Below are positions 1 through 54,383 of a stretch of DNA of 54,383 bases, one piece after another. The position numbers were made by a program, and so were the translations under genes. The notes under the pieces are model-generated. The model was not told the DNA's origin and ran no database searches. It was given only the letters and a program-made list of their open reading frames with translations. Source of the stretch: an uncultured Bacteroidales bacterium (GTDB taxonomy: Bacteria; Bacteroidota; Bacteroidia; Bacteroidales; JAUNSR01). Location: positions 1 through 54,383 of the forward strand of contig CAMTOJ010000017.1 of NCBI GenBank assembly GCA_947074145.1. Reading direction: 5' to 3'. The stretch's first letter is position 1, and each line of letters opens with the position of its first letter.

Positions 1-150
1 AGATGTTAAAACATCTGTTACTATTGATTTCGCAGGAGCATCTTGCATATTATTATGATCTTTATTGATTCTATCCATTATATCTTCAGAACATGAAGAA
101 AAGAGAGCAGAACAAACAAATGGTAATGCTATATATTGTAATTTTTTCAT
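1..150 (-). CDS. SusD/RagB-like outer-membrane lipoprotein, N-terminal 50 residues only (partial)
   Basis: The reading frame opens at an ATG at 150 and runs off the left edge, so only 50 residues are visible. They show a lipoprotein signal peptide: MKKLQ start, hydrophobic stretch, then a Cys at residue 20 in the context LFSSC, followed by SEDIMDRIN. It lies 21 bp downstream of a SusC-like receptor on the same strand, the usual susC-susD order. SusD-type proteins are surface glycan- or peptide-binding partners that form the lid of the SusC channel. The assignment rests on the lipobox and the neighbour, because the diagnostic SusD repeats lie outside the window. Confidence 0.75.
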   Translation of the reverse strand, partial: MKKLQYIALPFVCSALFSSCSEDIMDRINKDHNNMQDAPAKSIVTDVLTS

Positions 151-171
151 TTTTATCATCATTAAACTGCA

Positions 172-3100
172 TTAAAATTTAACATTTAACCCAAAACCAT
201 AGCTTGAGCTTGATGGTAGGGAGAATCTCTCAAATCCACCTCCCATATTAGTGTTACCTTGAGATGATTCAGGATCGAAACCTCCAGGTAGTTGAGACCA
301 AAGAAGAATATTACGGGCAAATAGACTTAGATTTACCTCCACTCCTTTCTTGTTCCATACAGGATAGCTTACAGAGATCTCTCTTAACTTAAGGTAGCCT
401 GCATCATATACTCCTCCTTCTGAAATTGAGCTCATAAGATCAAGATAATCCCATGCATTTTCTCCTGATATAAGTATATCATTTTTAGAGTACGATCCGT
501 CAGCATTTTGTTTTACTGCATCTCTTTCAAATAAGAACCCGTTTGATTCTCTTAGATTAGCAGAGTGTTCCGTTGTTCCATAATATCCCATTGTATTATA
601 GGAGCCATGATACATCTGACCACCTTTTTTCCAATCAAATGTTGCACCAATCTTAAATTTATAAATATCAAGATTTGTACTAAACCCTAAGATAAAGTCG
701 GGTGATACATTTCCTATTACTCTTAAATCCCCTTGCTGAGGCATACCGTTAGCATCAACTACGATTTGGCCTGCATCGTTACGAAGGAATGATGTACCGT
801 AGATTACAGGGAATGTACTTCCAATACCAGCCCTGATCTGAGGATCAACAAATCCTCCTAAAAAGATTGACTCTACACCGTCTGCAAGTTCATCAACAAC
901 ATTTTCCATCTTGGTATAATTTGCAGAAACACTCCAATTTACATTTTTAGTTCTGATTGGATTAACAGTTACGTTTAACTCATGTGTATTGGTATGGATA
1001 GATCCTCCGTTTGTTCTAAACTCATAAAAACCTGTAGAACCAGCCAATGGGACATCAAAAATCTGATTTTTTACATTCTGACGCGAATATGTATAACCTA
1101 CAGAAACTATGTCATTGAAAAATGAAAGATCTCCACCAAATTCATAAGATTCGGTATTCTGAGGTTTCAAATTTGGGTCATATATGCGACTGTACGGTGT
1201 GTAGGAATTTATTCCACCTATTGGGTAGCGTATTGGAGTACCACTATAGAATCCACCTCCATATGTTGGTGTTGAAAAATAAGAATCAATATAATCACCA
1301 GCCTGTCCTACTTGTGCATAAGATGCTCTTAATTTACCGAATGTCAAGATATTGTTTTGAAGAGCTTCAATTTCAGTAAATATAAAGCCGGCAGAAACAG
1401 ATGGATAATAGAAAGTTCTGTTGTTACGTGGCATAGATGATACAACATCCTGACGACCTGTAGCATTTAAATATAACATGCTTTGATAAGAAAGAGAAAC
1501 ACTTGCAAAGTTACCAACTGTTCTTTTTCTTCTCGTATAGCTTTCTGATGTAAAGCTTGTAGCATTGTTCATACTGTTCCAACCCGGAATATCGAATTCA
1601 TTTCCGATTGAATAGTAACGATCAATATAAGTATCAATAAGTTCATTACCAAGGATAGCATCAAATGAGAAATCATCATTTATTTTCCATGAGTAGCTTG
1701 CCGTTAATAAAGAGTTGAATTCAGTTTGTGTTTTACCAAATTGCTCAGTCCAACCATTACCGTTAGCGTGTCCGTAACCCCAAATCTCATTATTGTTTGT
1801 TGTATATGCATCAACACCCATCTGATACTTAACACTTAGATTGTGGTCTGTAGTATTAAATTTAGTGGTATAGTTCAAAAATGCGTTACCAAAGAATCTT
1901 TGGTTCTTTTCTGTAAATTTATTGTTTTCGATTGCCCAATATGCGGCATCAAACCCGGTTGTACCTCTATAAGTATTCTGTTCATAAGGTTTACCGTCTA
2001 TATGACTTGGAATACCTGCAAGATCATAACTTGAAGGTGCCCCATAAACTGTTGCAAGTATACCGTTATTAGCTCCGGATTGTTTTGAAATTGATGAAGA
2101 AACAAAGTTTCCTACAAATCCGGACTTCCAGTTTTTAGAGAACTCGGTTTCAGCTGAAAGTTTAGCATTATATCTATCCATCGATGTTGAAGGTACAATA
2201 CCCTCTTGAGTTGTATTACCTAAAGATATAGAGTACGTCGTTTTATCCACTGCCTGAACAACATTAACGGAGTTACTCCATGTATAACCTTTTTGAAAAA
2301 AGTCTTTAATATTGTCATAACTTTGAGGAGTCACCCAAGGATCAAGACCCGCATCAGCTCGCTGAGGCACATAATATTTACCTGTCTGCATACCATATTT
2401 ATCAGTAAACTGATTAACGGTATTACCACCATATGATGGATCATTTGCAAGTTCTGAGATAAGTGGACCCCAAGAAGTTGATGCTGCTGGATCATATCCA
2501 ATTCGATAACTTCCATCCTCATTCTCAACCCATCCTCCCTGTGCATATCTAGTCTGATATTTAGGAAGCACCGAAGGAGTTTCCATAGAAGCCGAAGTAC
2601 TAAATGTTATCACAGGTTTTCCTTTAGGTGCATTTTTCCCTTTTTTTGTTGTTATGATAATCACACCGTTAGATGCTCTCAAACCATATAGAGCAGAAGC
2701 AGCCTGACCTTTAAGAACATTGATACTTTCAATATCATTTGGGTCGATATCAACTGATCTTGAAGAGTAGTCAACACCTGTAACCGAGTTACCTGTTGAA
2801 TAATCGTTTGATGAAGAAATTGGCATACCGTCAATTACATATAAAGGAGAGTTATCACCTGTAAATGAACGGGCTCCACGAATTGTGATATTTGCAGATG
2901 CTCCCGGCATACCTGAAGATGGAGAGATCTGTAACCCTGAAATTTTACCCTGAAGTGCTCCAGACAAACTGTTATTTGCACCTTTTGTCAATTCTTCAGA
3001 TTTAACATCCTGAACTGCATACCCTAAAGCTTTTCTGTCTTTAGAAATACCCATTGCAGTAATAATTACTTCGTCTAGGTTTTTGCTATCTTGTGATAGT

Positions 3101-3378
3101 CTTACAACCATATTCTTATCTGCCTTTAGTGTCTGTGATTCCAATCCGATATATGAAAATACCAACATAGCGTCCTGATCCACTTCAATACTAAACAGAC
3201 CATCGATGTCTGTCACTGTTCCTGAGTTTGCTGATGATGCAACTCTTACTGTAGCTCCGATAATTGGCTCCCCGTCTTCTGCAGACAAGACTTTTCCTCC
3301 AGCCAAGAACGACTGGGCCAATGCATTTTGCACAATTGTACAAAACACAACTACAATTAATAGATACTTCTTAATCAT
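172..3378 (-). CDS. SusC/RagA-family TonB-linked outer-membrane receptor
   Basis: This 1068-residue protein has the SusC architecture. It starts with a signal peptide ending near ALAQS, then a carboxypeptidase-regulatory-like beta-sandwich (about 25-105: GKVLSAEDGEPIIGATV, GTVTDIDGLFSIEV). The plug domain (about 110-245) carries the typical LSGALQGKISGLQI and ASALYGLRASNGVIIITTKKG segments, followed by a long beta-barrel ending in an aromatic residue (NVKF). SusC proteins import oligosaccharides or peptides using TonB energy, with a SusD partner that begins just downstream. No glycoside hydrolase or ECF/anti-sigma gene is visible nearby, so the substrate cannot be named. Confidence 0.95.
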   Translation of the reverse strand: MIKKYLLIVVVFCTIVQNALAQSFLAGGKVLSAEDGEPIIGATVRVASSANSGTVTDIDGLFSIEVDQDAMLVFSYIGLESQTLKADKNMVVRLSQDSKNLDEVIITAMGISKDRKALGYAVQDVKSEELTKGANNSLSGALQGKISGLQISPSSGMPGASANITIRGARSFTGDNSPLYVIDGMPISSSNDYSTGNSVTGVDYSSRSVDIDPNDIESINVLKGQAASALYGLRASNGVIIITTKKGKNAPKGKPVITFSTSASMETPSVLPKYQTRYAQGGWVENEDGSYRIGYDPAASTSWGPLISELANDPSYGGNTVNQFTDKYGMQTGKYYVPQRADAGLDPWVTPQSYDNIKDFFQKGYTWSNSVNVVQAVDKTTYSISLGNTTQEGIVPSTSMDRYNAKLSAETEFSKNWKSGFVGNFVSSSISKQSGANNGILATVYGAPSSYDLAGIPSHIDGKPYEQNTYRGTTGFDAAYWAIENNKFTEKNQRFFGNAFLNYTTKFNTTDHNLSVKYQMGVDAYTTNNNEIWGYGHANGNGWTEQFGKTQTEFNSLLTASYSWKINDDFSFDAILGNELIDTYIDRYYSIGNEFDIPGWNSMNNATSFTSESYTRRKRTVGNFASVSLSYQSMLYLNATGRQDVVSSMPRNNRTFYYPSVSAGFIFTEIEALQNNILTFGKLRASYAQVGQAGDYIDSYFSTPTYGGGFYSGTPIRYPIGGINSYTPYSRIYDPNLKPQNTESYEFGGDLSFFNDIVSVGYTYSRQNVKNQIFDVPLAGSTGFYEFRTNGGSIHTNTHELNVTVNPIRTKNVNWSVSANYTKMENVVDELADGVESIFLGGFVDPQIRAGIGSTFPVIYGTSFLRNDAGQIVVDANGMPQQGDLRVIGNVSPDFILGFSTNLDIYKFKIGATFDWKKGGQMYHGSYNTMGYYGTTEHSANLRESNGFLFERDAVKQNADGSYSKNDILISGENAWDYLDLMSSISEGGVYDAGYLKLREISVSYPVWNKKGVEVNLSLFARNILLWSQLPGGFDPESSQGNTNMGGGFERFSLPSSSSYGFGLNVKF

Positions 3379-3930
3379 AAAAAATTGTTTTGATTGATAA
3401 ACGACAAATAGTTACAAAACGAATACTTGAAATCTTAAATAATACGCAAAAAATAATACTTGGATTAGGTCCTAGTTTTGTTTCAATTATCCTATAATAT
3501 TAAACTTAATATGTTATCGAAATAACATGAGATGAATTTTTGATTTATAAATATTAGTTACTCTGTGGCAAAAATTAAAAAAATATGCAAATGAATTCAA
3601 AGAATAGGTTAAAACGTTTAAAACATATACTTATCAGTTAGCTTGTTTTTGCAATTAATCTATATTTGATTACAAAAGTATCATATAAAGTGAAAAAATA
3701 CAAGTTTTTTATACACTAAAATCAAAAAACATAACTTTTTGGTAACTAATCACTCAAAATGTAGGTTTTCAAAGTGTAATTTTAAACAGATTGAATCTTT
3801 CAGATTATTAAAAATACCATGTTTATGGTATTAATTTTACTACTATGTGTTATTGTATTTTTAACAGAACAAATATATTTTTGCATAATCAGTGTATAAA
3901 TATTGTATAATCAATAAAAACATACTCATT
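3379..3930. other. 552-bp non-coding divergent region between susC-like and cysK
   Basis: Very AT-rich spacer between the divergent susC-like gene and cysteine synthase. I see no convincing protein or structured RNA. One inverted repeat, ATGTTAT-CGAA-ATAACAT at 3511-3528, could be a small hairpin or operator. A plausible cysK promoter lies at the right end (3852-3883). Short ORFs here have no recognisable features. Confidence 0.5.
3852..3883 (+). promoter_or_regulatory. Candidate Bacteroidetes-type promoter for cysK
   Basis: A -7 element TATTTTTG (3876-3883) fits TAnnTTTG exactly. About 20 bp upstream is a weak -33 element, ATTG (3852-3855). This leaves a leader of roughly 40 nt before the ATG at 3931. 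The -33 match is imperfect. Confidence 0.45.
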
Positions 3931-4878
3931 ATGAAGAAAATTGCGAATAAAATAACAGAGTTGATAGGTAATACTCCGTTGCTTGAATTAAAAGGTTTTG
4001 AAAAACTGCATAGTTTAAAGAGTGCAATAATTGCAAAAGTTGAATATTTCAATCCCGGCGGTAGTGTAAAAGACCGTGTTGCATTAGCTATGATAGAAGA
4101 TGCCGAAGATAAAGGACTAATATCTCCCGGGGCTACAATTATAGAGCCAACTAGTGGTAATACAGGCGTTGGTCTTGCAATGGTAGCAACCGTAAAAGGT
4201 TATAAGTTAATTCTGACAATGCCGGATACAATGAGCATAGAAAGAAGAAATCTACTCAAAGCACTTGGTGCTACAATCGAGCTCACTCCCGGATCTAAAG
4301 GAATGAAAGGAGCCATAACCAGAGCCGAAGAGTTGAAAGAAACTACTCCCGGATCAGTTATACTACAACAATTTGAAAATCCTTCAAATCCTGCAATGCA
4401 TAAAAAAACTACAGCGATAGAAATATTAAATGATACTGATGGTGATATCGACTTTTTTGTAGCCGGTGTCGGTACGGGAGGAACCATCACTGGTGTAGCC
4501 GAAGTTTTAAAACAACATAACCCGAATATAAAGGTGATAGCCGTGGAACCAAAAGATTCAGCTGTTATTTCAGGAAACGCACCTGGGCCACATAAAATAC
4601 AAGGTATAGGTGCCGGCTTTGTTCCAAAGATTTTAAAAACAGATCTTATTGATGAAATAATCCCTGTTGAAAATGACGATGCAATAAGAACCAGTAGAGA
4701 ACTTGCTTCTACAGAGGGTCTTTTGGTTGGAATATCTTCCGGTGCTGCAACTTATGCAGCTCGTCTTATAGCAGAAAGAGAAGAAAATAAGGGAAAAAAT
4801 ATCATAGTACTTTTACCCGATACAGGAGAACGATATCTTTCCACTGTACTTTATGCATTTGATGAATATCCTCTTTAA
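3931..4878 (+). CDS. cysK: Cysteine synthase (O-acetylserine sulfhydrylase)
   Basis: A 315-residue PLP enzyme that makes cysteine from O-acetylserine and sulfide in the cytosol. The PLP lysine is K47 in NPGGSVKDR, the substrate loop TSGNTG follows, and a glycine-rich phosphate-binding GTGGTITG motif lies near 180. SSGAA near the C-terminus is also typical. I chose the ATG at 3931 because the sequence MKKIANKITELIGNTP matches family starts; an upstream GTG at 3892 would add 13 residues with no family counterpart. It is a single gene with its own promoter and terminator. CysK and CysM are hard to separate by eye, but the length and motifs favour CysK. Confidence 0.93.
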   Translation: MKKIANKITELIGNTPLLELKGFEKLHSLKSAIIAKVEYFNPGGSVKDRVALAMIEDAEDKGLISPGATIIEPTSGNTGVGLAMVATVKGYKLILTMPDTMSIERRNLLKALGATIELTPGSKGMKGAITRAEELKETTPGSVILQQFENPSNPAMHKKTTAIEILNDTDGDIDFFVAGVGTGGTITGVAEVLKQHNPNIKVIAVEPKDSAVISGNAPGPHKIQGIGAGFVPKILKTDLIDEIIPVENDDAIRTSRELASTEGLLVGISSGAATYAARLIAEREENKGKNIIVLLPDTGERYLSTVLYAFDEYPL

Positions 4879-4916
4879 TGATATAAATATCATAAAGCAT
4901 CTTATAAATTTACACA

Positions 4917-4950
4917 AAAGAGCCCGATTTAATTATCGAGCTCTTTTTAT
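4917..4950. terminator. Intrinsic terminator between convergent cysK and the response regulator
   Basis: Stem AAAGAGCCCGAT / ATCGAGCTCTTT (4917-4928 with 4935-4946, one G-U type mismatch), loop TTAATT, followed by a T run on the plus strand. It lies 38 bp after the cysK stop. The A-rich 5' flank means it could also work for the convergent response regulator gene. Confidence 0.8.
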
Positions 4951-4968
4951 TTATTACTTAATAGTTTA

Positions 4969-5637
4969 TCAAATATTATATTCCACCATATCTATAAGAC
5001 CTGCCCTTATAGCATATCGTATAGCCTCTTTCACATTATTTACATCAATCTTTCTGAAAATATTTTTACGATGAGTATTTATAGTATGAAAACTCAAGTT
5101 TTTCAGTTCGGCTATCTCTTTAGTGGTTTTTCCTTTAGCTATTTCCTGTAACACCATCTTTTCCATTGGTGTCAAAAGAGATATAGTCTTCTCCTCTTCT
5201 GTTACATGTTTGATAGATTCAAAAATTCTTGAATATAAGTTTCGTGCTATAAATCTATCATTGTCAAGAATCTTATTTATGCAATATTTAAAATCATCAC
5301 TACTACAATCTTTTGACAAAAAACTAAAGTTACCTTCGCTCATTATTAACCTCTTTAAAAAGTCAAAAGAATAATCGTCTGAGATAAATAAAAAAGAGAC
5401 TTTACTATATTTTTCACTAATTATAAGAATCTCCTCTACCCTCTCAAAATCAAGATTTGAGTAATCAATTATTAATATTGATTCGGGAAAACGCTTTAAA
5501 GATTCAAGTATCTCTTTTTTTGAAAATGCTTCATCGACACAATTAATCCCCATTTCCTGCACCAGAAGATATATCACTCCAAAACGGGTAATATCCTGGT
5601 TGTCGGCAACAAATATTTTTCTGTCGGGATTTTTCAT
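4969..5637 (-). CDS. Response regulator, receiver plus LuxR/NarL-type HTH
   Basis: A 222-residue protein with an N-terminal receiver-like domain (about 5-130) and a C-terminal LuxR-type helix-turn-helix (about 150-215; LLTPMEKMVLQEIAKGKTTKEIAE, then NLSFHTINTHRKNIFRKI). In the receiver, VADNQD gives one acidic residue (D12) where most families have a pair. IIDYSN supplies the probable phosphoacceptor near residue 58 and a conserved Lys sits in LSKDC. Its ATG overlaps the mlaF stop by one base (TAATG), so the two genes are translationally coupled. No cognate histidine kinase is adjacent. Targets are unknown. Confidence 0.85.
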   Translation of the reverse strand: MKNPDRKIFVADNQDITRFGVIYLLVQEMGINCVDEAFSKKEILESLKRFPESILIIDYSNLDFERVEEILIISEKYSKVSFLFISDDYSFDFLKRLIMSEGNFSFLSKDCSSDDFKYCINKILDNDRFIARNLYSRIFESIKHVTEEEKTISLLTPMEKMVLQEIAKGKTTKEIAELKNLSFHTINTHRKNIFRKIDVNNVKEAIRYAIRAGLIDMVEYNI

Positions 5638-6416
5638 TATTTAATTTTCTGATTGTCATCTTCAACCTCTGCAGCTCTTATTCTTTTGAATAGAGGTGAT
5701 GCAAAAACAAAATTATTCAATTCTTTATTATCACTTGTTATAATGGTATCTTTATTTCCTACCCATTCCTTATGACCTTTATTAAGAAATATAATATTAT
5801 CTCCTATACCTAACACCGAATTCATATCATGAGTATTCACTACCGTAGTAATATCATATTCTTTAGTAATATCGTTAATCAACTCATCAATCTTAATCGA
5901 TGTCTGAGGATCAAGACCCGAGTTAGGTTCATCACAAAAAAGATATCTTGGGTTAAGAGCTATAGCCCTTGCAATAGCTACACGTTTTTGCATTCCACCA
6001 CTAATCTCTGAAGGATATTTATTTTCAGCTCCTTTTAGCCCAACTCTATCAAGACAAAACAATGCTCTTTTAACACGATCTCTTAATGTCATATCTGAAA
6101 ACATCGTTAAAGGAAACATAACATTCTCCTCTACGGTTTGAGAATCAAACAGAGCCGAACCCTGAAACAACATTCCGATTTCACGTCTTAACATCTTTAC
6201 ATCTCTTCCTGTCATTGTCACAAGATTACGTCCGTCATATAATATTTCTCCACTATCAGGACGAAGTAACCCAATAACACATTTCATCAAAACAGTCTTT
6301 CCAGAACCACTCTGACCAATGATAAGATTATTCTTACCCTCTTCAAAAAGACAACTTACATTATGAAGCACTTCCTGTCCTTCAAAAGATTTTATCAGAT
6401 TCTTAACCTCTATCAT
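5637..6416 (-). CDS. mlaF: ABC transporter ATP-binding protein, MlaF-like (phospholipid transport)
   Basis: A 259-residue ATPase with Walker A GQSGSGKT at 34-41, the Q-loop region MLFQGSALFDSQTVEENV, signature ISGGMQKR, Walker B LFCDEPNSGLD and switch His in NTHD. The LFDSQTV...NV segment and the partner permease place it in the Mla/Ttg2A group, which moves phospholipids between the outer and inner membranes. Its start overlaps the permease stop by 4 bases (ATGA). No MCE-domain MlaD gene is present in the window, so the substrate-binding component must be elsewhere. Confidence 0.88.
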   Translation of the reverse strand: MIEVKNLIKSFEGQEVLHNVSCLFEEGKNNLIIGQSGSGKTVLMKCVIGLLRPDSGEILYDGRNLVTMTGRDVKMLRREIGMLFQGSALFDSQTVEENVMFPLTMFSDMTLRDRVKRALFCLDRVGLKGAENKYPSEISGGMQKRVAIARAIALNPRYLFCDEPNSGLDPQTSIKIDELINDITKEYDITTVVNTHDMNSVLGIGDNIIFLNKGHKEWVGNKDTIITSDNKELNNFVFASPLFKRIRAAEVEDDNQKIK

Positions 6417-7162
6417 TGCAAAAGAATTTTAGTAAGGATTACGTCAAAAAGAAGAATAATAATACTACTCATTACTACGGCATCTGTACTTGCCTGACCC
6501 ACTTCAAGTGCACCGCCTTTTACTCTAAAGCCGTAGAAAGATGAAATTGTGGCAATTATAAATGCAAAAACCACTGATTTCATAATAGAATACCATACAT
6601 AATATTCTACAAAATAACTTTGAATACCATATATATAGGTTGAAACGGGTAACATATCTGTAAAGAGTGAAACAAAATAACCTCCCAAAATCCCTGTGAA
6701 CATACTTAATATTACCAATAAAGGGATAAAAATAACCATGGCTACAATCTTGGGTAATATAAGATAACAAGCTGAATTTACCCCCATTATTTCAAGGGCA
6801 TCAATTTGCTCTGTTACTCTCATGGTTCCAATTTCAGAGGCTATATTCGAACCTACTTTTCCGGCAAGTATTAAACACATTATAGCAGATGAAAATTCCA
6901 ATAATAAAACATCGCGTGTTGCAAGACCGACAGTATAACGAGGCATCAACGGTGAACTCATATTCAGTTGAGTCTGAATAGTAATTACAGCTCCAATAAA
7001 TACTGATATTATCACAGCTATCCATATTGAATTGATTATCAATTTGTTTGTTTCGTTCAGCACTTGCTTGAAGAACACATTCCATTTTTCCGGGATTGCA
7101 AATACTTTTTTAAGTAACAAAACATAAGCTCCCAGCTTAATAATCGATCTTATTAGAGCCAT
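6413..7162 (-). CDS. mlaE: MlaE-like ABC permease (phospholipid transport)
   Basis: A 249-residue integral membrane protein of the MlaE/YrbE family. It has an amphipathic N-terminus, then about five hydrophobic segments, with the family's [14 protein letters not shown] and [19 protein letters not shown] region around 110-150. [11 protein letters not shown] is close to a signature for this family. The ATG at 7162 is preferred to a TTG at 7171. It is the first gene of an mlaE-mlaF-response regulator operon. It should form the membrane pore with MlaF for lipid trafficking that maintains outer-membrane asymmetry. Confidence 0.88.
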
Positions 7163-7217
7163 TATTCTCAATTTTAATTTATATAAAATTATCCTTATTA
7201 AAAACAGATAATCATTG

Positions 7218-7225
7218 CAAAGATA
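7218..7225 (-). promoter_or_regulatory. -7 element (TATCTTTG) for the mlaEF operon
   Basis: On the minus strand the octamer TATCTTTG matches TAnnTTTG exactly, about 55 bp upstream of the mlaE ATG. I do not see a convincing -33 TTTG 19 bp further up, so the call rests on the -7 element and position. Confidence 0.5.
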
Positions 7226-7246
7226 AAGAAAAAAGCATTATTTGCT

Positions 7247-7254
7247 TAACTTTG
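7247..7254 (+). promoter_or_regulatory. -7 element (TAACTTTG) for lptB
   Basis: TAACTTTG fits TAnnTTTG and lies 30 bp upstream of the lptB ATG at 7285. No clear -33 element at the usual distance. It is arranged back-to-back with the mlaE -7 element about 22 bp away. Confidence 0.45.
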
Positions 7255-7284
7255 TTATCCGAACATATATTCAATACTAAAAAT

Positions 7285-8037
7285 ATGGCAGATGAACCAA
7301 TGGTTTTAAGAACCGAAAATCTGGTAAAGAAATATGGACAGCGTACTGTTGCTAATCACGTTTCTATTAACGTAAAACAAGGTGAAATTGTTGGTTTATT
7401 GGGGCCTAATGGGGCTGGTAAAACAACAACTTTCTATATGACTACAGGGCTTGTCATTCCAAATGAAGGAAAGATTTTCTTAAATGATTTAGATATAACA
7501 AAATATCCCGTATTCAAAAGAGCACAAAACGGAATAGGTTATCTTGCTCAGGAAGCTTCGGTTTTCAGAAAAATGACCGTTGAAGATAACATACGTACAG
7601 CTCTTGAGATGACCGGAAAAAGTAAAGAGTACCAAAAAGAAAAACTCGAAAGTCTTATTGCAGAGTTCAGACTTGAGAAAGTAAGAAAAAATCTTGGTGA
7701 CAGATTATCCGGAGGAGAAAGACGTCGTACCGAGATTGCTCGTTGTCTTGCAATTGACCCTAAATTTATCATGCTTGACGAACCTTTCGCCGGAGTTGAC
7801 CCTATTGCGGTAGAGGATATTCAGTATATAGTATATAAATTAAAAGAGAAAAACATAGGTATTCTTATTACTGACCATAATGCTCCCGAAACTCTGAGTA
7901 TTGTAGATCGTGCATATCTTCTTTTTGAGGGTAGAATCCTTTTTCAAGGAACTTCGGAAGAGCTCGCAAATGATGCTTTGGTAAAAGAAAAATACCTTGG
8001 TAGAAATTTCATTTTCGTTCGTAAAAAATTTGATTAA
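7285..8037 (+). CDS. lptB: LPS export ABC transporter ATP-binding protein LptB
   Basis: A 250-residue ATPase that powers extraction of lipopolysaccharide from the inner membrane together with LptFG. Walker A GPNGAGKT is at 40-47, the Q-loop is in [20 protein letters not shown], signature LSGGERRR, Walker [14 protein letters not shown] and the switch His in ITDHN. The [15 protein letters not shown] and [16 protein letters not shown] segments are LptB hallmarks. I chose the ATG at 7285 ([13 protein letters not shown]) over an upstream TTG at 7252, which would overlap the promoter. The gene is monocistronic, with a terminator 18 bp after the stop. Confidence 0.95.
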
Positions 8038-8054
8038 ACATATACTAAACTACA

Positions 8055-8082
8055 AAAGACAGAAGATTTTCTGTCTTTTTTT
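8055..8082 (+). terminator. Intrinsic terminator after lptB
   Basis: Perfect stem AAAGACAGAA / TTCTGTCTTT (8055-8064 with 8069-8078), 4-base loop, followed by a run of T, 17 bp after the lptB stop codon. Confidence 0.88.
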
Positions 8083-8116
8083 ATTCCCTAAATACTCATA
8101 TTCAGATTAATTCATT

Positions 8117-11008
8117 ATGAATAAATTTTTTATTATCGCAATATTGTTCGTTTTTTCATTTTGTGCTATTCAGGCACAAAAAAACGAGTTTCCCGTTGTA
8201 AAAGAGCTAACATTAAGTAACGGAATGACTGTATGGCTGAGTGAAGAACACTCACAACCAAAGGTTAATGGTGCTGTGATTGTGAAGGCCGGGGCTAAAG
8301 ATTCTCCAAACACGGGTATAGCACATTATTTCGAACATATGATGTTCAAAGGCACAAATAAAATCGGAACAACTGATTATGAAGCCGAAAAAATATATAT
8401 GGACTCCATAGCGTCACTTTATGATATCCTTGTTTCCACTACAGATAATATCAAAATAGATTCTTTGCAAAAAGAGATAAATCGATTAAGCATCAAGCAA
8501 TCTGAATATGTCATTCCTAATGAATTTGATCATATTATTAGTCGTTTCGGTGGATCAGATTTAAATGCATACACATCTTACGATATTACAGCATATTTCA
8601 ACACATTCACATCCGATTATATGGAACAGTGGATTGAGGTTAATAGTGAAAGATTATTGAATCCCGTGTTCCGATTATTTCAAAGTGAACTTGAAACAGT
8701 ATATGAAGAAAAAAACATGTATTCCGATAATATTTTCACTGCTCCTCTTGAAGCTGTACTGGAACAATTTTACAAAGATCACCCCTATCGTTATTCTATA
8801 ATTGGAAATTCTGAAAATCTTAAGAAGCCAAATCTTAAAGAGATGGATAAGTTTTTCAAACAGTATTATGTTGGAAACAATATGGGACTTATATTATGCG
8901 GAGATTTCGATTCCGGGAAAGTTATACCTATGCTTGAAGAAAGTTTCGGAAGAATTGAAGCGGGAACTAAGAAGGAAAATGCTTCTGTTAAACCACAACC
9001 TTTCAAAGGGAGAGAAACAATGAAAGCAAAGATTCCAATGCCGTTAATTAAAGGTTTTGTTAAATTATATCGTGGACCACAAGCAACATCCGATGATAAA
9101 GAAGCGCTGCAAATAATATGTTCTATGCTTTGCAACAACAACGGAACTGGGTATTTCGATCTTCTAACTGCTGACAACAAGGTTATGATGGCTCTTGCCG
9201 AATATTCTGATGATATGATAGATGGAAATATTATTATGTTAGGCGCAATACCTAAGCTTATGTTCCAATCTAAAGCTAAAGCGGAAAAGTTGATAAATAA
9301 AGAGATCTTTAAAATCAAAAATGGTGAATTTTCTGACTCTTTATTTAATGCTGTTAAACAGGAGTTAAGAAAACAAGTTCTGATGGGCTATGAGAGCTCT
9401 GAAAATAGATTTGCGCTAATGATAGATAATTTTGCCAATGGAATAACATGGGATAAATATTGTCAAAAACTCTACAAACTTGAATCTCTTTCTAAAGAAG
9501 ATATAGTGACCTGCGCCAATAAATATATTTCTGACGATTACCTTTATGTCGAAAAGAAATATGGGAAGTATCCTAAGGATAAAATTGAGAAACCTGAAAT
9601 AAAACCAATTCCTCTTTCTGAAAATGACACAAGACGTTCTCAATATTTCGAATCAATGGAAAGATCAGATTCTACTGATATAAATATTAAGTTAGTTGAT
9701 TTTAATAATGATTGTAGTACTCTTTCATTAGGTGAAAAATGTAATCTTTTCTATAAAGAAACAGGTGCAAATGATATTTTTGAATGTAAAATAATATACA
9801 AAATCGGGACAAATGCAGAACCCATGCTTGCAATTACTGACCTTTACTTAAACCTTATAGGCACAGATTCTCTCGACTATGAAATGCTAAGAAAGAGTAT
9901 ACAAAGTCTTGGAGGATCAATGGAGTTCAATAGCAACCCCCAAACTTTTAGTCTAAAAGTTACAGGATTTGACGATAAATATAAAGAAACGATGTCACTT
10001 GTAAAGCATTTTATGACAAATGCTAAAGGCAATAAAAAGATGCTTAACACTATAAAATCATCACAAAAAATAAATGATCAATCTTTCATGAAGTCAGGCA
10101 TAGAAATTGCCAATGCCATTTTTGAAAGAATTAGCAGGGGCGAAAATTCTTCATATCTTAACAAAGTCAACATAAAGGAAATCAATAAATTAAAAGAAAA
10201 CACTCTTATTAATCTATTCTCTAATGTGATGGAATATGAATGTGATATACACTATAGTGGTACACTTTCTGCCGATAAGGTAAAAAATATAATTACAAAC
10301 CTAATCGACACCAAATCTATATCAAAACCGAGTGTATCCTATTCCGATCCTAATTACATTGTTTACGATAAACCTATTATTTATTTCTACAATCATAAAG
10401 ATAGTCGTCAAAGTATAATAAAAGGTTATTTCACAACTTGCGAAGAGTTATCTATCGCAGATAGACCGAAAATGAGACTTTTAAATCATTATTTAGGAGG
10501 TGATATGACATCGGTTATGTTTCAGCAAATAAGAGAGTTCCGCTCTTTAGCATACAGCGCATATTCGAATCTTAGCATGGTTCCCCCTAAACATGGAGCA
10601 AAACGTGTTGTTTTAGAAACATCTCTTTCTACCCAGTCCGACAAAACTATAGAAGCAATATATCTTCTTGATTCACTTATTGCCAATATGCCTTTAAATG
10701 AAATCTCTTTTATCTCTACCAAACGTGGCTTGTCAAATTATGCTAACAATAATTATCCCGATATACGATCTATTACACAAAAAATTGCAGAAGATAAATC
10801 TGCCGGATACGATTATTCAAGATTATCAGAATTAAGCATGGCTAAAGATATCTCATTCGATGAGTTTAATGATTTCTATAATAAAATGATAAAGAAAGCT
10901 AACGGCACTTACATCATAGTGGGCAATAAGAAATCAATTGATATGAAGAAACTTGCTGAATTTGCAGAAATCATATATGTTAAAGATGATTTCTTCTATA
11001 AAAAATAG
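8117..11008 (+). CDS. M16-family zinc metallopeptidase, two-domain, secreted
   Basis: A 963-residue insulinase/pitrilysin-family protein. The signal peptide ends near CAIQAQ. The first M16 domain carries the inverted zinc motif HXXEH as HYFEH (about residue 72-76), with the third zinc ligand expected in ELETVYEEKN about 120 residues later. A second M16-like half (about 540-960) includes QQIREFRSLAYSAYS, the R/Y substrate-binding motif typical of the inactive C-terminal half. Such periplasmic proteases degrade peptides inside a closed clamshell chamber. It is flanked by its own terminator and looks monocistronic. Substrate unknown. Confidence 0.92.
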   Translation: MNKFFIIAILFVFSFCAIQAQKNEFPVVKELTLSNGMTVWLSEEHSQPKVNGAVIVKAGAKDSPNTGIAHYFEHMMFKGTNKIGTTDYEAEKIYMDSIASLYDILVSTTDNIKIDSLQKEINRLSIKQSEYVIPNEFDHIISRFGGSDLNAYTSYDITAYFNTFTSDYMEQWIEVNSERLLNPVFRLFQSELETVYEEKNMYSDNIFTAPLEAVLEQFYKDHPYRYSIIGNSENLKKPNLKEMDKFFKQYYVGNNMGLILCGDFDSGKVIPMLEESFGRIEAGTKKENASVKPQPFKGRETMKAKIPMPLIKGFVKLYRGPQATSDDKEALQIICSMLCNNNGTGYFDLLTADNKVMMALAEYSDDMIDGNIIMLGAIPKLMFQSKAKAEKLINKEIFKIKNGEFSDSLFNAVKQELRKQVLMGYESSENRFALMIDNFANGITWDKYCQKLYKLESLSKEDIVTCANKYISDDYLYVEKKYGKYPKDKIEKPEIKPIPLSENDTRRSQYFESMERSDSTDINIKLVDFNNDCSTLSLGEKCNLFYKETGANDIFECKIIYKIGTNAEPMLAITDLYLNLIGTDSLDYEMLRKSIQSLGGSMEFNSNPQTFSLKVTGFDDKYKETMSLVKHFMTNAKGNKKMLNTIKSSQKINDQSFMKSGIEIANAIFERISRGENSSYLNKVNIKEINKLKENTLINLFSNVMEYECDIHYSGTLSADKVKNIITNLIDTKSISKPSVSYSDPNYIVYDKPIIYFYNHKDSRQSIIKGYFTTCEELSIADRPKMRLLNHYLGGDMTSVMFQQIREFRSLAYSAYSNLSMVPPKHGAKRVVLETSLSTQSDKTIEAIYLLDSLIANMPLNEISFISTKRGLSNYANNNYPDIRSITQKIAEDKSAGYDYSRLSELSMAKDISFDEFNDFYNKMIKKANGTYIIVGNKKSIDMKKLAEFAEIIYVKDDFFYKK

Positions 11009-11091
11009 TTATCACAGCTGTTTTTTAATCCTGTTAAATGAAAGATACCAATCTTAAATTTTCCAGATATTTAATCTAATAGGATAAATGC

Positions 11092-11130
11092 AAAAGGGTT
11101 CTGTGCAATAATTAGCCGGAATCCTTTTTT
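11092..11130 (+). terminator. Intrinsic terminator after the M16 protease
   Basis: Stem AAAAGGGTTC / GAATCCTTTT (11092-11101 with 11119-11128, one G-U pair) with a 17-base loop and a T run, 84 bp after the stop codon. Confidence 0.65.
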
Positions 11131-11215
11131 CGATTCCATTGTAAAGAAGACGCCCTTTTAAGTATAATTGAAGTAATAAAAGCTTTATATTTTTAATTTT
11201 TTATTTGTTCAGAGA

Positions 11216-12121
11216 TTATTTAATGGGAAGAGCTGACTCAGCCGATAATCTTTTCTTATAGTTGTAATAAAACCATCCTCCGGATACAATAAACAATACA
11301 GTGGCCAAAAGATCTACATATAGCGGGAATTCATAATTATCTGCTACCTGCTGATCAATACCATTTAACTCAAAATACATTCTTGTGAAATAAGCAATCG
11401 TATTATTGAGAAAATGACACCAAATGGTTATTCCTAATTTACCCGTCCACCAATAAAGAAACCCGAAATATATACCTCCTACAAGAAGTCGCGGTAAAAA
11501 TCCAAAGAAATCTATATGTAATGCACTAAAAAAAAGAGATGTCAACAATATTGATTTTACAGCTTGCCCGGATGTTGGCTTTTCTCCATAAAGTATCTTT
11601 TGAAATGTCCCGCGAAAAAACAGTTCCTCTGATACTGCCGCCACAATTCCGACAATAAACAAAGAGATTGCTATATTACCTATTCCATCAAAACCAATCA
11701 ACATACCCACTCCATCAGCATTATGTTGCTCCCAAAACCAATCTTCAAGAGGCTTCATAAAATCTGGAAACTTAATCGATTTATTAAATTTATAAACTAA
11801 ATCACTTATAGGAATAAGCGATAATATGGATATGAAGGAGATTATTATCTCCGAAAATGTCATTTTTTTATCTAACCCTAACCACTGCCAAAAATTGACA
11901 CCTAATCTCTTTATAAAAAAAATAACAGGCAAGACAAACATCATTATGGTCTGTACTGTCTGTATAACTCTTAACCCGGCGACAGAAATACCATTACCTT
12001 CTGTGCGGAAAGGAATCATTAGTATTGACGAAAGAGCTATTCCTGCCAAAGTGAAAAGAAAAAAATAAATAAAGAAGATAACTATCTTATTAACTGTATC
12101 TGATAATGGTAACTTTCCCAT
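11216..12121 (-). CDS. CPBP-family intramembrane glutamic protease (CAAX/bacteriocin-processing type)
   Basis: A 301-residue membrane protein with about seven to eight hydrophobic segments. It has the three CPBP active-site motifs: EELFFRG (EExxxR, about residues 165-171), an FxxxH-like segment in LFFSALHIDFFG, and HFLNNT (HxxxN) near 240. Members cleave substrates in the membrane; bacterial roles are poorly defined, including bacteriocin immunity and signalling. The gene is isolated, between the M16 protease terminator and the RRM gene, so context does not suggest a substrate. Confidence 0.9.
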   Translation of the reverse strand: MGKLPLSDTVNKIVIFFIYFFLFTLAGIALSSILMIPFRTEGNGISVAGLRVIQTVQTIMMFVLPVIFFIKRLGVNFWQWLGLDKKMTFSEIIISFISILSLIPISDLVYKFNKSIKFPDFMKPLEDWFWEQHNADGVGMLIGFDGIGNIAISLFIVGIVAAVSEELFFRGTFQKILYGEKPTSGQAVKSILLTSLFFSALHIDFFGFLPRLLVGGIYFGFLYWWTGKLGITIWCHFLNNTIAYFTRMYFELNGIDQQVADNYEFPLYVDLLATVLFIVSGGWFYYNYKKRLSAESALPIK

Positions 12122-12261
12122 TCTGTCCCAATTTTTAATAGTGTAAATATAGGTATATAATTAAATATATTTCCCTACCCGGAGATTGTGATTATTGATA
12201 TATAGATATCATAAAATATTAATTATTGCTCCTTTAGAAATTACTCACTGTATATGTCTAA

Positions 12262-12296
12262 AAAAAAACGCTCCCCATTTCCGGGAAGCGTTTTTA
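12262..12296 (-). terminator. Intrinsic terminator after the RRM protein gene
   Basis: Strong hairpin: arms AAAAACGCTTCCC and GGGAGCGTTTTT read on the minus strand around a short loop, then a run of eight T. It is 45 bp beyond the stop of the RRM gene. The mirrored A/T tracts make it nearly bidirectional. Confidence 0.88.
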
Positions 12297-12340
12297 GAAT
12301 AATATCCTTAATATCTTGATTGTATTCTGTTAAGTCAAAA

Positions 12341-12586
12341 TTAGAATTTAGGACGAGCTTCTTTAACAACCATTGTTCTGCCTTCAAATTCAGCTCCGTT
12401 TAGTTCTTCGATAGCTTGAAGTGCAGCAGTTGAGTTTTCCATTTCTGCAAAAGCATAACCTTTAGATTTTCCTGTTTCGCGATCTTTGATGATCTTAACA
12501 GATGTTACAGGTGCATATTCTTCCAATACTTGTTGTAAATCTGATTCCCTAACTCTGTAGTTAAGGTTTCCAATGTAAATGTTCAT
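12341..12586 (-). CDS. Small RNA-recognition-motif (RRM) protein
   Basis: An 81-residue single RRM domain. RNP2 is IYIGNL (residues 3-8) and RNP1 is KGYAFAEM (about 43-50), with beta-alpha-beta spacing filling the whole protein. Such small RRM proteins are common in Bacteroidetes and cyanobacteria and bind single-stranded RNA; roles in global RNA regulation or cold response are proposed. It stands alone, with an A/T-rich leader and a strong terminator. The C-terminus is a short basic tail (KEARPKF). Confidence 0.95.
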   Translation of the reverse strand: MNIYIGNLNYRVRESDLQQVLEEYAPVTSVKIIKDRETGKSKGYAFAEMENSTAALQAIEELNGAEFEGRTMVVKEARPKF

Positions 12587-12917
12587 AAAATAAAAAATAA
12601 AAAATTAAAAAATAAATTTTGGAACATTTGATATACTTGGGGCGATTATTGACAATGAAAGGATTCGCCAATACTATTTGAAAGAATACAGTGCAGTGGA
12701 AATAAATTTCCCGTCATATAAATCAAGTTCTACACAAAGGAAATCATTATTATTTAATTTCCAAGAAAATATTTTTATTTTTTCTAAATACATGATTTTA
12801 AATAGCATAAATAATACTATTTATTATTATTTGGAGTATTACAAATGGAAAATCTATTTTGAAATCATATTTGTGATGCTCTTAATTTTATTCTCTGCCG
12901 AACTCTAAATCATAATT
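12587..12917. other. 331-bp AT-rich intergenic region, no supported gene
   Basis: The first 40 bp are A/T-homopolymeric leader of the RRM gene. A 76-codon plus-strand ORF (12678-12908) has a Phe/Tyr/Ile/Asn-rich composition typical of chance translation of AT-rich DNA, and I do not call it a gene. No hairpin of note. Confidence 0.5.
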
Positions 12918-13556
12918 TTAATATATAAACTTTATCTTCCCGTTATCACGAGGTTTTGCTTCAGGTGATTCATCAGGATAACCCACTCCAATCGCTATTA
13001 AAAGTTTATAATCGGGAGAAAATTCTAACTTATCCAAATAAGGTTTAGCACTCTTTTCTGTGGTAAGGAATCGAATAGGTCCCCCAAGACAACAAGTACC
13101 TAATCCAAGCGATTGTGCAGCTAACATCATATTTTCAGCAGCAAGACCACAATCAAACTCACCTCCTCCCTGAACAGGAGAACCTATAAAAATTACTGCC
13201 GGTGCATTTCTGAACATATTCTTAAAATTAGGATCCTCCGCCATTTTGGGATTTGCCTCTTTGAATAATTCGGTTACACCATCGATATAATCTTTACTCT
13301 CCACAATTCTTATTTCCCATGGCTGCTTATTCATTCCGCTTGGAGCGTTGATTCCACACTTGGCAATAAGCTCCAGTTTATCTCTTTCTACTTGGCGATC
13401 TGTATATTTTCGTATACTGCGACGAGCCATTATAGTTTCAACAACCTGATTTTTAGACTCATCAGCCGTTTCAATCTTCTGTTCGTCACTACCTTTAAGC
13501 TGACATGCCGATAGTCCGATAAGCCCTGCAAGAAGTAATAATTTTGGAGTTTTCAT
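12918..13556 (-). CDS. Nitroreductase-family flavoprotein, predicted lipoprotein
   Basis: The start at 13556 gives 212 residues beginning MKTPKLLLLAGLIGLSAC, a classical lipoprotein signal with Cys at 18; an ATG at 13586 would add 10 residues. The mature part is a nitroreductase fold: VETIMARRSIRKYTDRQV (FMN phosphate-binding Arg/Ser), NAPSGMNKQPWEIRIV, and AAENMMLAAQSLGLGTCCLGG. These enzymes reduce nitro groups, quinones or flavins with NAD(P)H. A lipidated nitroreductase on the cell envelope is unusual, because NAD(P)H is not expected outside the cytosol. The gene is isolated. Confidence 0.88.
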   Translation of the reverse strand: MKTPKLLLLAGLIGLSACQLKGSDEQKIETADESKNQVVETIMARRSIRKYTDRQVERDKLELIAKCGINAPSGMNKQPWEIRIVESKDYIDGVTELFKEANPKMAEDPNFKNMFRNAPAVIFIGSPVQGGGEFDCGLAAENMMLAAQSLGLGTCCLGGPIRFLTTEKSAKPYLDKLEFSPDYKLLIAIGVGYPDESPEAKPRDNGKIKFIY

Positions 13557-13728
13557 TCTTATTGTCTTTTTTATTAGATTTTTCATTCTTCAATATTCAT
13601 TCATCAGACTTAGCTTTTGCCTTATAATAAACTATTTACATCAAAATATTCGTAATACAATTTATCAGAATGATATATTGAAGAATATATAACTTCGTTT
13701 AAAAATAGAAATATATTTTAATAAAAAA

Positions 13729-13758
13729 AAGGGTGTATCAAATTAATGATACACCCTT
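13729..13758 (-). terminator. Intrinsic terminator of the rpsF-rpsR-rplI operon
   Basis: Perfect 10-bp stem GGGTGTATCA / TGATACACCC (13731-13740 with 13747-13756), 6-base loop, followed on the minus strand by a run of T. It is 30 bp after the rplI stop. Confidence 0.9.
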
Positions 13759-13785
13759 CTTAGATCTTTATATCGAAACCGAATA

Positions 13786-14229
13786 TTATTCAGCTACAAC
13801 TTCGAATGGAATCTCTACATTCACATCACGGTGAAGTTTAAGAGTTGCTGTATAAGCACCAACTTCTTTAACCGCTTCTTTGATGTAGATCATTTTACGA
13901 TCGATAGCGAAACCTGCTTTTTCAAGAGATTCAGCGATCTGAATGTTGTTTACAGAACCGAAGATCTTACCGTTGTTAGAAGCTTTAGCACCGATTGTAA
14001 GGCTAACACCTTCCAATTTAGCTGCAAGTTCTTCAGCGTCAGCTTTGATCTTAGCAAGTTTGTGAGCACGTTGTTTCTGATTTTCAGCAAGCATTTTCAA
14101 TGCTGATTCAGATGCAATAACTGCTTTTCCCTGTGGAATAAGGAAGTTACGTCCGTAACCATCTTTAACTACCACTACGTCATCTTTATACCCAAGATTA
14201 AGGATATCTTCTTTCAAAATTACTCTCAT
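13786..14229 (-). CDS. rplI: 50S ribosomal protein L9
   Basis: 147 residues with the L9 N-terminal domain ([37 protein letters not shown]), the long connecting helix, and the C-terminal rRNA-binding domain ([26 protein letters not shown]). It binds 23S rRNA at the base of the L1 stalk. It is last in the rpsF-rpsR-rplI operon, 22 bp after rpsR. Confidence 0.98.
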
Positions 14230-14251
14230 GTCAATTTCCTCCTCTTGTTAA

Positions 14252-14524
14252 TTATTTCATCATATCAGTTACGTAAGGAAGCAAAGCCAATTGGCGAGCT
14301 CTCTTTACTGCTTGTGCTACACGACGTTGGAACTTCAAAGAAGTACCAGTTATACGACGAGGAAGGATTTTACCCTGCTCGTTCAAGAATTTTTTCAAAA
14401 ACTCAGGATCCTTGTAGTCGATATATTTAATTCCGTTCTTTTTGAAACGGCAATATTTTTTCTTTTTGACATCCACTGAAGGAGGAGTCAAATATCTGAT
14501 TTCAGATGCGTTTTGTGCTGCCAT
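14252..14524 (-). CDS. rpsR: 30S ribosomal protein S18
   Basis: 90 residues with typical S18 motifs: [27 protein letters not shown], then [35 protein letters not shown]. The single Cys in KKYCRF is a usual family feature. It binds 16S rRNA together with S6, which is encoded 3 bp upstream. Confidence 0.98.
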
Positions 14525-14527
14525 TTT

Positions 14528-14875
14528 TTAATTCTCCTTTACTTCTTTAGATTTTAGACTTCTTCTTTTTGCTGCATATTCTGAAGCATATTTATCCATT
14601 TTGAAAGACATGAAACGGATAACGCGCTCGTCACGACGATATTGAGTTTCAAGTTTTGCAATAACTGTTGGATTAGCTTTGAACTCTATCAGCACATAGA
14701 ATCCTGTTGATTTCTTTTCGATTGGGTAAGCAAGTTTTTTCATGCCCCAATTCTCTTCATTCAAGATCTCGCAACCTTCGTTGACAAGAAGAGCCTTGAA
14801 TTTTTCTACCGCTTCCTTCATCTGAACATCAGATAAAACGGGAGTCAAAATGAAAACGGTTTCGTAATGATTCAT
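14528..14875 (-). CDS. rpsF: 30S ribosomal protein S6
   Basis: 115 residues with the S6 ferredoxin-like fold: [26 protein letters not shown], then [24 protein letters not shown] and [10 protein letters not shown]. It pairs with S18 in the 30S platform. First gene of rpsF-rpsR-rplI, preceded by a near-consensus Bacteroidetes promoter. Confidence 0.98.
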
Positions 14876-14920
14876 ACTCGTTTATATAAAACTGTTATTA
14901 AATAAGTTTAATTGCGGGTG

Positions 14921-14951
14921 CAAAGATAGAAAAACTTTCCTTATTTGCAAA
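14921..14951 (-). promoter_or_regulatory. Bacteroidetes sigma-ABfr-type promoter for rpsF-rpsR-rplI
   Basis: On the minus strand, -33 TTTG (14948-14951) and -7 TATCTTTG (14921-14928) are separated by exactly 19 bp, which is the Bacteroidetes consensus. This leaves a leader of about 40 nt before the rpsF ATG at 14875. It is the clearest promoter in the window and supports the phylum assignment. Confidence 0.88.
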
Positions 14952-15243
14952 CTTCATTTCATTAAAGGTTTTTATTTTTTTCAATTTCTTATATTTATAT
15001 GAATAAAGCCCTTTTTCGATATATATTTTCATGGATAGTCATTTCAAAAAATGCAAAACTCTAATCTCTTTTATCGACACCTTATAAGGTGAATATCAAA
15101 ATTTTGCAAGGATTTAACCTACACCTTGCAAGGTGTTGATTAAAAAGCTGCTTGCTTTCCAATTTTTTATCTTATGCAAAGATAAACTATCAACGATAAT
15201 AGAATATTTTCTTGAAGAAAAAATACGGCTCGTATTTTCTTTG
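14952..15243. other. Intergenic region with two related 14-bp palindromes
   Basis: Between the efflux operon stop and the rpsF promoter. It holds CACCTTATAAGGTG at 15078-15091 and CACCTTGCAAGGTG at 15122-15135, both perfect palindromes differing only in the central two bases. No supported coding sequence. No T-rich hairpin typical of a terminator is obvious for the efflux operon. Confidence 0.7.
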
Positions 15244-16629
15244 TTAAAGCAGACCGGCAGCTTTAAGATAAACTGTAAATGCAATACGCTGTTTAGCTCG
15301 GGCATTAATCAAATCACTCATAGCCTTTTGCCATATCGACTGCGCCTCAAGATAATCGGCAAGAGTTTCCATTCCGACATCATAATGATCACGACTCATC
15401 TTCAGATTTAGCTGAGCCTGATCAAGAGCTGTTGTTGTTAATCTTACTTCAAGCAAAGCTTCATCATATTCGTTTATAGCACGCATGAGTTCTAGTTGCA
15501 TCAGATCGCTAATTTCTGCAAGTTGAGTCTGAGCAATTTCAACCTCAATCTTTGCAGACGATATTTTTTTTCTCCCCTCTCCCCAATTAAAAAGAGGGAT
15601 GTTAAGATTCACTCCGCCATAAAAACTTGCATTATTGAAAAGTTTTGAATCTACCAGTTTAACTCCATTCGTATAATTATATGATGCGACAGCGGCAAGT
15701 TGGGGCATAAAATCACCTCTTACAAGTCGTACGTTTTGCCGTTTAAGCTCAACTTGATGCATAAGCATGGCATATTCCGGACGTTGTGTAATATCAGCAT
15801 TTAAATTATCTATATCTCCGGTAATTTCGTTATTATCAATTACAGTAACAGATGTCGTCGATAATGGTAAGCCTATTATGTAACAAAGATTCATTTTCGC
15901 GAGCTTCACTCCGTTTTCTGCCTTGCGGTAAAGTAGCTCAGCTTCATTGACCCGTACCATTACCTTTTGAAGATCATTTCGATTTTTCAACCCTGTGGCA
16001 TAAGCATTTTGCATCTGATTGGAAAAGGCGTCAACAACTTCTTTATAAGCTGTTGCGCTTTTAAGAAGTTCCTCCACCTTTATCAGATTCCAAAAAGCAT
16101 CATCAGTTTTTTCAATTATTTCCTTTTCAATTTTTATCATATCAAAGGATGCAATCTTAACACCCTGATCCGCCATCTTAACGGCTGCGTTTATCTTTCC
16201 GCCCATATATATAGGTTGTTCGACTCGCGCACCGGCAGTATAAACAGATCCAATCTCGACATCAAAGTTCAATTCCGGCATTAAGGCATAACTTCCGAAA
16301 ATCGGAGAGCCGTCGGCTGCTTGCCCTATAATATTCGGTTCAAGAACTCCTGTCTGAGCATTAGGAGTGAAAGTTGGCAAATATCCTCCGTCGATGAATA
16401 AAGAAGGTTTGGCATTTGAATAGATATAATTTCCCTCTACCGAAAGTTTTGGCAAATAATTAGTCTTATATGCCTTAAGATTTTGGTTAGCCATATTATG
16501 TTTAAGAGATGATATCTTCCCGCTTCTGTTTGTTTCAACGGCCATTTGACGACACTCTTCAAGTGTCAGATTCTGAGCGGCGAGAGATAAAGTCAAAAAC
16601 ATGAATATATATGTCAGATGTATTCTCAT
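15244..16629 (-). CDS. TolC-family outer-membrane efflux channel
   Basis: 461 residues with a signal peptide (LSLAAQ) and two OEP repeats: first half LTLEECRQMAVETN, second half ending QLNLKMSRDHYDVGMETLADYLEAQSIWQKAMSDLINA. The long alpha-helical heptad regions and the conserved YDVGMETLADYLEAQ segment are typical of TolC/OprM channels. It forms the outer-membrane duct for the RND pump upstream; its ATG overlaps the pump stop by one base (TAATG). Third gene of the membrane fusion protein-RND-TolC operon. Confidence 0.93.
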   Translation of the reverse strand: MRIHLTYIFMFLTLSLAAQNLTLEECRQMAVETNRSGKISSLKHNMANQNLKAYKTNYLPKLSVEGNYIYSNAKPSLFIDGGYLPTFTPNAQTGVLEPNIIGQAADGSPIFGSYALMPELNFDVEIGSVYTAGARVEQPIYMGGKINAAVKMADQGVKIASFDMIKIEKEIIEKTDDAFWNLIKVEELLKSATAYKEVVDAFSNQMQNAYATGLKNRNDLQKVMVRVNEAELLYRKAENGVKLAKMNLCYIIGLPLSTTSVTVIDNNEITGDIDNLNADITQRPEYAMLMHQVELKRQNVRLVRGDFMPQLAAVASYNYTNGVKLVDSKLFNNASFYGGVNLNIPLFNWGEGRKKISSAKIEVEIAQTQLAEISDLMQLELMRAINEYDEALLEVRLTTTALDQAQLNLKMSRDHYDVGMETLADYLEAQSIWQKAMSDLINARAKQRIAFTVYLKAAGLL

Positions 16630-19600
16630 TATATCTTAATTTTAAAAAGTATGGAATAAATTACAGGAATAAAAATCAATGTAATAAGTGTTCCGACAAG
16701 AAGTCCTCCCATAATGGTAGCCGCCAATGAGCCGAACATATCGTCGGGCAAAAGCGGGATCATTCCAAGTATAGTGGTAAGGGATGCCATCATAACAGGT
16801 CGAAACCTCGAAGCCGAACTATCTATAAGAGCGGAAACAGGCTCTTTTCCTGAATTTATCTCATCGTTTATTTCATCCATAAGTACAACTCCGTTTTTAA
16901 TCATCATACCTATAAGACCCAGAATACCACAAATCGCAACAAAGCCAAATGATTTACCTGAGATCATAATCGCAAATACAACGCCGATAAAAAGAAGTGG
17001 TACACAAAGTAGTATTATAAGGGGCTTTCTATAATCCTTAAACAGCATAATAAGAATAGCTATCATCAATCCTATTGCTAATGGCAAATTGGCAAAAAGA
17101 TATTTCAAAGCCTGGTTTTTTGCTTTATATTCACCTTCCCAAATCAGAGAATACCCCTCGGGCAGTGGTATAGATTCTATCTCTTTAGCAACCTGACGTC
17201 TTGCCGATTCCGCACTCACTGATGGCAAATTATTGCCCTGAGCTCGCATTGCTCGTTGTCCGTTATAACGCATTACTAACGGATCATCCCATTTAAGCTT
17301 CACGCCGTTTATAGCCTGACGAAGAGGTACCGTTGCAAGCAAATCTGATATAATATCTTCTTGTGTGATATATCCCGCCATTAATCCGGTTATCAGATCC
17401 TTATCAAGTTGTTTTATAGTTGGCAAAAGGGCAAACACAGGAGCATATTCAAGTCGTTCTATCTGATTACCTTCATTATCCACACATTTTATGATAAGTG
17501 TTTCTGTCTTATTGCCCTGATATATCATTCCCGAGGGTATGCCGCTTGTTGAAGCAAGTACCGACAAACCGACATCTTGGCGAGACAGACCGATATTCCT
17601 TGATATTGCCTGATTATAATCAATCTCCAGATATGGGGTTTTATCTTCCCAATCGGAAGTAACAAGACAGATATTTTCATTTTTATCCATTATATCGCGT
17701 GCCTGATCAGTCAGCTCACGAAGAATCGCAGGATCAGGTCCAATAAACATAGCTTCAATAGGATATTTATTAAACATCAGATTATATCTTTTCGCTCTGA
17801 CATAAGCCTGGGGATAATTGTCGGTAAGCCATGCTTGAATTTCAGGAATAGATTTTTCGACATCCCGGGGAGATTTGAAATCTACAATTAATTCTCCATA
17901 TGAAAGAGACGGAGTTCCCATACTTCTTACCAAATTATACCTGCTTGGCGTTCCTCCCACAGAAGTTGTTACATGAGTTACATCTTCTCTTTTTAGCAAA
18001 TAACAGGATATGGTATCAAGATCTTTCTGAGTTTTTGAGCTATTATAGGATTCCGGCAATTTATACTCTATGTATAGCTGATCATAACTCATATCAGGGA
18101 AGAAACTGTTTGGAATGAATTTAAAACACCAAACACTGACAAGTAAAATCAATATTGCCGAGATAATTGTTAGTGTTCTGTTTTTGAGACAAAGATGAAG
18201 CACTCTTCTCAAAATCTTATAAAACACATTCTCTCCTTTTTGCATTTTGTCTTTTTTCTTCTTTTTGTCTTTTAGAAGAAAATTAGCCTGAACAGGAACC
18301 ATGGTAAGCGAAAGTATCCAACTTAGGAACAGCGAAACAGAAAGGACTACAAAAAGATCGCGTACATATACACCGGCAGTGTCAGGAGAAAGAAAAATAG
18401 GGAAAAAAGCAAGTATAGCTATAAGAGTTGCACCAAGCAACGGCATAGCAGTTCGACGACCAATATCTGTCAATGCGAATTTACGCTCTTCCCCATTTTT
18501 CAGATCAATAAGAATACCGTCAACAATCACTATCGCATTATCAACCAGCATACCCATGGCAAGAATAAAAGATGCAAGAGAGACCCTTTGCATTGTTCCT
18601 CCGAGAATTTTCAAAAAAAACAGAGTCCCCAGCACAGTTATAATAAGTGTAGATCCGAGCAATATGCCACTTCTGAATCCCATCGCAATCATAAGGACAA
18701 CAATAACTATTATTACTGATTCTGCAAGATTTATAACAAATGTTCCAAGTGCCTGCCCTACTCGTTCAGGTTGATAGAAAACTTTATTAACTTCAATTCC
18801 CACAGGTAAAGAACTCTTTTTAAGCTTTTCAATCTCTTTGTCTACTCTCTTTCCGACTTTGATAATATCCGTTCCACTTAAAGCCGAAACCGATATTCCT
18901 ATAGCCGGTTGCAAATCATATGACATTGAATTTCTTATAGGTTCGGCATAGCCTCTATCTACTTTGGCAATATCCTTAAGTCGCATCTGATCATTCTCGT
19001 GTCCCTGAATAATCAGATTCTCTATATCTTTTATCTCTTTATATTTATCATTTACGGCAACACGTATTCTCATATCTCCGGAATCATAATATCCGGAATA
19101 AATTGTTTTGTTCTGCCCTTGAATAGTCTGTATTATTTCAGCCGGTGAAACTCCGAGATTTGCCAGCTTATCTTCATATATAGATATATTTATGACATCT
19201 TCATATACCCCATAAAGTTCAACACGCGATACACCTTCAATATTTTGAATCTCCCTTTTGATCATCTCTGCATAATCGGTCATATCCTTATTTCCGTATC
19301 CGTCAGAAGATAGAGCATAAAACATTCCGTATACATCGCCATAATCATCAATTACAACGCTTGTATTTGCTTCATTTGGAAGTTTACTTTGTGCATCATT
19401 GATCTTACGACGTAACATATCCCAATATTGTTCTGTTTCATCATCCGGAACAGTTGTTTTAAGATTCACTGTTATAAGAGAAAGATCATTGCAAGATTGG
19501 CTCTCTACCTTATCAATATTATTCATAGAGCGAATACTCTTTTCAAGATGATCCGTCACTTGTAACTCCACTTCATAAGGCGATGCCCCCGGATAAGTAG

Positions 19601-19745
19601 TAACAACAACAGCCTGTTTCACCTTAATCTCGGGATCTTCAAGTTTACTCATCTGATCGTACGACAATATACCTCCTACGATAAGAATGGCAACAAGATA
19701 ATAGACCAGTTTCTTATTATTTAACGCCCATATTCCGAAATTCAT
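16629..19745 (-). CDS. RND-family efflux transporter permease
   Basis: 1038 residues with the AcrB-like layout: TM1 at the N-terminus, two large periplasmic loops (about 35-330 and 560-860) and twelve predicted TM segments. The TM4 proton-relay region reads LAMGMLVDNAIVIVDG, giving Asp-Asn where AcrB has Asp-Asp. The family segment GATLIAILAFFPIFL and the C-terminal GLIGMMIKNGVVLMDEIN repeat are present. The Asp-Asn pair leaves the substrate class (drugs, metals or lipids) open. Its start overlaps the membrane fusion gene by 4 bp (ATGA). Confidence 0.93.
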   Translation of the reverse strand: MNFGIWALNNKKLVYYLVAILIVGGILSYDQMSKLEDPEIKVKQAVVVTTYPGASPYEVELQVTDHLEKSIRSMNNIDKVESQSCNDLSLITVNLKTTVPDDETEQYWDMLRRKINDAQSKLPNEANTSVVIDDYGDVYGMFYALSSDGYGNKDMTDYAEMIKREIQNIEGVSRVELYGVYEDVINISIYEDKLANLGVSPAEIIQTIQGQNKTIYSGYYDSGDMRIRVAVNDKYKEIKDIENLIIQGHENDQMRLKDIAKVDRGYAEPIRNSMSYDLQPAIGISVSALSGTDIIKVGKRVDKEIEKLKKSSLPVGIEVNKVFYQPERVGQALGTFVINLAESVIIVIVVLMIAMGFRSGILLGSTLIITVLGTLFFLKILGGTMQRVSLASFILAMGMLVDNAIVIVDGILIDLKNGEERKFALTDIGRRTAMPLLGATLIAILAFFPIFLSPDTAGVYVRDLFVVLSVSLFLSWILSLTMVPVQANFLLKDKKKKKDKMQKGENVFYKILRRVLHLCLKNRTLTIISAILILLVSVWCFKFIPNSFFPDMSYDQLYIEYKLPESYNSSKTQKDLDTISCYLLKREDVTHVTTSVGGTPSRYNLVRSMGTPSLSYGELIVDFKSPRDVEKSIPEIQAWLTDNYPQAYVRAKRYNLMFNKYPIEAMFIGPDPAILRELTDQARDIMDKNENICLVTSDWEDKTPYLEIDYNQAISRNIGLSRQDVGLSVLASTSGIPSGMIYQGNKTETLIIKCVDNEGNQIERLEYAPVFALLPTIKQLDKDLITGLMAGYITQEDIISDLLATVPLRQAINGVKLKWDDPLVMRYNGQRAMRAQGNNLPSVSAESARRQVAKEIESIPLPEGYSLIWEGEYKAKNQALKYLFANLPLAIGLMIAILIMLFKDYRKPLIILLCVPLLFIGVVFAIMISGKSFGFVAICGILGLIGMMIKNGVVLMDEINDEINSGKEPVSALIDSSASRFRPVMMASLTTILGMIPLLPDDMFGSLAATIMGGLLVGTLITLIFIPVIYSILFKIKI

Positions 19746-20806
19746 AAAATCCCTCCTATGTTACTTGGTGTTAGAGACGCAAGCTTTTTCACTTTCTGTC
19801 CCTCTTTCAATGTGTTAATTCCCGCTGTCACAACTTCATCACCCTCTTTTAATCCCGAGGTAACAAGAGCAAAACCGTCTGTCGTTATCTCTGCTACTTT
19901 TACAACGCAGAGTTTCACTGTATGATTTTCAGGATTTAATATCCATACATAAGTCTTTCCCTCGCGATGTAATAAAGAAGAGGTAGGTATACTGAAACTA
20001 TTGATTTTCTCATTTTTATAACATATTGTTACCATTGCTGTCATTCCCGGCGATGGAGTTACTCCCTCACACGGAATTATCTTGAAACGAGTTGTATATA
20101 ACTGATTAAGATTTGCCTTAGGTGTTGCCCCTATTAAATCAAGACAAAATACTTTATCGGGATATACATCAATATAGCATTGTGCGGAAGAAAAATTGTT
20201 TCGTTTTAAATATTCGGAAGATGGCAAATTTATCTCCACTTCAGGTTCTTTTGTCGATACCATAGCAATGATTGGAAAACCTGCCGAAACAGTTTCATTT
20301 GTATCATAATATAGTTTATGAATATATCCGTCAAAAGGTGCATACATATATGTATCCTCAAGAGCATTGATATGAGCCTTATGTTTTGCTTCTATCTGTT
20401 GTAATCCATAGACTGCTTTATCATAATCATTTTGTGTTGCACTCTGGCGTTTATATAACTCTATCACTCTTTCAGCCTCAGCTTTAATACTTTTATACTC
20501 CCCTTGAGTGGCGGAAAGCTGTGTTTCATAATCGCGTGGATCAATTCGGGCAAGCAAAGTACCTTTCTTCACAAAGGTTCCTTCCTTACAATTTATATTC
20601 TTGATAGGCCCACTTACCCTAAAAGAAAGATTGATGTCAGAAGCAGCTTTTACTCTACCCGGAAAAGATGATGTTTCTTTTTTCTCCTCTACCGGGATAA
20701 CCTTCTCACATTTCACACTTCTGACGAAATCATCGTTTTCTCTCTTTTTATGACACGAGACAGTCATAAACAACACAACCGCAATAATCAGTCCATATAT
20801 CTTCAT
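19742..20806 (-). CDS. RND efflux membrane-fusion (periplasmic adaptor) lipoprotein
   Basis: 354 residues. A lipoprotein signal (MKIYGLIIAVVLFMTVSC, Cys at 18) is followed by the adaptor domain order: beta-barrel/lipoyl (FPGRVKAASDINLSFRVSGPI, GTFVKKGTLLARIDPRDYETQL), an alpha-hairpin (about 80-130), second lipoyl half (YMYAPFDGYIHKLYYDTNETVSAGFPI), and a C-terminal domain ending GLKEGDEVVTAGINTLKEGQKV. It links the inner-membrane pump to TolC. The ATG at 20806 is preferred to a TTG at 20812. First gene of the operon, divergent from an AraC regulator. Confidence 0.93.
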   Translation of the reverse strand: MKIYGLIIAVVLFMTVSCHKKRENDDFVRSVKCEKVIPVEEKKETSSFPGRVKAASDINLSFRVSGPIKNINCKEGTFVKKGTLLARIDPRDYETQLSATQGEYKSIKAEAERVIELYKRQSATQNDYDKAVYGLQQIEAKHKAHINALEDTYMYAPFDGYIHKLYYDTNETVSAGFPIIAMVSTKEPEVEINLPSSEYLKRNNFSSAQCYIDVYPDKVFCLDLIGATPKANLNQLYTTRFKIIPCEGVTPSPGMTAMVTICYKNEKINSFSIPTSSLLHREGKTYVWILNPENHTVKLCVVKVAEITTDGFALVTSGLKEGDEVVTAGINTLKEGQKVKKLASLTPSNIGGIL

Positions 20807-20826
20807 ATACAATAATTTAATAATTA

Positions 20827-20834
20827 CAAATATA
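20827..20834 (-). promoter_or_regulatory. -7 element (TATATTTG) for the efflux operon
   Basis: TATATTTG on the minus strand matches TAnnTTTG exactly, 20 bp upstream of the adaptor ATG. Nineteen bp further up the sequence is TTTT, a near match to the -33 TTTG. Confidence 0.55.
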
Positions 20835-20938
20835 CTTTTCTCAGAACTATTTGAAAAGTTTAATTCCTAACAGAAAATGTTCATTTTGTAGTATTAATTA
20901 TTACCTTGCATCATAATATCGTATTTATATATTCAATT

Positions 20939-21760
20939 ATGAGTGAAAAATATAATCATACTATTGTAGATGGTGAAACTGAACATTTTCTCAGTTCAGG
21001 CAATATGCCGATAAAGTTGCAACGTGGGGGGCTTTTCTTTTGTCAGGCGGGTGAGACGGATATTGTGATTGATATGAAACATTATACCGTCAGTAAAGAT
21101 CATCTTGTAGTAGCCTTCCCTTTTACTATAATACAACATCTGAAAAGCTCAAAAGATTTCAAAGGTTTCGTTCTGGATATAGATTCAGATTTCTTTGGTA
21201 ATTTCTCTATGTCCGGCCGTTCCTCATATTATCTTAATATAAAAGAGAATCCGTGCATAAAAGTTACGGATATCGAAAGAGAGAAGATATTCTCCTTATA
21301 TAATATGCTGATGGAGATGAACAAGAAGACTGAACATCCTTTTCGGTCAGAAATAGATGATAATATAATTCAAATCATTAGTTATGAAGTAGCAGCAATC
21401 TATCATCTAAGAAAACCTATTGTAGAACAGGCTTGCAGTCGTAATGAAGAGATTTTTCAAAGATTTATCTTTTCACTTTTCAATAATTATAATACGCAAA
21501 GATCTATTGATTATTATGCTAAAGAACAATCTATCTCGGCAAGGCATCTCTCTCTTGTGGTAAAACTTGTTTCCGGTGTTACGGCTGGACAATGGATTAT
21601 CAACTGTGTTATTATCCATATAAAAACAAGACTTAAAAATAAGAAGATCCTTATAAGTGAAATATCGGATGAATTTAACTTCCCTAACGCGTCTTTCTTT
21701 TCTCAGTATTTTAGGAAGTATACAGGGTTGACACCTAAGATGTTTAGGGAGAGAATGTAA
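20939..21760 (+). CDS. AraC-family transcriptional regulator
   Basis: 273 residues from the ATG at 20939 (MSEKYNHTIV). An N-terminal cupin-like sensing region of about 170 residues is followed by a C-terminal double HTH (about 185-270): IDYYAKEQSISARHLSLVVKLV for the first helix pair and ISDEFNFPNASFFSQYFRKYTG for the second, the latter being the AraC signature. It is divergent from the MFP-RND-TolC operon with about 130 bp between starts, so it most likely controls that operon, perhaps in response to an exported compound. Confidence 0.88.
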   Translation: MSEKYNHTIVDGETEHFLSSGNMPIKLQRGGLFFCQAGETDIVIDMKHYTVSKDHLVVAFPFTIIQHLKSSKDFKGFVLDIDSDFFGNFSMSGRSSYYLNIKENPCIKVTDIEREKIFSLYNMLMEMNKKTEHPFRSEIDDNIIQIISYEVAAIYHLRKPIVEQACSRNEEIFQRFIFSLFNNYNTQRSIDYYAKEQSISARHLSLVVKLVSGVTAGQWIINCVIIHIKTRLKNKKILISEISDEFNFPNASFFSQYFRKYTGLTPKMFRERM

Positions 21761-21901
21761 TTATTATTTTAGATTGGAAATATTTTATAATTATATCAGG
21801 GCCAAGATAAAAAAAAAGAAAACGGTTAATATTCATTGTTTTATTTTTCTTAAATTACACGCAGCTTAGCACATACTTAAATTCCTAATCAGTAATTCTC
21901 C

Positions 21902-23311
21902 ATGAAACTAAAATCTATAATCATTTTATTCTGTGTTCTTTTTATTATTCCTGTAAGTTTTTCAATTAATAAAGATGACAACTATGAAAAAAAGAGCCTT
22001 ACTCCTACAATTGAAAAACAAACGGAGTTACTAAGTATAGTTTTCCGACTTGCCGGTAATAAAGAGTATAATTCTGAAGTTTTCAGACTTTACACCGATA
22101 AGATAAAAAATCAATTTGATCCATATAAGAAACACGATGCTGTAACGGCGGCTCAGGATTTAGTCAGATCCAATAACATAGTATATGATGCAGTTATGTC
22201 GCTTGCCGTTAATCTTGATGAAGACCTTAATCTTATTGATAGTAATAACCTTGGAAATAGATGGATCGGAGTAGATTTGAACGATTTCCTTACAAAACTT
22301 AAGAAATTCAGACTTGATACCAAGTTCGACAATTTTTATATGGAAAATATGTCATTATATGCCGAGGCAATATATCGATTTAAACATATGTCTGATAATA
22401 TAGATATATCTTGGTATGATAAGTTTTTCGGAAAAGATAATAACATAAATTTCAAGATTATACTTTCAATGTCAAACGGAGATCATAATTACGGACCAAG
22501 TTCAATAGATCCGAAAACCGGAAAAAAAACAGTATTTTCCATCATCAGTGCCTGGAAAACAGATGATAATGGAATGGCAATTTATAATAATGATGATTAT
22601 CTGCCTATAATTATTCATGAATTCAATCACTCTTTTATTAATCATCTTACAGAAAAACATTTCGATCTTTTCAAAGAAAACGGCTCACGAATATTTGCCC
22701 AAGTGGAAGATATAATGAGAGGTCAGGCGTATCTACAAACTCAAATAATGCTTAATGAAGCACTTGTAAGAGCTGCCACTATAAAATATATAATAGACCA
22801 TGATGGAGGAAACAATCAAATTTTTAAACTAATTTTCATGGAAAAACAAAGGGGATTCTACTGGATATCAAACCTTTACGAAGAGCTTCAAAAATATGAT
22901 AATAAAAGAGAGGAATATCCCGATCTTGATTCATATATGCCTCAATTAGCGGCTGCATACTCCGGTTTTGCCGATTATGTTGAAAACTATGATGAGATAC
23001 GCCCTAAGGTTATTTCTGTTGATGAAATAAATGGAATTGATCCCGTTTCGAAAGAGATAAAAACTATTACCATAAATTTTGACAAACCTATATTGAATAA
23101 TAGATACTCTATGGATGGCGGTCCAAAAGGAAACTCTGCCTTTCCTAAGGTTACTAAATTCGAATATATTAATGACAAAAAATCTCTTAGATTAAATGTC
23201 GAACTGGAGGCCGATTCAGAATACTGTATCAACTTATGGCCCCATGTCTTTTTCACAAAAGATGGTGATATCATTCCACCTTTTTGCCTTGATTTCAAAA
23301 CATCAAAATAA
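21902..23311 (+). CDS. Secreted DUF4932-like putative metallopeptidase
   Basis: 469 residues with a signal peptide (LFIIPVSFS). Around residue 239 it has YLPIIIHEFNHSFINHL, giving HEXXH (HEFNH), the gluzincin-type zinc motif. A Glu in LNEALVRA about 48 residues later (around residue 287) could be the third ligand. A C-terminal beta-rich segment (about 365-465; PKVISVDEING and ITINFDKPILN) resembles the SbsA-type Ig-like domains of Bacteroidetes surface proteins. The family is mostly annotated only as a domain of unknown function. It converges on the CcsBA gene with only 4 bp between stops. Confidence 0.65.
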   Translation: MKLKSIIILFCVLFIIPVSFSINKDDNYEKKSLTPTIEKQTELLSIVFRLAGNKEYNSEVFRLYTDKIKNQFDPYKKHDAVTAAQDLVRSNNIVYDAVMSLAVNLDEDLNLIDSNNLGNRWIGVDLNDFLTKLKKFRLDTKFDNFYMENMSLYAEAIYRFKHMSDNIDISWYDKFFGKDNNINFKIILSMSNGDHNYGPSSIDPKTGKKTVFSIISAWKTDDNGMAIYNNDDYLPIIIHEFNHSFINHLTEKHFDLFKENGSRIFAQVEDIMRGQAYLQTQIMLNEALVRAATIKYIIDHDGGNNQIFKLIFMEKQRGFYWISNLYEELQKYDNKREEYPDLDSYMPQLAAAYSGFADYVENYDEIRPKVISVDEINGIDPVSKEIKTITINFDKPILNNRYSMDGGPKGNSAFPKVTKFEYINDKKSLRLNVELEADSEYCINLWPHVFFTKDGDIIPPFCLDFKTSK

Positions 23312-23315
23312 ATCG

Positions 23316-25628
23316 TTATCCCCCTGCATAACTATGCAATCCTCCGAGCAAATAATTCACTCCCCAATAAGTCATCGCTACACTTAAAAAGGCGATCACT
23401 GTAAAGCGATGAAATAACCCGGGATCTCTGAAAGATTTAATAGACTCTCCATGTAATGCGAATGAGTATATAAAAAGGGTGATTAACGCCCATACCTCTT
23501 TGGGATCCCATCCCCAGTATCTACCCCATGAGATATTTGCCCAAACAGCACCTATTATTATTCCCGCACTTAAAAATAAAATCGCGGGATATAAAAGTAT
23601 ATAGCTGACAACATATAATCGTTGTTGAACAATATCTCTTTGGTCAGTAAGTTTACCGAATGAAATTATCAGTCCCACTATTCCGTTCATCATTATAAAA
23701 GTAAGCAAAGTATAGGCAAGCATTACCAGCACGACATGAATACAAAGAAGCGGTGAAGAAAGCACCGGCATAAGAGGCGTGATCTGCGGCGATTTATTGC
23801 TTATTGAAGCCACAATTATTACAAGCCCGGAGAGTATAAATCCGGATATTGTGATAAGTGGTATTTTATTAAGAAATATAAGAGCAATAAGAAGTATGCT
23901 CCATGCAAGAAATATCATTGTTTCGAATCCATTTGCAACAGGAATATGACCTGATATATACCAACGAAGAGATATAACAAAAGTCAGAAAGATTAATGAC
24001 AATATTGTAGATGTTATGATTATGAAATACATAATACCTTTTAATTTATTCTCTGAAAACATCTTCCTATAATAATAAAGAAAGAATATTATTCCTGCCA
24101 CAAACAACATACCGCCAAACGGGAATAATGAACGAAACTTGTTATAAAGCCTTTCAGCTACTATTATAGACTCAGAGGGATAAACATCGCCTAATTCTTT
24201 TTTCTGATATTTTTTTATTTTATCTATAATATTGGAATAGGTTTCAAAATCTTTTATGATAATACTCTCATGTACATAATCCATTGATTTCTTTATAAAA
24301 TACCATTTTTCATCACTTATATCAGAAGGCAACATATCTGCTGCCGAATACCAAGAAAGGGAAGAATCTTTCGATTCTATATGAGGAAACATCTTAATCA
24401 GATCACCGGAACAAACCCCTTTAATAAGATTAAATTTTTCGTCAGCAGCAGCAAAATCTTTCTTTTGTAAAACATTTGTTACCTCAGAAAATTTATATTC
24501 ATTCAAAGGTGTTATGAAATCATTATAAGAGGCATAATTACTGTCAATACCTAAATGTCGTTTTACACCCACCCCTTTTATCTTAATCAAAGGTTGATTT
24601 TTCCAACTTTTATAATAAAACATCCAGCCTGTCAGAACCTGCTGTGGGGTATAATCATAATAACTATTTTTGCCATATATTTTTATCGTGAAATCACGGG
24701 CAAAAGTTTCAAGCGGCATTATTCGGCCGTTATATAATATCATCATCCCACAAACTTCGGCGGCTTGTTGCTTTGATAGCACATTAGGCTTCTCTACGGC
24801 ATAAATCTTTGAAAATCCGAACAAAATTAATACCAACAATGTGCCTTTTTTTAGAAATGAAGAGAAAGAAGGTAGTGAAAGAAAGGATCTGTCGTTAAAT
24901 TTTTCCTCTGTTTCTGAATGTGGTGTAAGAATATTAGAATCCTTTCTAAAAACAGGAGATTTTAGAAGTTTTCTGAAATAACTTTTCTTCCCGAAAAAGA
25001 AAACTACGAATGTTAATATGAAAAGGAAATATCCTGAGTATGTAAACAGAATTCCATAAGGATCATGTGAAATAAGAAGGTATACATTTCCGTTATTTTG
25101 GTCATAACCACCTTGATAGAAACGATAATTATTATAACTGAAAATTTGATTCATCGAAACCGTCCCCTCTATTTGTTCATCATTATTTTTAATTTTTATT
25201 CTGCTTATATAATCGGAAGGAGAATCAGTACCGGGATACTTCTCTATCGAAAATGATTCGAGCGAAACATAAAAAGGGAGTTTATCTTCATATTCATCAT
25301 TTAAATAAAAATCGTTTGTAGTTATTCCTTTCTCTATACACATTGTGCCACGAATACCTGTTTTCCAGGTGATCAGTGCTCCTAAAAGAATAACAACAAA
25401 AGAGAGATGAAGCATAAAAGCGGATCTCCGTTTTATAAGATTGCGCTTTTTAATATATAAAGCTGATATAAAAACGATTATAATCCATAATACAATAAAG
25501 AATGGTGAAGAATACACAAAACTTTCCACATGGTCCTGTCCGTATAATTTCCCCAGTATTGTAGAGGTGGCAAGAACAATGAGCAAAAAAACAATTGCTG
25601 TAAATAATATTTTTTTTTGAGATAACAT
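23316..25628 (-). CDS. ccsBA: Fused CcsB-CcsA (ResB-ResC) system II cytochrome c biogenesis protein
   Basis: 770 residues that attach heme to apocytochromes c on the outer face of the membrane. The N-terminal ResB-like part (about 1-230) has several TM segments and a periplasmic domain. The C-terminal CcsA part (about 480-770) carries the tryptophan-rich heme-handling motif WGRYWGWDPKEVWAL, with flanking His residues in CIHVVLVMLAY and FALHGES expected as heme ligands. The ATG at 25628 is preferred to an upstream TTG. It is the last gene of an operon whose preceding gene encodes a CXXCH di-heme protein, an obvious client. Confidence 0.92.
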   Translation of the reverse strand: MLSQKKILFTAIVFLLIVLATSTILGKLYGQDHVESFVYSSPFFIVLWIIIVFISALYIKKRNLIKRRSAFMLHLSFVVILLGALITWKTGIRGTMCIEKGITTNDFYLNDEYEDKLPFYVSLESFSIEKYPGTDSPSDYISRIKIKNNDEQIEGTVSMNQIFSYNNYRFYQGGYDQNNGNVYLLISHDPYGILFTYSGYFLFILTFVVFFFGKKSYFRKLLKSPVFRKDSNILTPHSETEEKFNDRSFLSLPSFSSFLKKGTLLVLILFGFSKIYAVEKPNVLSKQQAAEVCGMMILYNGRIMPLETFARDFTIKIYGKNSYYDYTPQQVLTGWMFYYKSWKNQPLIKIKGVGVKRHLGIDSNYASYNDFITPLNEYKFSEVTNVLQKKDFAAADEKFNLIKGVCSGDLIKMFPHIESKDSSLSWYSAADMLPSDISDEKWYFIKKSMDYVHESIIIKDFETYSNIIDKIKKYQKKELGDVYPSESIIVAERLYNKFRSLFPFGGMLFVAGIIFFLYYYRKMFSENKLKGIMYFIIITSTILSLIFLTFVISLRWYISGHIPVANGFETMIFLAWSILLIALIFLNKIPLITISGFILSGLVIIVASISNKSPQITPLMPVLSSPLLCIHVVLVMLAYTLLTFIMMNGIVGLIISFGKLTDQRDIVQQRLYVVSYILLYPAILFLSAGIIIGAVWANISWGRYWGWDPKEVWALITLFIYSFALHGESIKSFRDPGLFHRFTVIAFLSVAMTYWGVNYLLGGLHSYAGG

Positions 25629-25690
25629 AATAAAAGGCAATTGCCGATTCAGGGTAATAAAACACACTGAATCGGAAATTTATTAATTGA

Positions 25691-27283
25691 TTAAATAGAT
25701 TCTATGAAACTTACTACGGCATCACGTTCATCTTTAGATAATTTTCTAAAATTATCAATCGAAAAACGGGCATCACTTGCTGCACTACCGTGCCACATTA
25801 TTGCTTCAATAACAGTTCTTGCTCGACAATCATGAAGTCGATCACTGGCTCCCGTAACCATTTCACTAAGCCCTCGACCCCATAAAGGAGTTGTACGACA
25901 CCAACCGGTACGAATATCATTTTCCATAAACAGACGATGCTGAATCATATCGGTATAAGGCCAGATTTTTTGATTAGGATATCTTGGCAAACTATTATCG
26001 CCCTCTGCAAAGAATCCACTCGGATCACATATTTTATCTTCCCCTGTTGTCCATGAAGGTTTATGACATGTTGCACATCCCATTTCGGTAAAAAGCTTTT
26101 TCCCTCTCTGGACAAGAGCATTATCAAGATCTCGAGCTGCCGGAACTGCCAATCCTCGATGCCATATCATAAAATTTTTATAATCTTCATCCGACATTTC
26201 AATAGGAAGATCTTTTGCCATAAGAAAGTTGTAAATGTCAGTTTCAATATCTCCCGTAATTTTTGACTCAGGATAATATTGATAAAAATTTTCCTGAACG
26301 TCCGGATCCTTTGATGATACGGAAGCATAAGTAGCTGTAATGTAATTATATCTGCGATTACTTCTTGTTACATTTGTTATATTCCATATTGCATTAGCTC
26401 CCGCGGCATCCTGAAGCGGACCTCTTGAAAGAGCATAGGTATATTTTAAGGCCTTCCCACTGTTAGAATAAGTCTTAACCCATTCACCATTTGCAAAAAT
26501 TGCCGGATTCAACGTCACTCCGTATTTTTCTTGGGAAGCATATTCAGCCTTAAGATCGGCATCGTCGATTGCGTCCAGTAATCCTGTTCCGTAAACTCCG
26601 ATTGTAGATTCTAATCTTACTTTGACATTCTCGTGAGGAACATTTGTAACAATTCCGTTTTTAGTAACCTCAAGAGGAACATAATATGCATCCTCCGGGA
26701 TAGAAACTTCGGGATATATAAGATTATATTTTTCACCATCGGCGAAAGTATTTCCCCATTCATCTGTATAATCAAGCCAGCTGATTTTTATTTTCGATTC
26801 ATCAATCGGGGCTTTGAAAGGGCGCGTTGCCAGAGTTTGCGGCATACCTGTCAAAGAGCTTAGATAAGTATCTGTTTCATCAGTTACAACAAGTAAATAG
26901 CCATTCCCCATAGTATTGGCTGAGTATTCAAGTTGCCGTTTCCCATGACCGTAATTCGGATGACAATAAAGACAACCACGTCTTACCATAACCGGACCGA
27001 GTCCGCAAAAAGCTCCGTCGGTATTTTCATTGAAATCTTTTTCAAAAAGATATTCCCCGAATTTAAAAGCCTGGGCCATGCCGGCATTTTCTATTGCCGG
27101 AGTAGGTTGCTCGTAGGCAAATGATGTGGTATTGAAAGTTGTACCAAGCTTACCTCCCGAATACCACTCTTCTTGGTTTATCTCGACCTTTTCGCTATTG
27201 GATGAAATATCATTATTATCATCATCACACGAAATCATGTAAAATGAAAGTGAAATAACTGAAAGTATGTATATTTTTCTCAT
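25691..27283 (-). CDS. Di-heme oxidoreductase (putative peroxidase, COG3488/DHOR type), lipoprotein
   Basis: 530 residues. Lipoprotein signal MRKIYILSVISLSFYMISC (Cys 19) followed by an Asp/Asn-rich linker. Two c-type heme sites are visible: CLYCH (104-108) and CATCH (about 403-407). LGPVMVRRGCLYCHPNYGHG and WGRGLSEMVTGASDRLHDCRARTVIEAIMWHG are typical of the DHOR or 'thiol oxidoreductase' family related to MauG and cytochrome c peroxidases. In other bacteria this family sits beside imelysin genes in iron-associated loci, as it does here (imelysin ends 4 bp upstream). The reaction is unproven. Confidence 0.88.
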   Translation of the reverse strand: MRKIYILSVISLSFYMISCDDDNNDISSNSEKVEINQEEWYSGGKLGTTFNTTSFAYEQPTPAIENAGMAQAFKFGEYLFEKDFNENTDGAFCGLGPVMVRRGCLYCHPNYGHGKRQLEYSANTMGNGYLLVVTDETDTYLSSLTGMPQTLATRPFKAPIDESKIKISWLDYTDEWGNTFADGEKYNLIYPEVSIPEDAYYVPLEVTKNGIVTNVPHENVKVRLESTIGVYGTGLLDAIDDADLKAEYASQEKYGVTLNPAIFANGEWVKTYSNSGKALKYTYALSRGPLQDAAGANAIWNITNVTRSNRRYNYITATYASVSSKDPDVQENFYQYYPESKITGDIETDIYNFLMAKDLPIEMSDEDYKNFMIWHRGLAVPAARDLDNALVQRGKKLFTEMGCATCHKPSWTTGEDKICDPSGFFAEGDNSLPRYPNQKIWPYTDMIQHRLFMENDIRTGWCRTTPLWGRGLSEMVTGASDRLHDCRARTVIEAIMWHGSAASDARFSIDNFRKLSKDERDAVVSFIESI

Positions 27284-27287
27284 AACA

Positions 27288-28418
27288 CTATTCCCTTACT
27301 ATTAATTGTTGTATCGCAGCCAGGGCTTCATCAAGATCGGCACATGCATTAATGGCATCTTTCACTTTGCTATCTTTATAATTCAGAACAAAAGGTTTTG
27401 GCATAGCTTGAATTTTAGCAACACACTCATCGATTGCATCTCTCAGATTTTTATCTAATGTAGAATTGACACTTTTAATGTATTCGCTTAGAGACCCTTT
27501 TTGAGGCGATGTTGCTCCAAAAGCACCATAATATACAAATTGGACACTACGGATATTATCTTCAAAATCTTGAATCGAATTATATGCATGCGGAGATTCT
27601 ATATAAGAAATATCCTCTCCAGTATAAGGTTTTCCAATCTTGGAGTTACCAACCTCATCAACTATTGTACGACAACCTTCTATAATCTGTTCTGAACCTG
27701 AAGTGATTGATTTCCAAACACTACCCGCATATCCGCAAAGTCGCATCTGATCTCCGAAGTTATCTTCCGGCTCAAGTTCAGCCTCTTCAATTACCTCAGC
27801 TTTATAATCTGCAATATTTCCCATTCCTGCCCATGCAGCCTCTAATCGACAAGAACTTAAGAAAAGATCCTGCGCCACAGCAATTGCATATCTCAACTCC
27901 TTTTCTGTTATATCGGATGCCGGACGTGGTTGTCCCTCTCTGAAAATTATATATTCCAATCCATGAAACCCGACAAGTCCGTTATTTAGATTGGCTACAA
28001 CATTTTCAATATCATTCATCATCGATTCATTTCCAAGAAGATTATCAAGAGCAGTTTTATCTAATGGCCAAGTATCAATATGGGGATCTATATAATACTT
28101 AGAAGCTGCACCAAACAAAAATGCTTCGCTCCATTCCCAATATTGTCGTGATTTTTTCCAAAGCTGACATGCTGAAGTTACATTTGTATTTGTCTTTGAA
28201 TTCTCGAGGTTCTCAAGAGATTTAAGCAAAAGCATTGTTTCATCAGCAAGAGAACTATAGATTGGTATCACTGTTTTCTCAACAAATTGAATATTGGCAA
28301 CCTGAAGAGTAGTTTCCTTCGACGATAATTCATCTATTGAATTATCATCATTACTACATGATGTAAATGAAATCACTGTACCCAAGGAGAGTGCGATTAA
28401 ATAATTTGAAATTTTCAT
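27288..28418 (-). CDS. Imelysin-family lipoprotein (iron-regulated, IrpA/EfeO-M75 type)
   Basis: 376 residues. Lipoprotein signal with Cys at about 21 (ISFTSCSNDDNS). The imelysin GxHxxE motif appears as GFHGLEYIIF around residue 150-160, within a helical bundle. WPLDKTALDNLL and LRYAIAVAQDLFLSSCRLEAAW are also typical. Imelysins are envelope proteins tied to iron uptake; ligand binding has been proposed rather than proteolysis for many members. It sits between an outer-membrane barrel and the di-heme oxidoreductase, both co-directional, so a joint role in envelope metal or redox handling is likely. Confidence 0.87.
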   Translation of the reverse strand: MKISNYLIALSLGTVISFTSCSNDDNSIDELSSKETTLQVANIQFVEKTVIPIYSSLADETMLLLKSLENLENSKTNTNVTSACQLWKKSRQYWEWSEAFLFGAASKYYIDPHIDTWPLDKTALDNLLGNESMMNDIENVVANLNNGLVGFHGLEYIIFREGQPRPASDITEKELRYAIAVAQDLFLSSCRLEAAWAGMGNIADYKAEVIEEAELEPEDNFGDQMRLCGYAGSVWKSITSGSEQIIEGCRTIVDEVGNSKIGKPYTGEDISYIESPHAYNSIQDFEDNIRSVQFVYYGAFGATSPQKGSLSEYIKSVNSTLDKNLRDAIDECVAKIQAMPKPFVLNYKDSKVKDAINACADLDEALAAIQQLIVRE

Positions 28419-28455
28419 ACCATTGTTTTATATAAATTATACTTCAATTAATAGA

Positions 28456-29724
28456 CTATTTTGTGAAAAAGCCGGCATAGGCAATACCAAAAGATATCGA
28501 CGGCTCATCATTGTATTGAGGTTTGTAGAAACGTTTTGAATATTCCGCTTTTACAACTATTTGTTTCATTGGGAAATAATTAAGGCCAAAAGCGAGACGA
28601 TGTTTTCCACACCATTCATAATCCATTATACCAGACTCTGTCTTATACATTGAATCATAATATTCATATTGTCCGAAAACAAATAATGAAGGATATGATG
28701 CTTTGGTAAATAATGACATTACATTATATCCCATAGATAAAGATCCGCAAAGAGCATCTGAGGCTACTGCCGTTTTAGGTGAAGGAGATGCATTTGACAT
28801 ATTCTCTTTATTGAATCTTGTGATTGCTTTGGAATCGGTAAGATGAGCGTAATCGAAATTTCCTCTCATTATCAAGATGCGAGATTTATAGGTAAAATCG
28901 ACTGCTCCTATGAAAAGCTCCCCTTTATTATCTTTATATTTCGTCTTTTTGGTAAGAGAATTACTGAAACACTGACCATAATAACCACTTAGTCCCATTC
29001 GGAATTTTTTTGACATATAATAATCAAGTCGTAGAGCTCCGGCATAAGAATTAGCTATTTTGAACTCATAAGGAGAACCTGCACTACCGTTTATAAACCC
29101 TTCCGAGCCGAAGCGATCGGAGTCAAGACCTGGTAAAAACTGTAACTCATATCTTAATTTAGAAACTTTACCCCAAATACTCGCACCGGTTTCATGCCAG
29201 GTACATGGAAAAATAGTATTCTCTCCCTCGGACCTGTAAACTGTAAAAAATTCGGTTGGTAAATGATGCTGATTAGTTAAACCGATAGGAACAATTATAT
29301 GTCCTATTCGGATATTAAATGCTTTATTGAAACTTTTCTGAATCCAAAATTGCTCGAGATTAACCTCTCCTCCTCTTTCAACCTCTGTTTCATATTCTCC
29401 TGTTTCCTCCGCTTCCATTTCAACAGCTGAACCGACTCCACCATGTTCGAATTCTATTTCTGAACTTATACTCCATCCATTGCCAAAGTCATAAGCAACA
29501 GTAAATACTACATGTGGTATATCAAAACGACCATGACTTGCAGCATCTTTATAATTTTCAGCATTCGTATAACGTTGCCACTCATCACTATAAAAATTTC
29601 TCGTAAAAGCAACTTCGCCGTAACCGCCAATCTGGAGTTTAGATTTTTCCGGAATAGAATCTTGGGATTTTAGAACATTTATTAGACATAAATGCATTAA
29701 TAATACAACAATACCCTTTTTCAT
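28456..29724 (-). CDS. Outer-membrane beta-barrel (porin-like) protein
   Basis: 422 residues with a signal peptide (MKKGIVVLLMHLCLINVLKSQ). Then come alternating amphipathic strands rich in aromatic girdle residues, starting LQIGGYGEVAFTRNFYSDEW, with VVFTVAYDFGNGWSISSEIEFEHGG and a terminal strand ending in AGFFTK. The opening resembles phosphate-selective-porin-like or autotransporter-like barrels of Bacteroidetes. It is the first gene of the operon with the imelysin, di-heme protein and CcsBA, which suggests it admits the metal or substrate they handle. No TonB plug is present. The specific family is uncertain. Confidence 0.72.
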   Translation of the reverse strand: MKKGIVVLLMHLCLINVLKSQDSIPEKSKLQIGGYGEVAFTRNFYSDEWQRYTNAENYKDAASHGRFDIPHVVFTVAYDFGNGWSISSEIEFEHGGVGSAVEMEAEETGEYETEVERGGEVNLEQFWIQKSFNKAFNIRIGHIIVPIGLTNQHHLPTEFFTVYRSEGENTIFPCTWHETGASIWGKVSKLRYELQFLPGLDSDRFGSEGFINGSAGSPYEFKIANSYAGALRLDYYMSKKFRMGLSGYYGQCFSNSLTKKTKYKDNKGELFIGAVDFTYKSRILIMRGNFDYAHLTDSKAITRFNKENMSNASPSPKTAVASDALCGSLSMGYNVMSLFTKASYPSLFVFGQYEYYDSMYKTESGIMDYEWCGKHRLAFGLNYFPMKQIVVKAEYSKRFYKPQYNDEPSISFGIAYAGFFTK

Positions 29725-29794
29725 AAATTATACCTTATTTATATTTTCACGACGAAGGTAAAGGCATAATTTTATTTATTTTATTACTTTTTTT

Positions 29795-29819
29795 AGGTAT
29801 TTTCACACATAAAATACCT
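29795..29819. promoter_or_regulatory. Inverted repeat, candidate operator upstream of the porin-imelysin-DHOR operon
   Basis: Perfect 9-bp arms AGGTATTTT and AAAATACCT flank a 7-bp spacer. A third copy, TTTTAGGTATT, begins at about 29822. It lies 70 bp upstream of the porin ATG and about 165 bp upstream of the divergent histidine kinase. A candidate -7 element TACCTTCG lies between the repeat and the porin start. The regulator is unknown. Confidence 0.5.
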
Positions 29820-29982
29820 TGTTTTAGGTATTAATTGAGAATAATTATAGATAAGAGCTCAGTGATTAATTATAATTTCATCTCTACTGAATTAAAAATT
29901 TAAGAAAAATATTATTTCTACAACCTTTTGTCAGTCTTATTCGTTACATAGTATTAATAAATATTTTTACACATCGCGTTAT

Positions 29983-32900
29983 ATGATATTTCTATTATTA
30001 AATATTTATGAAATATTAGATTCTCAGTCAGTTCTATTTAGTCACATTATAATATTAGGCGCATTAATTTTTGGATTTACATACATAATAAATAAGAATT
30101 ATTCTTTTCAAAAGAAATCTGAAAATAAAAGAGATATTAAATGTTGTATAAAAATAGTCAAGCTCCTGGCTAAGAGTTATAATATTGAAATATTCATGTT
30201 TGATGAATATGCACGTATTCTATATATACTTAAAAAGGGCGTATTTATTAAAACTGAAATTGATCTATCTCAATTAGAAAAAGATATTCATCCGGAAGAT
30301 AAAGAATCTTATTTTAAAGATTATGAAGATATAATATCATGCAGAAAAGATTGCATTATATCAAATATTAGAATTTTCAATACAAATGAAAATATATATA
30401 GACATTATGAATATGTAATTATTCCAATTGAGATAAATTCAAAAGGAAGAGTTTGCAAATATATGTATTCACGAAAAGATGTTACTGAAGAAAAGAAAGA
30501 GATAGAAATAAAAGAAAAAGACATTCAAAGTTTCAATCTTGCATTAAAATCAGCAGGACTTGTCAGATGGCAATATGAATATATTTCTCATACACTCATT
30601 ATAAAAGATTCTAATTTTGTTGAATATAAATACAACGATGATGAATTAGGAGCGATATTTAGGGATGATGATGTTGTAAGATTTTTCGATTATATTGACA
30701 GAGTAAAAAATTATAATAATGAAACAATTACCCTCAATATAAAACTAAATAATAAATATTTTCCTTTTGAAGTAAACTCTTTATTATACAAAGATGACGA
30801 TTCTATTATTATTTATGGAATTATGAGGAATATATCCGAAGTCTTTAAATATAAAAGAGAAATCACCGAACTTAAGGATAATATGGCTCTCGGTCTTGAA
30901 GCTGGTGATATATCGGTATGGCAATATAACATTGAAAATAAGTTATTTATTTTTATACAAGGTGATCAGGATTATACAAAGAATATCTATTTTGATGAAT
31001 TCGCAAAAATTATACATCCCGATGATTTATCCCTTTTTAAAGTCTCTTTTGAAGAATTAATTAATGGCACAAAAAAGAAAATATCGTTTAAATACAGACT
31101 TAAAATAAAAAATACATGGCAATGGTATCTAAGTTCTATAATCGCAGTAAGGGATGAAAATAATGTGACTTCTCTAACAGGGACAAAAAAGAATATAACA
31201 GAAGATGTTTTATCCAAAACAATGCTTGAAGATGCAAATAAAAAACTTTCGGAAAGCTATTTTGAATTAAGCAAAAACGAAAAATTATTGCAATCCATTC
31301 TAAATAAAATACCAGTCCCTATTTATATAAAAGATCCAGAAATTCAGAAACATATTTATATAAATGATGAAGCAGTAAAAATTTTCAATCTAAAACTAAA
31401 TTCTTTCACAAAAGATATTTTAAACTCTGATGAAGCGTTAAGGCATAAATTAATTGATGAAGAGATAATTCGAACTGGAAATGAATATACCGGAACGGAA
31501 ATAAATAAAATGTATAACGGTGAGGTAATTGAATCGTATGTTCGGAAAATACTAATTGAGCAAAATAATAAAAAACAGATTCTTACAGTAAGACTTAATC
31601 TTAACGAACAAAGAAAAGGTATTATAGCCAATAAGCTTTTAACTGCATCTCTTTCCTCCATAAAAGCATATACATGGAGTTATGATACAAGAAGTAATAG
31701 TATAATTTATAGAGATACTTACCTTAATACAAATAATATTAATATCAACTTTTTTGATTCAATTGATAAAAAATTGACCATAATACATAAAGGTGACAGG
31801 AAACGATATTACGATATTATAAATAGATATTTGCAGGAGGGCAGCGGAAGTTTCTCTGTAACATATCGTACAGATGTTGAGAAGAAAGATTGTTTTCAAT
31901 GGTGGGAAAGTCGTTGTGTCGTAGAAACTATTTATGATAAAGGATTATCATATGTCTATATATATGGCATTGATATAAATATCGATTATCAGAAAAGAAG
32001 TGAGCTTAATCTTGAAAGAAGTAAAAAGAAACTAAAATCAGTAATTAAACAGAACGAGTTAATACTAAACAATAATGCTTCAGCTATGATCTATCTGAAC
32101 TCTGATTTTCAGGTTCAATGGTCAAACGCAGAATTGATCTTTTCACACGAAGAATTGGCGAAATTCTATAGAAGCGGTGTCTTTTGTTATAAAGTAAAAG
32201 GTCTTTCTGAACCATGTTTTCTTTGTCCTGTAAAAGAAGCTTTAAAAACTCATAGTATCAGCTCTAAAGAGATTAAAATTAAAAATGATTTTTATGAGGT
32301 CATTGCTATTCCGGTTTATAAAGGGGACGAATGCGAGGGTGTGGTATTAAGAGTCGACAGAATAACTGAAAGGAAGCATCTTATTGAGGATCTGAAAAAT
32401 GCAAAGATAAAGGCTGAAGAATCAGATAAATTGAAAATGGCATTTCTTGCAAATATGAGTCATGAAATAAGAACTCCACTTAATGCTATAATAGGTTTTT
32501 CAGATCTGATAATGAATGATCTCCCCGACACAGAAAGGGATGAATATAAAGGAATAATAAAAAGCAACAGTAATCTTTTACTACGATTGATAGGTGACAT
32601 TCTTGATATGTCTAAGATAGAAGCAGGAACTCTTAAATACAAAGTTGAACAATTTGATATAATCACTTTATTCAATGAATTGGTAACAGGTGCTATCAGA
32701 CAATGCTCGGAAAAAGATCTGAAATTGATATCTGAAACAGACATTGATTCACTTATGCTAACTCATGATAGAAACAGGGTGACTCAAATAATAGGAAATT
32801 TCATATCTAACGCAATAAAATATACCGACAAAGGATATATCAAATTAACATTAAATTATGAAGATGAAGGAATATTAATTTCAGTAAAAGATACCGGCAT

Positions 32901-33138
32901 AGGAATTGATAAATCACTTCACCCATTTGTCTTCAAACGTTTTGAAAAACTTGATTCCTTTGCTACGGGAACCGGTTTGGGTCTTGCAATTTGTAAATCT
33001 ATAATGGATGATACCGGCGGTAAAATAGGATTTAAGTCTGAAAAGAATGAGGGGTCAACATTCTATGCTTGGTTTCCATTAGAGATTAAAAACTCTAATG
33101 GAAAGATTAAAAAATCGCCATACTATCTGAATAACTAA
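29983..33138 (+). CDS. Multi-PAS membrane sensor histidine kinase (non-hybrid)
   Basis: 1051 residues. One predicted TM segment (about 18-38), then a long array of PAS/PAC-like repeats (about 65-780), several showing the W-x-W/Y and 'DxxxxxKxxE' features of PAC motifs. The HisKA H-box HEIRTPLN has its phospho-His at about 827, the N-box NFISNAIKYT at about 933, then DTGIGI and GTGLGLAI of the HATPase. The last PAS contains C735, C745 and C748 (CYKVKGLSEPCFLC), a Cys pattern seen in some redox-linked PAS sensors. No receiver or HTH domain, and no adjacent response regulator. Confidence 0.9.
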   Translation: MIFLLLNIYEILDSQSVLFSHIIILGALIFGFTYIINKNYSFQKKSENKRDIKCCIKIVKLLAKSYNIEIFMFDEYARILYILKKGVFIKTEIDLSQLEKDIHPEDKESYFKDYEDIISCRKDCIISNIRIFNTNENIYRHYEYVIIPIEINSKGRVCKYMYSRKDVTEEKKEIEIKEKDIQSFNLALKSAGLVRWQYEYISHTLIIKDSNFVEYKYNDDELGAIFRDDDVVRFFDYIDRVKNYNNETITLNIKLNNKYFPFEVNSLLYKDDDSIIIYGIMRNISEVFKYKREITELKDNMALGLEAGDISVWQYNIENKLFIFIQGDQDYTKNIYFDEFAKIIHPDDLSLFKVSFEELINGTKKKISFKYRLKIKNTWQWYLSSIIAVRDENNVTSLTGTKKNITEDVLSKTMLEDANKKLSESYFELSKNEKLLQSILNKIPVPIYIKDPEIQKHIYINDEAVKIFNLKLNSFTKDILNSDEALRHKLIDEEIIRTGNEYTGTEINKMYNGEVIESYVRKILIEQNNKKQILTVRLNLNEQRKGIIANKLLTASLSSIKAYTWSYDTRSNSIIYRDTYLNTNNININFFDSIDKKLTIIHKGDRKRYYDIINRYLQEGSGSFSVTYRTDVEKKDCFQWWESRCVVETIYDKGLSYVYIYGIDINIDYQKRSELNLERSKKKLKSVIKQNELILNNNASAMIYLNSDFQVQWSNAELIFSHEELAKFYRSGVFCYKVKGLSEPCFLCPVKEALKTHSISSKEIKIKNDFYEVIAIPVYKGDECEGVVLRVDRITERKHLIEDLKNAKIKAEESDKLKMAFLANMSHEIRTPLNAIIGFSDLIMNDLPDTERDEYKGIIKSNSNLLLRLIGDILDMSKIEAGTLKYKVEQFDIITLFNELVTGAIRQCSEKDLKLISETDIDSLMLTHDRNRVTQIIGNFISNAIKYTDKGYIKLTLNYEDEGILISVKDTGIGIDKSLHPFVFKRFEKLDSFATGTGLGLAICKSIMDDTGGKIGFKSEKNEGSTFYAWFPLEIKNSNGKIKKSPYYLNN

Positions 33139-33226
33139 ACTCTTTTATTAGAAAAAATATAAAATCAATCACCATATTTTAGTTAGGTCATCGAAAAAAT
33201 ACAAGTAACAAAAACATCGAGATAGT

Positions 33227-35008
33227 CTAAATAAGATCATATTTTTCCAATAAAAAGGAGGCGTTCATATTATGTGATACGCCTTTTTTTAATTTATAAT
33301 CATAAGTTAGGTCGTTATCTTTATATTCAACTTCAAAACAAATATTGGTCGCATTATCGGGGTAATTCTCTTCAAGTTCTCCAAGCTCAAGGTCATGAGT
33401 AGCAACGATTCCCGTAGTTGGAAGAGAAAATAGATTTATCAGAAATCTGCGTGATCCGTTTAATTTATCATGAGAGTTTGTTCCTTTTAAAATCTCATCA
33501 AGAATAACAAAGATTGGTTTATTGATTTTGATCAGTTCCAGTAATGATTTTAATCGTAATATCTCTGCATGAAAATAAGATGTCCCAGAGGCAAGATTAT
33601 CAGATGTACGCATACTTGTAAAAAGCATCATCGGTCTAAAACGGAAATTAGAAGCCGCCACTACGCTCCCGCTCAATGCCAATACGAGATTGATCCCCAC
33701 ACATCGTAGAAATGTACTTTTACCCGACATATTAGCACCCGTTACAAGGTAAAAGCGGTGTAATCTATCGATATCGAAATCATTGGCAACAGGATTTTTA
33801 TAAAACAACAAAGGATGGATCATATTCTGAGATTCCAAAACTACTGAATCATCTGTTTCAGGGAATGAAAATCCCTGATTATTATATTTATAAAAAGCAA
33901 AACTTACAAGCATTTCAGTTTGACTCACAGCATTCTTCCAGATTAGTATTGAGTCGATATTTTTTGTTTTCCACCTGTCGAGCTTCATCATTGTGTGAAG
34001 ATCTCTCATAAAAAAGCCGTTTAAGATAACGGTTGCAAGCAAATTCCCTCTGTTATTCAATGATTCAACAATAGATTGAAGATCTTTAAACTCCTTTTGA
34101 GAACTACTCTTACCCGACAAATTCTCTTTTATATTTTTCAATATATCGCTTTTAAAATCATGTTTACAGATTAATGATATCGGGAAAAGATAATTGCCGA
34201 AACCCCGAATAAATGAATCTACAGAGTTCTGCGATTTTATTATTTTCGAATTAAATGCAAAAGCTATGCAAAGCTGAAGAACAAAAAATGTGCCTGCCCA
34301 TGAGAAAAGGGGATTGTAGAAAAAGCCACCAACAAACATTGCGCATGTAACAATATTCAAAAAATATACTCCATATTTTATCAGATTATTAGAGAAAAAA
34401 AGAGGTGATTTTTTCCAGTTTTCAATATTTTCATCTTCAACTCTTGTCACTTGATAGTTTTTTAACAATGCTCTGAAATGAAGACAAAAATCTAAATTGT
34501 CGGCTAATTCAGAGATAGCATTTTGTCTGTTTTTTATATTTTGACAACAAAGTTCGGGTGTTAATAGAGTGTGTGCAAGTAAATCATTTCCATTAGGTGT
34601 TTCACAACGTCCTAATGCCTGAAAAAGAGAATCTTTACCAAAGATATCCAAATCCTTTGAATAGGGATGATCATTGTCCAAATACTCATCTCCTGTAGAG
34701 AATTTAGAAAAATCCCCTTTCAGATACATCAGTTCATTTGAATTTATATCAACTAAAGAGTTTAAAATATCTATTTCATTTAGCAATCCTGTTTCTATTT
34801 TATTGAGAAAGATATAAAGAATTATAGGAGGAAAAACCATTAATGAAAATATCTCATCGGCACTATTTATCCATTTATAGATACCTATACAGGTTATAAC
34901 AAAGAATATAACTTTTGCGATTGTCAAAATGTTACGCTTGTCATATTTTGATTTCAGTTGTTTTTTAAGCTCTTCTACCCGATTGTTGTATTCTTTTTCA
35001 GGATTCAT
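33227..35008 (-). CDS. Membrane-anchored MutS-family ATPase
   Basis: 593 residues. The C-terminal third is a MutS ATPase domain: Walker A GANMSGKST at about 420, SMRTSDNLASGTSYFHAE, Walker B FVILDEILKGTNSHDK and the ATHDLELGE switch region. The N-terminal mismatch-recognition and connector domains of MutS are absent. Instead there are predicted TM segments near 27-45, 50-70 and 205-250 (YGVYFLNIVTCAMFVGGFFY). This matches a Bacteroidetes MutS-related group of unknown function. Unlike MutS2 there is no Smr nuclease domain. It converges on the histidine kinase gene and is monocistronic. Confidence 0.87.
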   Translation of the reverse strand: MNPEKEYNNRVEELKKQLKSKYDKRNILTIAKVIFFVITCIGIYKWINSADEIFSLMVFPPIILYIFLNKIETGLLNEIDILNSLVDINSNELMYLKGDFSKFSTGDEYLDNDHPYSKDLDIFGKDSLFQALGRCETPNGNDLLAHTLLTPELCCQNIKNRQNAISELADNLDFCLHFRALLKNYQVTRVEDENIENWKKSPLFFSNNLIKYGVYFLNIVTCAMFVGGFFYNPLFSWAGTFFVLQLCIAFAFNSKIIKSQNSVDSFIRGFGNYLFPISLICKHDFKSDILKNIKENLSGKSSSQKEFKDLQSIVESLNNRGNLLATVILNGFFMRDLHTMMKLDRWKTKNIDSILIWKNAVSQTEMLVSFAFYKYNNQGFSFPETDDSVVLESQNMIHPLLFYKNPVANDFDIDRLHRFYLVTGANMSGKSTFLRCVGINLVLALSGSVVAASNFRFRPMMLFTSMRTSDNLASGTSYFHAEILRLKSLLELIKINKPIFVILDEILKGTNSHDKLNGSRRFLINLFSLPTTGIVATHDLELGELEENYPDNATNICFEVEYKDNDLTYDYKLKKGVSHNMNASFLLEKYDLI

Positions 35009-35592
35009 GTTTTTATATTTTTTTACAAATGTACCTTTTTATGTTGTTTCTTAAATATCTTTTTTATTCTCAACATTCAACTACTTCTAAAACAAAATTT
35101 CTTTTTGTAAATGATCTATTTTATTTTCTCTTTATCCTTTTTGAGTGTCATAATTATGTCCCACTTTGAAATTAGCTATGAACAGCCGGCTAAGTAGTTA
35201 TGACCGAAGCGTTCATTAGCTTTGATCGCAAACTCCATAGCTAAGGTGTTTGAATTCAAAGCTGGAGAACATTTTGACCAGAGTTAATAACTTTTTTGAT
35301 CATAATTTATTTCATTTTTTACCGAGCATTGGAATAAAAAAAGGTTAAGCAGAAAATAGAAATCGCGATATAGGGATTAAAATCTCTATATATAACAAGC
35401 AGATTAAGTTGTTGATTTGAAAAATATTATAAATATAGATGATGAACGGGGCAAAAAGAAAAGAGCTCAGTAATCTATACCAAGCTCAAATATATATCAT
35501 ATTAAGAAATAACATTAAATTTTACAGCGAATAGCTTAGAAACATAGAAGCAAATCTCAGCTTTAGATATTTTGGTTAATCTTTGAAAATCC
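35009..35592. other. 584-bp intergenic region with no recognisable gene
   Basis: AT-rich spacer between the MutS-like gene and the hydrolase. No ORF above about 60 codons and no tRNA or terminator-like hairpin that I can support. A less AT-rich patch around 35185-35280 contains short repeats of TTAGCT and TAGCTAAG, possibly the remnant of a degraded gene, but I could not identify a reading frame. Confidence 0.5.
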
Positions 35593-36630
35593 TTAATATG
35601 GGAATTCGGGTGAAATCATTTTTTTATACCCAAATTGATCAAGAAACTCAAAGATTGTAACATAAACCTCTTCTCTAACCTCCGGTTTGGAAAGCACAAG
35701 ATCGTGAAGTCCATTATCAATTGTTACATCTCTTGAATTTGAAGATAGTCTTTTTCCATATTTCTCAATATCATTTACATCAAGCACTGCATCTCCTGTG
35801 TTAAACTCCTCTGTCCATTCATCCCCATAAATACTTTTATCAGAATGCATTACAAGAACCGGGATAGATATATCGAGACCTCTTTGAACTTTCATTTGAG
35901 CTGTGTGAATCGCTCTTATCCATCCGAATGTCAATGCCGGAGAATCAATCATCTTCCAGTCAGTTCTAAAAGACCATTCTCCATGATACTCTTTCAAAAG
36001 AGAATAAGCATATCCTCTTGAAAGACTTTGAGGAACTTTTGCATTTGGAAAGAACCTGCCAAGAAATGAAACACAAGGAATAAGAATATTTTCTTCTAAC
36101 CAACTTTTATTCATATCAAGAAAAGGACTATTAAGTATCATTCCATTCATTGGAAGATCTTTACGATTTTCACGAGCAAAATTTGCGGCTATCAATCCTC
36201 CTGTGGAATGTCCCATTAAAATAATATTGCTATAACCTTCATTCCTGATAACTGATATTGCTGAATCGATATCTGTATTATACTCATTCAAAGAACGCAC
36301 ATTAAACGGATATTGATTCGATAGTTTTGAACGTCCGTATTTTCGAAGATCCACAGCGTAAAAAGCGTATCCCGCGGAATCTATTTTATTTGCCATCTCT
36401 GCCTGAAAAAAATAATCATTGAAACCGTGTATATATAGTACAGCTAAAGCGTCGAGATTGGATGTTTTTCTTTTTATGATTGTGGATATCACCTCGCCTT
36501 CATAATCTTCATTCATTTTGAATGTATGAAATTCAAAATCATCTCCAAGATAATCAGGTTGATAAAATTGAGCCTGAATATTTATAATAGAGAAAAACAG
36601 AGACAGAATGATAATAAAATTTTTCTTCAT
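35593..36630 (-). CDS. Secreted alpha/beta hydrolase (serine aminopeptidase S33-like)
   Basis: 345 residues with a signal peptide (IINIQAQ). Alpha/beta-hydrolase features: oxyanion-hole region YIHGFNDYFF, nucleophile elbow GHSTGG around residue 142, and catalytic His expected in NGLHDLVLSKPEVREEV near the C-terminus. YAVDLRKYGRS is typical of the monoacylglycerol lipase/S33 subgroup. Likely an exported esterase or lipase. No operon partners. Confidence 0.88.
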   Translation of the reverse strand: MKKNFIIILSLFFSIINIQAQFYQPDYLGDDFEFHTFKMNEDYEGEVISTIIKRKTSNLDALAVLYIHGFNDYFFQAEMANKIDSAGYAFYAVDLRKYGRSKLSNQYPFNVRSLNEYNTDIDSAISVIRNEGYSNIILMGHSTGGLIAANFARENRKDLPMNGMILNSPFLDMNKSWLEENILIPCVSFLGRFFPNAKVPQSLSRGYAYSLLKEYHGEWSFRTDWKMIDSPALTFGWIRAIHTAQMKVQRGLDISIPVLVMHSDKSIYGDEWTEEFNTGDAVLDVNDIEKYGKRLSSNSRDVTIDNGLHDLVLSKPEVREEVYVTIFEFLDQFGYKKMISPEFPY

Positions 36631-36837
36631 AATTCAATTTATTTTGTTCTCAAATCACAGTAAATGGGATGTTATGACATTTATAATGTAAACATATCAT
36701 TTTTTTTAATTTAGTATTAGTATAAATATGTCTTTTAACTCCTTTATTTTAGTCCTAACTTCTTAAACATTCATGTTTTTGAGATTTCTATAATATAAAC
36801 ATTCAATTTAGGTGATTGTTATATTCTAAAATTATCA

Positions 36838-37743
36838 ATGGATATATTAGACGAATCGATAAAATATTTTCTTTTGTTCCTTGTCGGGGCTTTCTCGGGA
36901 TTTATAAATGTAATAGCGGGTGGCGGATCAATGGTTACCTTGCCTTTGCTTATGGGATTCGGTATGCCTGCCCCCATTGCTAACGGGACTAATCGTATTT
37001 CCATATTATTTCAAGATATAGCCGGGATAATTAAATTCATTAAAGCCGGAAAACTACCTATTCGTATAGCTCTTATTCTTGGTATTCCAACTGTGATTGG
37101 ATCGGTTGTAGGTGCGATGTTCGCAAGTAGGCTAAATGAAATGCTCTTGAGTATAGTAATTTTTGTATTGCTTATTGCAATGTCAATTTATATTATAGTC
37201 AAACCTCCGGTTATTAAAAACAGATCAGACAATGAAGATGAAGAGGTTAAAAATGAAAAGAATATTGATAATAGCAATCTGATAAAGAAAAATGATGCAA
37301 CTCAAAAAAATATAGAGAATATAAATAACAGAGGTCGGGTCGATAAGATTCTTAATAAGAAAATTAAGGATAAGAAAATAGGAGTCTTCTCTTTTGTCCT
37401 TTTTCTGATTGTTGGTATTTATGCCGGTTTTATTCAGGTTGGGTCCACACTTATTTGGTATGCTATTCTTACATGGAAAATGAAATTCGGATTTATAAGT
37501 GCTAATGCAATAAAGTTATTTTTGAATTTTATTATGACACCAATTGCTCTCTTTGTTTTTATTCTTCATCATCAGGTAGCATTTGTTGAGGGTATAATAA
37601 TTGGTGTTGGGAGTTTTATCGGAGCATGGATTAGTGCAAAAATAGCTATGAAACTTAGTGCTAAAGTGGTAAAGATTATGATGTTGATAATCTTTACAGT
37701 TGCCGCCTCTTATGTTCTTTTATTCAAAATTATAGGAATCTAA
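36838..37743 (+). CDS. TauE/SafE (TSUP) family sulfite/sulfonate-type permease
   Basis: 301 residues with about eight TM segments in two homologous halves: FLVGAFSGFINVIAGGGSMVTLPLLMGFGMPAPIANGTNR opens the first and FLIVGIYAGFIQVGSTLIWYAILT the second. The INVIAGGGSMVTLPLL segment is a TSUP signature. An unusually polar loop of about 60 residues, rich in Asn/Lys (about 123-183), separates the halves. The family exports sulfite, sulfoacetate or related anions; the substrate is not predictable here. Monocistronic. Confidence 0.9.
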   Translation: MDILDESIKYFLLFLVGAFSGFINVIAGGGSMVTLPLLMGFGMPAPIANGTNRISILFQDIAGIIKFIKAGKLPIRIALILGIPTVIGSVVGAMFASRLNEMLLSIVIFVLLIAMSIYIIVKPPVIKNRSDNEDEEVKNEKNIDNSNLIKKNDATQKNIENINNRGRVDKILNKKIKDKKIGVFSFVLFLIVGIYAGFIQVGSTLIWYAILTWKMKFGFISANAIKLFLNFIMTPIALFVFILHHQVAFVEGIIIGVGSFIGAWISAKIAMKLSAKVVKIMMLIIFTVAASYVLLFKIIGI

Positions 37744-38003
37744 TCTCTCTCAAGACAACAAACAGAAACTTTACGCTACAATTATATCACTATTTATCAC
37801 GCATTTAGCCACTACAATTAATAATTGATTATAAATTTTTCGGAATATTGAATATCTTAAAATATGAGTCTGAAATAATCTGATTATTTATCTATTATAG
37901 GGAAATAAAGTTTAGAAGACATAAAGAAAAAAACATATCACTTTTCAGTTATGTTCATGTTATAGATAAATAATTAATCGATACGTCTAACAAGGTTTTT
38001 AAG

Positions 38004-38492
38004 ATGATAAAAAATATTATCCCCGATTCTGATGAGTTCGCGATATGCGATTTATCAAATCCCGAACATTGCGACAGACTATGTGAAATGGTAAACAGTT
38101 TTATAACCGATCCGATGGGTGGCGGGACGGCTCTAAATGATGAGCAACAGCAATTACTCATTAAAGGATTAAAATCTCATCCTCGCTCGTTTGTTCTTTT
38201 TGCAATTGACAATAAAAATATTATAGGTTTCATTACCGTTTTTATAAATTTCTCTACTTTTTCTGCAGCTCCGTTGATGTACATTCATGATGTTTTCGTG
38301 GAAGAAGCATACCGCGGAAAAGGTTGGTCGGTAAGAATGATAGATCAAATCACATCAATTGCAAAAGAAAAAGGGTGTAAGAAAATCTCTCTTGAGGTGA
38401 GAAAAGATAATATCAGAGCTCAACAGGTTTACAAAAAGCTCGGTTTCAAAGAATCTGACACACCAATGTATTACTGGGTCAAAAAGTTATGA
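38004..38492 (+). CDS. GNAT-family N-acetyltransferase
   Basis: 162 residues. The acetyl-CoA binding motif A is seen in IHDVFVEEAYRGKGWSVRMIDQI (R/Q-x-x-G-x-G/A as RGKGWS, about residues 107-112). Motif B follows in ISLEVRKDNIRAQQVYKKLGF. Substrate unknown. It lies just outside the nif/mod island on the opposite strand and marks its left boundary. Confidence 0.9.
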   Translation: MIKNIIPDSDEFAICDLSNPEHCDRLCEMVNSFITDPMGGGTALNDEQQQLLIKGLKSHPRSFVLFAIDNKNIIGFITVFINFSTFSAAPLMYIHDVFVEEAYRGKGWSVRMIDQITSIAKEKGCKKISLEVRKDNIRAQQVYKKLGFKESDTPMYYWVKKL

Positions 38493-38573
38493 TCCGGTTC
38501 TTGTATCTGTAGATTTCAGATATTATCCCAAGAGAAGCATTTTAATATTAGGATGTTTTAATTAGAAATCCTA

Positions 38574-38972
38574 TTATTCACATTTGGTATCGGAAGAGCA
38601 GCTTTCACAATCTTCCCCACATATCTTGCCATTTTCCAAGGCCTGCTCGGTTGAATATTTTCCAAGTTGTCCCTTTCTTAAAAGATTAAGATTGGAGAAT
38701 AAGTCATCACCTTCGCTTTTATATACATCAATACCATTGTCTCTGAAAAGATTCAGAGCTAAAAGTTGCATTTGTGATGTTAATACAGCATGGATATTCT
38801 CTTGTTTTAAACGAAGAGTGATCTTTGTTCCCGGAGGTATTATCTCTTTCCAGTTCTTAAATTCCGAGCCTTCTGATATATTTTTTTCAAGATCGTAAAC
38901 ACATACTTCCGGTGTTGAATTGAAACCGGTGGCTATCTTTTTTTTATCTTTTACTGGTACTATTACTTTCAT
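38574..38972 (-). CDS. NifX/NafY-like dinitrogenase cofactor-domain protein with Cys-rich tail
   Basis: 132 residues. The first ~110 match the NifX/NifB-C cofactor-binding domain: MKVIVPVKDKKKIATGFNSTPEVCVYDLE, HAVLTSQMQLLALNLFRDNGIDVYK, and LNLLRKGQLGKY. The tail adds four cysteines in 12 residues (CGEDCESCSSDTKC), which could hold a metal or Fe-S cluster. The ATG at 38972 lies 5 bp after the modC stop, so it is the third gene of modB-modC-orf. NifX-type proteins carry FeMo-co precursors. Its place in a molybdate transport operon suggests it receives or buffers Mo, or carries cofactor; that is inference. Confidence 0.8.
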   Translation of the reverse strand: MKVIVPVKDKKKIATGFNSTPEVCVYDLEKNISEGSEFKNWKEIIPPGTKITLRLKQENIHAVLTSQMQLLALNLFRDNGIDVYKSEGDDLFSNLNLLRKGQLGKYSTEQALENGKICGEDCESCSSDTKCE

Positions 38973-38977
38973 ATTTA

Positions 38978-39604
38978 TCAAAGTGTTATAATTCTGTCTC
39001 CCATCTTATTGGCTTCCTGTTGATCATGAGTAACCATAATACTTATTCCGCCAAGATATTTATGAGCTTTAATAATTTCATCCTGAAGAGCAGGGCGCAT
39101 ATGCCAATCGATGGCAGACAAAGGTTCGTCAAGCAATAATATAGAGGGGCGTGAAGCAAGTGCTCTTGCGAGAGCTACTCTTTGCTTTTGTCCGCCCGAT
39201 AGTTTTGTAGGTCTTACTTTTTCAAGATTGTTTAATCCGAAAATATTGATAAGTTCCTTTATCATTTCTTTATCAACTTTTGTTTGAGCAAACATTATAT
39301 TCTGCTCAACGGTCATATTAGGAAAAAGAGCAAAATCCTGAAACATATATGCGATATGGCGCTTCTGAGGTTCAATGTTTTTACCTGATTGTTTATCATA
39401 CCAAACCTCATCGCCATAACTTATTTTTCCCTCATCAGGATTGGTAAGTCCGGCGAGCATACGAAGCAATGTACTTTTTCCACAACCTGAATGACCAACA
39501 AGACATATAAAATCTCCCTGATCAATTTTGTCGGTAAACTCTAAATATCGTTCACCTTCAGTGGTATGCATCTTCTTTTTTACTTTCAATTCCAGACTCT
39601 TCAT
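38978..39604 (-). CDS. modC: Molybdate ABC transporter ATP-binding protein, short form
   Basis: 208 residues. Walker A GHSGCGKST (about 37-45), Q-loop YMFQDFALFPNMTVEQN, signature LSGGQKQR, Walker B ILLLDEPLSAIDW, switch THDQQE. It ends right after the ATPase core (GDRIITL), whereas typical ModC proteins are about 350 residues with a C-terminal Mop/TOBE molybdate-binding domain, which is missing. It drives molybdate import with ModB, encoded 78 bp upstream, and ModA, encoded 12 kb away on the other side of the nif genes. Confidence 0.88.
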   Translation of the reverse strand: MKSLELKVKKKMHTTEGERYLEFTDKIDQGDFICLVGHSGCGKSTLLRMLAGLTNPDEGKISYGDEVWYDKQSGKNIEPQKRHIAYMFQDFALFPNMTVEQNIMFAQTKVDKEMIKELINIFGLNNLEKVRPTKLSGGQKQRVALARALASRPSILLLDEPLSAIDWHMRPALQDEIIKAHKYLGGISIMVTHDQQEANKMGDRIITL

Positions 39605-39680
39605 AATTTTTTTGTTTTATTGTCGGTATTTCCTTCTCAAATTCCGACTTTAGACCCTTATAATTTTTTTGTTTTTGAAG
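39592..39680. repeat. Imperfect tandem duplication of the modC start region
   Basis: Two copies of a segment with the core ATAATTTTTTTGTTTT occur about 55 bp apart (near 39603-39618 and 39659-39674). Each is preceded by AGAC(C/T)CTT-like sequence and AATTCC. One copy spans the modC start codon and ribosome-binding area, and the other lies in the modB-modC gap with the start codon lost. Confidence 0.5.
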
Positions 39681-39682
39681 TT

Positions 39683-40357
39683 TTAAATCCTTCTTGATTT
39701 ATTGATGCTATAAATTATAGTAAGTGCAATAAATGAAACAACAAACATCAATAACGCATATTGATTGGCGGCTTCATAGTTTAGAGATTGTACTTCATCG
39801 TAAAGGGCAATAGATGCAACTCGTGTATTACCGGGCATATTACCTCCTACCATCAATACAATACCGAATTCACCCATACAATGAGCAAAGGTCATAGCAA
39901 TAGCTGTAATTATACTACCTTTTATGTTAGGAAGAAGAACTTTGAAAAAAGTAATTGTTTTACTCTTACCCATAGTGTAGGATGCCTCTCTATAACTTGA
40001 AGGCAATAGAGCCAATCCGTTTTGTAAAGGTTGAATCATAAAAGGCATAGAGCAGATTACACTGGCAATCAGTACGCCTGTGAAAGAAAAGGCTAGACGG
40101 ATATCGAAATATTGTTCCAACATTGCTCCGAAGCTGTTTTGCGGACTATAAGCAAGCAAAATATAAAATCCTAAAACTGTTGGTGGTAAAACCATAGGCA
40201 TACAAATCAGTGCTTCAACAGCACTTTTTCCTTTGAAGTCTCCATAAGCAAGGAAATAAGCTATCGGCAACCCTATAATCAATAATATTATCGTGGTCCA
40301 AAGCGCCAGATTGCCCGTCGTTGCCATGGTCTGTATAAAATCGGCGTTTGCAATCAT
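39683..40357 (-). CDS. modB: Molybdate ABC transporter permease
   Basis: 224 residues with five to six TM segments and the binding-protein-dependent permease loop EASYTMGKSKTITFFKVLLPNIKGSIITA, which contacts ModC. PMVLPPTVLGFYILL and HCMGEFGIVLMVGGNMPGNT are ModB hallmarks. It is preceded by an 81-bp gap after nifV that contains a ModE-like box, so it may have its own molybdenum-controlled promoter besides read-through from nif transcription. Confidence 0.94.
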   Translation of the reverse strand: MIANADFIQTMATTGNLALWTTIILLIIGLPIAYFLAYGDFKGKSAVEALICMPMVLPPTVLGFYILLAYSPQNSFGAMLEQYFDIRLAFSFTGVLIASVICSMPFMIQPLQNGLALLPSSYREASYTMGKSKTITFFKVLLPNIKGSIITAIAMTFAHCMGEFGIVLMVGGNMPGNTRVASIALYDEVQSLNYEAANQYALLMFVVSFIALTIIYSINKSRRI

Positions 40358-40403
40358 AATCTTTTTATTTAAAATGGTTATCAGTTTCTTTTTAAAAGAA
40401 TTT

Positions 40404-40426
40404 CGTTATTTACAGTCAGGATATCG
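40404..40426. promoter_or_regulatory. ModE-like box upstream of modB
   Basis: A 23-bp element with one half-site CGTTAT (40404-40409) and the other ATATCG (40421-40426), the same length as the four boxes near the porin. On the modB strand it reads CGATAT-N11-ATAACG, so 11 of 12 half-site bases match. It lies 47 bp upstream of the modB ATG, a suitable place for a repressor site. Confidence 0.6.
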
Positions 40427-40438
40427 ATGATTAAAAAA

Positions 40439-41563
40439 TTAATTAAGGTGATTGTAGATATTGATTATTTCATTTGCAGTAACCGAACATTTACGACATT
40501 CGGATAGATTTTTTATATAGTTAAGAATCCTTGTACTAACATCATCGGAAACATTAAAACCGTTCATCTTCAAAACTGAGTCGATTGCATTTCTTCCGCT
40601 ATGTTTGCCAAAAAGAAATTCAGGTTGATCTGCTCCTATACTTTCAGGTGAAAGGATCTGATAAGAGCGTCTGTCTTTTATCATAAAATTGGTATGAATT
40701 CCGGATTCATGACACATAACCATTTTCCCGGTTATAGGTTTTGAATCTGAAATCTGACGACCTGAAACATTTTCAACATATTTACATAATTCATTAAAGC
40801 GCTCAGTTTTCAAACCACAATCATATTCAAGACTAAGTCTTAATGCCATTACCAACTCTTCAATAGGAGTATTTCCGGCTCTTTCTCCAAGCCCGTTTAT
40901 AGTAACACTTATAGCTTCAGAACCGGCCATAAAGGCTGCAACCGCATTTGCAGTAGCCATACCAAGATCGTTGTGTCCGTGAAATTCGAATACCATTTCA
41001 GGAAACAAGCTTTTAAGATTCTCGATAAGACAAGAAACGGAATGAGGGTTCATAAGACCGACTGTATCGGCAATCCTTATTCTTGATATTCCGGCATTTT
41101 GAGCACTATTTATATAATCTTTTAAAAAACCTATATCTGCACGAGAAGCGTCTTGAGCACCAAGTGATACATATTCAAAACGATCAGAGGCATATGCTGC
41201 CATCTCGGTAAGGTTATCAAACACCCATTGACGAGATTTATTCATTAAATTAAGCATCAGATCGGAAACGGGGAAAGATATATGCAAACCGTCACAACCT
41301 GTTGCAGCAGCTATATCTATATCTTTTTTTACCGCGCGACTCCAACAAAGAGTCTTAAATCTGAATCCGCTGTTACATAATACCGTTAAATTTTTTGCCT
41401 CCGATACAGAAATAGCAGGGGTTCCGATTTCAACTTCGGGAACTCCTATATCATCAAGCATAGAGAGTATTTCAATCTTTTCTTTAAGACTGAATACCAC
41501 TCCGGGAGCCTGTTCGCCATCCCGGAGTGTAGTATCAATAATATGTAACTTTTTATTTATCAT
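40439..41563 (-). CDS. nifV: Homocitrate synthase
   Basis: 374 residues of the HMGL-like TIM barrel. It joins acetyl-CoA and 2-oxoglutarate to make homocitrate, the organic ligand of FeMo-co. Motifs: DTTLRDGEQAPGVVFS (metal and substrate site, residues 10-25), FHGHNDLGMATANAVAAFMAG, and NGLGERAGNTPIEELV. CHESGIHTNFM occurs near the C-terminus. Its start overlaps the ferredoxin stop by 4 bp (ATGA). The genomic context favours NifV over isopropylmalate synthase; the short length also fits. Confidence 0.95.
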   Translation of the reverse strand: MINKKLHIIDTTLRDGEQAPGVVFSLKEKIEILSMLDDIGVPEVEIGTPAISVSEAKNLTVLCNSGFRFKTLCWSRAVKKDIDIAAATGCDGLHISFPVSDLMLNLMNKSRQWVFDNLTEMAAYASDRFEYVSLGAQDASRADIGFLKDYINSAQNAGISRIRIADTVGLMNPHSVSCLIENLKSLFPEMVFEFHGHNDLGMATANAVAAFMAGSEAISVTINGLGERAGNTPIEELVMALRLSLEYDCGLKTERFNELCKYVENVSGRQISDSKPITGKMVMCHESGIHTNFMIKDRRSYQILSPESIGADQPEFLFGKHSGRNAIDSVLKMNGFNVSDDVSTRILNYIKNLSECRKCSVTANEIINIYNHLN

Positions 41564-41868
41564 TCTGAAATAAGATATTTTTCACATGCTTCGTTTTCTT
41601 CAAGAGCATCTAAGATCTCATCTATAACATCTTCTGATTCCACCTCTCCATACCAATAATTATTTGGCTGAATAACCATAACAGGTCCCTGTGAACATAC
41701 ATTAAGACATCCTGTAGTGGAAACTGCAACATCAAGACCACGATCAGAACACTCTTCCATCATATACTGTAGAAGCGTAGGAGCTCCTTTTTTATTACAT
41801 GCACCTTGTGCCTCTCCCGATAAACGGAATGAATTGCACACCAAAATGTGATAAGTCGGCTTTTTCAT
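41560..41868 (-). CDS. Thioredoxin-like [2Fe-2S] ferredoxin
   Basis: 102 residues. Cysteines at 11, 24, 54 and 58 give the pattern C-x12-C ... C-x3-C of thioredoxin-fold 2Fe-2S ferredoxins (as in NuoE and the clostridial and Azotobacter nif-linked ferredoxins). Placed between nifB and nifV and overlapping nifV, it is probably an electron carrier for FeMo-co synthesis or for nitrogenase. Which partner it serves cannot be told from sequence. Confidence 0.9.
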   Translation of the reverse strand: MKKPTYHILVCNSFRLSGEAQGACNKKGAPTLLQYMMEECSDRGLDVAVSTTGCLNVCSQGPVMVIQPNNYWYGEVESEDVIDEILDALEENEACEKYLISE

Positions 41869-41895
41869 ATTTTTTCTTATTTTATTAGTGAGTTT

Positions 41896-43173
41896 TTAAG
41901 CACATCCCTGAGCATTGCCATTACATCCTGAGCCACACCTGAAAGCATCCGGTTTTGCAATACTTTTAATTGGTTTATTTTCATATACACCTTCAAGACC
42001 CTCATCTATCATACCTGTCATAACAATCACTTTTGTACCACAGTTTGTGATTATGCTTTGAGGATTTTCTCCTGCTCCGCTTACAAGAAGAGCTCGACAA
42101 TCTTTAAGTATTTTTGCCATCTCCAGCCAGCGCATATCACCAGATCCGGGTTTTGGCATCTCTCTCATTCCTTCGAAATTATACCCTTTTTCAGCTTTTG
42201 AATATATATAAACATGAGTAGCTTCACCTAAATGCAGATTTACAAGATGTCCTTCATTTGTTGCAACTGCAACATAAGGTTTATCATTCAAATCTCCGGG
42301 AATCGTATTTATTACATTCTGCAAAATCTGATGAGCTTCCATCATGTCATTGCCTAACATACCGGCTGCATCGGCTCTGCATCGAGCACAATGAGTCATC
42401 ATTGGAAGATGTTCCTTTGAAAACTCCCTAACACGCAATATTGTAACTGCTGTAGGTTTTTCGATTGTTTCAAAAGGTGTTTCAGCTGTTGGAATTAATG
42501 GAATGCAATTCATAATATCAGCACCAAGCTCTTTACAAACTTTAGCGACTTCAGGAATATGATGATCATTAATTCCGGGTATTATAATAGAATTTATTTT
42601 TACTACTATACCAAACGATTTAAGCAAAGGGATACATCTTAGCTGTCTTTCCATCAATAGTTTGGCCGCGACATAACCACGATACACTTTTCTGTTGAAT
42701 CTTACCCAACGATATATCTTAGCAGATATTTCCGGATCGACCGCATTTATCGTTATAGTGACATGAGTCACACCAAGACTTGCTATCTCCTCGATATGAG
42801 GTTCTAATCCCAAACCGTTGGTTGAAAGACAGAATATTTTATCGGGAAACTCTCTCTTTACCTGTCTTAGAGTTTCCATTGTTTCTTCAGGATTGGCAAA
42901 AGGGTCACCGGGCCCTGCTATACCAATAGTCGATACATTTGTGATTACCTTACTTAACTCGTGAAGATAATCAACCGACTGCGATGGAGTTAGGACACCA
43001 GATGTCACACCCGGGCGACTCTCATTGACACAATCATATTTTCTGTTACAATAATTACATTGTATATTACATTTAGGAGCTACCGGTAAATGTACTCTTG
43101 CATATTTTCCCTTTGCCTCTTCATTATAGCAGGGATGTTTTGCTATCTCTTCCTGAGTAATAATCTTTGCCAT
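41896..43173 (-). CDS. nifB: FeMo-cofactor biosynthesis radical SAM protein NifB, with C-terminal NifX domain
   Basis: 425 residues. The radical SAM cluster motif is CNIQCNYC (C35, C39, C42), followed by IGIAGPGDPFANPEETMETL and the conserved TIGIAGPGDP region. The protein makes NifB-co ([8Fe-9S-C]), the core of FeMo-co. After about residue 300 a NifX-like domain follows (YVAVATNEGHLVNLHLGEATHVYIYS). The tail is rich in Cys and Gly (CGSGCNGNAQGCA). It is 13 bp downstream of nifN and 27 bp upstream of the ferredoxin. Confidence 0.97.
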   Translation of the reverse strand: MAKIITQEEIAKHPCYNEEAKGKYARVHLPVAPKCNIQCNYCNRKYDCVNESRPGVTSGVLTPSQSVDYLHELSKVITNVSTIGIAGPGDPFANPEETMETLRQVKREFPDKIFCLSTNGLGLEPHIEEIASLGVTHVTITINAVDPEISAKIYRWVRFNRKVYRGYVAAKLLMERQLRCIPLLKSFGIVVKINSIIIPGINDHHIPEVAKVCKELGADIMNCIPLIPTAETPFETIEKPTAVTILRVREFSKEHLPMMTHCARCRADAAGMLGNDMMEAHQILQNVINTIPGDLNDKPYVAVATNEGHLVNLHLGEATHVYIYSKAEKGYNFEGMREMPKPGSGDMRWLEMAKILKDCRALLVSGAGENPQSIITNCGTKVIVMTGMIDEGLEGVYENKPIKSIAKPDAFRCGSGCNGNAQGCA

Positions 43174-43186
43174 ACTAATCTCTTTT

Positions 43187-44602
43187 TTACATATACTTAT
43201 AGCCTATCGGTGAATGTTCTTGCTTGTATTCAAGCAAAGCATTTACGATTCTGTCAAATAATTCTTGTGTACCTTCGTAACAAAGTTGTTTCTGTCGCGG
43301 TCCTCCTGCACGATCATGAATCGGGAATCCGATTCTAACTAAGGGAACACCTAACTCTCTTGAAATATAATATCCCTTACTATTACCTATCAAAATATCA
43401 GGGTGTACTTCAAGAGCGATATCCCTCATACTCTCAAAATCGGCCCCCGACATCACAATCGTTGTATCCGGATCTATCAAAGAGCGTGAAACAAGTTCAT
43501 TTTTCAACAATCCGCTTTCACCTCCCGATGCAATTATTATTGGTGTAATACCTATCTCTGCCAAGAAGGAACAAAGTGAAATAACAAGATCCTCTTCTCC
43601 ATATATCATGGCTTTTTTGCCAAATACATATTTGTGAGAATCAATATAAGAGTCTACTAATCTTCCCCTTTGCAAAGCATATTTTAATGGCATTTTTTTG
43701 CCTGTATATTTCTCCAGCAAACCAAAGAATTTATCACTTGCATCTATTCCTGTTGGAAGTAACACAGTATTATTCTCTATCAGATACTTATCTTGTAGCC
43801 ACTCGCCTGCAGAAAGGACACCTTTTTTATCGAGAATTCTACCCGGTATGGAACCTTTATTTAATACAGTTCCAAACTCTATAGATGCTTTCGCATTTGC
43901 TGTATTTTCAATATCTTTTACAGGTGTTCCACCTTCAGGAATAAGATGATAATCTTTCCAACAAGGATTATCAAGCGACTCTGAATAATCAGGAAATAAA
44001 GTGTACTCTATCTCAAAATCATTCATGATCTCTTTTAACATCCTTATATCGGCAGGTGAAATAAAACCGGAGAAAAGATTTATACGTTCCTGCTTTGTGC
44101 CCTCCTTTGAAAGAGATTTTATTGCTCCTAAAACAGCTTCATGAAACCCATCCATGTGAGTTCCCTGATAACTCGGTGTAGAGGCATGAACAAAAAGAGG
44201 CATTGTCTTATCATCTTCTTTTCCCGTTTTATATTCAGCTATCAAAGCCGGTATATCCTCTCCGATTGTTTCAGAAAGGCAAGTAGAGGCTATCCCCATC
44301 ACCTTAGGTGAATATTGTTTACGGATATTATCTATCCCCTGTACAAAATTCTTATTTCCGCCATAAATGGTACTTTCTTCACTGAAGTTTGATGAAGCGA
44401 TATCCATTGGCTCTTTATAGTGGCTAATCATATATCGTCGTATATATGTTGCGCACCCCTGTGAACCGTGTATCATTGGTATACAACCCTCAATCCCTTT
44501 AAATACAAGCGATGCCCCAAGTGGAGCACAAAGCTTACAAGCATTGCGAGAGGATACATATGATGGTTTCTTTATTTGAGGAATATTTTTAATCGCGTCC
44601 AT
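43187..44602 (-). CDS. nifN: Nitrogenase iron-molybdenum cofactor scaffold subunit NifN
   Basis: 471 residues related to NifK. The N-terminus has ACKLCAPLGASLVFKGIEGCIPMIHGSQGCATYIRRY, matching the NifK P-cluster region, with STCLSETIGED further on. With NifE it forms the scaffold on which NifB-co is converted to FeMo-co. The ATG at 44602 follows a 220-bp gap that contains a palindromic terminator, so nifN-nifB-fdx-nifV may be a separate transcription unit from nifH-nifE. Confidence 0.94.
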   Translation of the reverse strand: MDAIKNIPQIKKPSYVSSRNACKLCAPLGASLVFKGIEGCIPMIHGSQGCATYIRRYMISHYKEPMDIASSNFSEESTIYGGNKNFVQGIDNIRKQYSPKVMGIASTCLSETIGEDIPALIAEYKTGKEDDKTMPLFVHASTPSYQGTHMDGFHEAVLGAIKSLSKEGTKQERINLFSGFISPADIRMLKEIMNDFEIEYTLFPDYSESLDNPCWKDYHLIPEGGTPVKDIENTANAKASIEFGTVLNKGSIPGRILDKKGVLSAGEWLQDKYLIENNTVLLPTGIDASDKFFGLLEKYTGKKMPLKYALQRGRLVDSYIDSHKYVFGKKAMIYGEEDLVISLCSFLAEIGITPIIIASGGESGLLKNELVSRSLIDPDTTIVMSGADFESMRDIALEVHPDILIGNSKGYYISRELGVPLVRIGFPIHDRAGGPRQKQLCYEGTQELFDRIVNALLEYKQEHSPIGYKYM

Positions 44603-44766
44603 TTCTTTATTTATTAATCTTCCTTTACTTATTTATAAACACTAATTATGCCAATTATTTAACACATACTAAAACACAAACATAAAATATTGAAATACAA
44701 CAACATAAAACCCCAATACGTAAATTATCCTCAAAACATTCAAGTGACGTTTAGGTTATATAAACA

Positions 44767-44796
44767 GAAAAAACCTACATTAATGTAGGTTTTTTC
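44767..44796. terminator. 30-bp perfect palindrome between nifE and nifN, probable bidirectional terminator
   Basis: The whole element is its own reverse complement: G, six A, CCTACATTAATGTAGG, six T, C. It lies 26 bp downstream of the nifE stop and would give a hairpin followed by six U on either strand. Its core CTACAT-TA-ATGTAG is shared with an element after modA (51070-51083) and resembles sites upstream of the nifA-like gene, so it may also be an operator. Confidence 0.7.
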
Positions 44797-44822
44797 ACCA
44801 TAGCTAATAGCATTGCAATTAT

Positions 44823-46193
44823 TTATTTCACAAATTTCCATACAGGACTCATGCATGTTGCATAGACCTCTTTTGCGAAATTTAGCATGCCATCGTACCC
44901 TGCGAGAGCTTCTTTTCTTTCATGATTATGATCACAAAAACCTAAACCTATTTTATATGCTATCGGTCTCTCCTTGACACCTCCGATAAAGAGATCTGCT
45001 TTTGTTTCCTTTACAAAAGCCGAAAGCTCAACAGGATTCGAGTCGTCTACAATTATTGTATCGTCATCACATAACTGTTGAATTAACTTATAATCCTCCT
45101 TATCTCCGGTTTGAGATCCGATAACGACTGTTTTCATACCAATAAGACGAAGAGCTTTAACTAAAGAGATAGCCTTAAAGGCACCTCCAACATATATAGC
45201 TGCACGTTTACCCGTTAACGCCTGTTTATAAAAGGAAAGAGCCGGCAGAAGTCTTCCAAGTTCCTCTTTCACAAGTTTGCGGGCTGCATCCATCAACTCG
45301 TCGCTTTTAAAGAATTTTGCCACATCATAAAGAGCATCACTCATATCCTCAATCCCGAAATAGGATACTCTTAAAAATGGAACATTATATTTTTCTTTCA
45401 TCATTTTAGCAAGATGAATCATTGAACCGGAACATTGCACCACATTCAAAGATGCATTATGAGCATTTCTAATATCATCTACCCTTCCATCACCGGTGAT
45501 TGATGCATTGACATGAATACCCATTTTTTTATAATACTCAAGTAAAATCCATAATTCTCCGGCAAGATTAAAATCTCCGAGAATATTTATAGTATATTTT
45601 GGTACAGGTTTTTCAATTGTACCTACAAGTTTAAATAGTGCTTCACAAGCTATTTTGTATCCATCTTTCTTAGATCCTTGAAATCCCGGAGCCTCAACAG
45701 CAATTACGGGTATTCCCTTTTCTTTCTCCATTTGGGCACAGAGCGATTCCACATCATCACCAATTACACCTACGATACATGTGCTATAGACAAACGCAGC
45801 TTTAGGAGAATGTTTATCAATTAGTTCGTCAAGAGATTTGCGAAGTTTCTCAATACCTCCAAAGACAACATCCTTTTCTCTTAAATCTGTCGAAAAGCTC
45901 AATCTGTGAAGTTCAGGACCCGAAGACAAAGAGCCTCTTATATCCCATGTATAAGATGCACAACCTATCGGACCATGTATAATGTGAAGAGCATCTGCAA
46001 CAGGATAAAGAACAACTCTTGAACCGCAGAATACACAGGCTCTCTGACTCACAGAACCAGCTACACTCACCTTTCCACAGTCTATATCTCTCACAGCACC
46101 ACCAACTCTGGCAATCTGTTTTTTTCTTTCTTCCAGTATATAGCTCATAACATTTGAATTTAGTTTATACTGTTTAAGGGCATTTTCCCTCAT
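44823..46193 (-). CDS. nifE: Nitrogenase iron-molybdenum cofactor scaffold subunit NifE
   Basis: 456 residues from the ATG at 46193 (MRENALKQYKLNS); a TTG at 46214 would add 7. It is related to NifD: SQRACVFCGSRVVLYPVADALHIIHGPIGCASYTWDIRG gives the cluster-ligand Cys pattern, and STCIVGVIGDDVE is the third Cys region. VVQCSGSMIHLAKMM matches the NifE cofactor pocket. It forms the NifEN scaffold with NifN. The spacing after nifK is 40 bp, and a strong palindrome lies just after its stop. Confidence 0.95.
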   Translation of the reverse strand: MRENALKQYKLNSNVMSYILEERKKQIARVGGAVRDIDCGKVSVAGSVSQRACVFCGSRVVLYPVADALHIIHGPIGCASYTWDIRGSLSSGPELHRLSFSTDLREKDVVFGGIEKLRKSLDELIDKHSPKAAFVYSTCIVGVIGDDVESLCAQMEKEKGIPVIAVEAPGFQGSKKDGYKIACEALFKLVGTIEKPVPKYTINILGDFNLAGELWILLEYYKKMGIHVNASITGDGRVDDIRNAHNASLNVVQCSGSMIHLAKMMKEKYNVPFLRVSYFGIEDMSDALYDVAKFFKSDELMDAARKLVKEELGRLLPALSFYKQALTGKRAAIYVGGAFKAISLVKALRLIGMKTVVIGSQTGDKEDYKLIQQLCDDDTIIVDDSNPVELSAFVKETKADLFIGGVKERPIAYKIGLGFCDHNHERKEALAGYDGMLNFAKEVYATCMSPVWKFVK

Positions 46194-46233
46194 CGGAAAA
46201 ACACCCTTCAACAAAAAAATTAGAAGGAATTTA

Positions 46234-47613
46234 TTACATCTGAAATTCTACTTTTTCTTCTGGACAATGCATGTCTTGATAATCCATAAGAGCATTAAGA
46301 ATTTGTATGGCAAGGTTTGTAGCTCCTACATAACATGTCTTTGGAAAGAAATTGTGTCCTGCTCTGTCGGCAATAGGGAATCCATATCTTATGAAAGGAA
46401 TATTTTCATCTCTTGCGATATATTTTCCGTAAGTGTTTCCAATTAACAAGTCAACACCTTCCTGTTTGATCCACTGGTGTAACTGAAACATATCAGCATT
46501 AGCTCCACTCTTGAATTTTGCTCCAGGAACATTTTTAAGAATATTATACATTCTTTCATCAAATGTTTTGCCAGGAGTACCTGTTACGATATATACAGGT
46601 TTCATATCAAGAGATACAAGGAACTCTGTAAGTGGAATCAATGTATCGGGATCACCCCAAAGTGCAACTCTCTTACCGTAGAAATATTTCTGATTGTCGG
46701 AAATTAAATCAAGAAGTCTTGCTCTCTCTTCAGTAATTGAATCAGGCACCGGAACATTAGCATGTCTGCTAAGCGACATAATAAATCTGTCTGTAGCTTT
46801 TAGTCCGATTGGAATATCAATTACCTCGAATTTTACCTTACATTTATTTTCCAGTTTGATACACGCATCCTGTGTAGAGTATTCACCTAAACCTATTGTG
46901 AACTTACTATCACCGGTTGCAGCCATATCAGCCTGAGTTGTACCACCTTTTGGATACATTTCATATTTTCCTGTAAGACCTGTATCAAGAACTCCTGTCA
47001 TATCAGGAAACATGATTGTTCTTGCTTCCATCTCTTTGGCTACTCTTTTGATTTCACCCATATCTGAAGGTTCCATCCATCCTGCTGCTAAATTGACAAC
47101 ATTCTTTTTCTTTGTTGTAGAAGTTGAAAAGAACTTTACAAATGAAGCAAGCTGATTTGAATAACCTGTGATATGACTTCCTACATATGATGGTGTATTA
47201 CAATAAATCACTTTTTTTCCTTCCGGAACTTTTCCGTCATCGAATGCTTTTGAAATGATCTGAGTAAGGTCATCACCGATTGTTTCTGACAAGCAAGTTG
47301 TATGAACTGCTACTATTTCAGGATTGTAAACACTGAAAATTGTATCAATAGCCTGTACAAGGTTGGCAGAGCCACCAAACACTGAAGAACCCTCTGAAAA
47401 GGAAGAAGTGGATGCGACGATTGGTTCTTTGAAATGGCGTGTAAGGGCACTTCTGTGGTAAGCGCAGCAACCTTGTGAACCATGGCTATGAGGCAAACAA
47501 CCATGTAGCCCAAATGCGGCGTACATAGCACCTATCGGCTGACAGGTTTTTGCCGGGTTTATAGTGAGCGACTTTCTGTCAATCTCTTTAGCTGTAGTAT
47601 GTTTTAATAGCAT
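46234..47613 (-). CDS. nifK: Nitrogenase molybdenum-iron protein beta chain
   Basis: 459 residues, lacking the ~50-residue N-terminal extension of proteobacterial NifK; this is the clostridial-length form. P-cluster cysteines are visible at C24 (TCQPIGA), C49 (GSQGC) and C107 (HTTCLSETIGDD). SEGSSVFGGSANLVQAI is conserved. It pairs with NifD as the alpha2-beta2 dinitrogenase. It starts 19 bp after nifD in nifHI1I2DKE. Confidence 0.97.
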   Translation of the reverse strand: MLLKHTTAKEIDRKSLTINPAKTCQPIGAMYAAFGLHGCLPHSHGSQGCCAYHRSALTRHFKEPIVASTSSFSEGSSVFGGSANLVQAIDTIFSVYNPEIVAVHTTCLSETIGDDLTQIISKAFDDGKVPEGKKVIYCNTPSYVGSHITGYSNQLASFVKFFSTSTTKKKNVVNLAAGWMEPSDMGEIKRVAKEMEARTIMFPDMTGVLDTGLTGKYEMYPKGGTTQADMAATGDSKFTIGLGEYSTQDACIKLENKCKVKFEVIDIPIGLKATDRFIMSLSRHANVPVPDSITEERARLLDLISDNQKYFYGKRVALWGDPDTLIPLTEFLVSLDMKPVYIVTGTPGKTFDERMYNILKNVPGAKFKSGANADMFQLHQWIKQEGVDLLIGNTYGKYIARDENIPFIRYGFPIADRAGHNFFPKTCYVGATNLAIQILNALMDYQDMHCPEEKVEFQM

Positions 47614-47632
47614 AATTTCCTGATTTTAAAAT

Positions 47633-49264
47633 TTACACATTATAATATGCATAGTTTGCCTCAAGAACTTCTTCTTTTTCCCATGGAGCTTTTATCTCTT
47701 TCCATATTGTGCAACAAACGATTTGCTCTATATCCTTATAAAAATTTATAGCACCTTCAAAAGCAGCGTAAGGACCGCCGTAATCATAATTGTGCAACTG
47801 TTTCAAAGGAATACCCATTTTTTGAACACAGAATTTTTCTTTAATTCCGGCACAGAATACATCTGGATGATATAACTCGATAAGTCTCTCCATTTCATAA
47901 TGACTAAGGTCATCAATTACAAGAGTTCCTTTCTGCATCTCTGCCATCATACCTTCATATCCATTGAATTCAAGACCTTCTGCTTCAAGAGCTTTAAGTT
48001 CTTCTTCTGTTTTACGAGGATTATAACGAGTTTCATCTTTTGTTACTGTGATTTGCTCAATGTTACGGCTATCTGCGTCGATTACTATGCTCGGAATTAC
48101 CACGCGACCTTCATAATCATCTCTATGCCCGAACTCGTATCCGGCAGCAAGAGTAGTTATGCCAAGTTCTGTGAAAAGTTCCTGATAGTGGTGAGCTCTC
48201 GATCCACCAACGAAAAGCATTGCTGTTTTTCCCGTTGTTTTTGGAAGAGCCTGATCAGCTGCAGCTTTTACAAGTTTCATCTCTTCTTCGATCACTTCTT
48301 CGATTTTGTCGATAAGCTCCTGATCCTGGAAATATTTTCCTACTTTACGAAGAGTTTTAGCTGTTGCCTCTGCTCCGATAAAGTTTGCTTTCATCCAAGG
48401 AATACCGAATGCAGTTTCAAGCATCTCTGCTACATAGTTGATAGATCTGTGACACATCACAAGATTTAAATCTGCTGTATGAGCTGTCTGGAACTGATCA
48501 AGTGAAGAGTTTCCTGAGAATGTTGCGACAAGCTCAATTCCACATTTTTCAAGTAATGTTTCAATTGCAAATGCATCACCACCGATATTATATTCACCTA
48601 ATACATTGATTCGGTATTTAAGACTTCCGTTTACTGTATCATCTTTACCGATAAGATGTTTAAACAACTGGTTGTTTGCAATATGATGTCCGGCAGACTG
48701 AGAAACACCTCTATATCCTTCACAAGAAAATCCGAATATGTTTACATCACCTCCAAGCTCCTCCATCATATGTCTTGCAACACGGTGAACATCATCACCG
48801 ATAAGACCTACAGGACAAGTTGAGAATATAGCGATTGCTCTTGGATGAAACAGTTCATATGCTTCGCGAATTGCTTCCTTAAGTTTTTCTTCCCCACCAA
48901 ACACGATATTTGAATCCTGCATATCAGTTGAGAAAGCATAAGGGATAAAGTTTGTATCATAATGGTCTACACGAGTCTGATTTCGTCTTGTCAACCAGGA
49001 GTAGTAAGCACAACCGATAGGTCCGTGAGTGATATTCACAATATCTCTTGTTGGTCCTAACACCACACCTTTACATCCTGCATATGTACATCCACGTTGA
49101 GTAATAATTCCCGGAACGGTACGAACGTTAGCCTGTATTTCCGGAATACTATCTGGATCACCAAAAACAATGGCTTTTGCTCTTTTCTTCCCTACTTTTT
49201 TGGGATATATGTCAAGCACCTCATCTTTAAAGGTAGCAAGAGACTTTATTTTATCTTTTTCCAT
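47633..49264 (-). CDS. nifD: Nitrogenase molybdenum-iron protein alpha chain
   Basis: 543 residues. P-cluster ligands are C59 (RGCTYAGCKG), C85 (GPIGCAY) and C150 (STCPVGLIGDD). FeMo-co ligands are C271 (NLVMCHRSINY) and H491 (KQLHNYDYGGPY). H193 in SQSAGHHIAN corresponds to the catalytic His195 of Azotobacter. A roughly 50-residue insertion around 390-445 (rich in Glu, Asp and Lys) is typical of clostridial and methanogen NifD. No vnfG/anfG gene follows, and the context is molybdenum transport, so this is the Mo enzyme. Confidence 0.98.
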   Translation of the reverse strand: MEKDKIKSLATFKDEVLDIYPKKVGKKRAKAIVFGDPDSIPEIQANVRTVPGIITQRGCTYAGCKGVVLGPTRDIVNITHGPIGCAYYSWLTRRNQTRVDHYDTNFIPYAFSTDMQDSNIVFGGEEKLKEAIREAYELFHPRAIAIFSTCPVGLIGDDVHRVARHMMEELGGDVNIFGFSCEGYRGVSQSAGHHIANNQLFKHLIGKDDTVNGSLKYRINVLGEYNIGGDAFAIETLLEKCGIELVATFSGNSSLDQFQTAHTADLNLVMCHRSINYVAEMLETAFGIPWMKANFIGAEATAKTLRKVGKYFQDQELIDKIEEVIEEEMKLVKAAADQALPKTTGKTAMLFVGGSRAHHYQELFTELGITTLAAGYEFGHRDDYEGRVVIPSIVIDADSRNIEQITVTKDETRYNPRKTEEELKALEAEGLEFNGYEGMMAEMQKGTLVIDDLSHYEMERLIELYHPDVFCAGIKEKFCVQKMGIPLKQLHNYDYGGPYAAFEGAINFYKDIEQIVCCTIWKEIKAPWEKEEVLEANYAYYNV

Positions 49265-49276
49265 TGTAGAATGTTA

Positions 49277-49642
49277 TTAATCGAGTGTTATATCTCCTGT
49301 TTCCCCTGTTCTTACTCGAACTGAGTCAACTGTATTTATCACAAATATTTTTCCGTCTCCGCTGGTCCCGGTTTGATTAGCCTTTAAAAGTGTCTCTACT
49401 GCCAAATCTTTTTTATCATCAGCGACAACAAGGGTAATCATTCTCTTTGACTTCAATCGCGGCATTTCCGAAATGAGCTCTTTGTGAGCTGCATCGAATT
49501 GGTCCGATTTTTCAAGATCACCATGGCCATTTCCTCTTCCTGTTACCGGCATTGCTGTGAATGAAGGTAAACCGGCTTCCTGAAGTGCCAATTTGGTCTC
49601 TTGCATCTTTGCTATTCTAATTACTGCGAGTATTAATTTCAT
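49277..49642 (-). CDS. nifI2: PII-like nitrogenase switch-off regulator NifI2
   Basis: 121 residues of the GlnB/PII fold with a longer T-loop region (PVTGRGNGHGDLEKSDQFDAAHKELISEMPRLKSKRM) and the GTSGDGKIFVINTVDSVRVRTGETGD C-terminal segment. NifI1 and NifI2 together bind dinitrogenase and block it when ammonium is present; 2-oxoglutarate and ATP relieve this. It lies in the conserved slot between nifI1 and nifD, 12 bp before nifD. Confidence 0.96.
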   Translation of the reverse strand: MKLILAVIRIAKMQETKLALQEAGLPSFTAMPVTGRGNGHGDLEKSDQFDAAHKELISEMPRLKSKRMITLVVADDKKDLAVETLLKANQTGTSGDGKIFVINTVDSVRVRTGETGDITLD

Positions 49643-49656
49643 ATAATCTCCTTATT

Positions 49657-49983
49657 TTATTTTTCTACCTTACCGCTTGATATAGTATATGTCTCTTCGA
49701 CCGGAGTAACGAATATTTTACCGTCACCAAATTGGCCTTCCGAACCTGAACGAGCAGCTTCGATTATAGTTTCAATTACATAATCTTTATCTCGTTCCTT
49801 GATTACTATCATAAGCAGATCCTTCGGTAACTCATCGTAGGTAACATTACCTACTTTAAGTCCTCTTTGTCGGCCACGACCGAACACCGGGATCTTAGTT
49901 ACCGCCGGGAAGCCGGCGTTCAATAATGCGGTCATTACCGCTGGAGATTTTTCTGTTCTTACAATTGCTCTTAATAGGTACAT
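49657..49983 (-). CDS. nifI1: PII-like nitrogenase switch-off regulator NifI1
   Basis: 108 residues of the PII family: MYLLRAIVRTEKSPAVMTALLNAGFPAVTKIPVFGRGRQRG, the T-loop, and GQFGDGKIFVTPVEETYTISSG. It lacks the Tyr51 uridylylation context of GlnB. Position directly after nifH and before nifI2 defines it. It acts with NifI2 in post-translational ammonium switch-off of nitrogenase, the mechanism used by methanogens and many anaerobes instead of DraT/DraG. Confidence 0.96.
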   Translation of the reverse strand: MYLLRAIVRTEKSPAVMTALLNAGFPAVTKIPVFGRGRQRGLKVGNVTYDELPKDLLMIVIKERDKDYVIETIIEAARSGSEGQFGDGKIFVTPVEETYTISSGKVEK

Positions 49984-50001
49984 AGTTGTAGTATTTTTTT
50001 G

Positions 50002-50847
<846 letters not shown>

Positions 50848-50908
50848 TTATTTTCTTCAATTACCTTAAACTTTACCGGCTTTATTAGTAGCCTTCTGCT
50901 TATCTATA

Positions 50909-50925
50909 TGAAAATTGTGTGCCAA
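50909..50925 (-). promoter_or_regulatory. Weak candidate sigma-54 (-24/-12) promoter upstream of nifH
   Basis: On the minus strand TTGGCACA-N4-TTTCA resembles TTGGCACG-N4-TTGCA: the -24 half is near perfect but the -12 GC is TC. It lies about 85 bp upstream of the nifH ATG. No TAnnTTTG element is visible in the same interval. A GAF-domain nifA-like gene nearby makes RpoN control plausible. Confidence 0.3.
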
Positions 50926-51020
50926 ACATGAATGCCAATCTTACAAAAATGAAACAACCAATAGATAACAAGCTGATTTACTGCGAAATAAAATGTTAAA
51001 AACTTTACTTTGGCACGTTT

Positions 51021-51061
51021 CAAAGAAAAAGGGCTATCCTACAAAAAAAGTAGGACAGCCC
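51021..51061 (-). terminator. Intrinsic terminator of the porin-modA operon
   Basis: Stem GGGCTATCCTAC / GTAGGACAGCCC (51031-51042 with 51050-51061, one G-U type pair), 7-base A/T loop, followed on the minus strand by TTTTTCTTT. It is 54 bp beyond the modA stop and separates modA from nifH transcription. Confidence 0.85.
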
Positions 51062-51069
51062 CTAAAAGT

Positions 51070-51083
51070 CTACATAAATGTAG
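51070..51083. promoter_or_regulatory. Palindrome CTACAT-AA-ATGTAG after modA
   Basis: A 14-bp near-palindrome with arms identical to the core of the nifE-nifN palindrome. It is followed by CTTTTTT on the plus strand, so it could be a terminator in that direction, but no plus-strand gene needs one here. An operator or antisense-terminator role is possible. Confidence 0.45.
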
Positions 51084-51114
51084 CTTTTTTGAGAAACGTA
51101 TTTAAAACAAAGGA

Positions 51115-51864
51115 TCACATCGCCGGAGATGAATATCCATATTTTTCCCAAATAGCTTTTGTTTCCCCAGAAAGTACATAGCTCATAAACTTCTTCGCTT
51201 CCGGACAAGAAACCGGACGTTTAATTAAAATGCACGCCTGTTCCACCGGTTTATAAAGTTTTTGATCCACAATATGGCAATAACCTTTATCTTTCATATC
51301 AGGAGCCAATGCAAGAGATAAAGCAACAAATCCAATCTCTACATTTCCCGTAAAAGCATATTGTGCTGCCTGAGATATATTGTCACCATAAACAATCTTT
51401 GATTTTAGATTCTCAAACTTACCTGTTGACTTTAGTAACTCCACTGCTCTGTCGCCATAAGGCGCTGTTTCAGGTTTAGCTATTGCGATCTTTTTCACGC
51501 TCTGTTCATCCAATAAATCTATCCCTTTACTAACATCAAGTGTGGTGCTATACATTGCAAGTTTACCGAAAGCATAAGTTTTCATCTCTCCATAAGTAGC
51601 ACCCTTCTCTTTTAATTTTAAAGGAAAAACATTATCGGCAGCCATAAAGAAATCAAACGAAGCTCCATTAAGAATTTGCTGTACAAGATTGCCCGAACTT
51701 CCGAACGTAATATTTACTTTACTTGAGGGATGCGATTTTATATATTCTGTTTTGATCTCTTCAAGAACAAAGCGAAGGTTAGCTGCCGCAGCTACATTTA
51801 CTTGTTGTGCATTAATTTGTAATGCTAACAAAAACGTGAATAAAAAAAGAATTGATTTTTTCAT
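51115..51864 (-). CDS. modA: Molybdate-binding periplasmic protein
   Basis: 249 residues with a signal peptide (LALQINAQ), no lipobox. ModA motifs: VNVAAAANLRFVLEEI, VNITFGSSGNLVQQI, FDFFMAADN, AIAKPETAPYGDRAVELL and GNVEIGFVALSLA, which form the oxyanion pocket. It captures molybdate (or tungstate) for ModBC. It lies 25 bp downstream of the outer-membrane porin in one operon behind four ModE boxes, separated from modBC by the nif genes. Confidence 0.95.
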   Translation of the reverse strand: MKKSILFLFTFLLALQINAQQVNVAAAANLRFVLEEIKTEYIKSHPSSKVNITFGSSGNLVQQILNGASFDFFMAADNVFPLKLKEKGATYGEMKTYAFGKLAMYSTTLDVSKGIDLLDEQSVKKIAIAKPETAPYGDRAVELLKSTGKFENLKSKIVYGDNISQAAQYAFTGNVEIGFVALSLALAPDMKDKGYCHIVDQKLYKPVEQACILIKRPVSCPEAKKFMSYVLSGETKAIWEKYGYSSPAM

Positions 51865-51889
51865 ATTTGTATATTTTTGATTGTTAATA

Positions 51890-53185
51890 TTATTTTACTA
51901 AAGCTACCATTACAGAAGGCTTGATTGAAAAACTTACATAAGCCCAGTTAGCATCTTTGGTTGACTTATCACCAAGACTTTTAGCGATTCTAACATTTTC
52001 ATTTACGAAATAGCGACTATATCCCCCTTCCAGTGAAAACCATGGATTTACCTTATGTTTTAATGTAGCATCTATTTCGCCACCTAATCCTTTACCAGAC
52101 ATCTTAGAGTTGTCAATAGCTGTTTTAAATGAATGATAACTTAAATCAAGCGATGTTTTCTTTTTATTGAATTTAAATGTCACACCTCCAAAAATATCTT
52201 CAAGACCGTTTTTGCCGGCTGAATTCCAATAATCCATTGATCCGTTAAAGGCATGATTCCCTCTAAATAATTGTTTAAAGTCACACTGTTTGTCATCTGT
52301 AGCATCATCGTCACCCGAGATATGCTCATATCCTAAATTAACAGATAAGGAAGAGATTAATGAATATGAAGCATTTGCTGCATAATATTGGCCGCCAAGT
52401 TTATCAAATTTTGTTCCTGATGGAGTATCTCCGCTTTGGAAATAAGCTTCTGCGGATGCTTTAAGAGGAATGCTCTTTGGAGCATAAGTCAATGTAAACC
52501 CATAAGTTACATTATTGTATAATTTGGTGCTCTTATAGTTTGATTTGCCTCCACAAGAGATTGTATCCTGATTCGAGATTAAAGTTCCTATACCTGTAAG
52601 TTTTAAACTTGGAGCAAGTTGTTTGGAAACCCACAATATACCCATGCATCGATATTTCATTCCCGGAGTATAATAAGCCTCATTTGATATGCCGCTGTTA
52701 TTGCCATAAGCAAAACTCAAATCAGCCATAAAGTCATTTGCATAATTATACTTAAAAGTCAAGATATCGTGAGTATTTCCCGTATTACTCCAGTTGGCTG
52801 CACTGAATATTCTTTTACTGTCATACTCAACCATCTGCCTACCTGCCTTAACTGTAAGTCCCGGGTATAACAACACTGAAGCCCACGCTTCAAAAATAGA
52901 AACAGAAGCTACATCTGCATTATGTGCTGCCTCACCCCATGTCCTTGAATCCTGCATTGTAACTTGCATGGCTACAACATTGTTGGAAAAAGCAACACCT
53001 AATCGTGATCGTTGTTGAACGAAAAAGGCTGCTGTCTGTGTTTCTGATAATGGTTTACTGTACCCCTCGCGAAGTTCTGCTCTTGGTCTGATCTCTCCGT
53101 AAACCGATAATTTTTGAGCATTCACAATATATGTACTGCTCCCTAATGCTAATAAAATAGCGAAAATGTTTCTTGTAATCCTCAT
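51890..53185 (-). CDS. Alginate-export-like outer-membrane porin, candidate molybdate channel
   Basis: 431 residues with a signal peptide (IVNAQ). The body is an amphipathic beta-barrel of the alginate-export (Alginate_exp) type: KLSVYGEIRPRAELREGYS, VQQRSRLGVAFSNN, VQVTMQDSRTWGEAA-like strands, LYPGLTVKAGRQMVEYDSKRIF, and C-terminal strand YVSFSIKPSVMV. Proteins with this barrel serve as porins for various anions. Because it is the first gene of an operon with modA and lies behind four ModE-like boxes, I infer that it lets molybdate through the outer membrane. The substrate is not shown by sequence. Confidence 0.8.
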   Translation of the reverse strand: MRITRNIFAILLALGSSTYIVNAQKLSVYGEIRPRAELREGYSKPLSETQTAAFFVQQRSRLGVAFSNNVVAMQVTMQDSRTWGEAAHNADVASVSIFEAWASVLLYPGLTVKAGRQMVEYDSKRIFSAANWSNTGNTHDILTFKYNYANDFMADLSFAYGNNSGISNEAYYTPGMKYRCMGILWVSKQLAPSLKLTGIGTLISNQDTISCGGKSNYKSTKLYNNVTYGFTLTYAPKSIPLKASAEAYFQSGDTPSGTKFDKLGGQYYAANASYSLISSLSVNLGYEHISGDDDATDDKQCDFKQLFRGNHAFNGSMDYWNSAGKNGLEDIFGGVTFKFNKKKTSLDLSYHSFKTAIDNSKMSGKGLGGEIDATLKHKVNPWFSLEGGYSRYFVNENVRIAKSLGDKSTKDANWAYVSFSIKPSVMVALVK

Positions 53186-53223
53186 AACACTTCATTTTAA
53201 ATAACTTATAATAATTTCTAACA

Positions 53224-53246
53224 CGTTATATGATTCCGAGATAATG
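53224..53246. promoter_or_regulatory. ModE-like box 1
   Basis: 23-bp element: CGTTAT (53224-53229), 11-bp centre, ATAATG (53241-53246). One mismatch from the symmetric CGTTAT-N11-ATAACG. Nearest of four boxes to the porin ATG (39 bp upstream). Confidence 0.65.
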
Positions 53247-53289
53247 CAATGCATTTTACGGCTCTATATTTTTTTAGTTTCAAGAAATG

Positions 53290-53312
53290 CGTTATCTGAA
53301 GTCGGGATAATG
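53290..53312. promoter_or_regulatory. ModE-like box 2
   Basis: CGTTAT (53290-53295) and ATAATG (53307-53312), same spacing as box 1. Box and about 40 bp of downstream flank (GGCTCTATATT) repeat those of box 1 with a 66-bp period, showing a local duplication. Confidence 0.65.
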
Positions 53313-53354
53313 CTACACATTTACCGGCTCTATATTATTAGATTTTAAGGTTTT

Positions 53355-53377
53355 CGTTATTGAAATTCTCAATAACG
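53355..53377. promoter_or_regulatory. ModE-like box 3
   Basis: CGTTATTGA (53355-53363) and TCAATAACG (53369-53377) are perfect inverted arms around AATTC, the longest symmetric box of the set. Confidence 0.75.
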
Positions 53378-53423
53378 TGTGTCAAAAAAAACTTTATAAA
53401 AAAGACATACTGATTGATTGTCA

Positions 53424-53446
53424 CGTTATATAAATAACATATAACG
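53424..53446. promoter_or_regulatory. ModE-like box 4
   Basis: CGTTATAT (53424-53431) and ATATAACG (53439-53446) are perfect 8-bp inverted arms around 7 bp, very close to the known E. coli ModE operator form. It starts 12 bp after the stop of the ModE-like gene. Confidence 0.78.
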
Positions 53447-53457
53447 CCTTAGAAAAA

Positions 53458-53808
53458 CTAAATAAGACACTTTTCCATATCTACATTTAGCTCCTTTAAG
53501 TTGTGATTGAAAAGTTCCATCTTTTTCTCAAAAAGTTTGATAAGAGCTTTCCCATATTCACTCACAATGCAGCCACCACCGCTTACACCACCTTTTTGTC
53601 TAATAACCACAGGAACGGGTGACATTCTATTGAGTTTATCGACTATAGTCCAAGCTTGCTGGTATGGCATTCCCTTTCTTTTTGCTGCAGAGTTTATAGA
53701 TCCTTCTTCTAAAATATAAACCAGCATACAATACTGAATGGAACCAAAAAAGAGTTCATCCTTACGATAGATCGCTATCGCTCCTTCTATTGTGAAATTC
53801 TTTATCAT
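53458..53808 (-). CDS. modE: ModE-type transcriptional regulator, DNA-binding domain only
   Basis: 116 residues matching the N-terminal winged HTH of ModE: LEEGSINSAAKRKGMPYQQAWTIVDKLNR (recognition helix), then VVIRQKGGVSGGGCIVSEYGKALIKLFE (wing and dimer helix). E. coli ModE is about 260 residues with two Mop molybdate-binding domains after this; here they are absent. It probably represses the adjacent porin-modA operon and modBC through the CGTTAT-N11-ATAACG boxes. It is divergent from the nifA-like gene. Confidence 0.88.
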   Translation of the reverse strand: MIKNFTIEGAIAIYRKDELFFGSIQYCMLVYILEEGSINSAAKRKGMPYQQAWTIVDKLNRMSPVPVVIRQKGGVSGGGCIVSEYGKALIKLFEKKMELFNHNLKELNVDMEKCLI

Positions 53809-53905
53809 ATTGTCAGTTTTATACTATTCTATACTACCATAATTGTGCCAAAGTATTTAAACGCTTGATTTTAAACCCTTTGAAGTTTAATGCTTTTTCA
53901 GAATA

Positions 53906-54065
53906 TTACATTTATGTAACATTGTTTAATCCTCTACCACATTTACGTAGAACAGCCAATGTGTCATTTTGCAACCTTTTTACTTAGATTAAATCTATAT
54001 TTCTTTTATTTCCTACATTTTTGTATCTTTTTGTTATTATATTGATATTTTTTCTTACGTTTGTA
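53906..54065. promoter_or_regulatory. Cluster of four TTACAT-type repeats between modE and the nifA-like gene
   Basis: TTACATTTATGTAA (53906-53919), CCACATTTACGTAG (53937-53950), CTACATTTTTGTAT (54013-54026) and a shorter TTACGTTTGTA (54055-54065) share the pattern TACAT-TT-NTGTA. The first has perfect 6-bp inverted arms. All lie upstream of the nifA-like ATG at 54098, so they may be operators for it or for modE. Confidence 0.45.
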
Positions 54066-54097
54066 TAGGCGAACATATTCAATCAATTATCAGTTTT

Positions 54098-54383
54098 ATG
54101 AAAAGTTTGTGTATATATAAGGGAAAAACAGACTGCGAGGTCAAGAAAGACCTCAATCTACTATTAGATATCAGTAACGAACTTAACGCTGCCGATATAA
54201 ACCTCGATAACGTTATTAAGCTTTTACAAAAACAGCTTAAAGCAGATGCAATAATGTTATATGTATTAAATAGAAAGAAAAATCTTATTTATGTAGAGGG
54301 ATCCTACGGTCTTGAGAACAAAGATTTAAGTAATATCACTTATAAACAGGGCGAAGGAGTGATAGGCAATGTGGTTAGAAACG
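54098..54383 (+). CDS. nifA: NifA-like regulator, N-terminal GAF domain only (partial)
   Basis: The frame opens with ATG at 54098 (MKSLCIYKGKTDCEVK) and runs off the right edge after 95 codons. The visible part is a GAF domain start: LLLDISNELNAADINLDNVIKLLQKQLKADAIMLYVLN, then YKQGEGVIGNVVRN, the GEGxxGxVV motif of NifA-type N-terminal domains. The AAA+ sigma-54 activator and HTH domains would lie beyond the window. Position beside nif genes supports NifA, but a different GAF protein is not excluded. Confidence 0.7.
   Translation, partial: MKSLCIYKGKTDCEVKKDLNLLLDISNELNAADINLDNVIKLLQKQLKADAIMLYVLNRKKNLIYVEGSYGLENKDLSNITYKQGEGVIGNVVRN

What the first reader, a model, noticed from the sequence alone, without database searches (positions are those of the whole stretch)
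51115..53446. Candidate outer-membrane molybdate porin in a ModE-controlled operon with modA
The sequence shows a signal-peptide-bearing beta-barrel gene 25 bp upstream of modA, with four ModE-like boxes directly before it and a ModE-type gene next. Known molybdate uptake covers ModABC across the inner membrane; I know of no dedicated outer-membrane molybdate porin that is well established. The linkage suggests Bacteroidales nitrogen fixers made one from an alginate-export-type barrel. This could be a new component of molybdenum acquisition.
Basis: partly seen in the sequence, partly recalled or inferred. Interest (0 to 1): 0.8.

Follow-up and report, generated by a model that had tools for sequence, protein, structure and literature searches.

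The report
Outer-membrane molybdate channel beside modA
In a group of nitrogen-fixing Bacteroidales-type bacteria, a gene predicted to make an outer-membrane barrel recurs just upstream of the gene for the molybdate-binding protein ModA, usually behind DNA boxes like those of the molybdenum regulator ModE, so this barrel likely lets the scarce molybdenum needed for nitrogen fixation through the outer membrane, which a transport test would have to show.

The parts
53458..53808 (-). modE-type regulator, HTH only (116 aa), no molybdate-binding domain found
   Evidence: TIGR00637 E 2.7e-19, below its curated cut-off; a modE-type gene precedes the barrel in 20 of 21 linked loci, L162 ending before it
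53424..53446 (.). ModE-like box 1, exact CGTTAT-N11-ATAACG
53355..53377 (.). ModE-like box 2, exact
53290..53312 (.). ModE-like box 3, 1 mismatch
53224..53246 (.). ModE-like box 4, 1 mismatch
51890..53185 (-). predicted outer-membrane barrel (431 aa), AlgE-like fold, candidate molybdate channel
   Evidence: PF13372; AF2 model pLDDT 85.7; AlgE best match; tree
51115..51864 (-). modA, periplasmic molybdate-binding protein
   Evidence: TIGR01256 over cut-off; solved ModA relatives
40404..40426 (.). ModE-like box before modB, 1 mismatch
39683..40357 (-). modB, molybdate ABC permease
   Evidence: TIGR02141 211.5 bits, cut-off 182.6
38978..39604 (-). modC-type ATPase (208 aa, no TOBE domain)
   Evidence: PF00005; TIGR02142 below cut-off; the genome's only two TOBE matches lie on contig C76
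50002..50826 (-). nifH, first gene of the nif cluster that follows modA
   Evidence: TIGR01287 over cut-off

Best explanation
The gene at 51890-53185 encodes a predicted 18-stranded AlgE-like outer-membrane barrel, lies 25 bp upstream of modA behind four ModE-like boxes, and likely acts as a channel that lets molybdate into the periplasm for ModA. Shown: gene order, boxes, recurrence of the linkage, its restriction to one branch of the family and, in the survey, to nif+ genomes. Predicted: the barrel fold and outer-membrane place. Inferred: the ModE-type protein would bind the boxes and repress when Mo is ample; under Mo limitation barrel, modA and (through the box at 40404) modBC would rise together; the channel would be a diffusion route for a small oxyanion, with ModA as the high-affinity sink. 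Because most barrels on the other side of the tree lie near nitrite and other N-oxide reductases, the Mo branch likely arose by a change of clients within a family of small-oxyanion channels, not from a polysaccharide exporter.
Against: No transport or expression data. Inferred lumen net charge is not higher in the Mo branch (mean +0.9) than in the N-oxide rows (+3.4). 14 of 25 nif+ genomes with modA lack a linked barrel. Five duplicates inside the branch (L003, L006, L007, L008, L009b) and L017 have no modA neighbour; L017 and the four duplicates whose upstream was scanned have no box. L086 and L167 have no box. The ModE-type protein is below the curated cut-off and has no Mo-binding domain. 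Genome-wide counts of the box do not exceed the reversed control pattern: 19 against 45 at up to 1 mismatch in the window's genome, 19 against 25 for exact N11/N12 over 11 linked genomes, 4 of which have no exact site; so a lone box means little and the case rests on position and conservation. A ModE-box TonB-dependent receptor could be the main Mo route.
Confidence: 0.62

Rival explanations
1. A broad small-anion porin (nitrite, nitrate, sulfate, phosphate, molybdate) that these bacteria express with the Mo operon; not specific for molybdate.
For: Relatives sit near nrfHA, nirK, nirS, hcp and nasC-nirB-like genes; one broken copy lies 11 bp after a pstB-type gene in L033; conserved Arg positions are shared by both sides of the tree.
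Against: Clear split of the tree by neighbourhood and box; residues that differ between the two sides, e.g. at 392, 416 and 347.
Confidence: 0.2
2. A port for a Mo chelate, inward or outward: the barrel would export or import a small Mo-binding compound, as AlgE is an exporter.
For: AlgE-like fold; the same genome has ModE-box TonB receptors with FecCD-type transporters and Peripla_BP_2 proteins, as in chelate uptake.
Against: No chelator biosynthesis gene was recognised in the operons read, though most ORFs there were not scanned; ModA is the partner gene, and solved relatives are named molybdate-binding proteins.
Confidence: 0.1
3. Hitchhiker: the barrel is a cell-envelope gene that only shares the promoter by descent.
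For: Five duplicates in the branch live without Mo genes beside them; 14 of 25 nif+ genomes with modA do without a linked barrel.
Against: Linkage in 21 loci whose barrels are as low as 32% identical to the window's, with boxes in most; the barrel stays in the operon despite trmO and TauE genes placed beside it.
Confidence: 0.08

Closest known systems
AlgE, alginate export porin of Pseudomonas aeruginosa (Pfam PF13372)
   Different: 15% identity over the structural match; gene neighbours are modE, modA and nif; no PDB sequence matched by profile at E up to 1.
BT1414-type 'alginate export family protein' of a Bacteroides nrfAH operon (PMC10434189, passages read)
   Same: Same family label and phylum; co-regulated with a reductase of a small oxyanion.
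   Different: The window barrel is on the other side of the tree from the nrf-linked barrels held here; BT1414 itself was not placed.
ModE-ModABC system (molybdate ABC import and its regulator)
   Same: modA, modB over curated cut-offs; palindromic boxes (their likeness to ModE sites is recalled).
   Different: Regulator lacks the Mo-binding domain; an outer-membrane gene is built into the operon.
T6SS-ModA-IcmP molybdate route of P. aeruginosa (PMC8602904, passages read)
   Same: A reported outer-membrane partner for ModA.
   Different: Uses secreted ModA and a metalloproteinase, not a porin-like barrel.
TonB receptor 'potentially for molybdate' in Azotobacter chroococcum (PMC4465626, passages read)
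   Same: Outer-membrane protein beside mod and nif genes.
   Different: TonB-dependent receptor; comparable to the receptors noticed in passing, not to this barrel.

Membership tests
Alginate_exp barrels (PF13372) | Pfam score over the curated cut-off | tested here: met
   46.3 bits, cut-off 25.2
Alginate_exp barrels (PF13372) | AlgE-like 18-stranded barrel | tested here: met
   predicted only: AF2 model, strands counted by me from DSSP; AlgE top in Foldseek and VIA-align
Alginate exporter AlgE | gene in an alginate biosynthesis cluster | tested here: not met
   neighbours are modE-type gene, modA, nifH
ModA | TIGR01256 over cut-off | tested here: met
   184.6 bits, cut-off 62.5
ModE | N-terminal ModE HTH domain over the curated cut-off | tested here: inconclusive
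   TIGR00637 69.1 bits, cut-off 98.5, E 2.7e-19
ModE | molybdate-binding TOBE domains in the same protein | tested here: not met
   no TOBE in the 116-aa protein; a separate two-TOBE protein lies at G000:C76
ModE regulon | binding of the regulator to the boxes, Mo-dependent | not testable with these tools
   only box occurrence and conservation
Molybdate channel | transport of molybdate | not testable with these tools
   no call bears on it directly

The most novel reading that the evidence does not exclude
Diazotrophic Bacteroidales control the outer-membrane step of molybdenum uptake: an AlgE-fold molybdate channel, derived from a family of nitrogen-oxyanion channels and welded to ModA, works beside ModE-box TonB-dependent receptors with FecCD-type transporters, all in one ModE-type regulon.
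Probability: 0.4. Interest if true: 0.86.

Novelty: new variant of a known kind. Interest (0 to 1): 0.72.

Why it matters
Mo supply can limit nitrogen fixation, and how molybdate crosses the outer membrane is little studied (both recalled). A barrel branch tied to ModA and to ModE-type boxes makes the step testable, and Bacteroides graminisolvens DSM 19988 (L015) is a named isolate strain that carries it. The same evidence assigns a likely client class (small oxyanions) to a large family now named only 'alginate export'.

Tried and rejected
Rejected: descent from an alginate exporter as the useful reading (neighbour survey, shows N-oxide enzymes). Rejected: lumen charge as proof of a molybdate filter (faces inferred from hydrophobicity, not coordinates; result unhelpful). 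Led nowhere: PDB sequence searches with the barrel and its profile; ten paper searches: nothing in the listings, nor in the passages I read of five papers, ties an Alginate_exp barrel to molybdate; other listed papers were not opened, and only open-licence papers are held. The binding-site paper that I recalled is not held. The norB, norC, norQ and norD labels are mine from memory; the norB-like representative had no NCBIfam hit. 26 of the 28 'denit' rows carry the nirK or nirS cluster, each cluster confirmed on one representative only.

Dropped before counts: L033 (barrel in two ORFs) left out of the tree; L001, L002 and L084 left out as copies of the window; L009b not scanned for boxes; L162 counted apart (2 bp of upstream). 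The mod label is defined by adjacency to modA, so its clustering on the tree, not its presence, is the result. Most loci from the order search with the barrel have only about 1.5 kb flanks, so 'other' includes unseen contexts. The genome-contig scan kept the best 80 of 563 confirmed stretches. Of the 51 homologues, 45 plus the window were aligned. The place list is capped, so I relied on reading the modA places instead.

Full report
What is there. On the minus strand the window reads modE-type gene (53458-53808), a 272-bp gap, barrel gene (51890-53185), 25 bp, modA (51115-51864), then nifH and further nif genes (nifH by TIGR01287, nifB over cut-off and a nifV-type gene below cut-off; the names nifD, K, E, N are recalled). 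The gap holds four copies of CGTTAT-N11-ATAACG, two exact and two with one mismatch, 65-69 bp apart. Markov resamples of the gap gave a mean of 0.0022 and at most 1 in 5000 draws. At the far end of the nif cluster modB and a modC-type gene have one such box (1 mismatch) at 40404-40426, just before modB. The barrel and modA each gave one match in the genome.

Recurrence. A scan of named genomes gave 80 loci. tblastn with window proteins shows modE-type gene, barrel, modA in the same order in 10 of them: L004, L005, L009-L016, from uncultured Bacteroides, Paludibacter, B. graminisolvens DSM 19988 and a Bacteroidetes MAG. The other 70 show no modA hit in the DNA held, which is short for some. In 393 genomes of the window's order the family is in 171 (E up to 1e-10), modA in 49 genomes at 55 places, nifH in 30, 29 of them over cut-off. 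I read about 7 kb each side, where the contig allowed, of all 55 modA places (the window itself being one): a barrel lies upstream on the same strand in 11, with a TauE-type gene between in one (L150). All 11 genomes are nif+. Of the 49 genomes with modA, 11 of 25 nif+ and 0 of 24 nif- are linked (Fisher p 2.4e-4; related genomes are not independent). In some relatives the operon is TOBE-modE-trmO-barrel-(TauE)-modA-TOBE-modB-modC (L150 scanned by Pfam, others by resemblance). Other modE-modA operons lack a barrel, for example L142, L149, L154, L160 and L168.

Tree. 116 barrels and a careful tree of 60 of them (all 28 rows of the Mo side plus 32 drawn at random within labels). In the careful tree one branch (100/98) holds all 21 linked rows plus L017 and five duplicates; three changes explain the label, for example one gain and two losses. 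L110 moves to the other side there. In the larger tree the other side has 88 rows and no linked one; 66 of them have N-oxide genes in the held flank (28 denit, 24 nrf, 10 hcp, 4 nas), 22 do not. The linked barrels are 32-81% identical to the window's, so identity alone does not mark the branch.

Neighbours on the other side. ORFs within 6 kb were clustered by BLAST and one representative of each main cluster scanned: NrfH, NrfA, Cu nitrite reductase, hydroxylamine reductase, RIC, Rrf2, a fusion that resembles NasC and NirB but is below those cut-offs, and a cytochrome d1 protein. One broken copy follows phosphate-type ABC genes by 11 bp (L033; its binding protein matches PstS models below cut-off); this is a single case. 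PMC10434189 (passages) reports BT1414, an alginate export family protein, in the nrfAH operon, 30- to 36-fold down under low iron. This points to small oxyanions as clients of the family.

Boxes. Within 700 bp upstream (N11 or N12, at most 1 mismatch) 17 of 20 linked barrels have a box, and 0 of 94 unlinked loci (64 kb; spacers of 10-13 tried). Where both were mapped they mostly lie just behind modE. L166 has two exact ones further up; L086 and L167 have none. In 1.24 Mb of other loci there are 6.

A wider regulon. In the window's genome all 5 exact N11 sites lie in this operator (2) or before metal-uptake-type genes (3): a FISUMP and Peripla_BP_2 cluster, a FecCD permease-ATPase-TP_methylase-TonB receptor operon, and a cluster of an SBP_bac_6 protein with a Peripla_BP_2-like protein. 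In G078 all 5 exact sites likewise (3 operator, 2 FISUMP loci). Against this: over 11 linked genomes exact sites number 19 and the reversed control 25; G339, G327, G037 and G381 have none; one of three in G064 lies in an unrelated place; and at up to one mismatch the window's genome has 19 against 45. So position and conservation, not counts, carry the claim. The TonB receptor has 20 homologues at E up to 1e-70 in 393 genomes, only 4 of them in nif+ genomes (G000, G078, G339, G165), so it is not tied to nitrogen fixation. A box lies within 200 bp of 13 of them, and upstream of the operon in 3 more (L226, L246, L247): 16 of 20. A modE-type gene is next to 8 of 20; the order modE-box-receptor was read in 6 of these 8. 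In L265 a DUF364/DUF4213 protein ('putative heavy-metal chelation') follows the receptor.

Reading. The barrel belongs to a Mo uptake operon under ModE-type control with high confidence (my estimate 0.93); that it passes molybdate is inference (0.62). Against it: lumen charge is not raised, 14 of 25 nif+ modA genomes lack the linkage, five duplicates live without it, the regulator has no Mo-binding domain. A separate two-TOBE protein exists in the genome, and a TOBE gene abuts modE in some relatives, so sensing may be split; this is untested. I recall that the Campylobacter ModE-like protein also lacks that domain; no call shows it.

Print. Listings of ten paper searches showed no Alginate_exp barrel tied to molybdate. 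Of the two papers that hold both 'alginate export' and 'molybd' I read the passages: neither links them. PMC8602904 and PMC4465626 (passages) show that other outer-membrane ideas for molybdate exist.

Noticed in passing
L226 (G000:C60), L246, L247, L238, L248, L249, L264-L275: A TonB-dependent receptor family under ModE-like boxes: box upstream in 16 of 20 homologues, modE-type gene adjacent in 8 of 20; 16 of the 20 genomes are nif-. In the window's genome it follows FecCD permease, ATPase and TP_methylase genes.
   Followed up: partly
L227, L228, L229, L230, L236, L237: FISUMP-domain proteins near ModE-like boxes, beside Peripla_BP_2-type proteins, unnamed lipoprotein-like proteins and TonB receptors (one FISUMP and one Peripla_BP_2 protein scanned, the rest by BLAST likeness).
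   Followed up: partly
L265:3457-5974: modE-box-TonB receptor is followed by a DUF364/DUF4213 'heavy-metal chelation' protein and a protein with an NTPase_1 domain.
   Followed up: no
L033:9229-11296: A broken barrel relative lies 11 bp after a pstB-type gene of a phosphate-type ABC cluster.
   Followed up: no
L003, L006, L007, L008, L009:5328-6629: Duplicates of the Mo-branch barrel without modA neighbour; no box upstream in the four that were scanned.
   Followed up: partly
G000:C76:5474-5869 (L213:5465-5881): Stand-alone protein of two TOBE domains, a possible Mo sensor or store for the HTH-only ModE-type protein; no box on its contig.
   Followed up: partly
window 36838-37743; L150:6021-6818; L160:6097-6924: TauE/SafE-type permease genes near or inside the mod operons (window and L150 by Pfam, L160 by resemblance).
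   Followed up: no
window 38574-38981: Nitro_FeMo-Co domain protein (barely over cut-off) directly after the modC-type gene, which has no TOBE domain.
   Followed up: no
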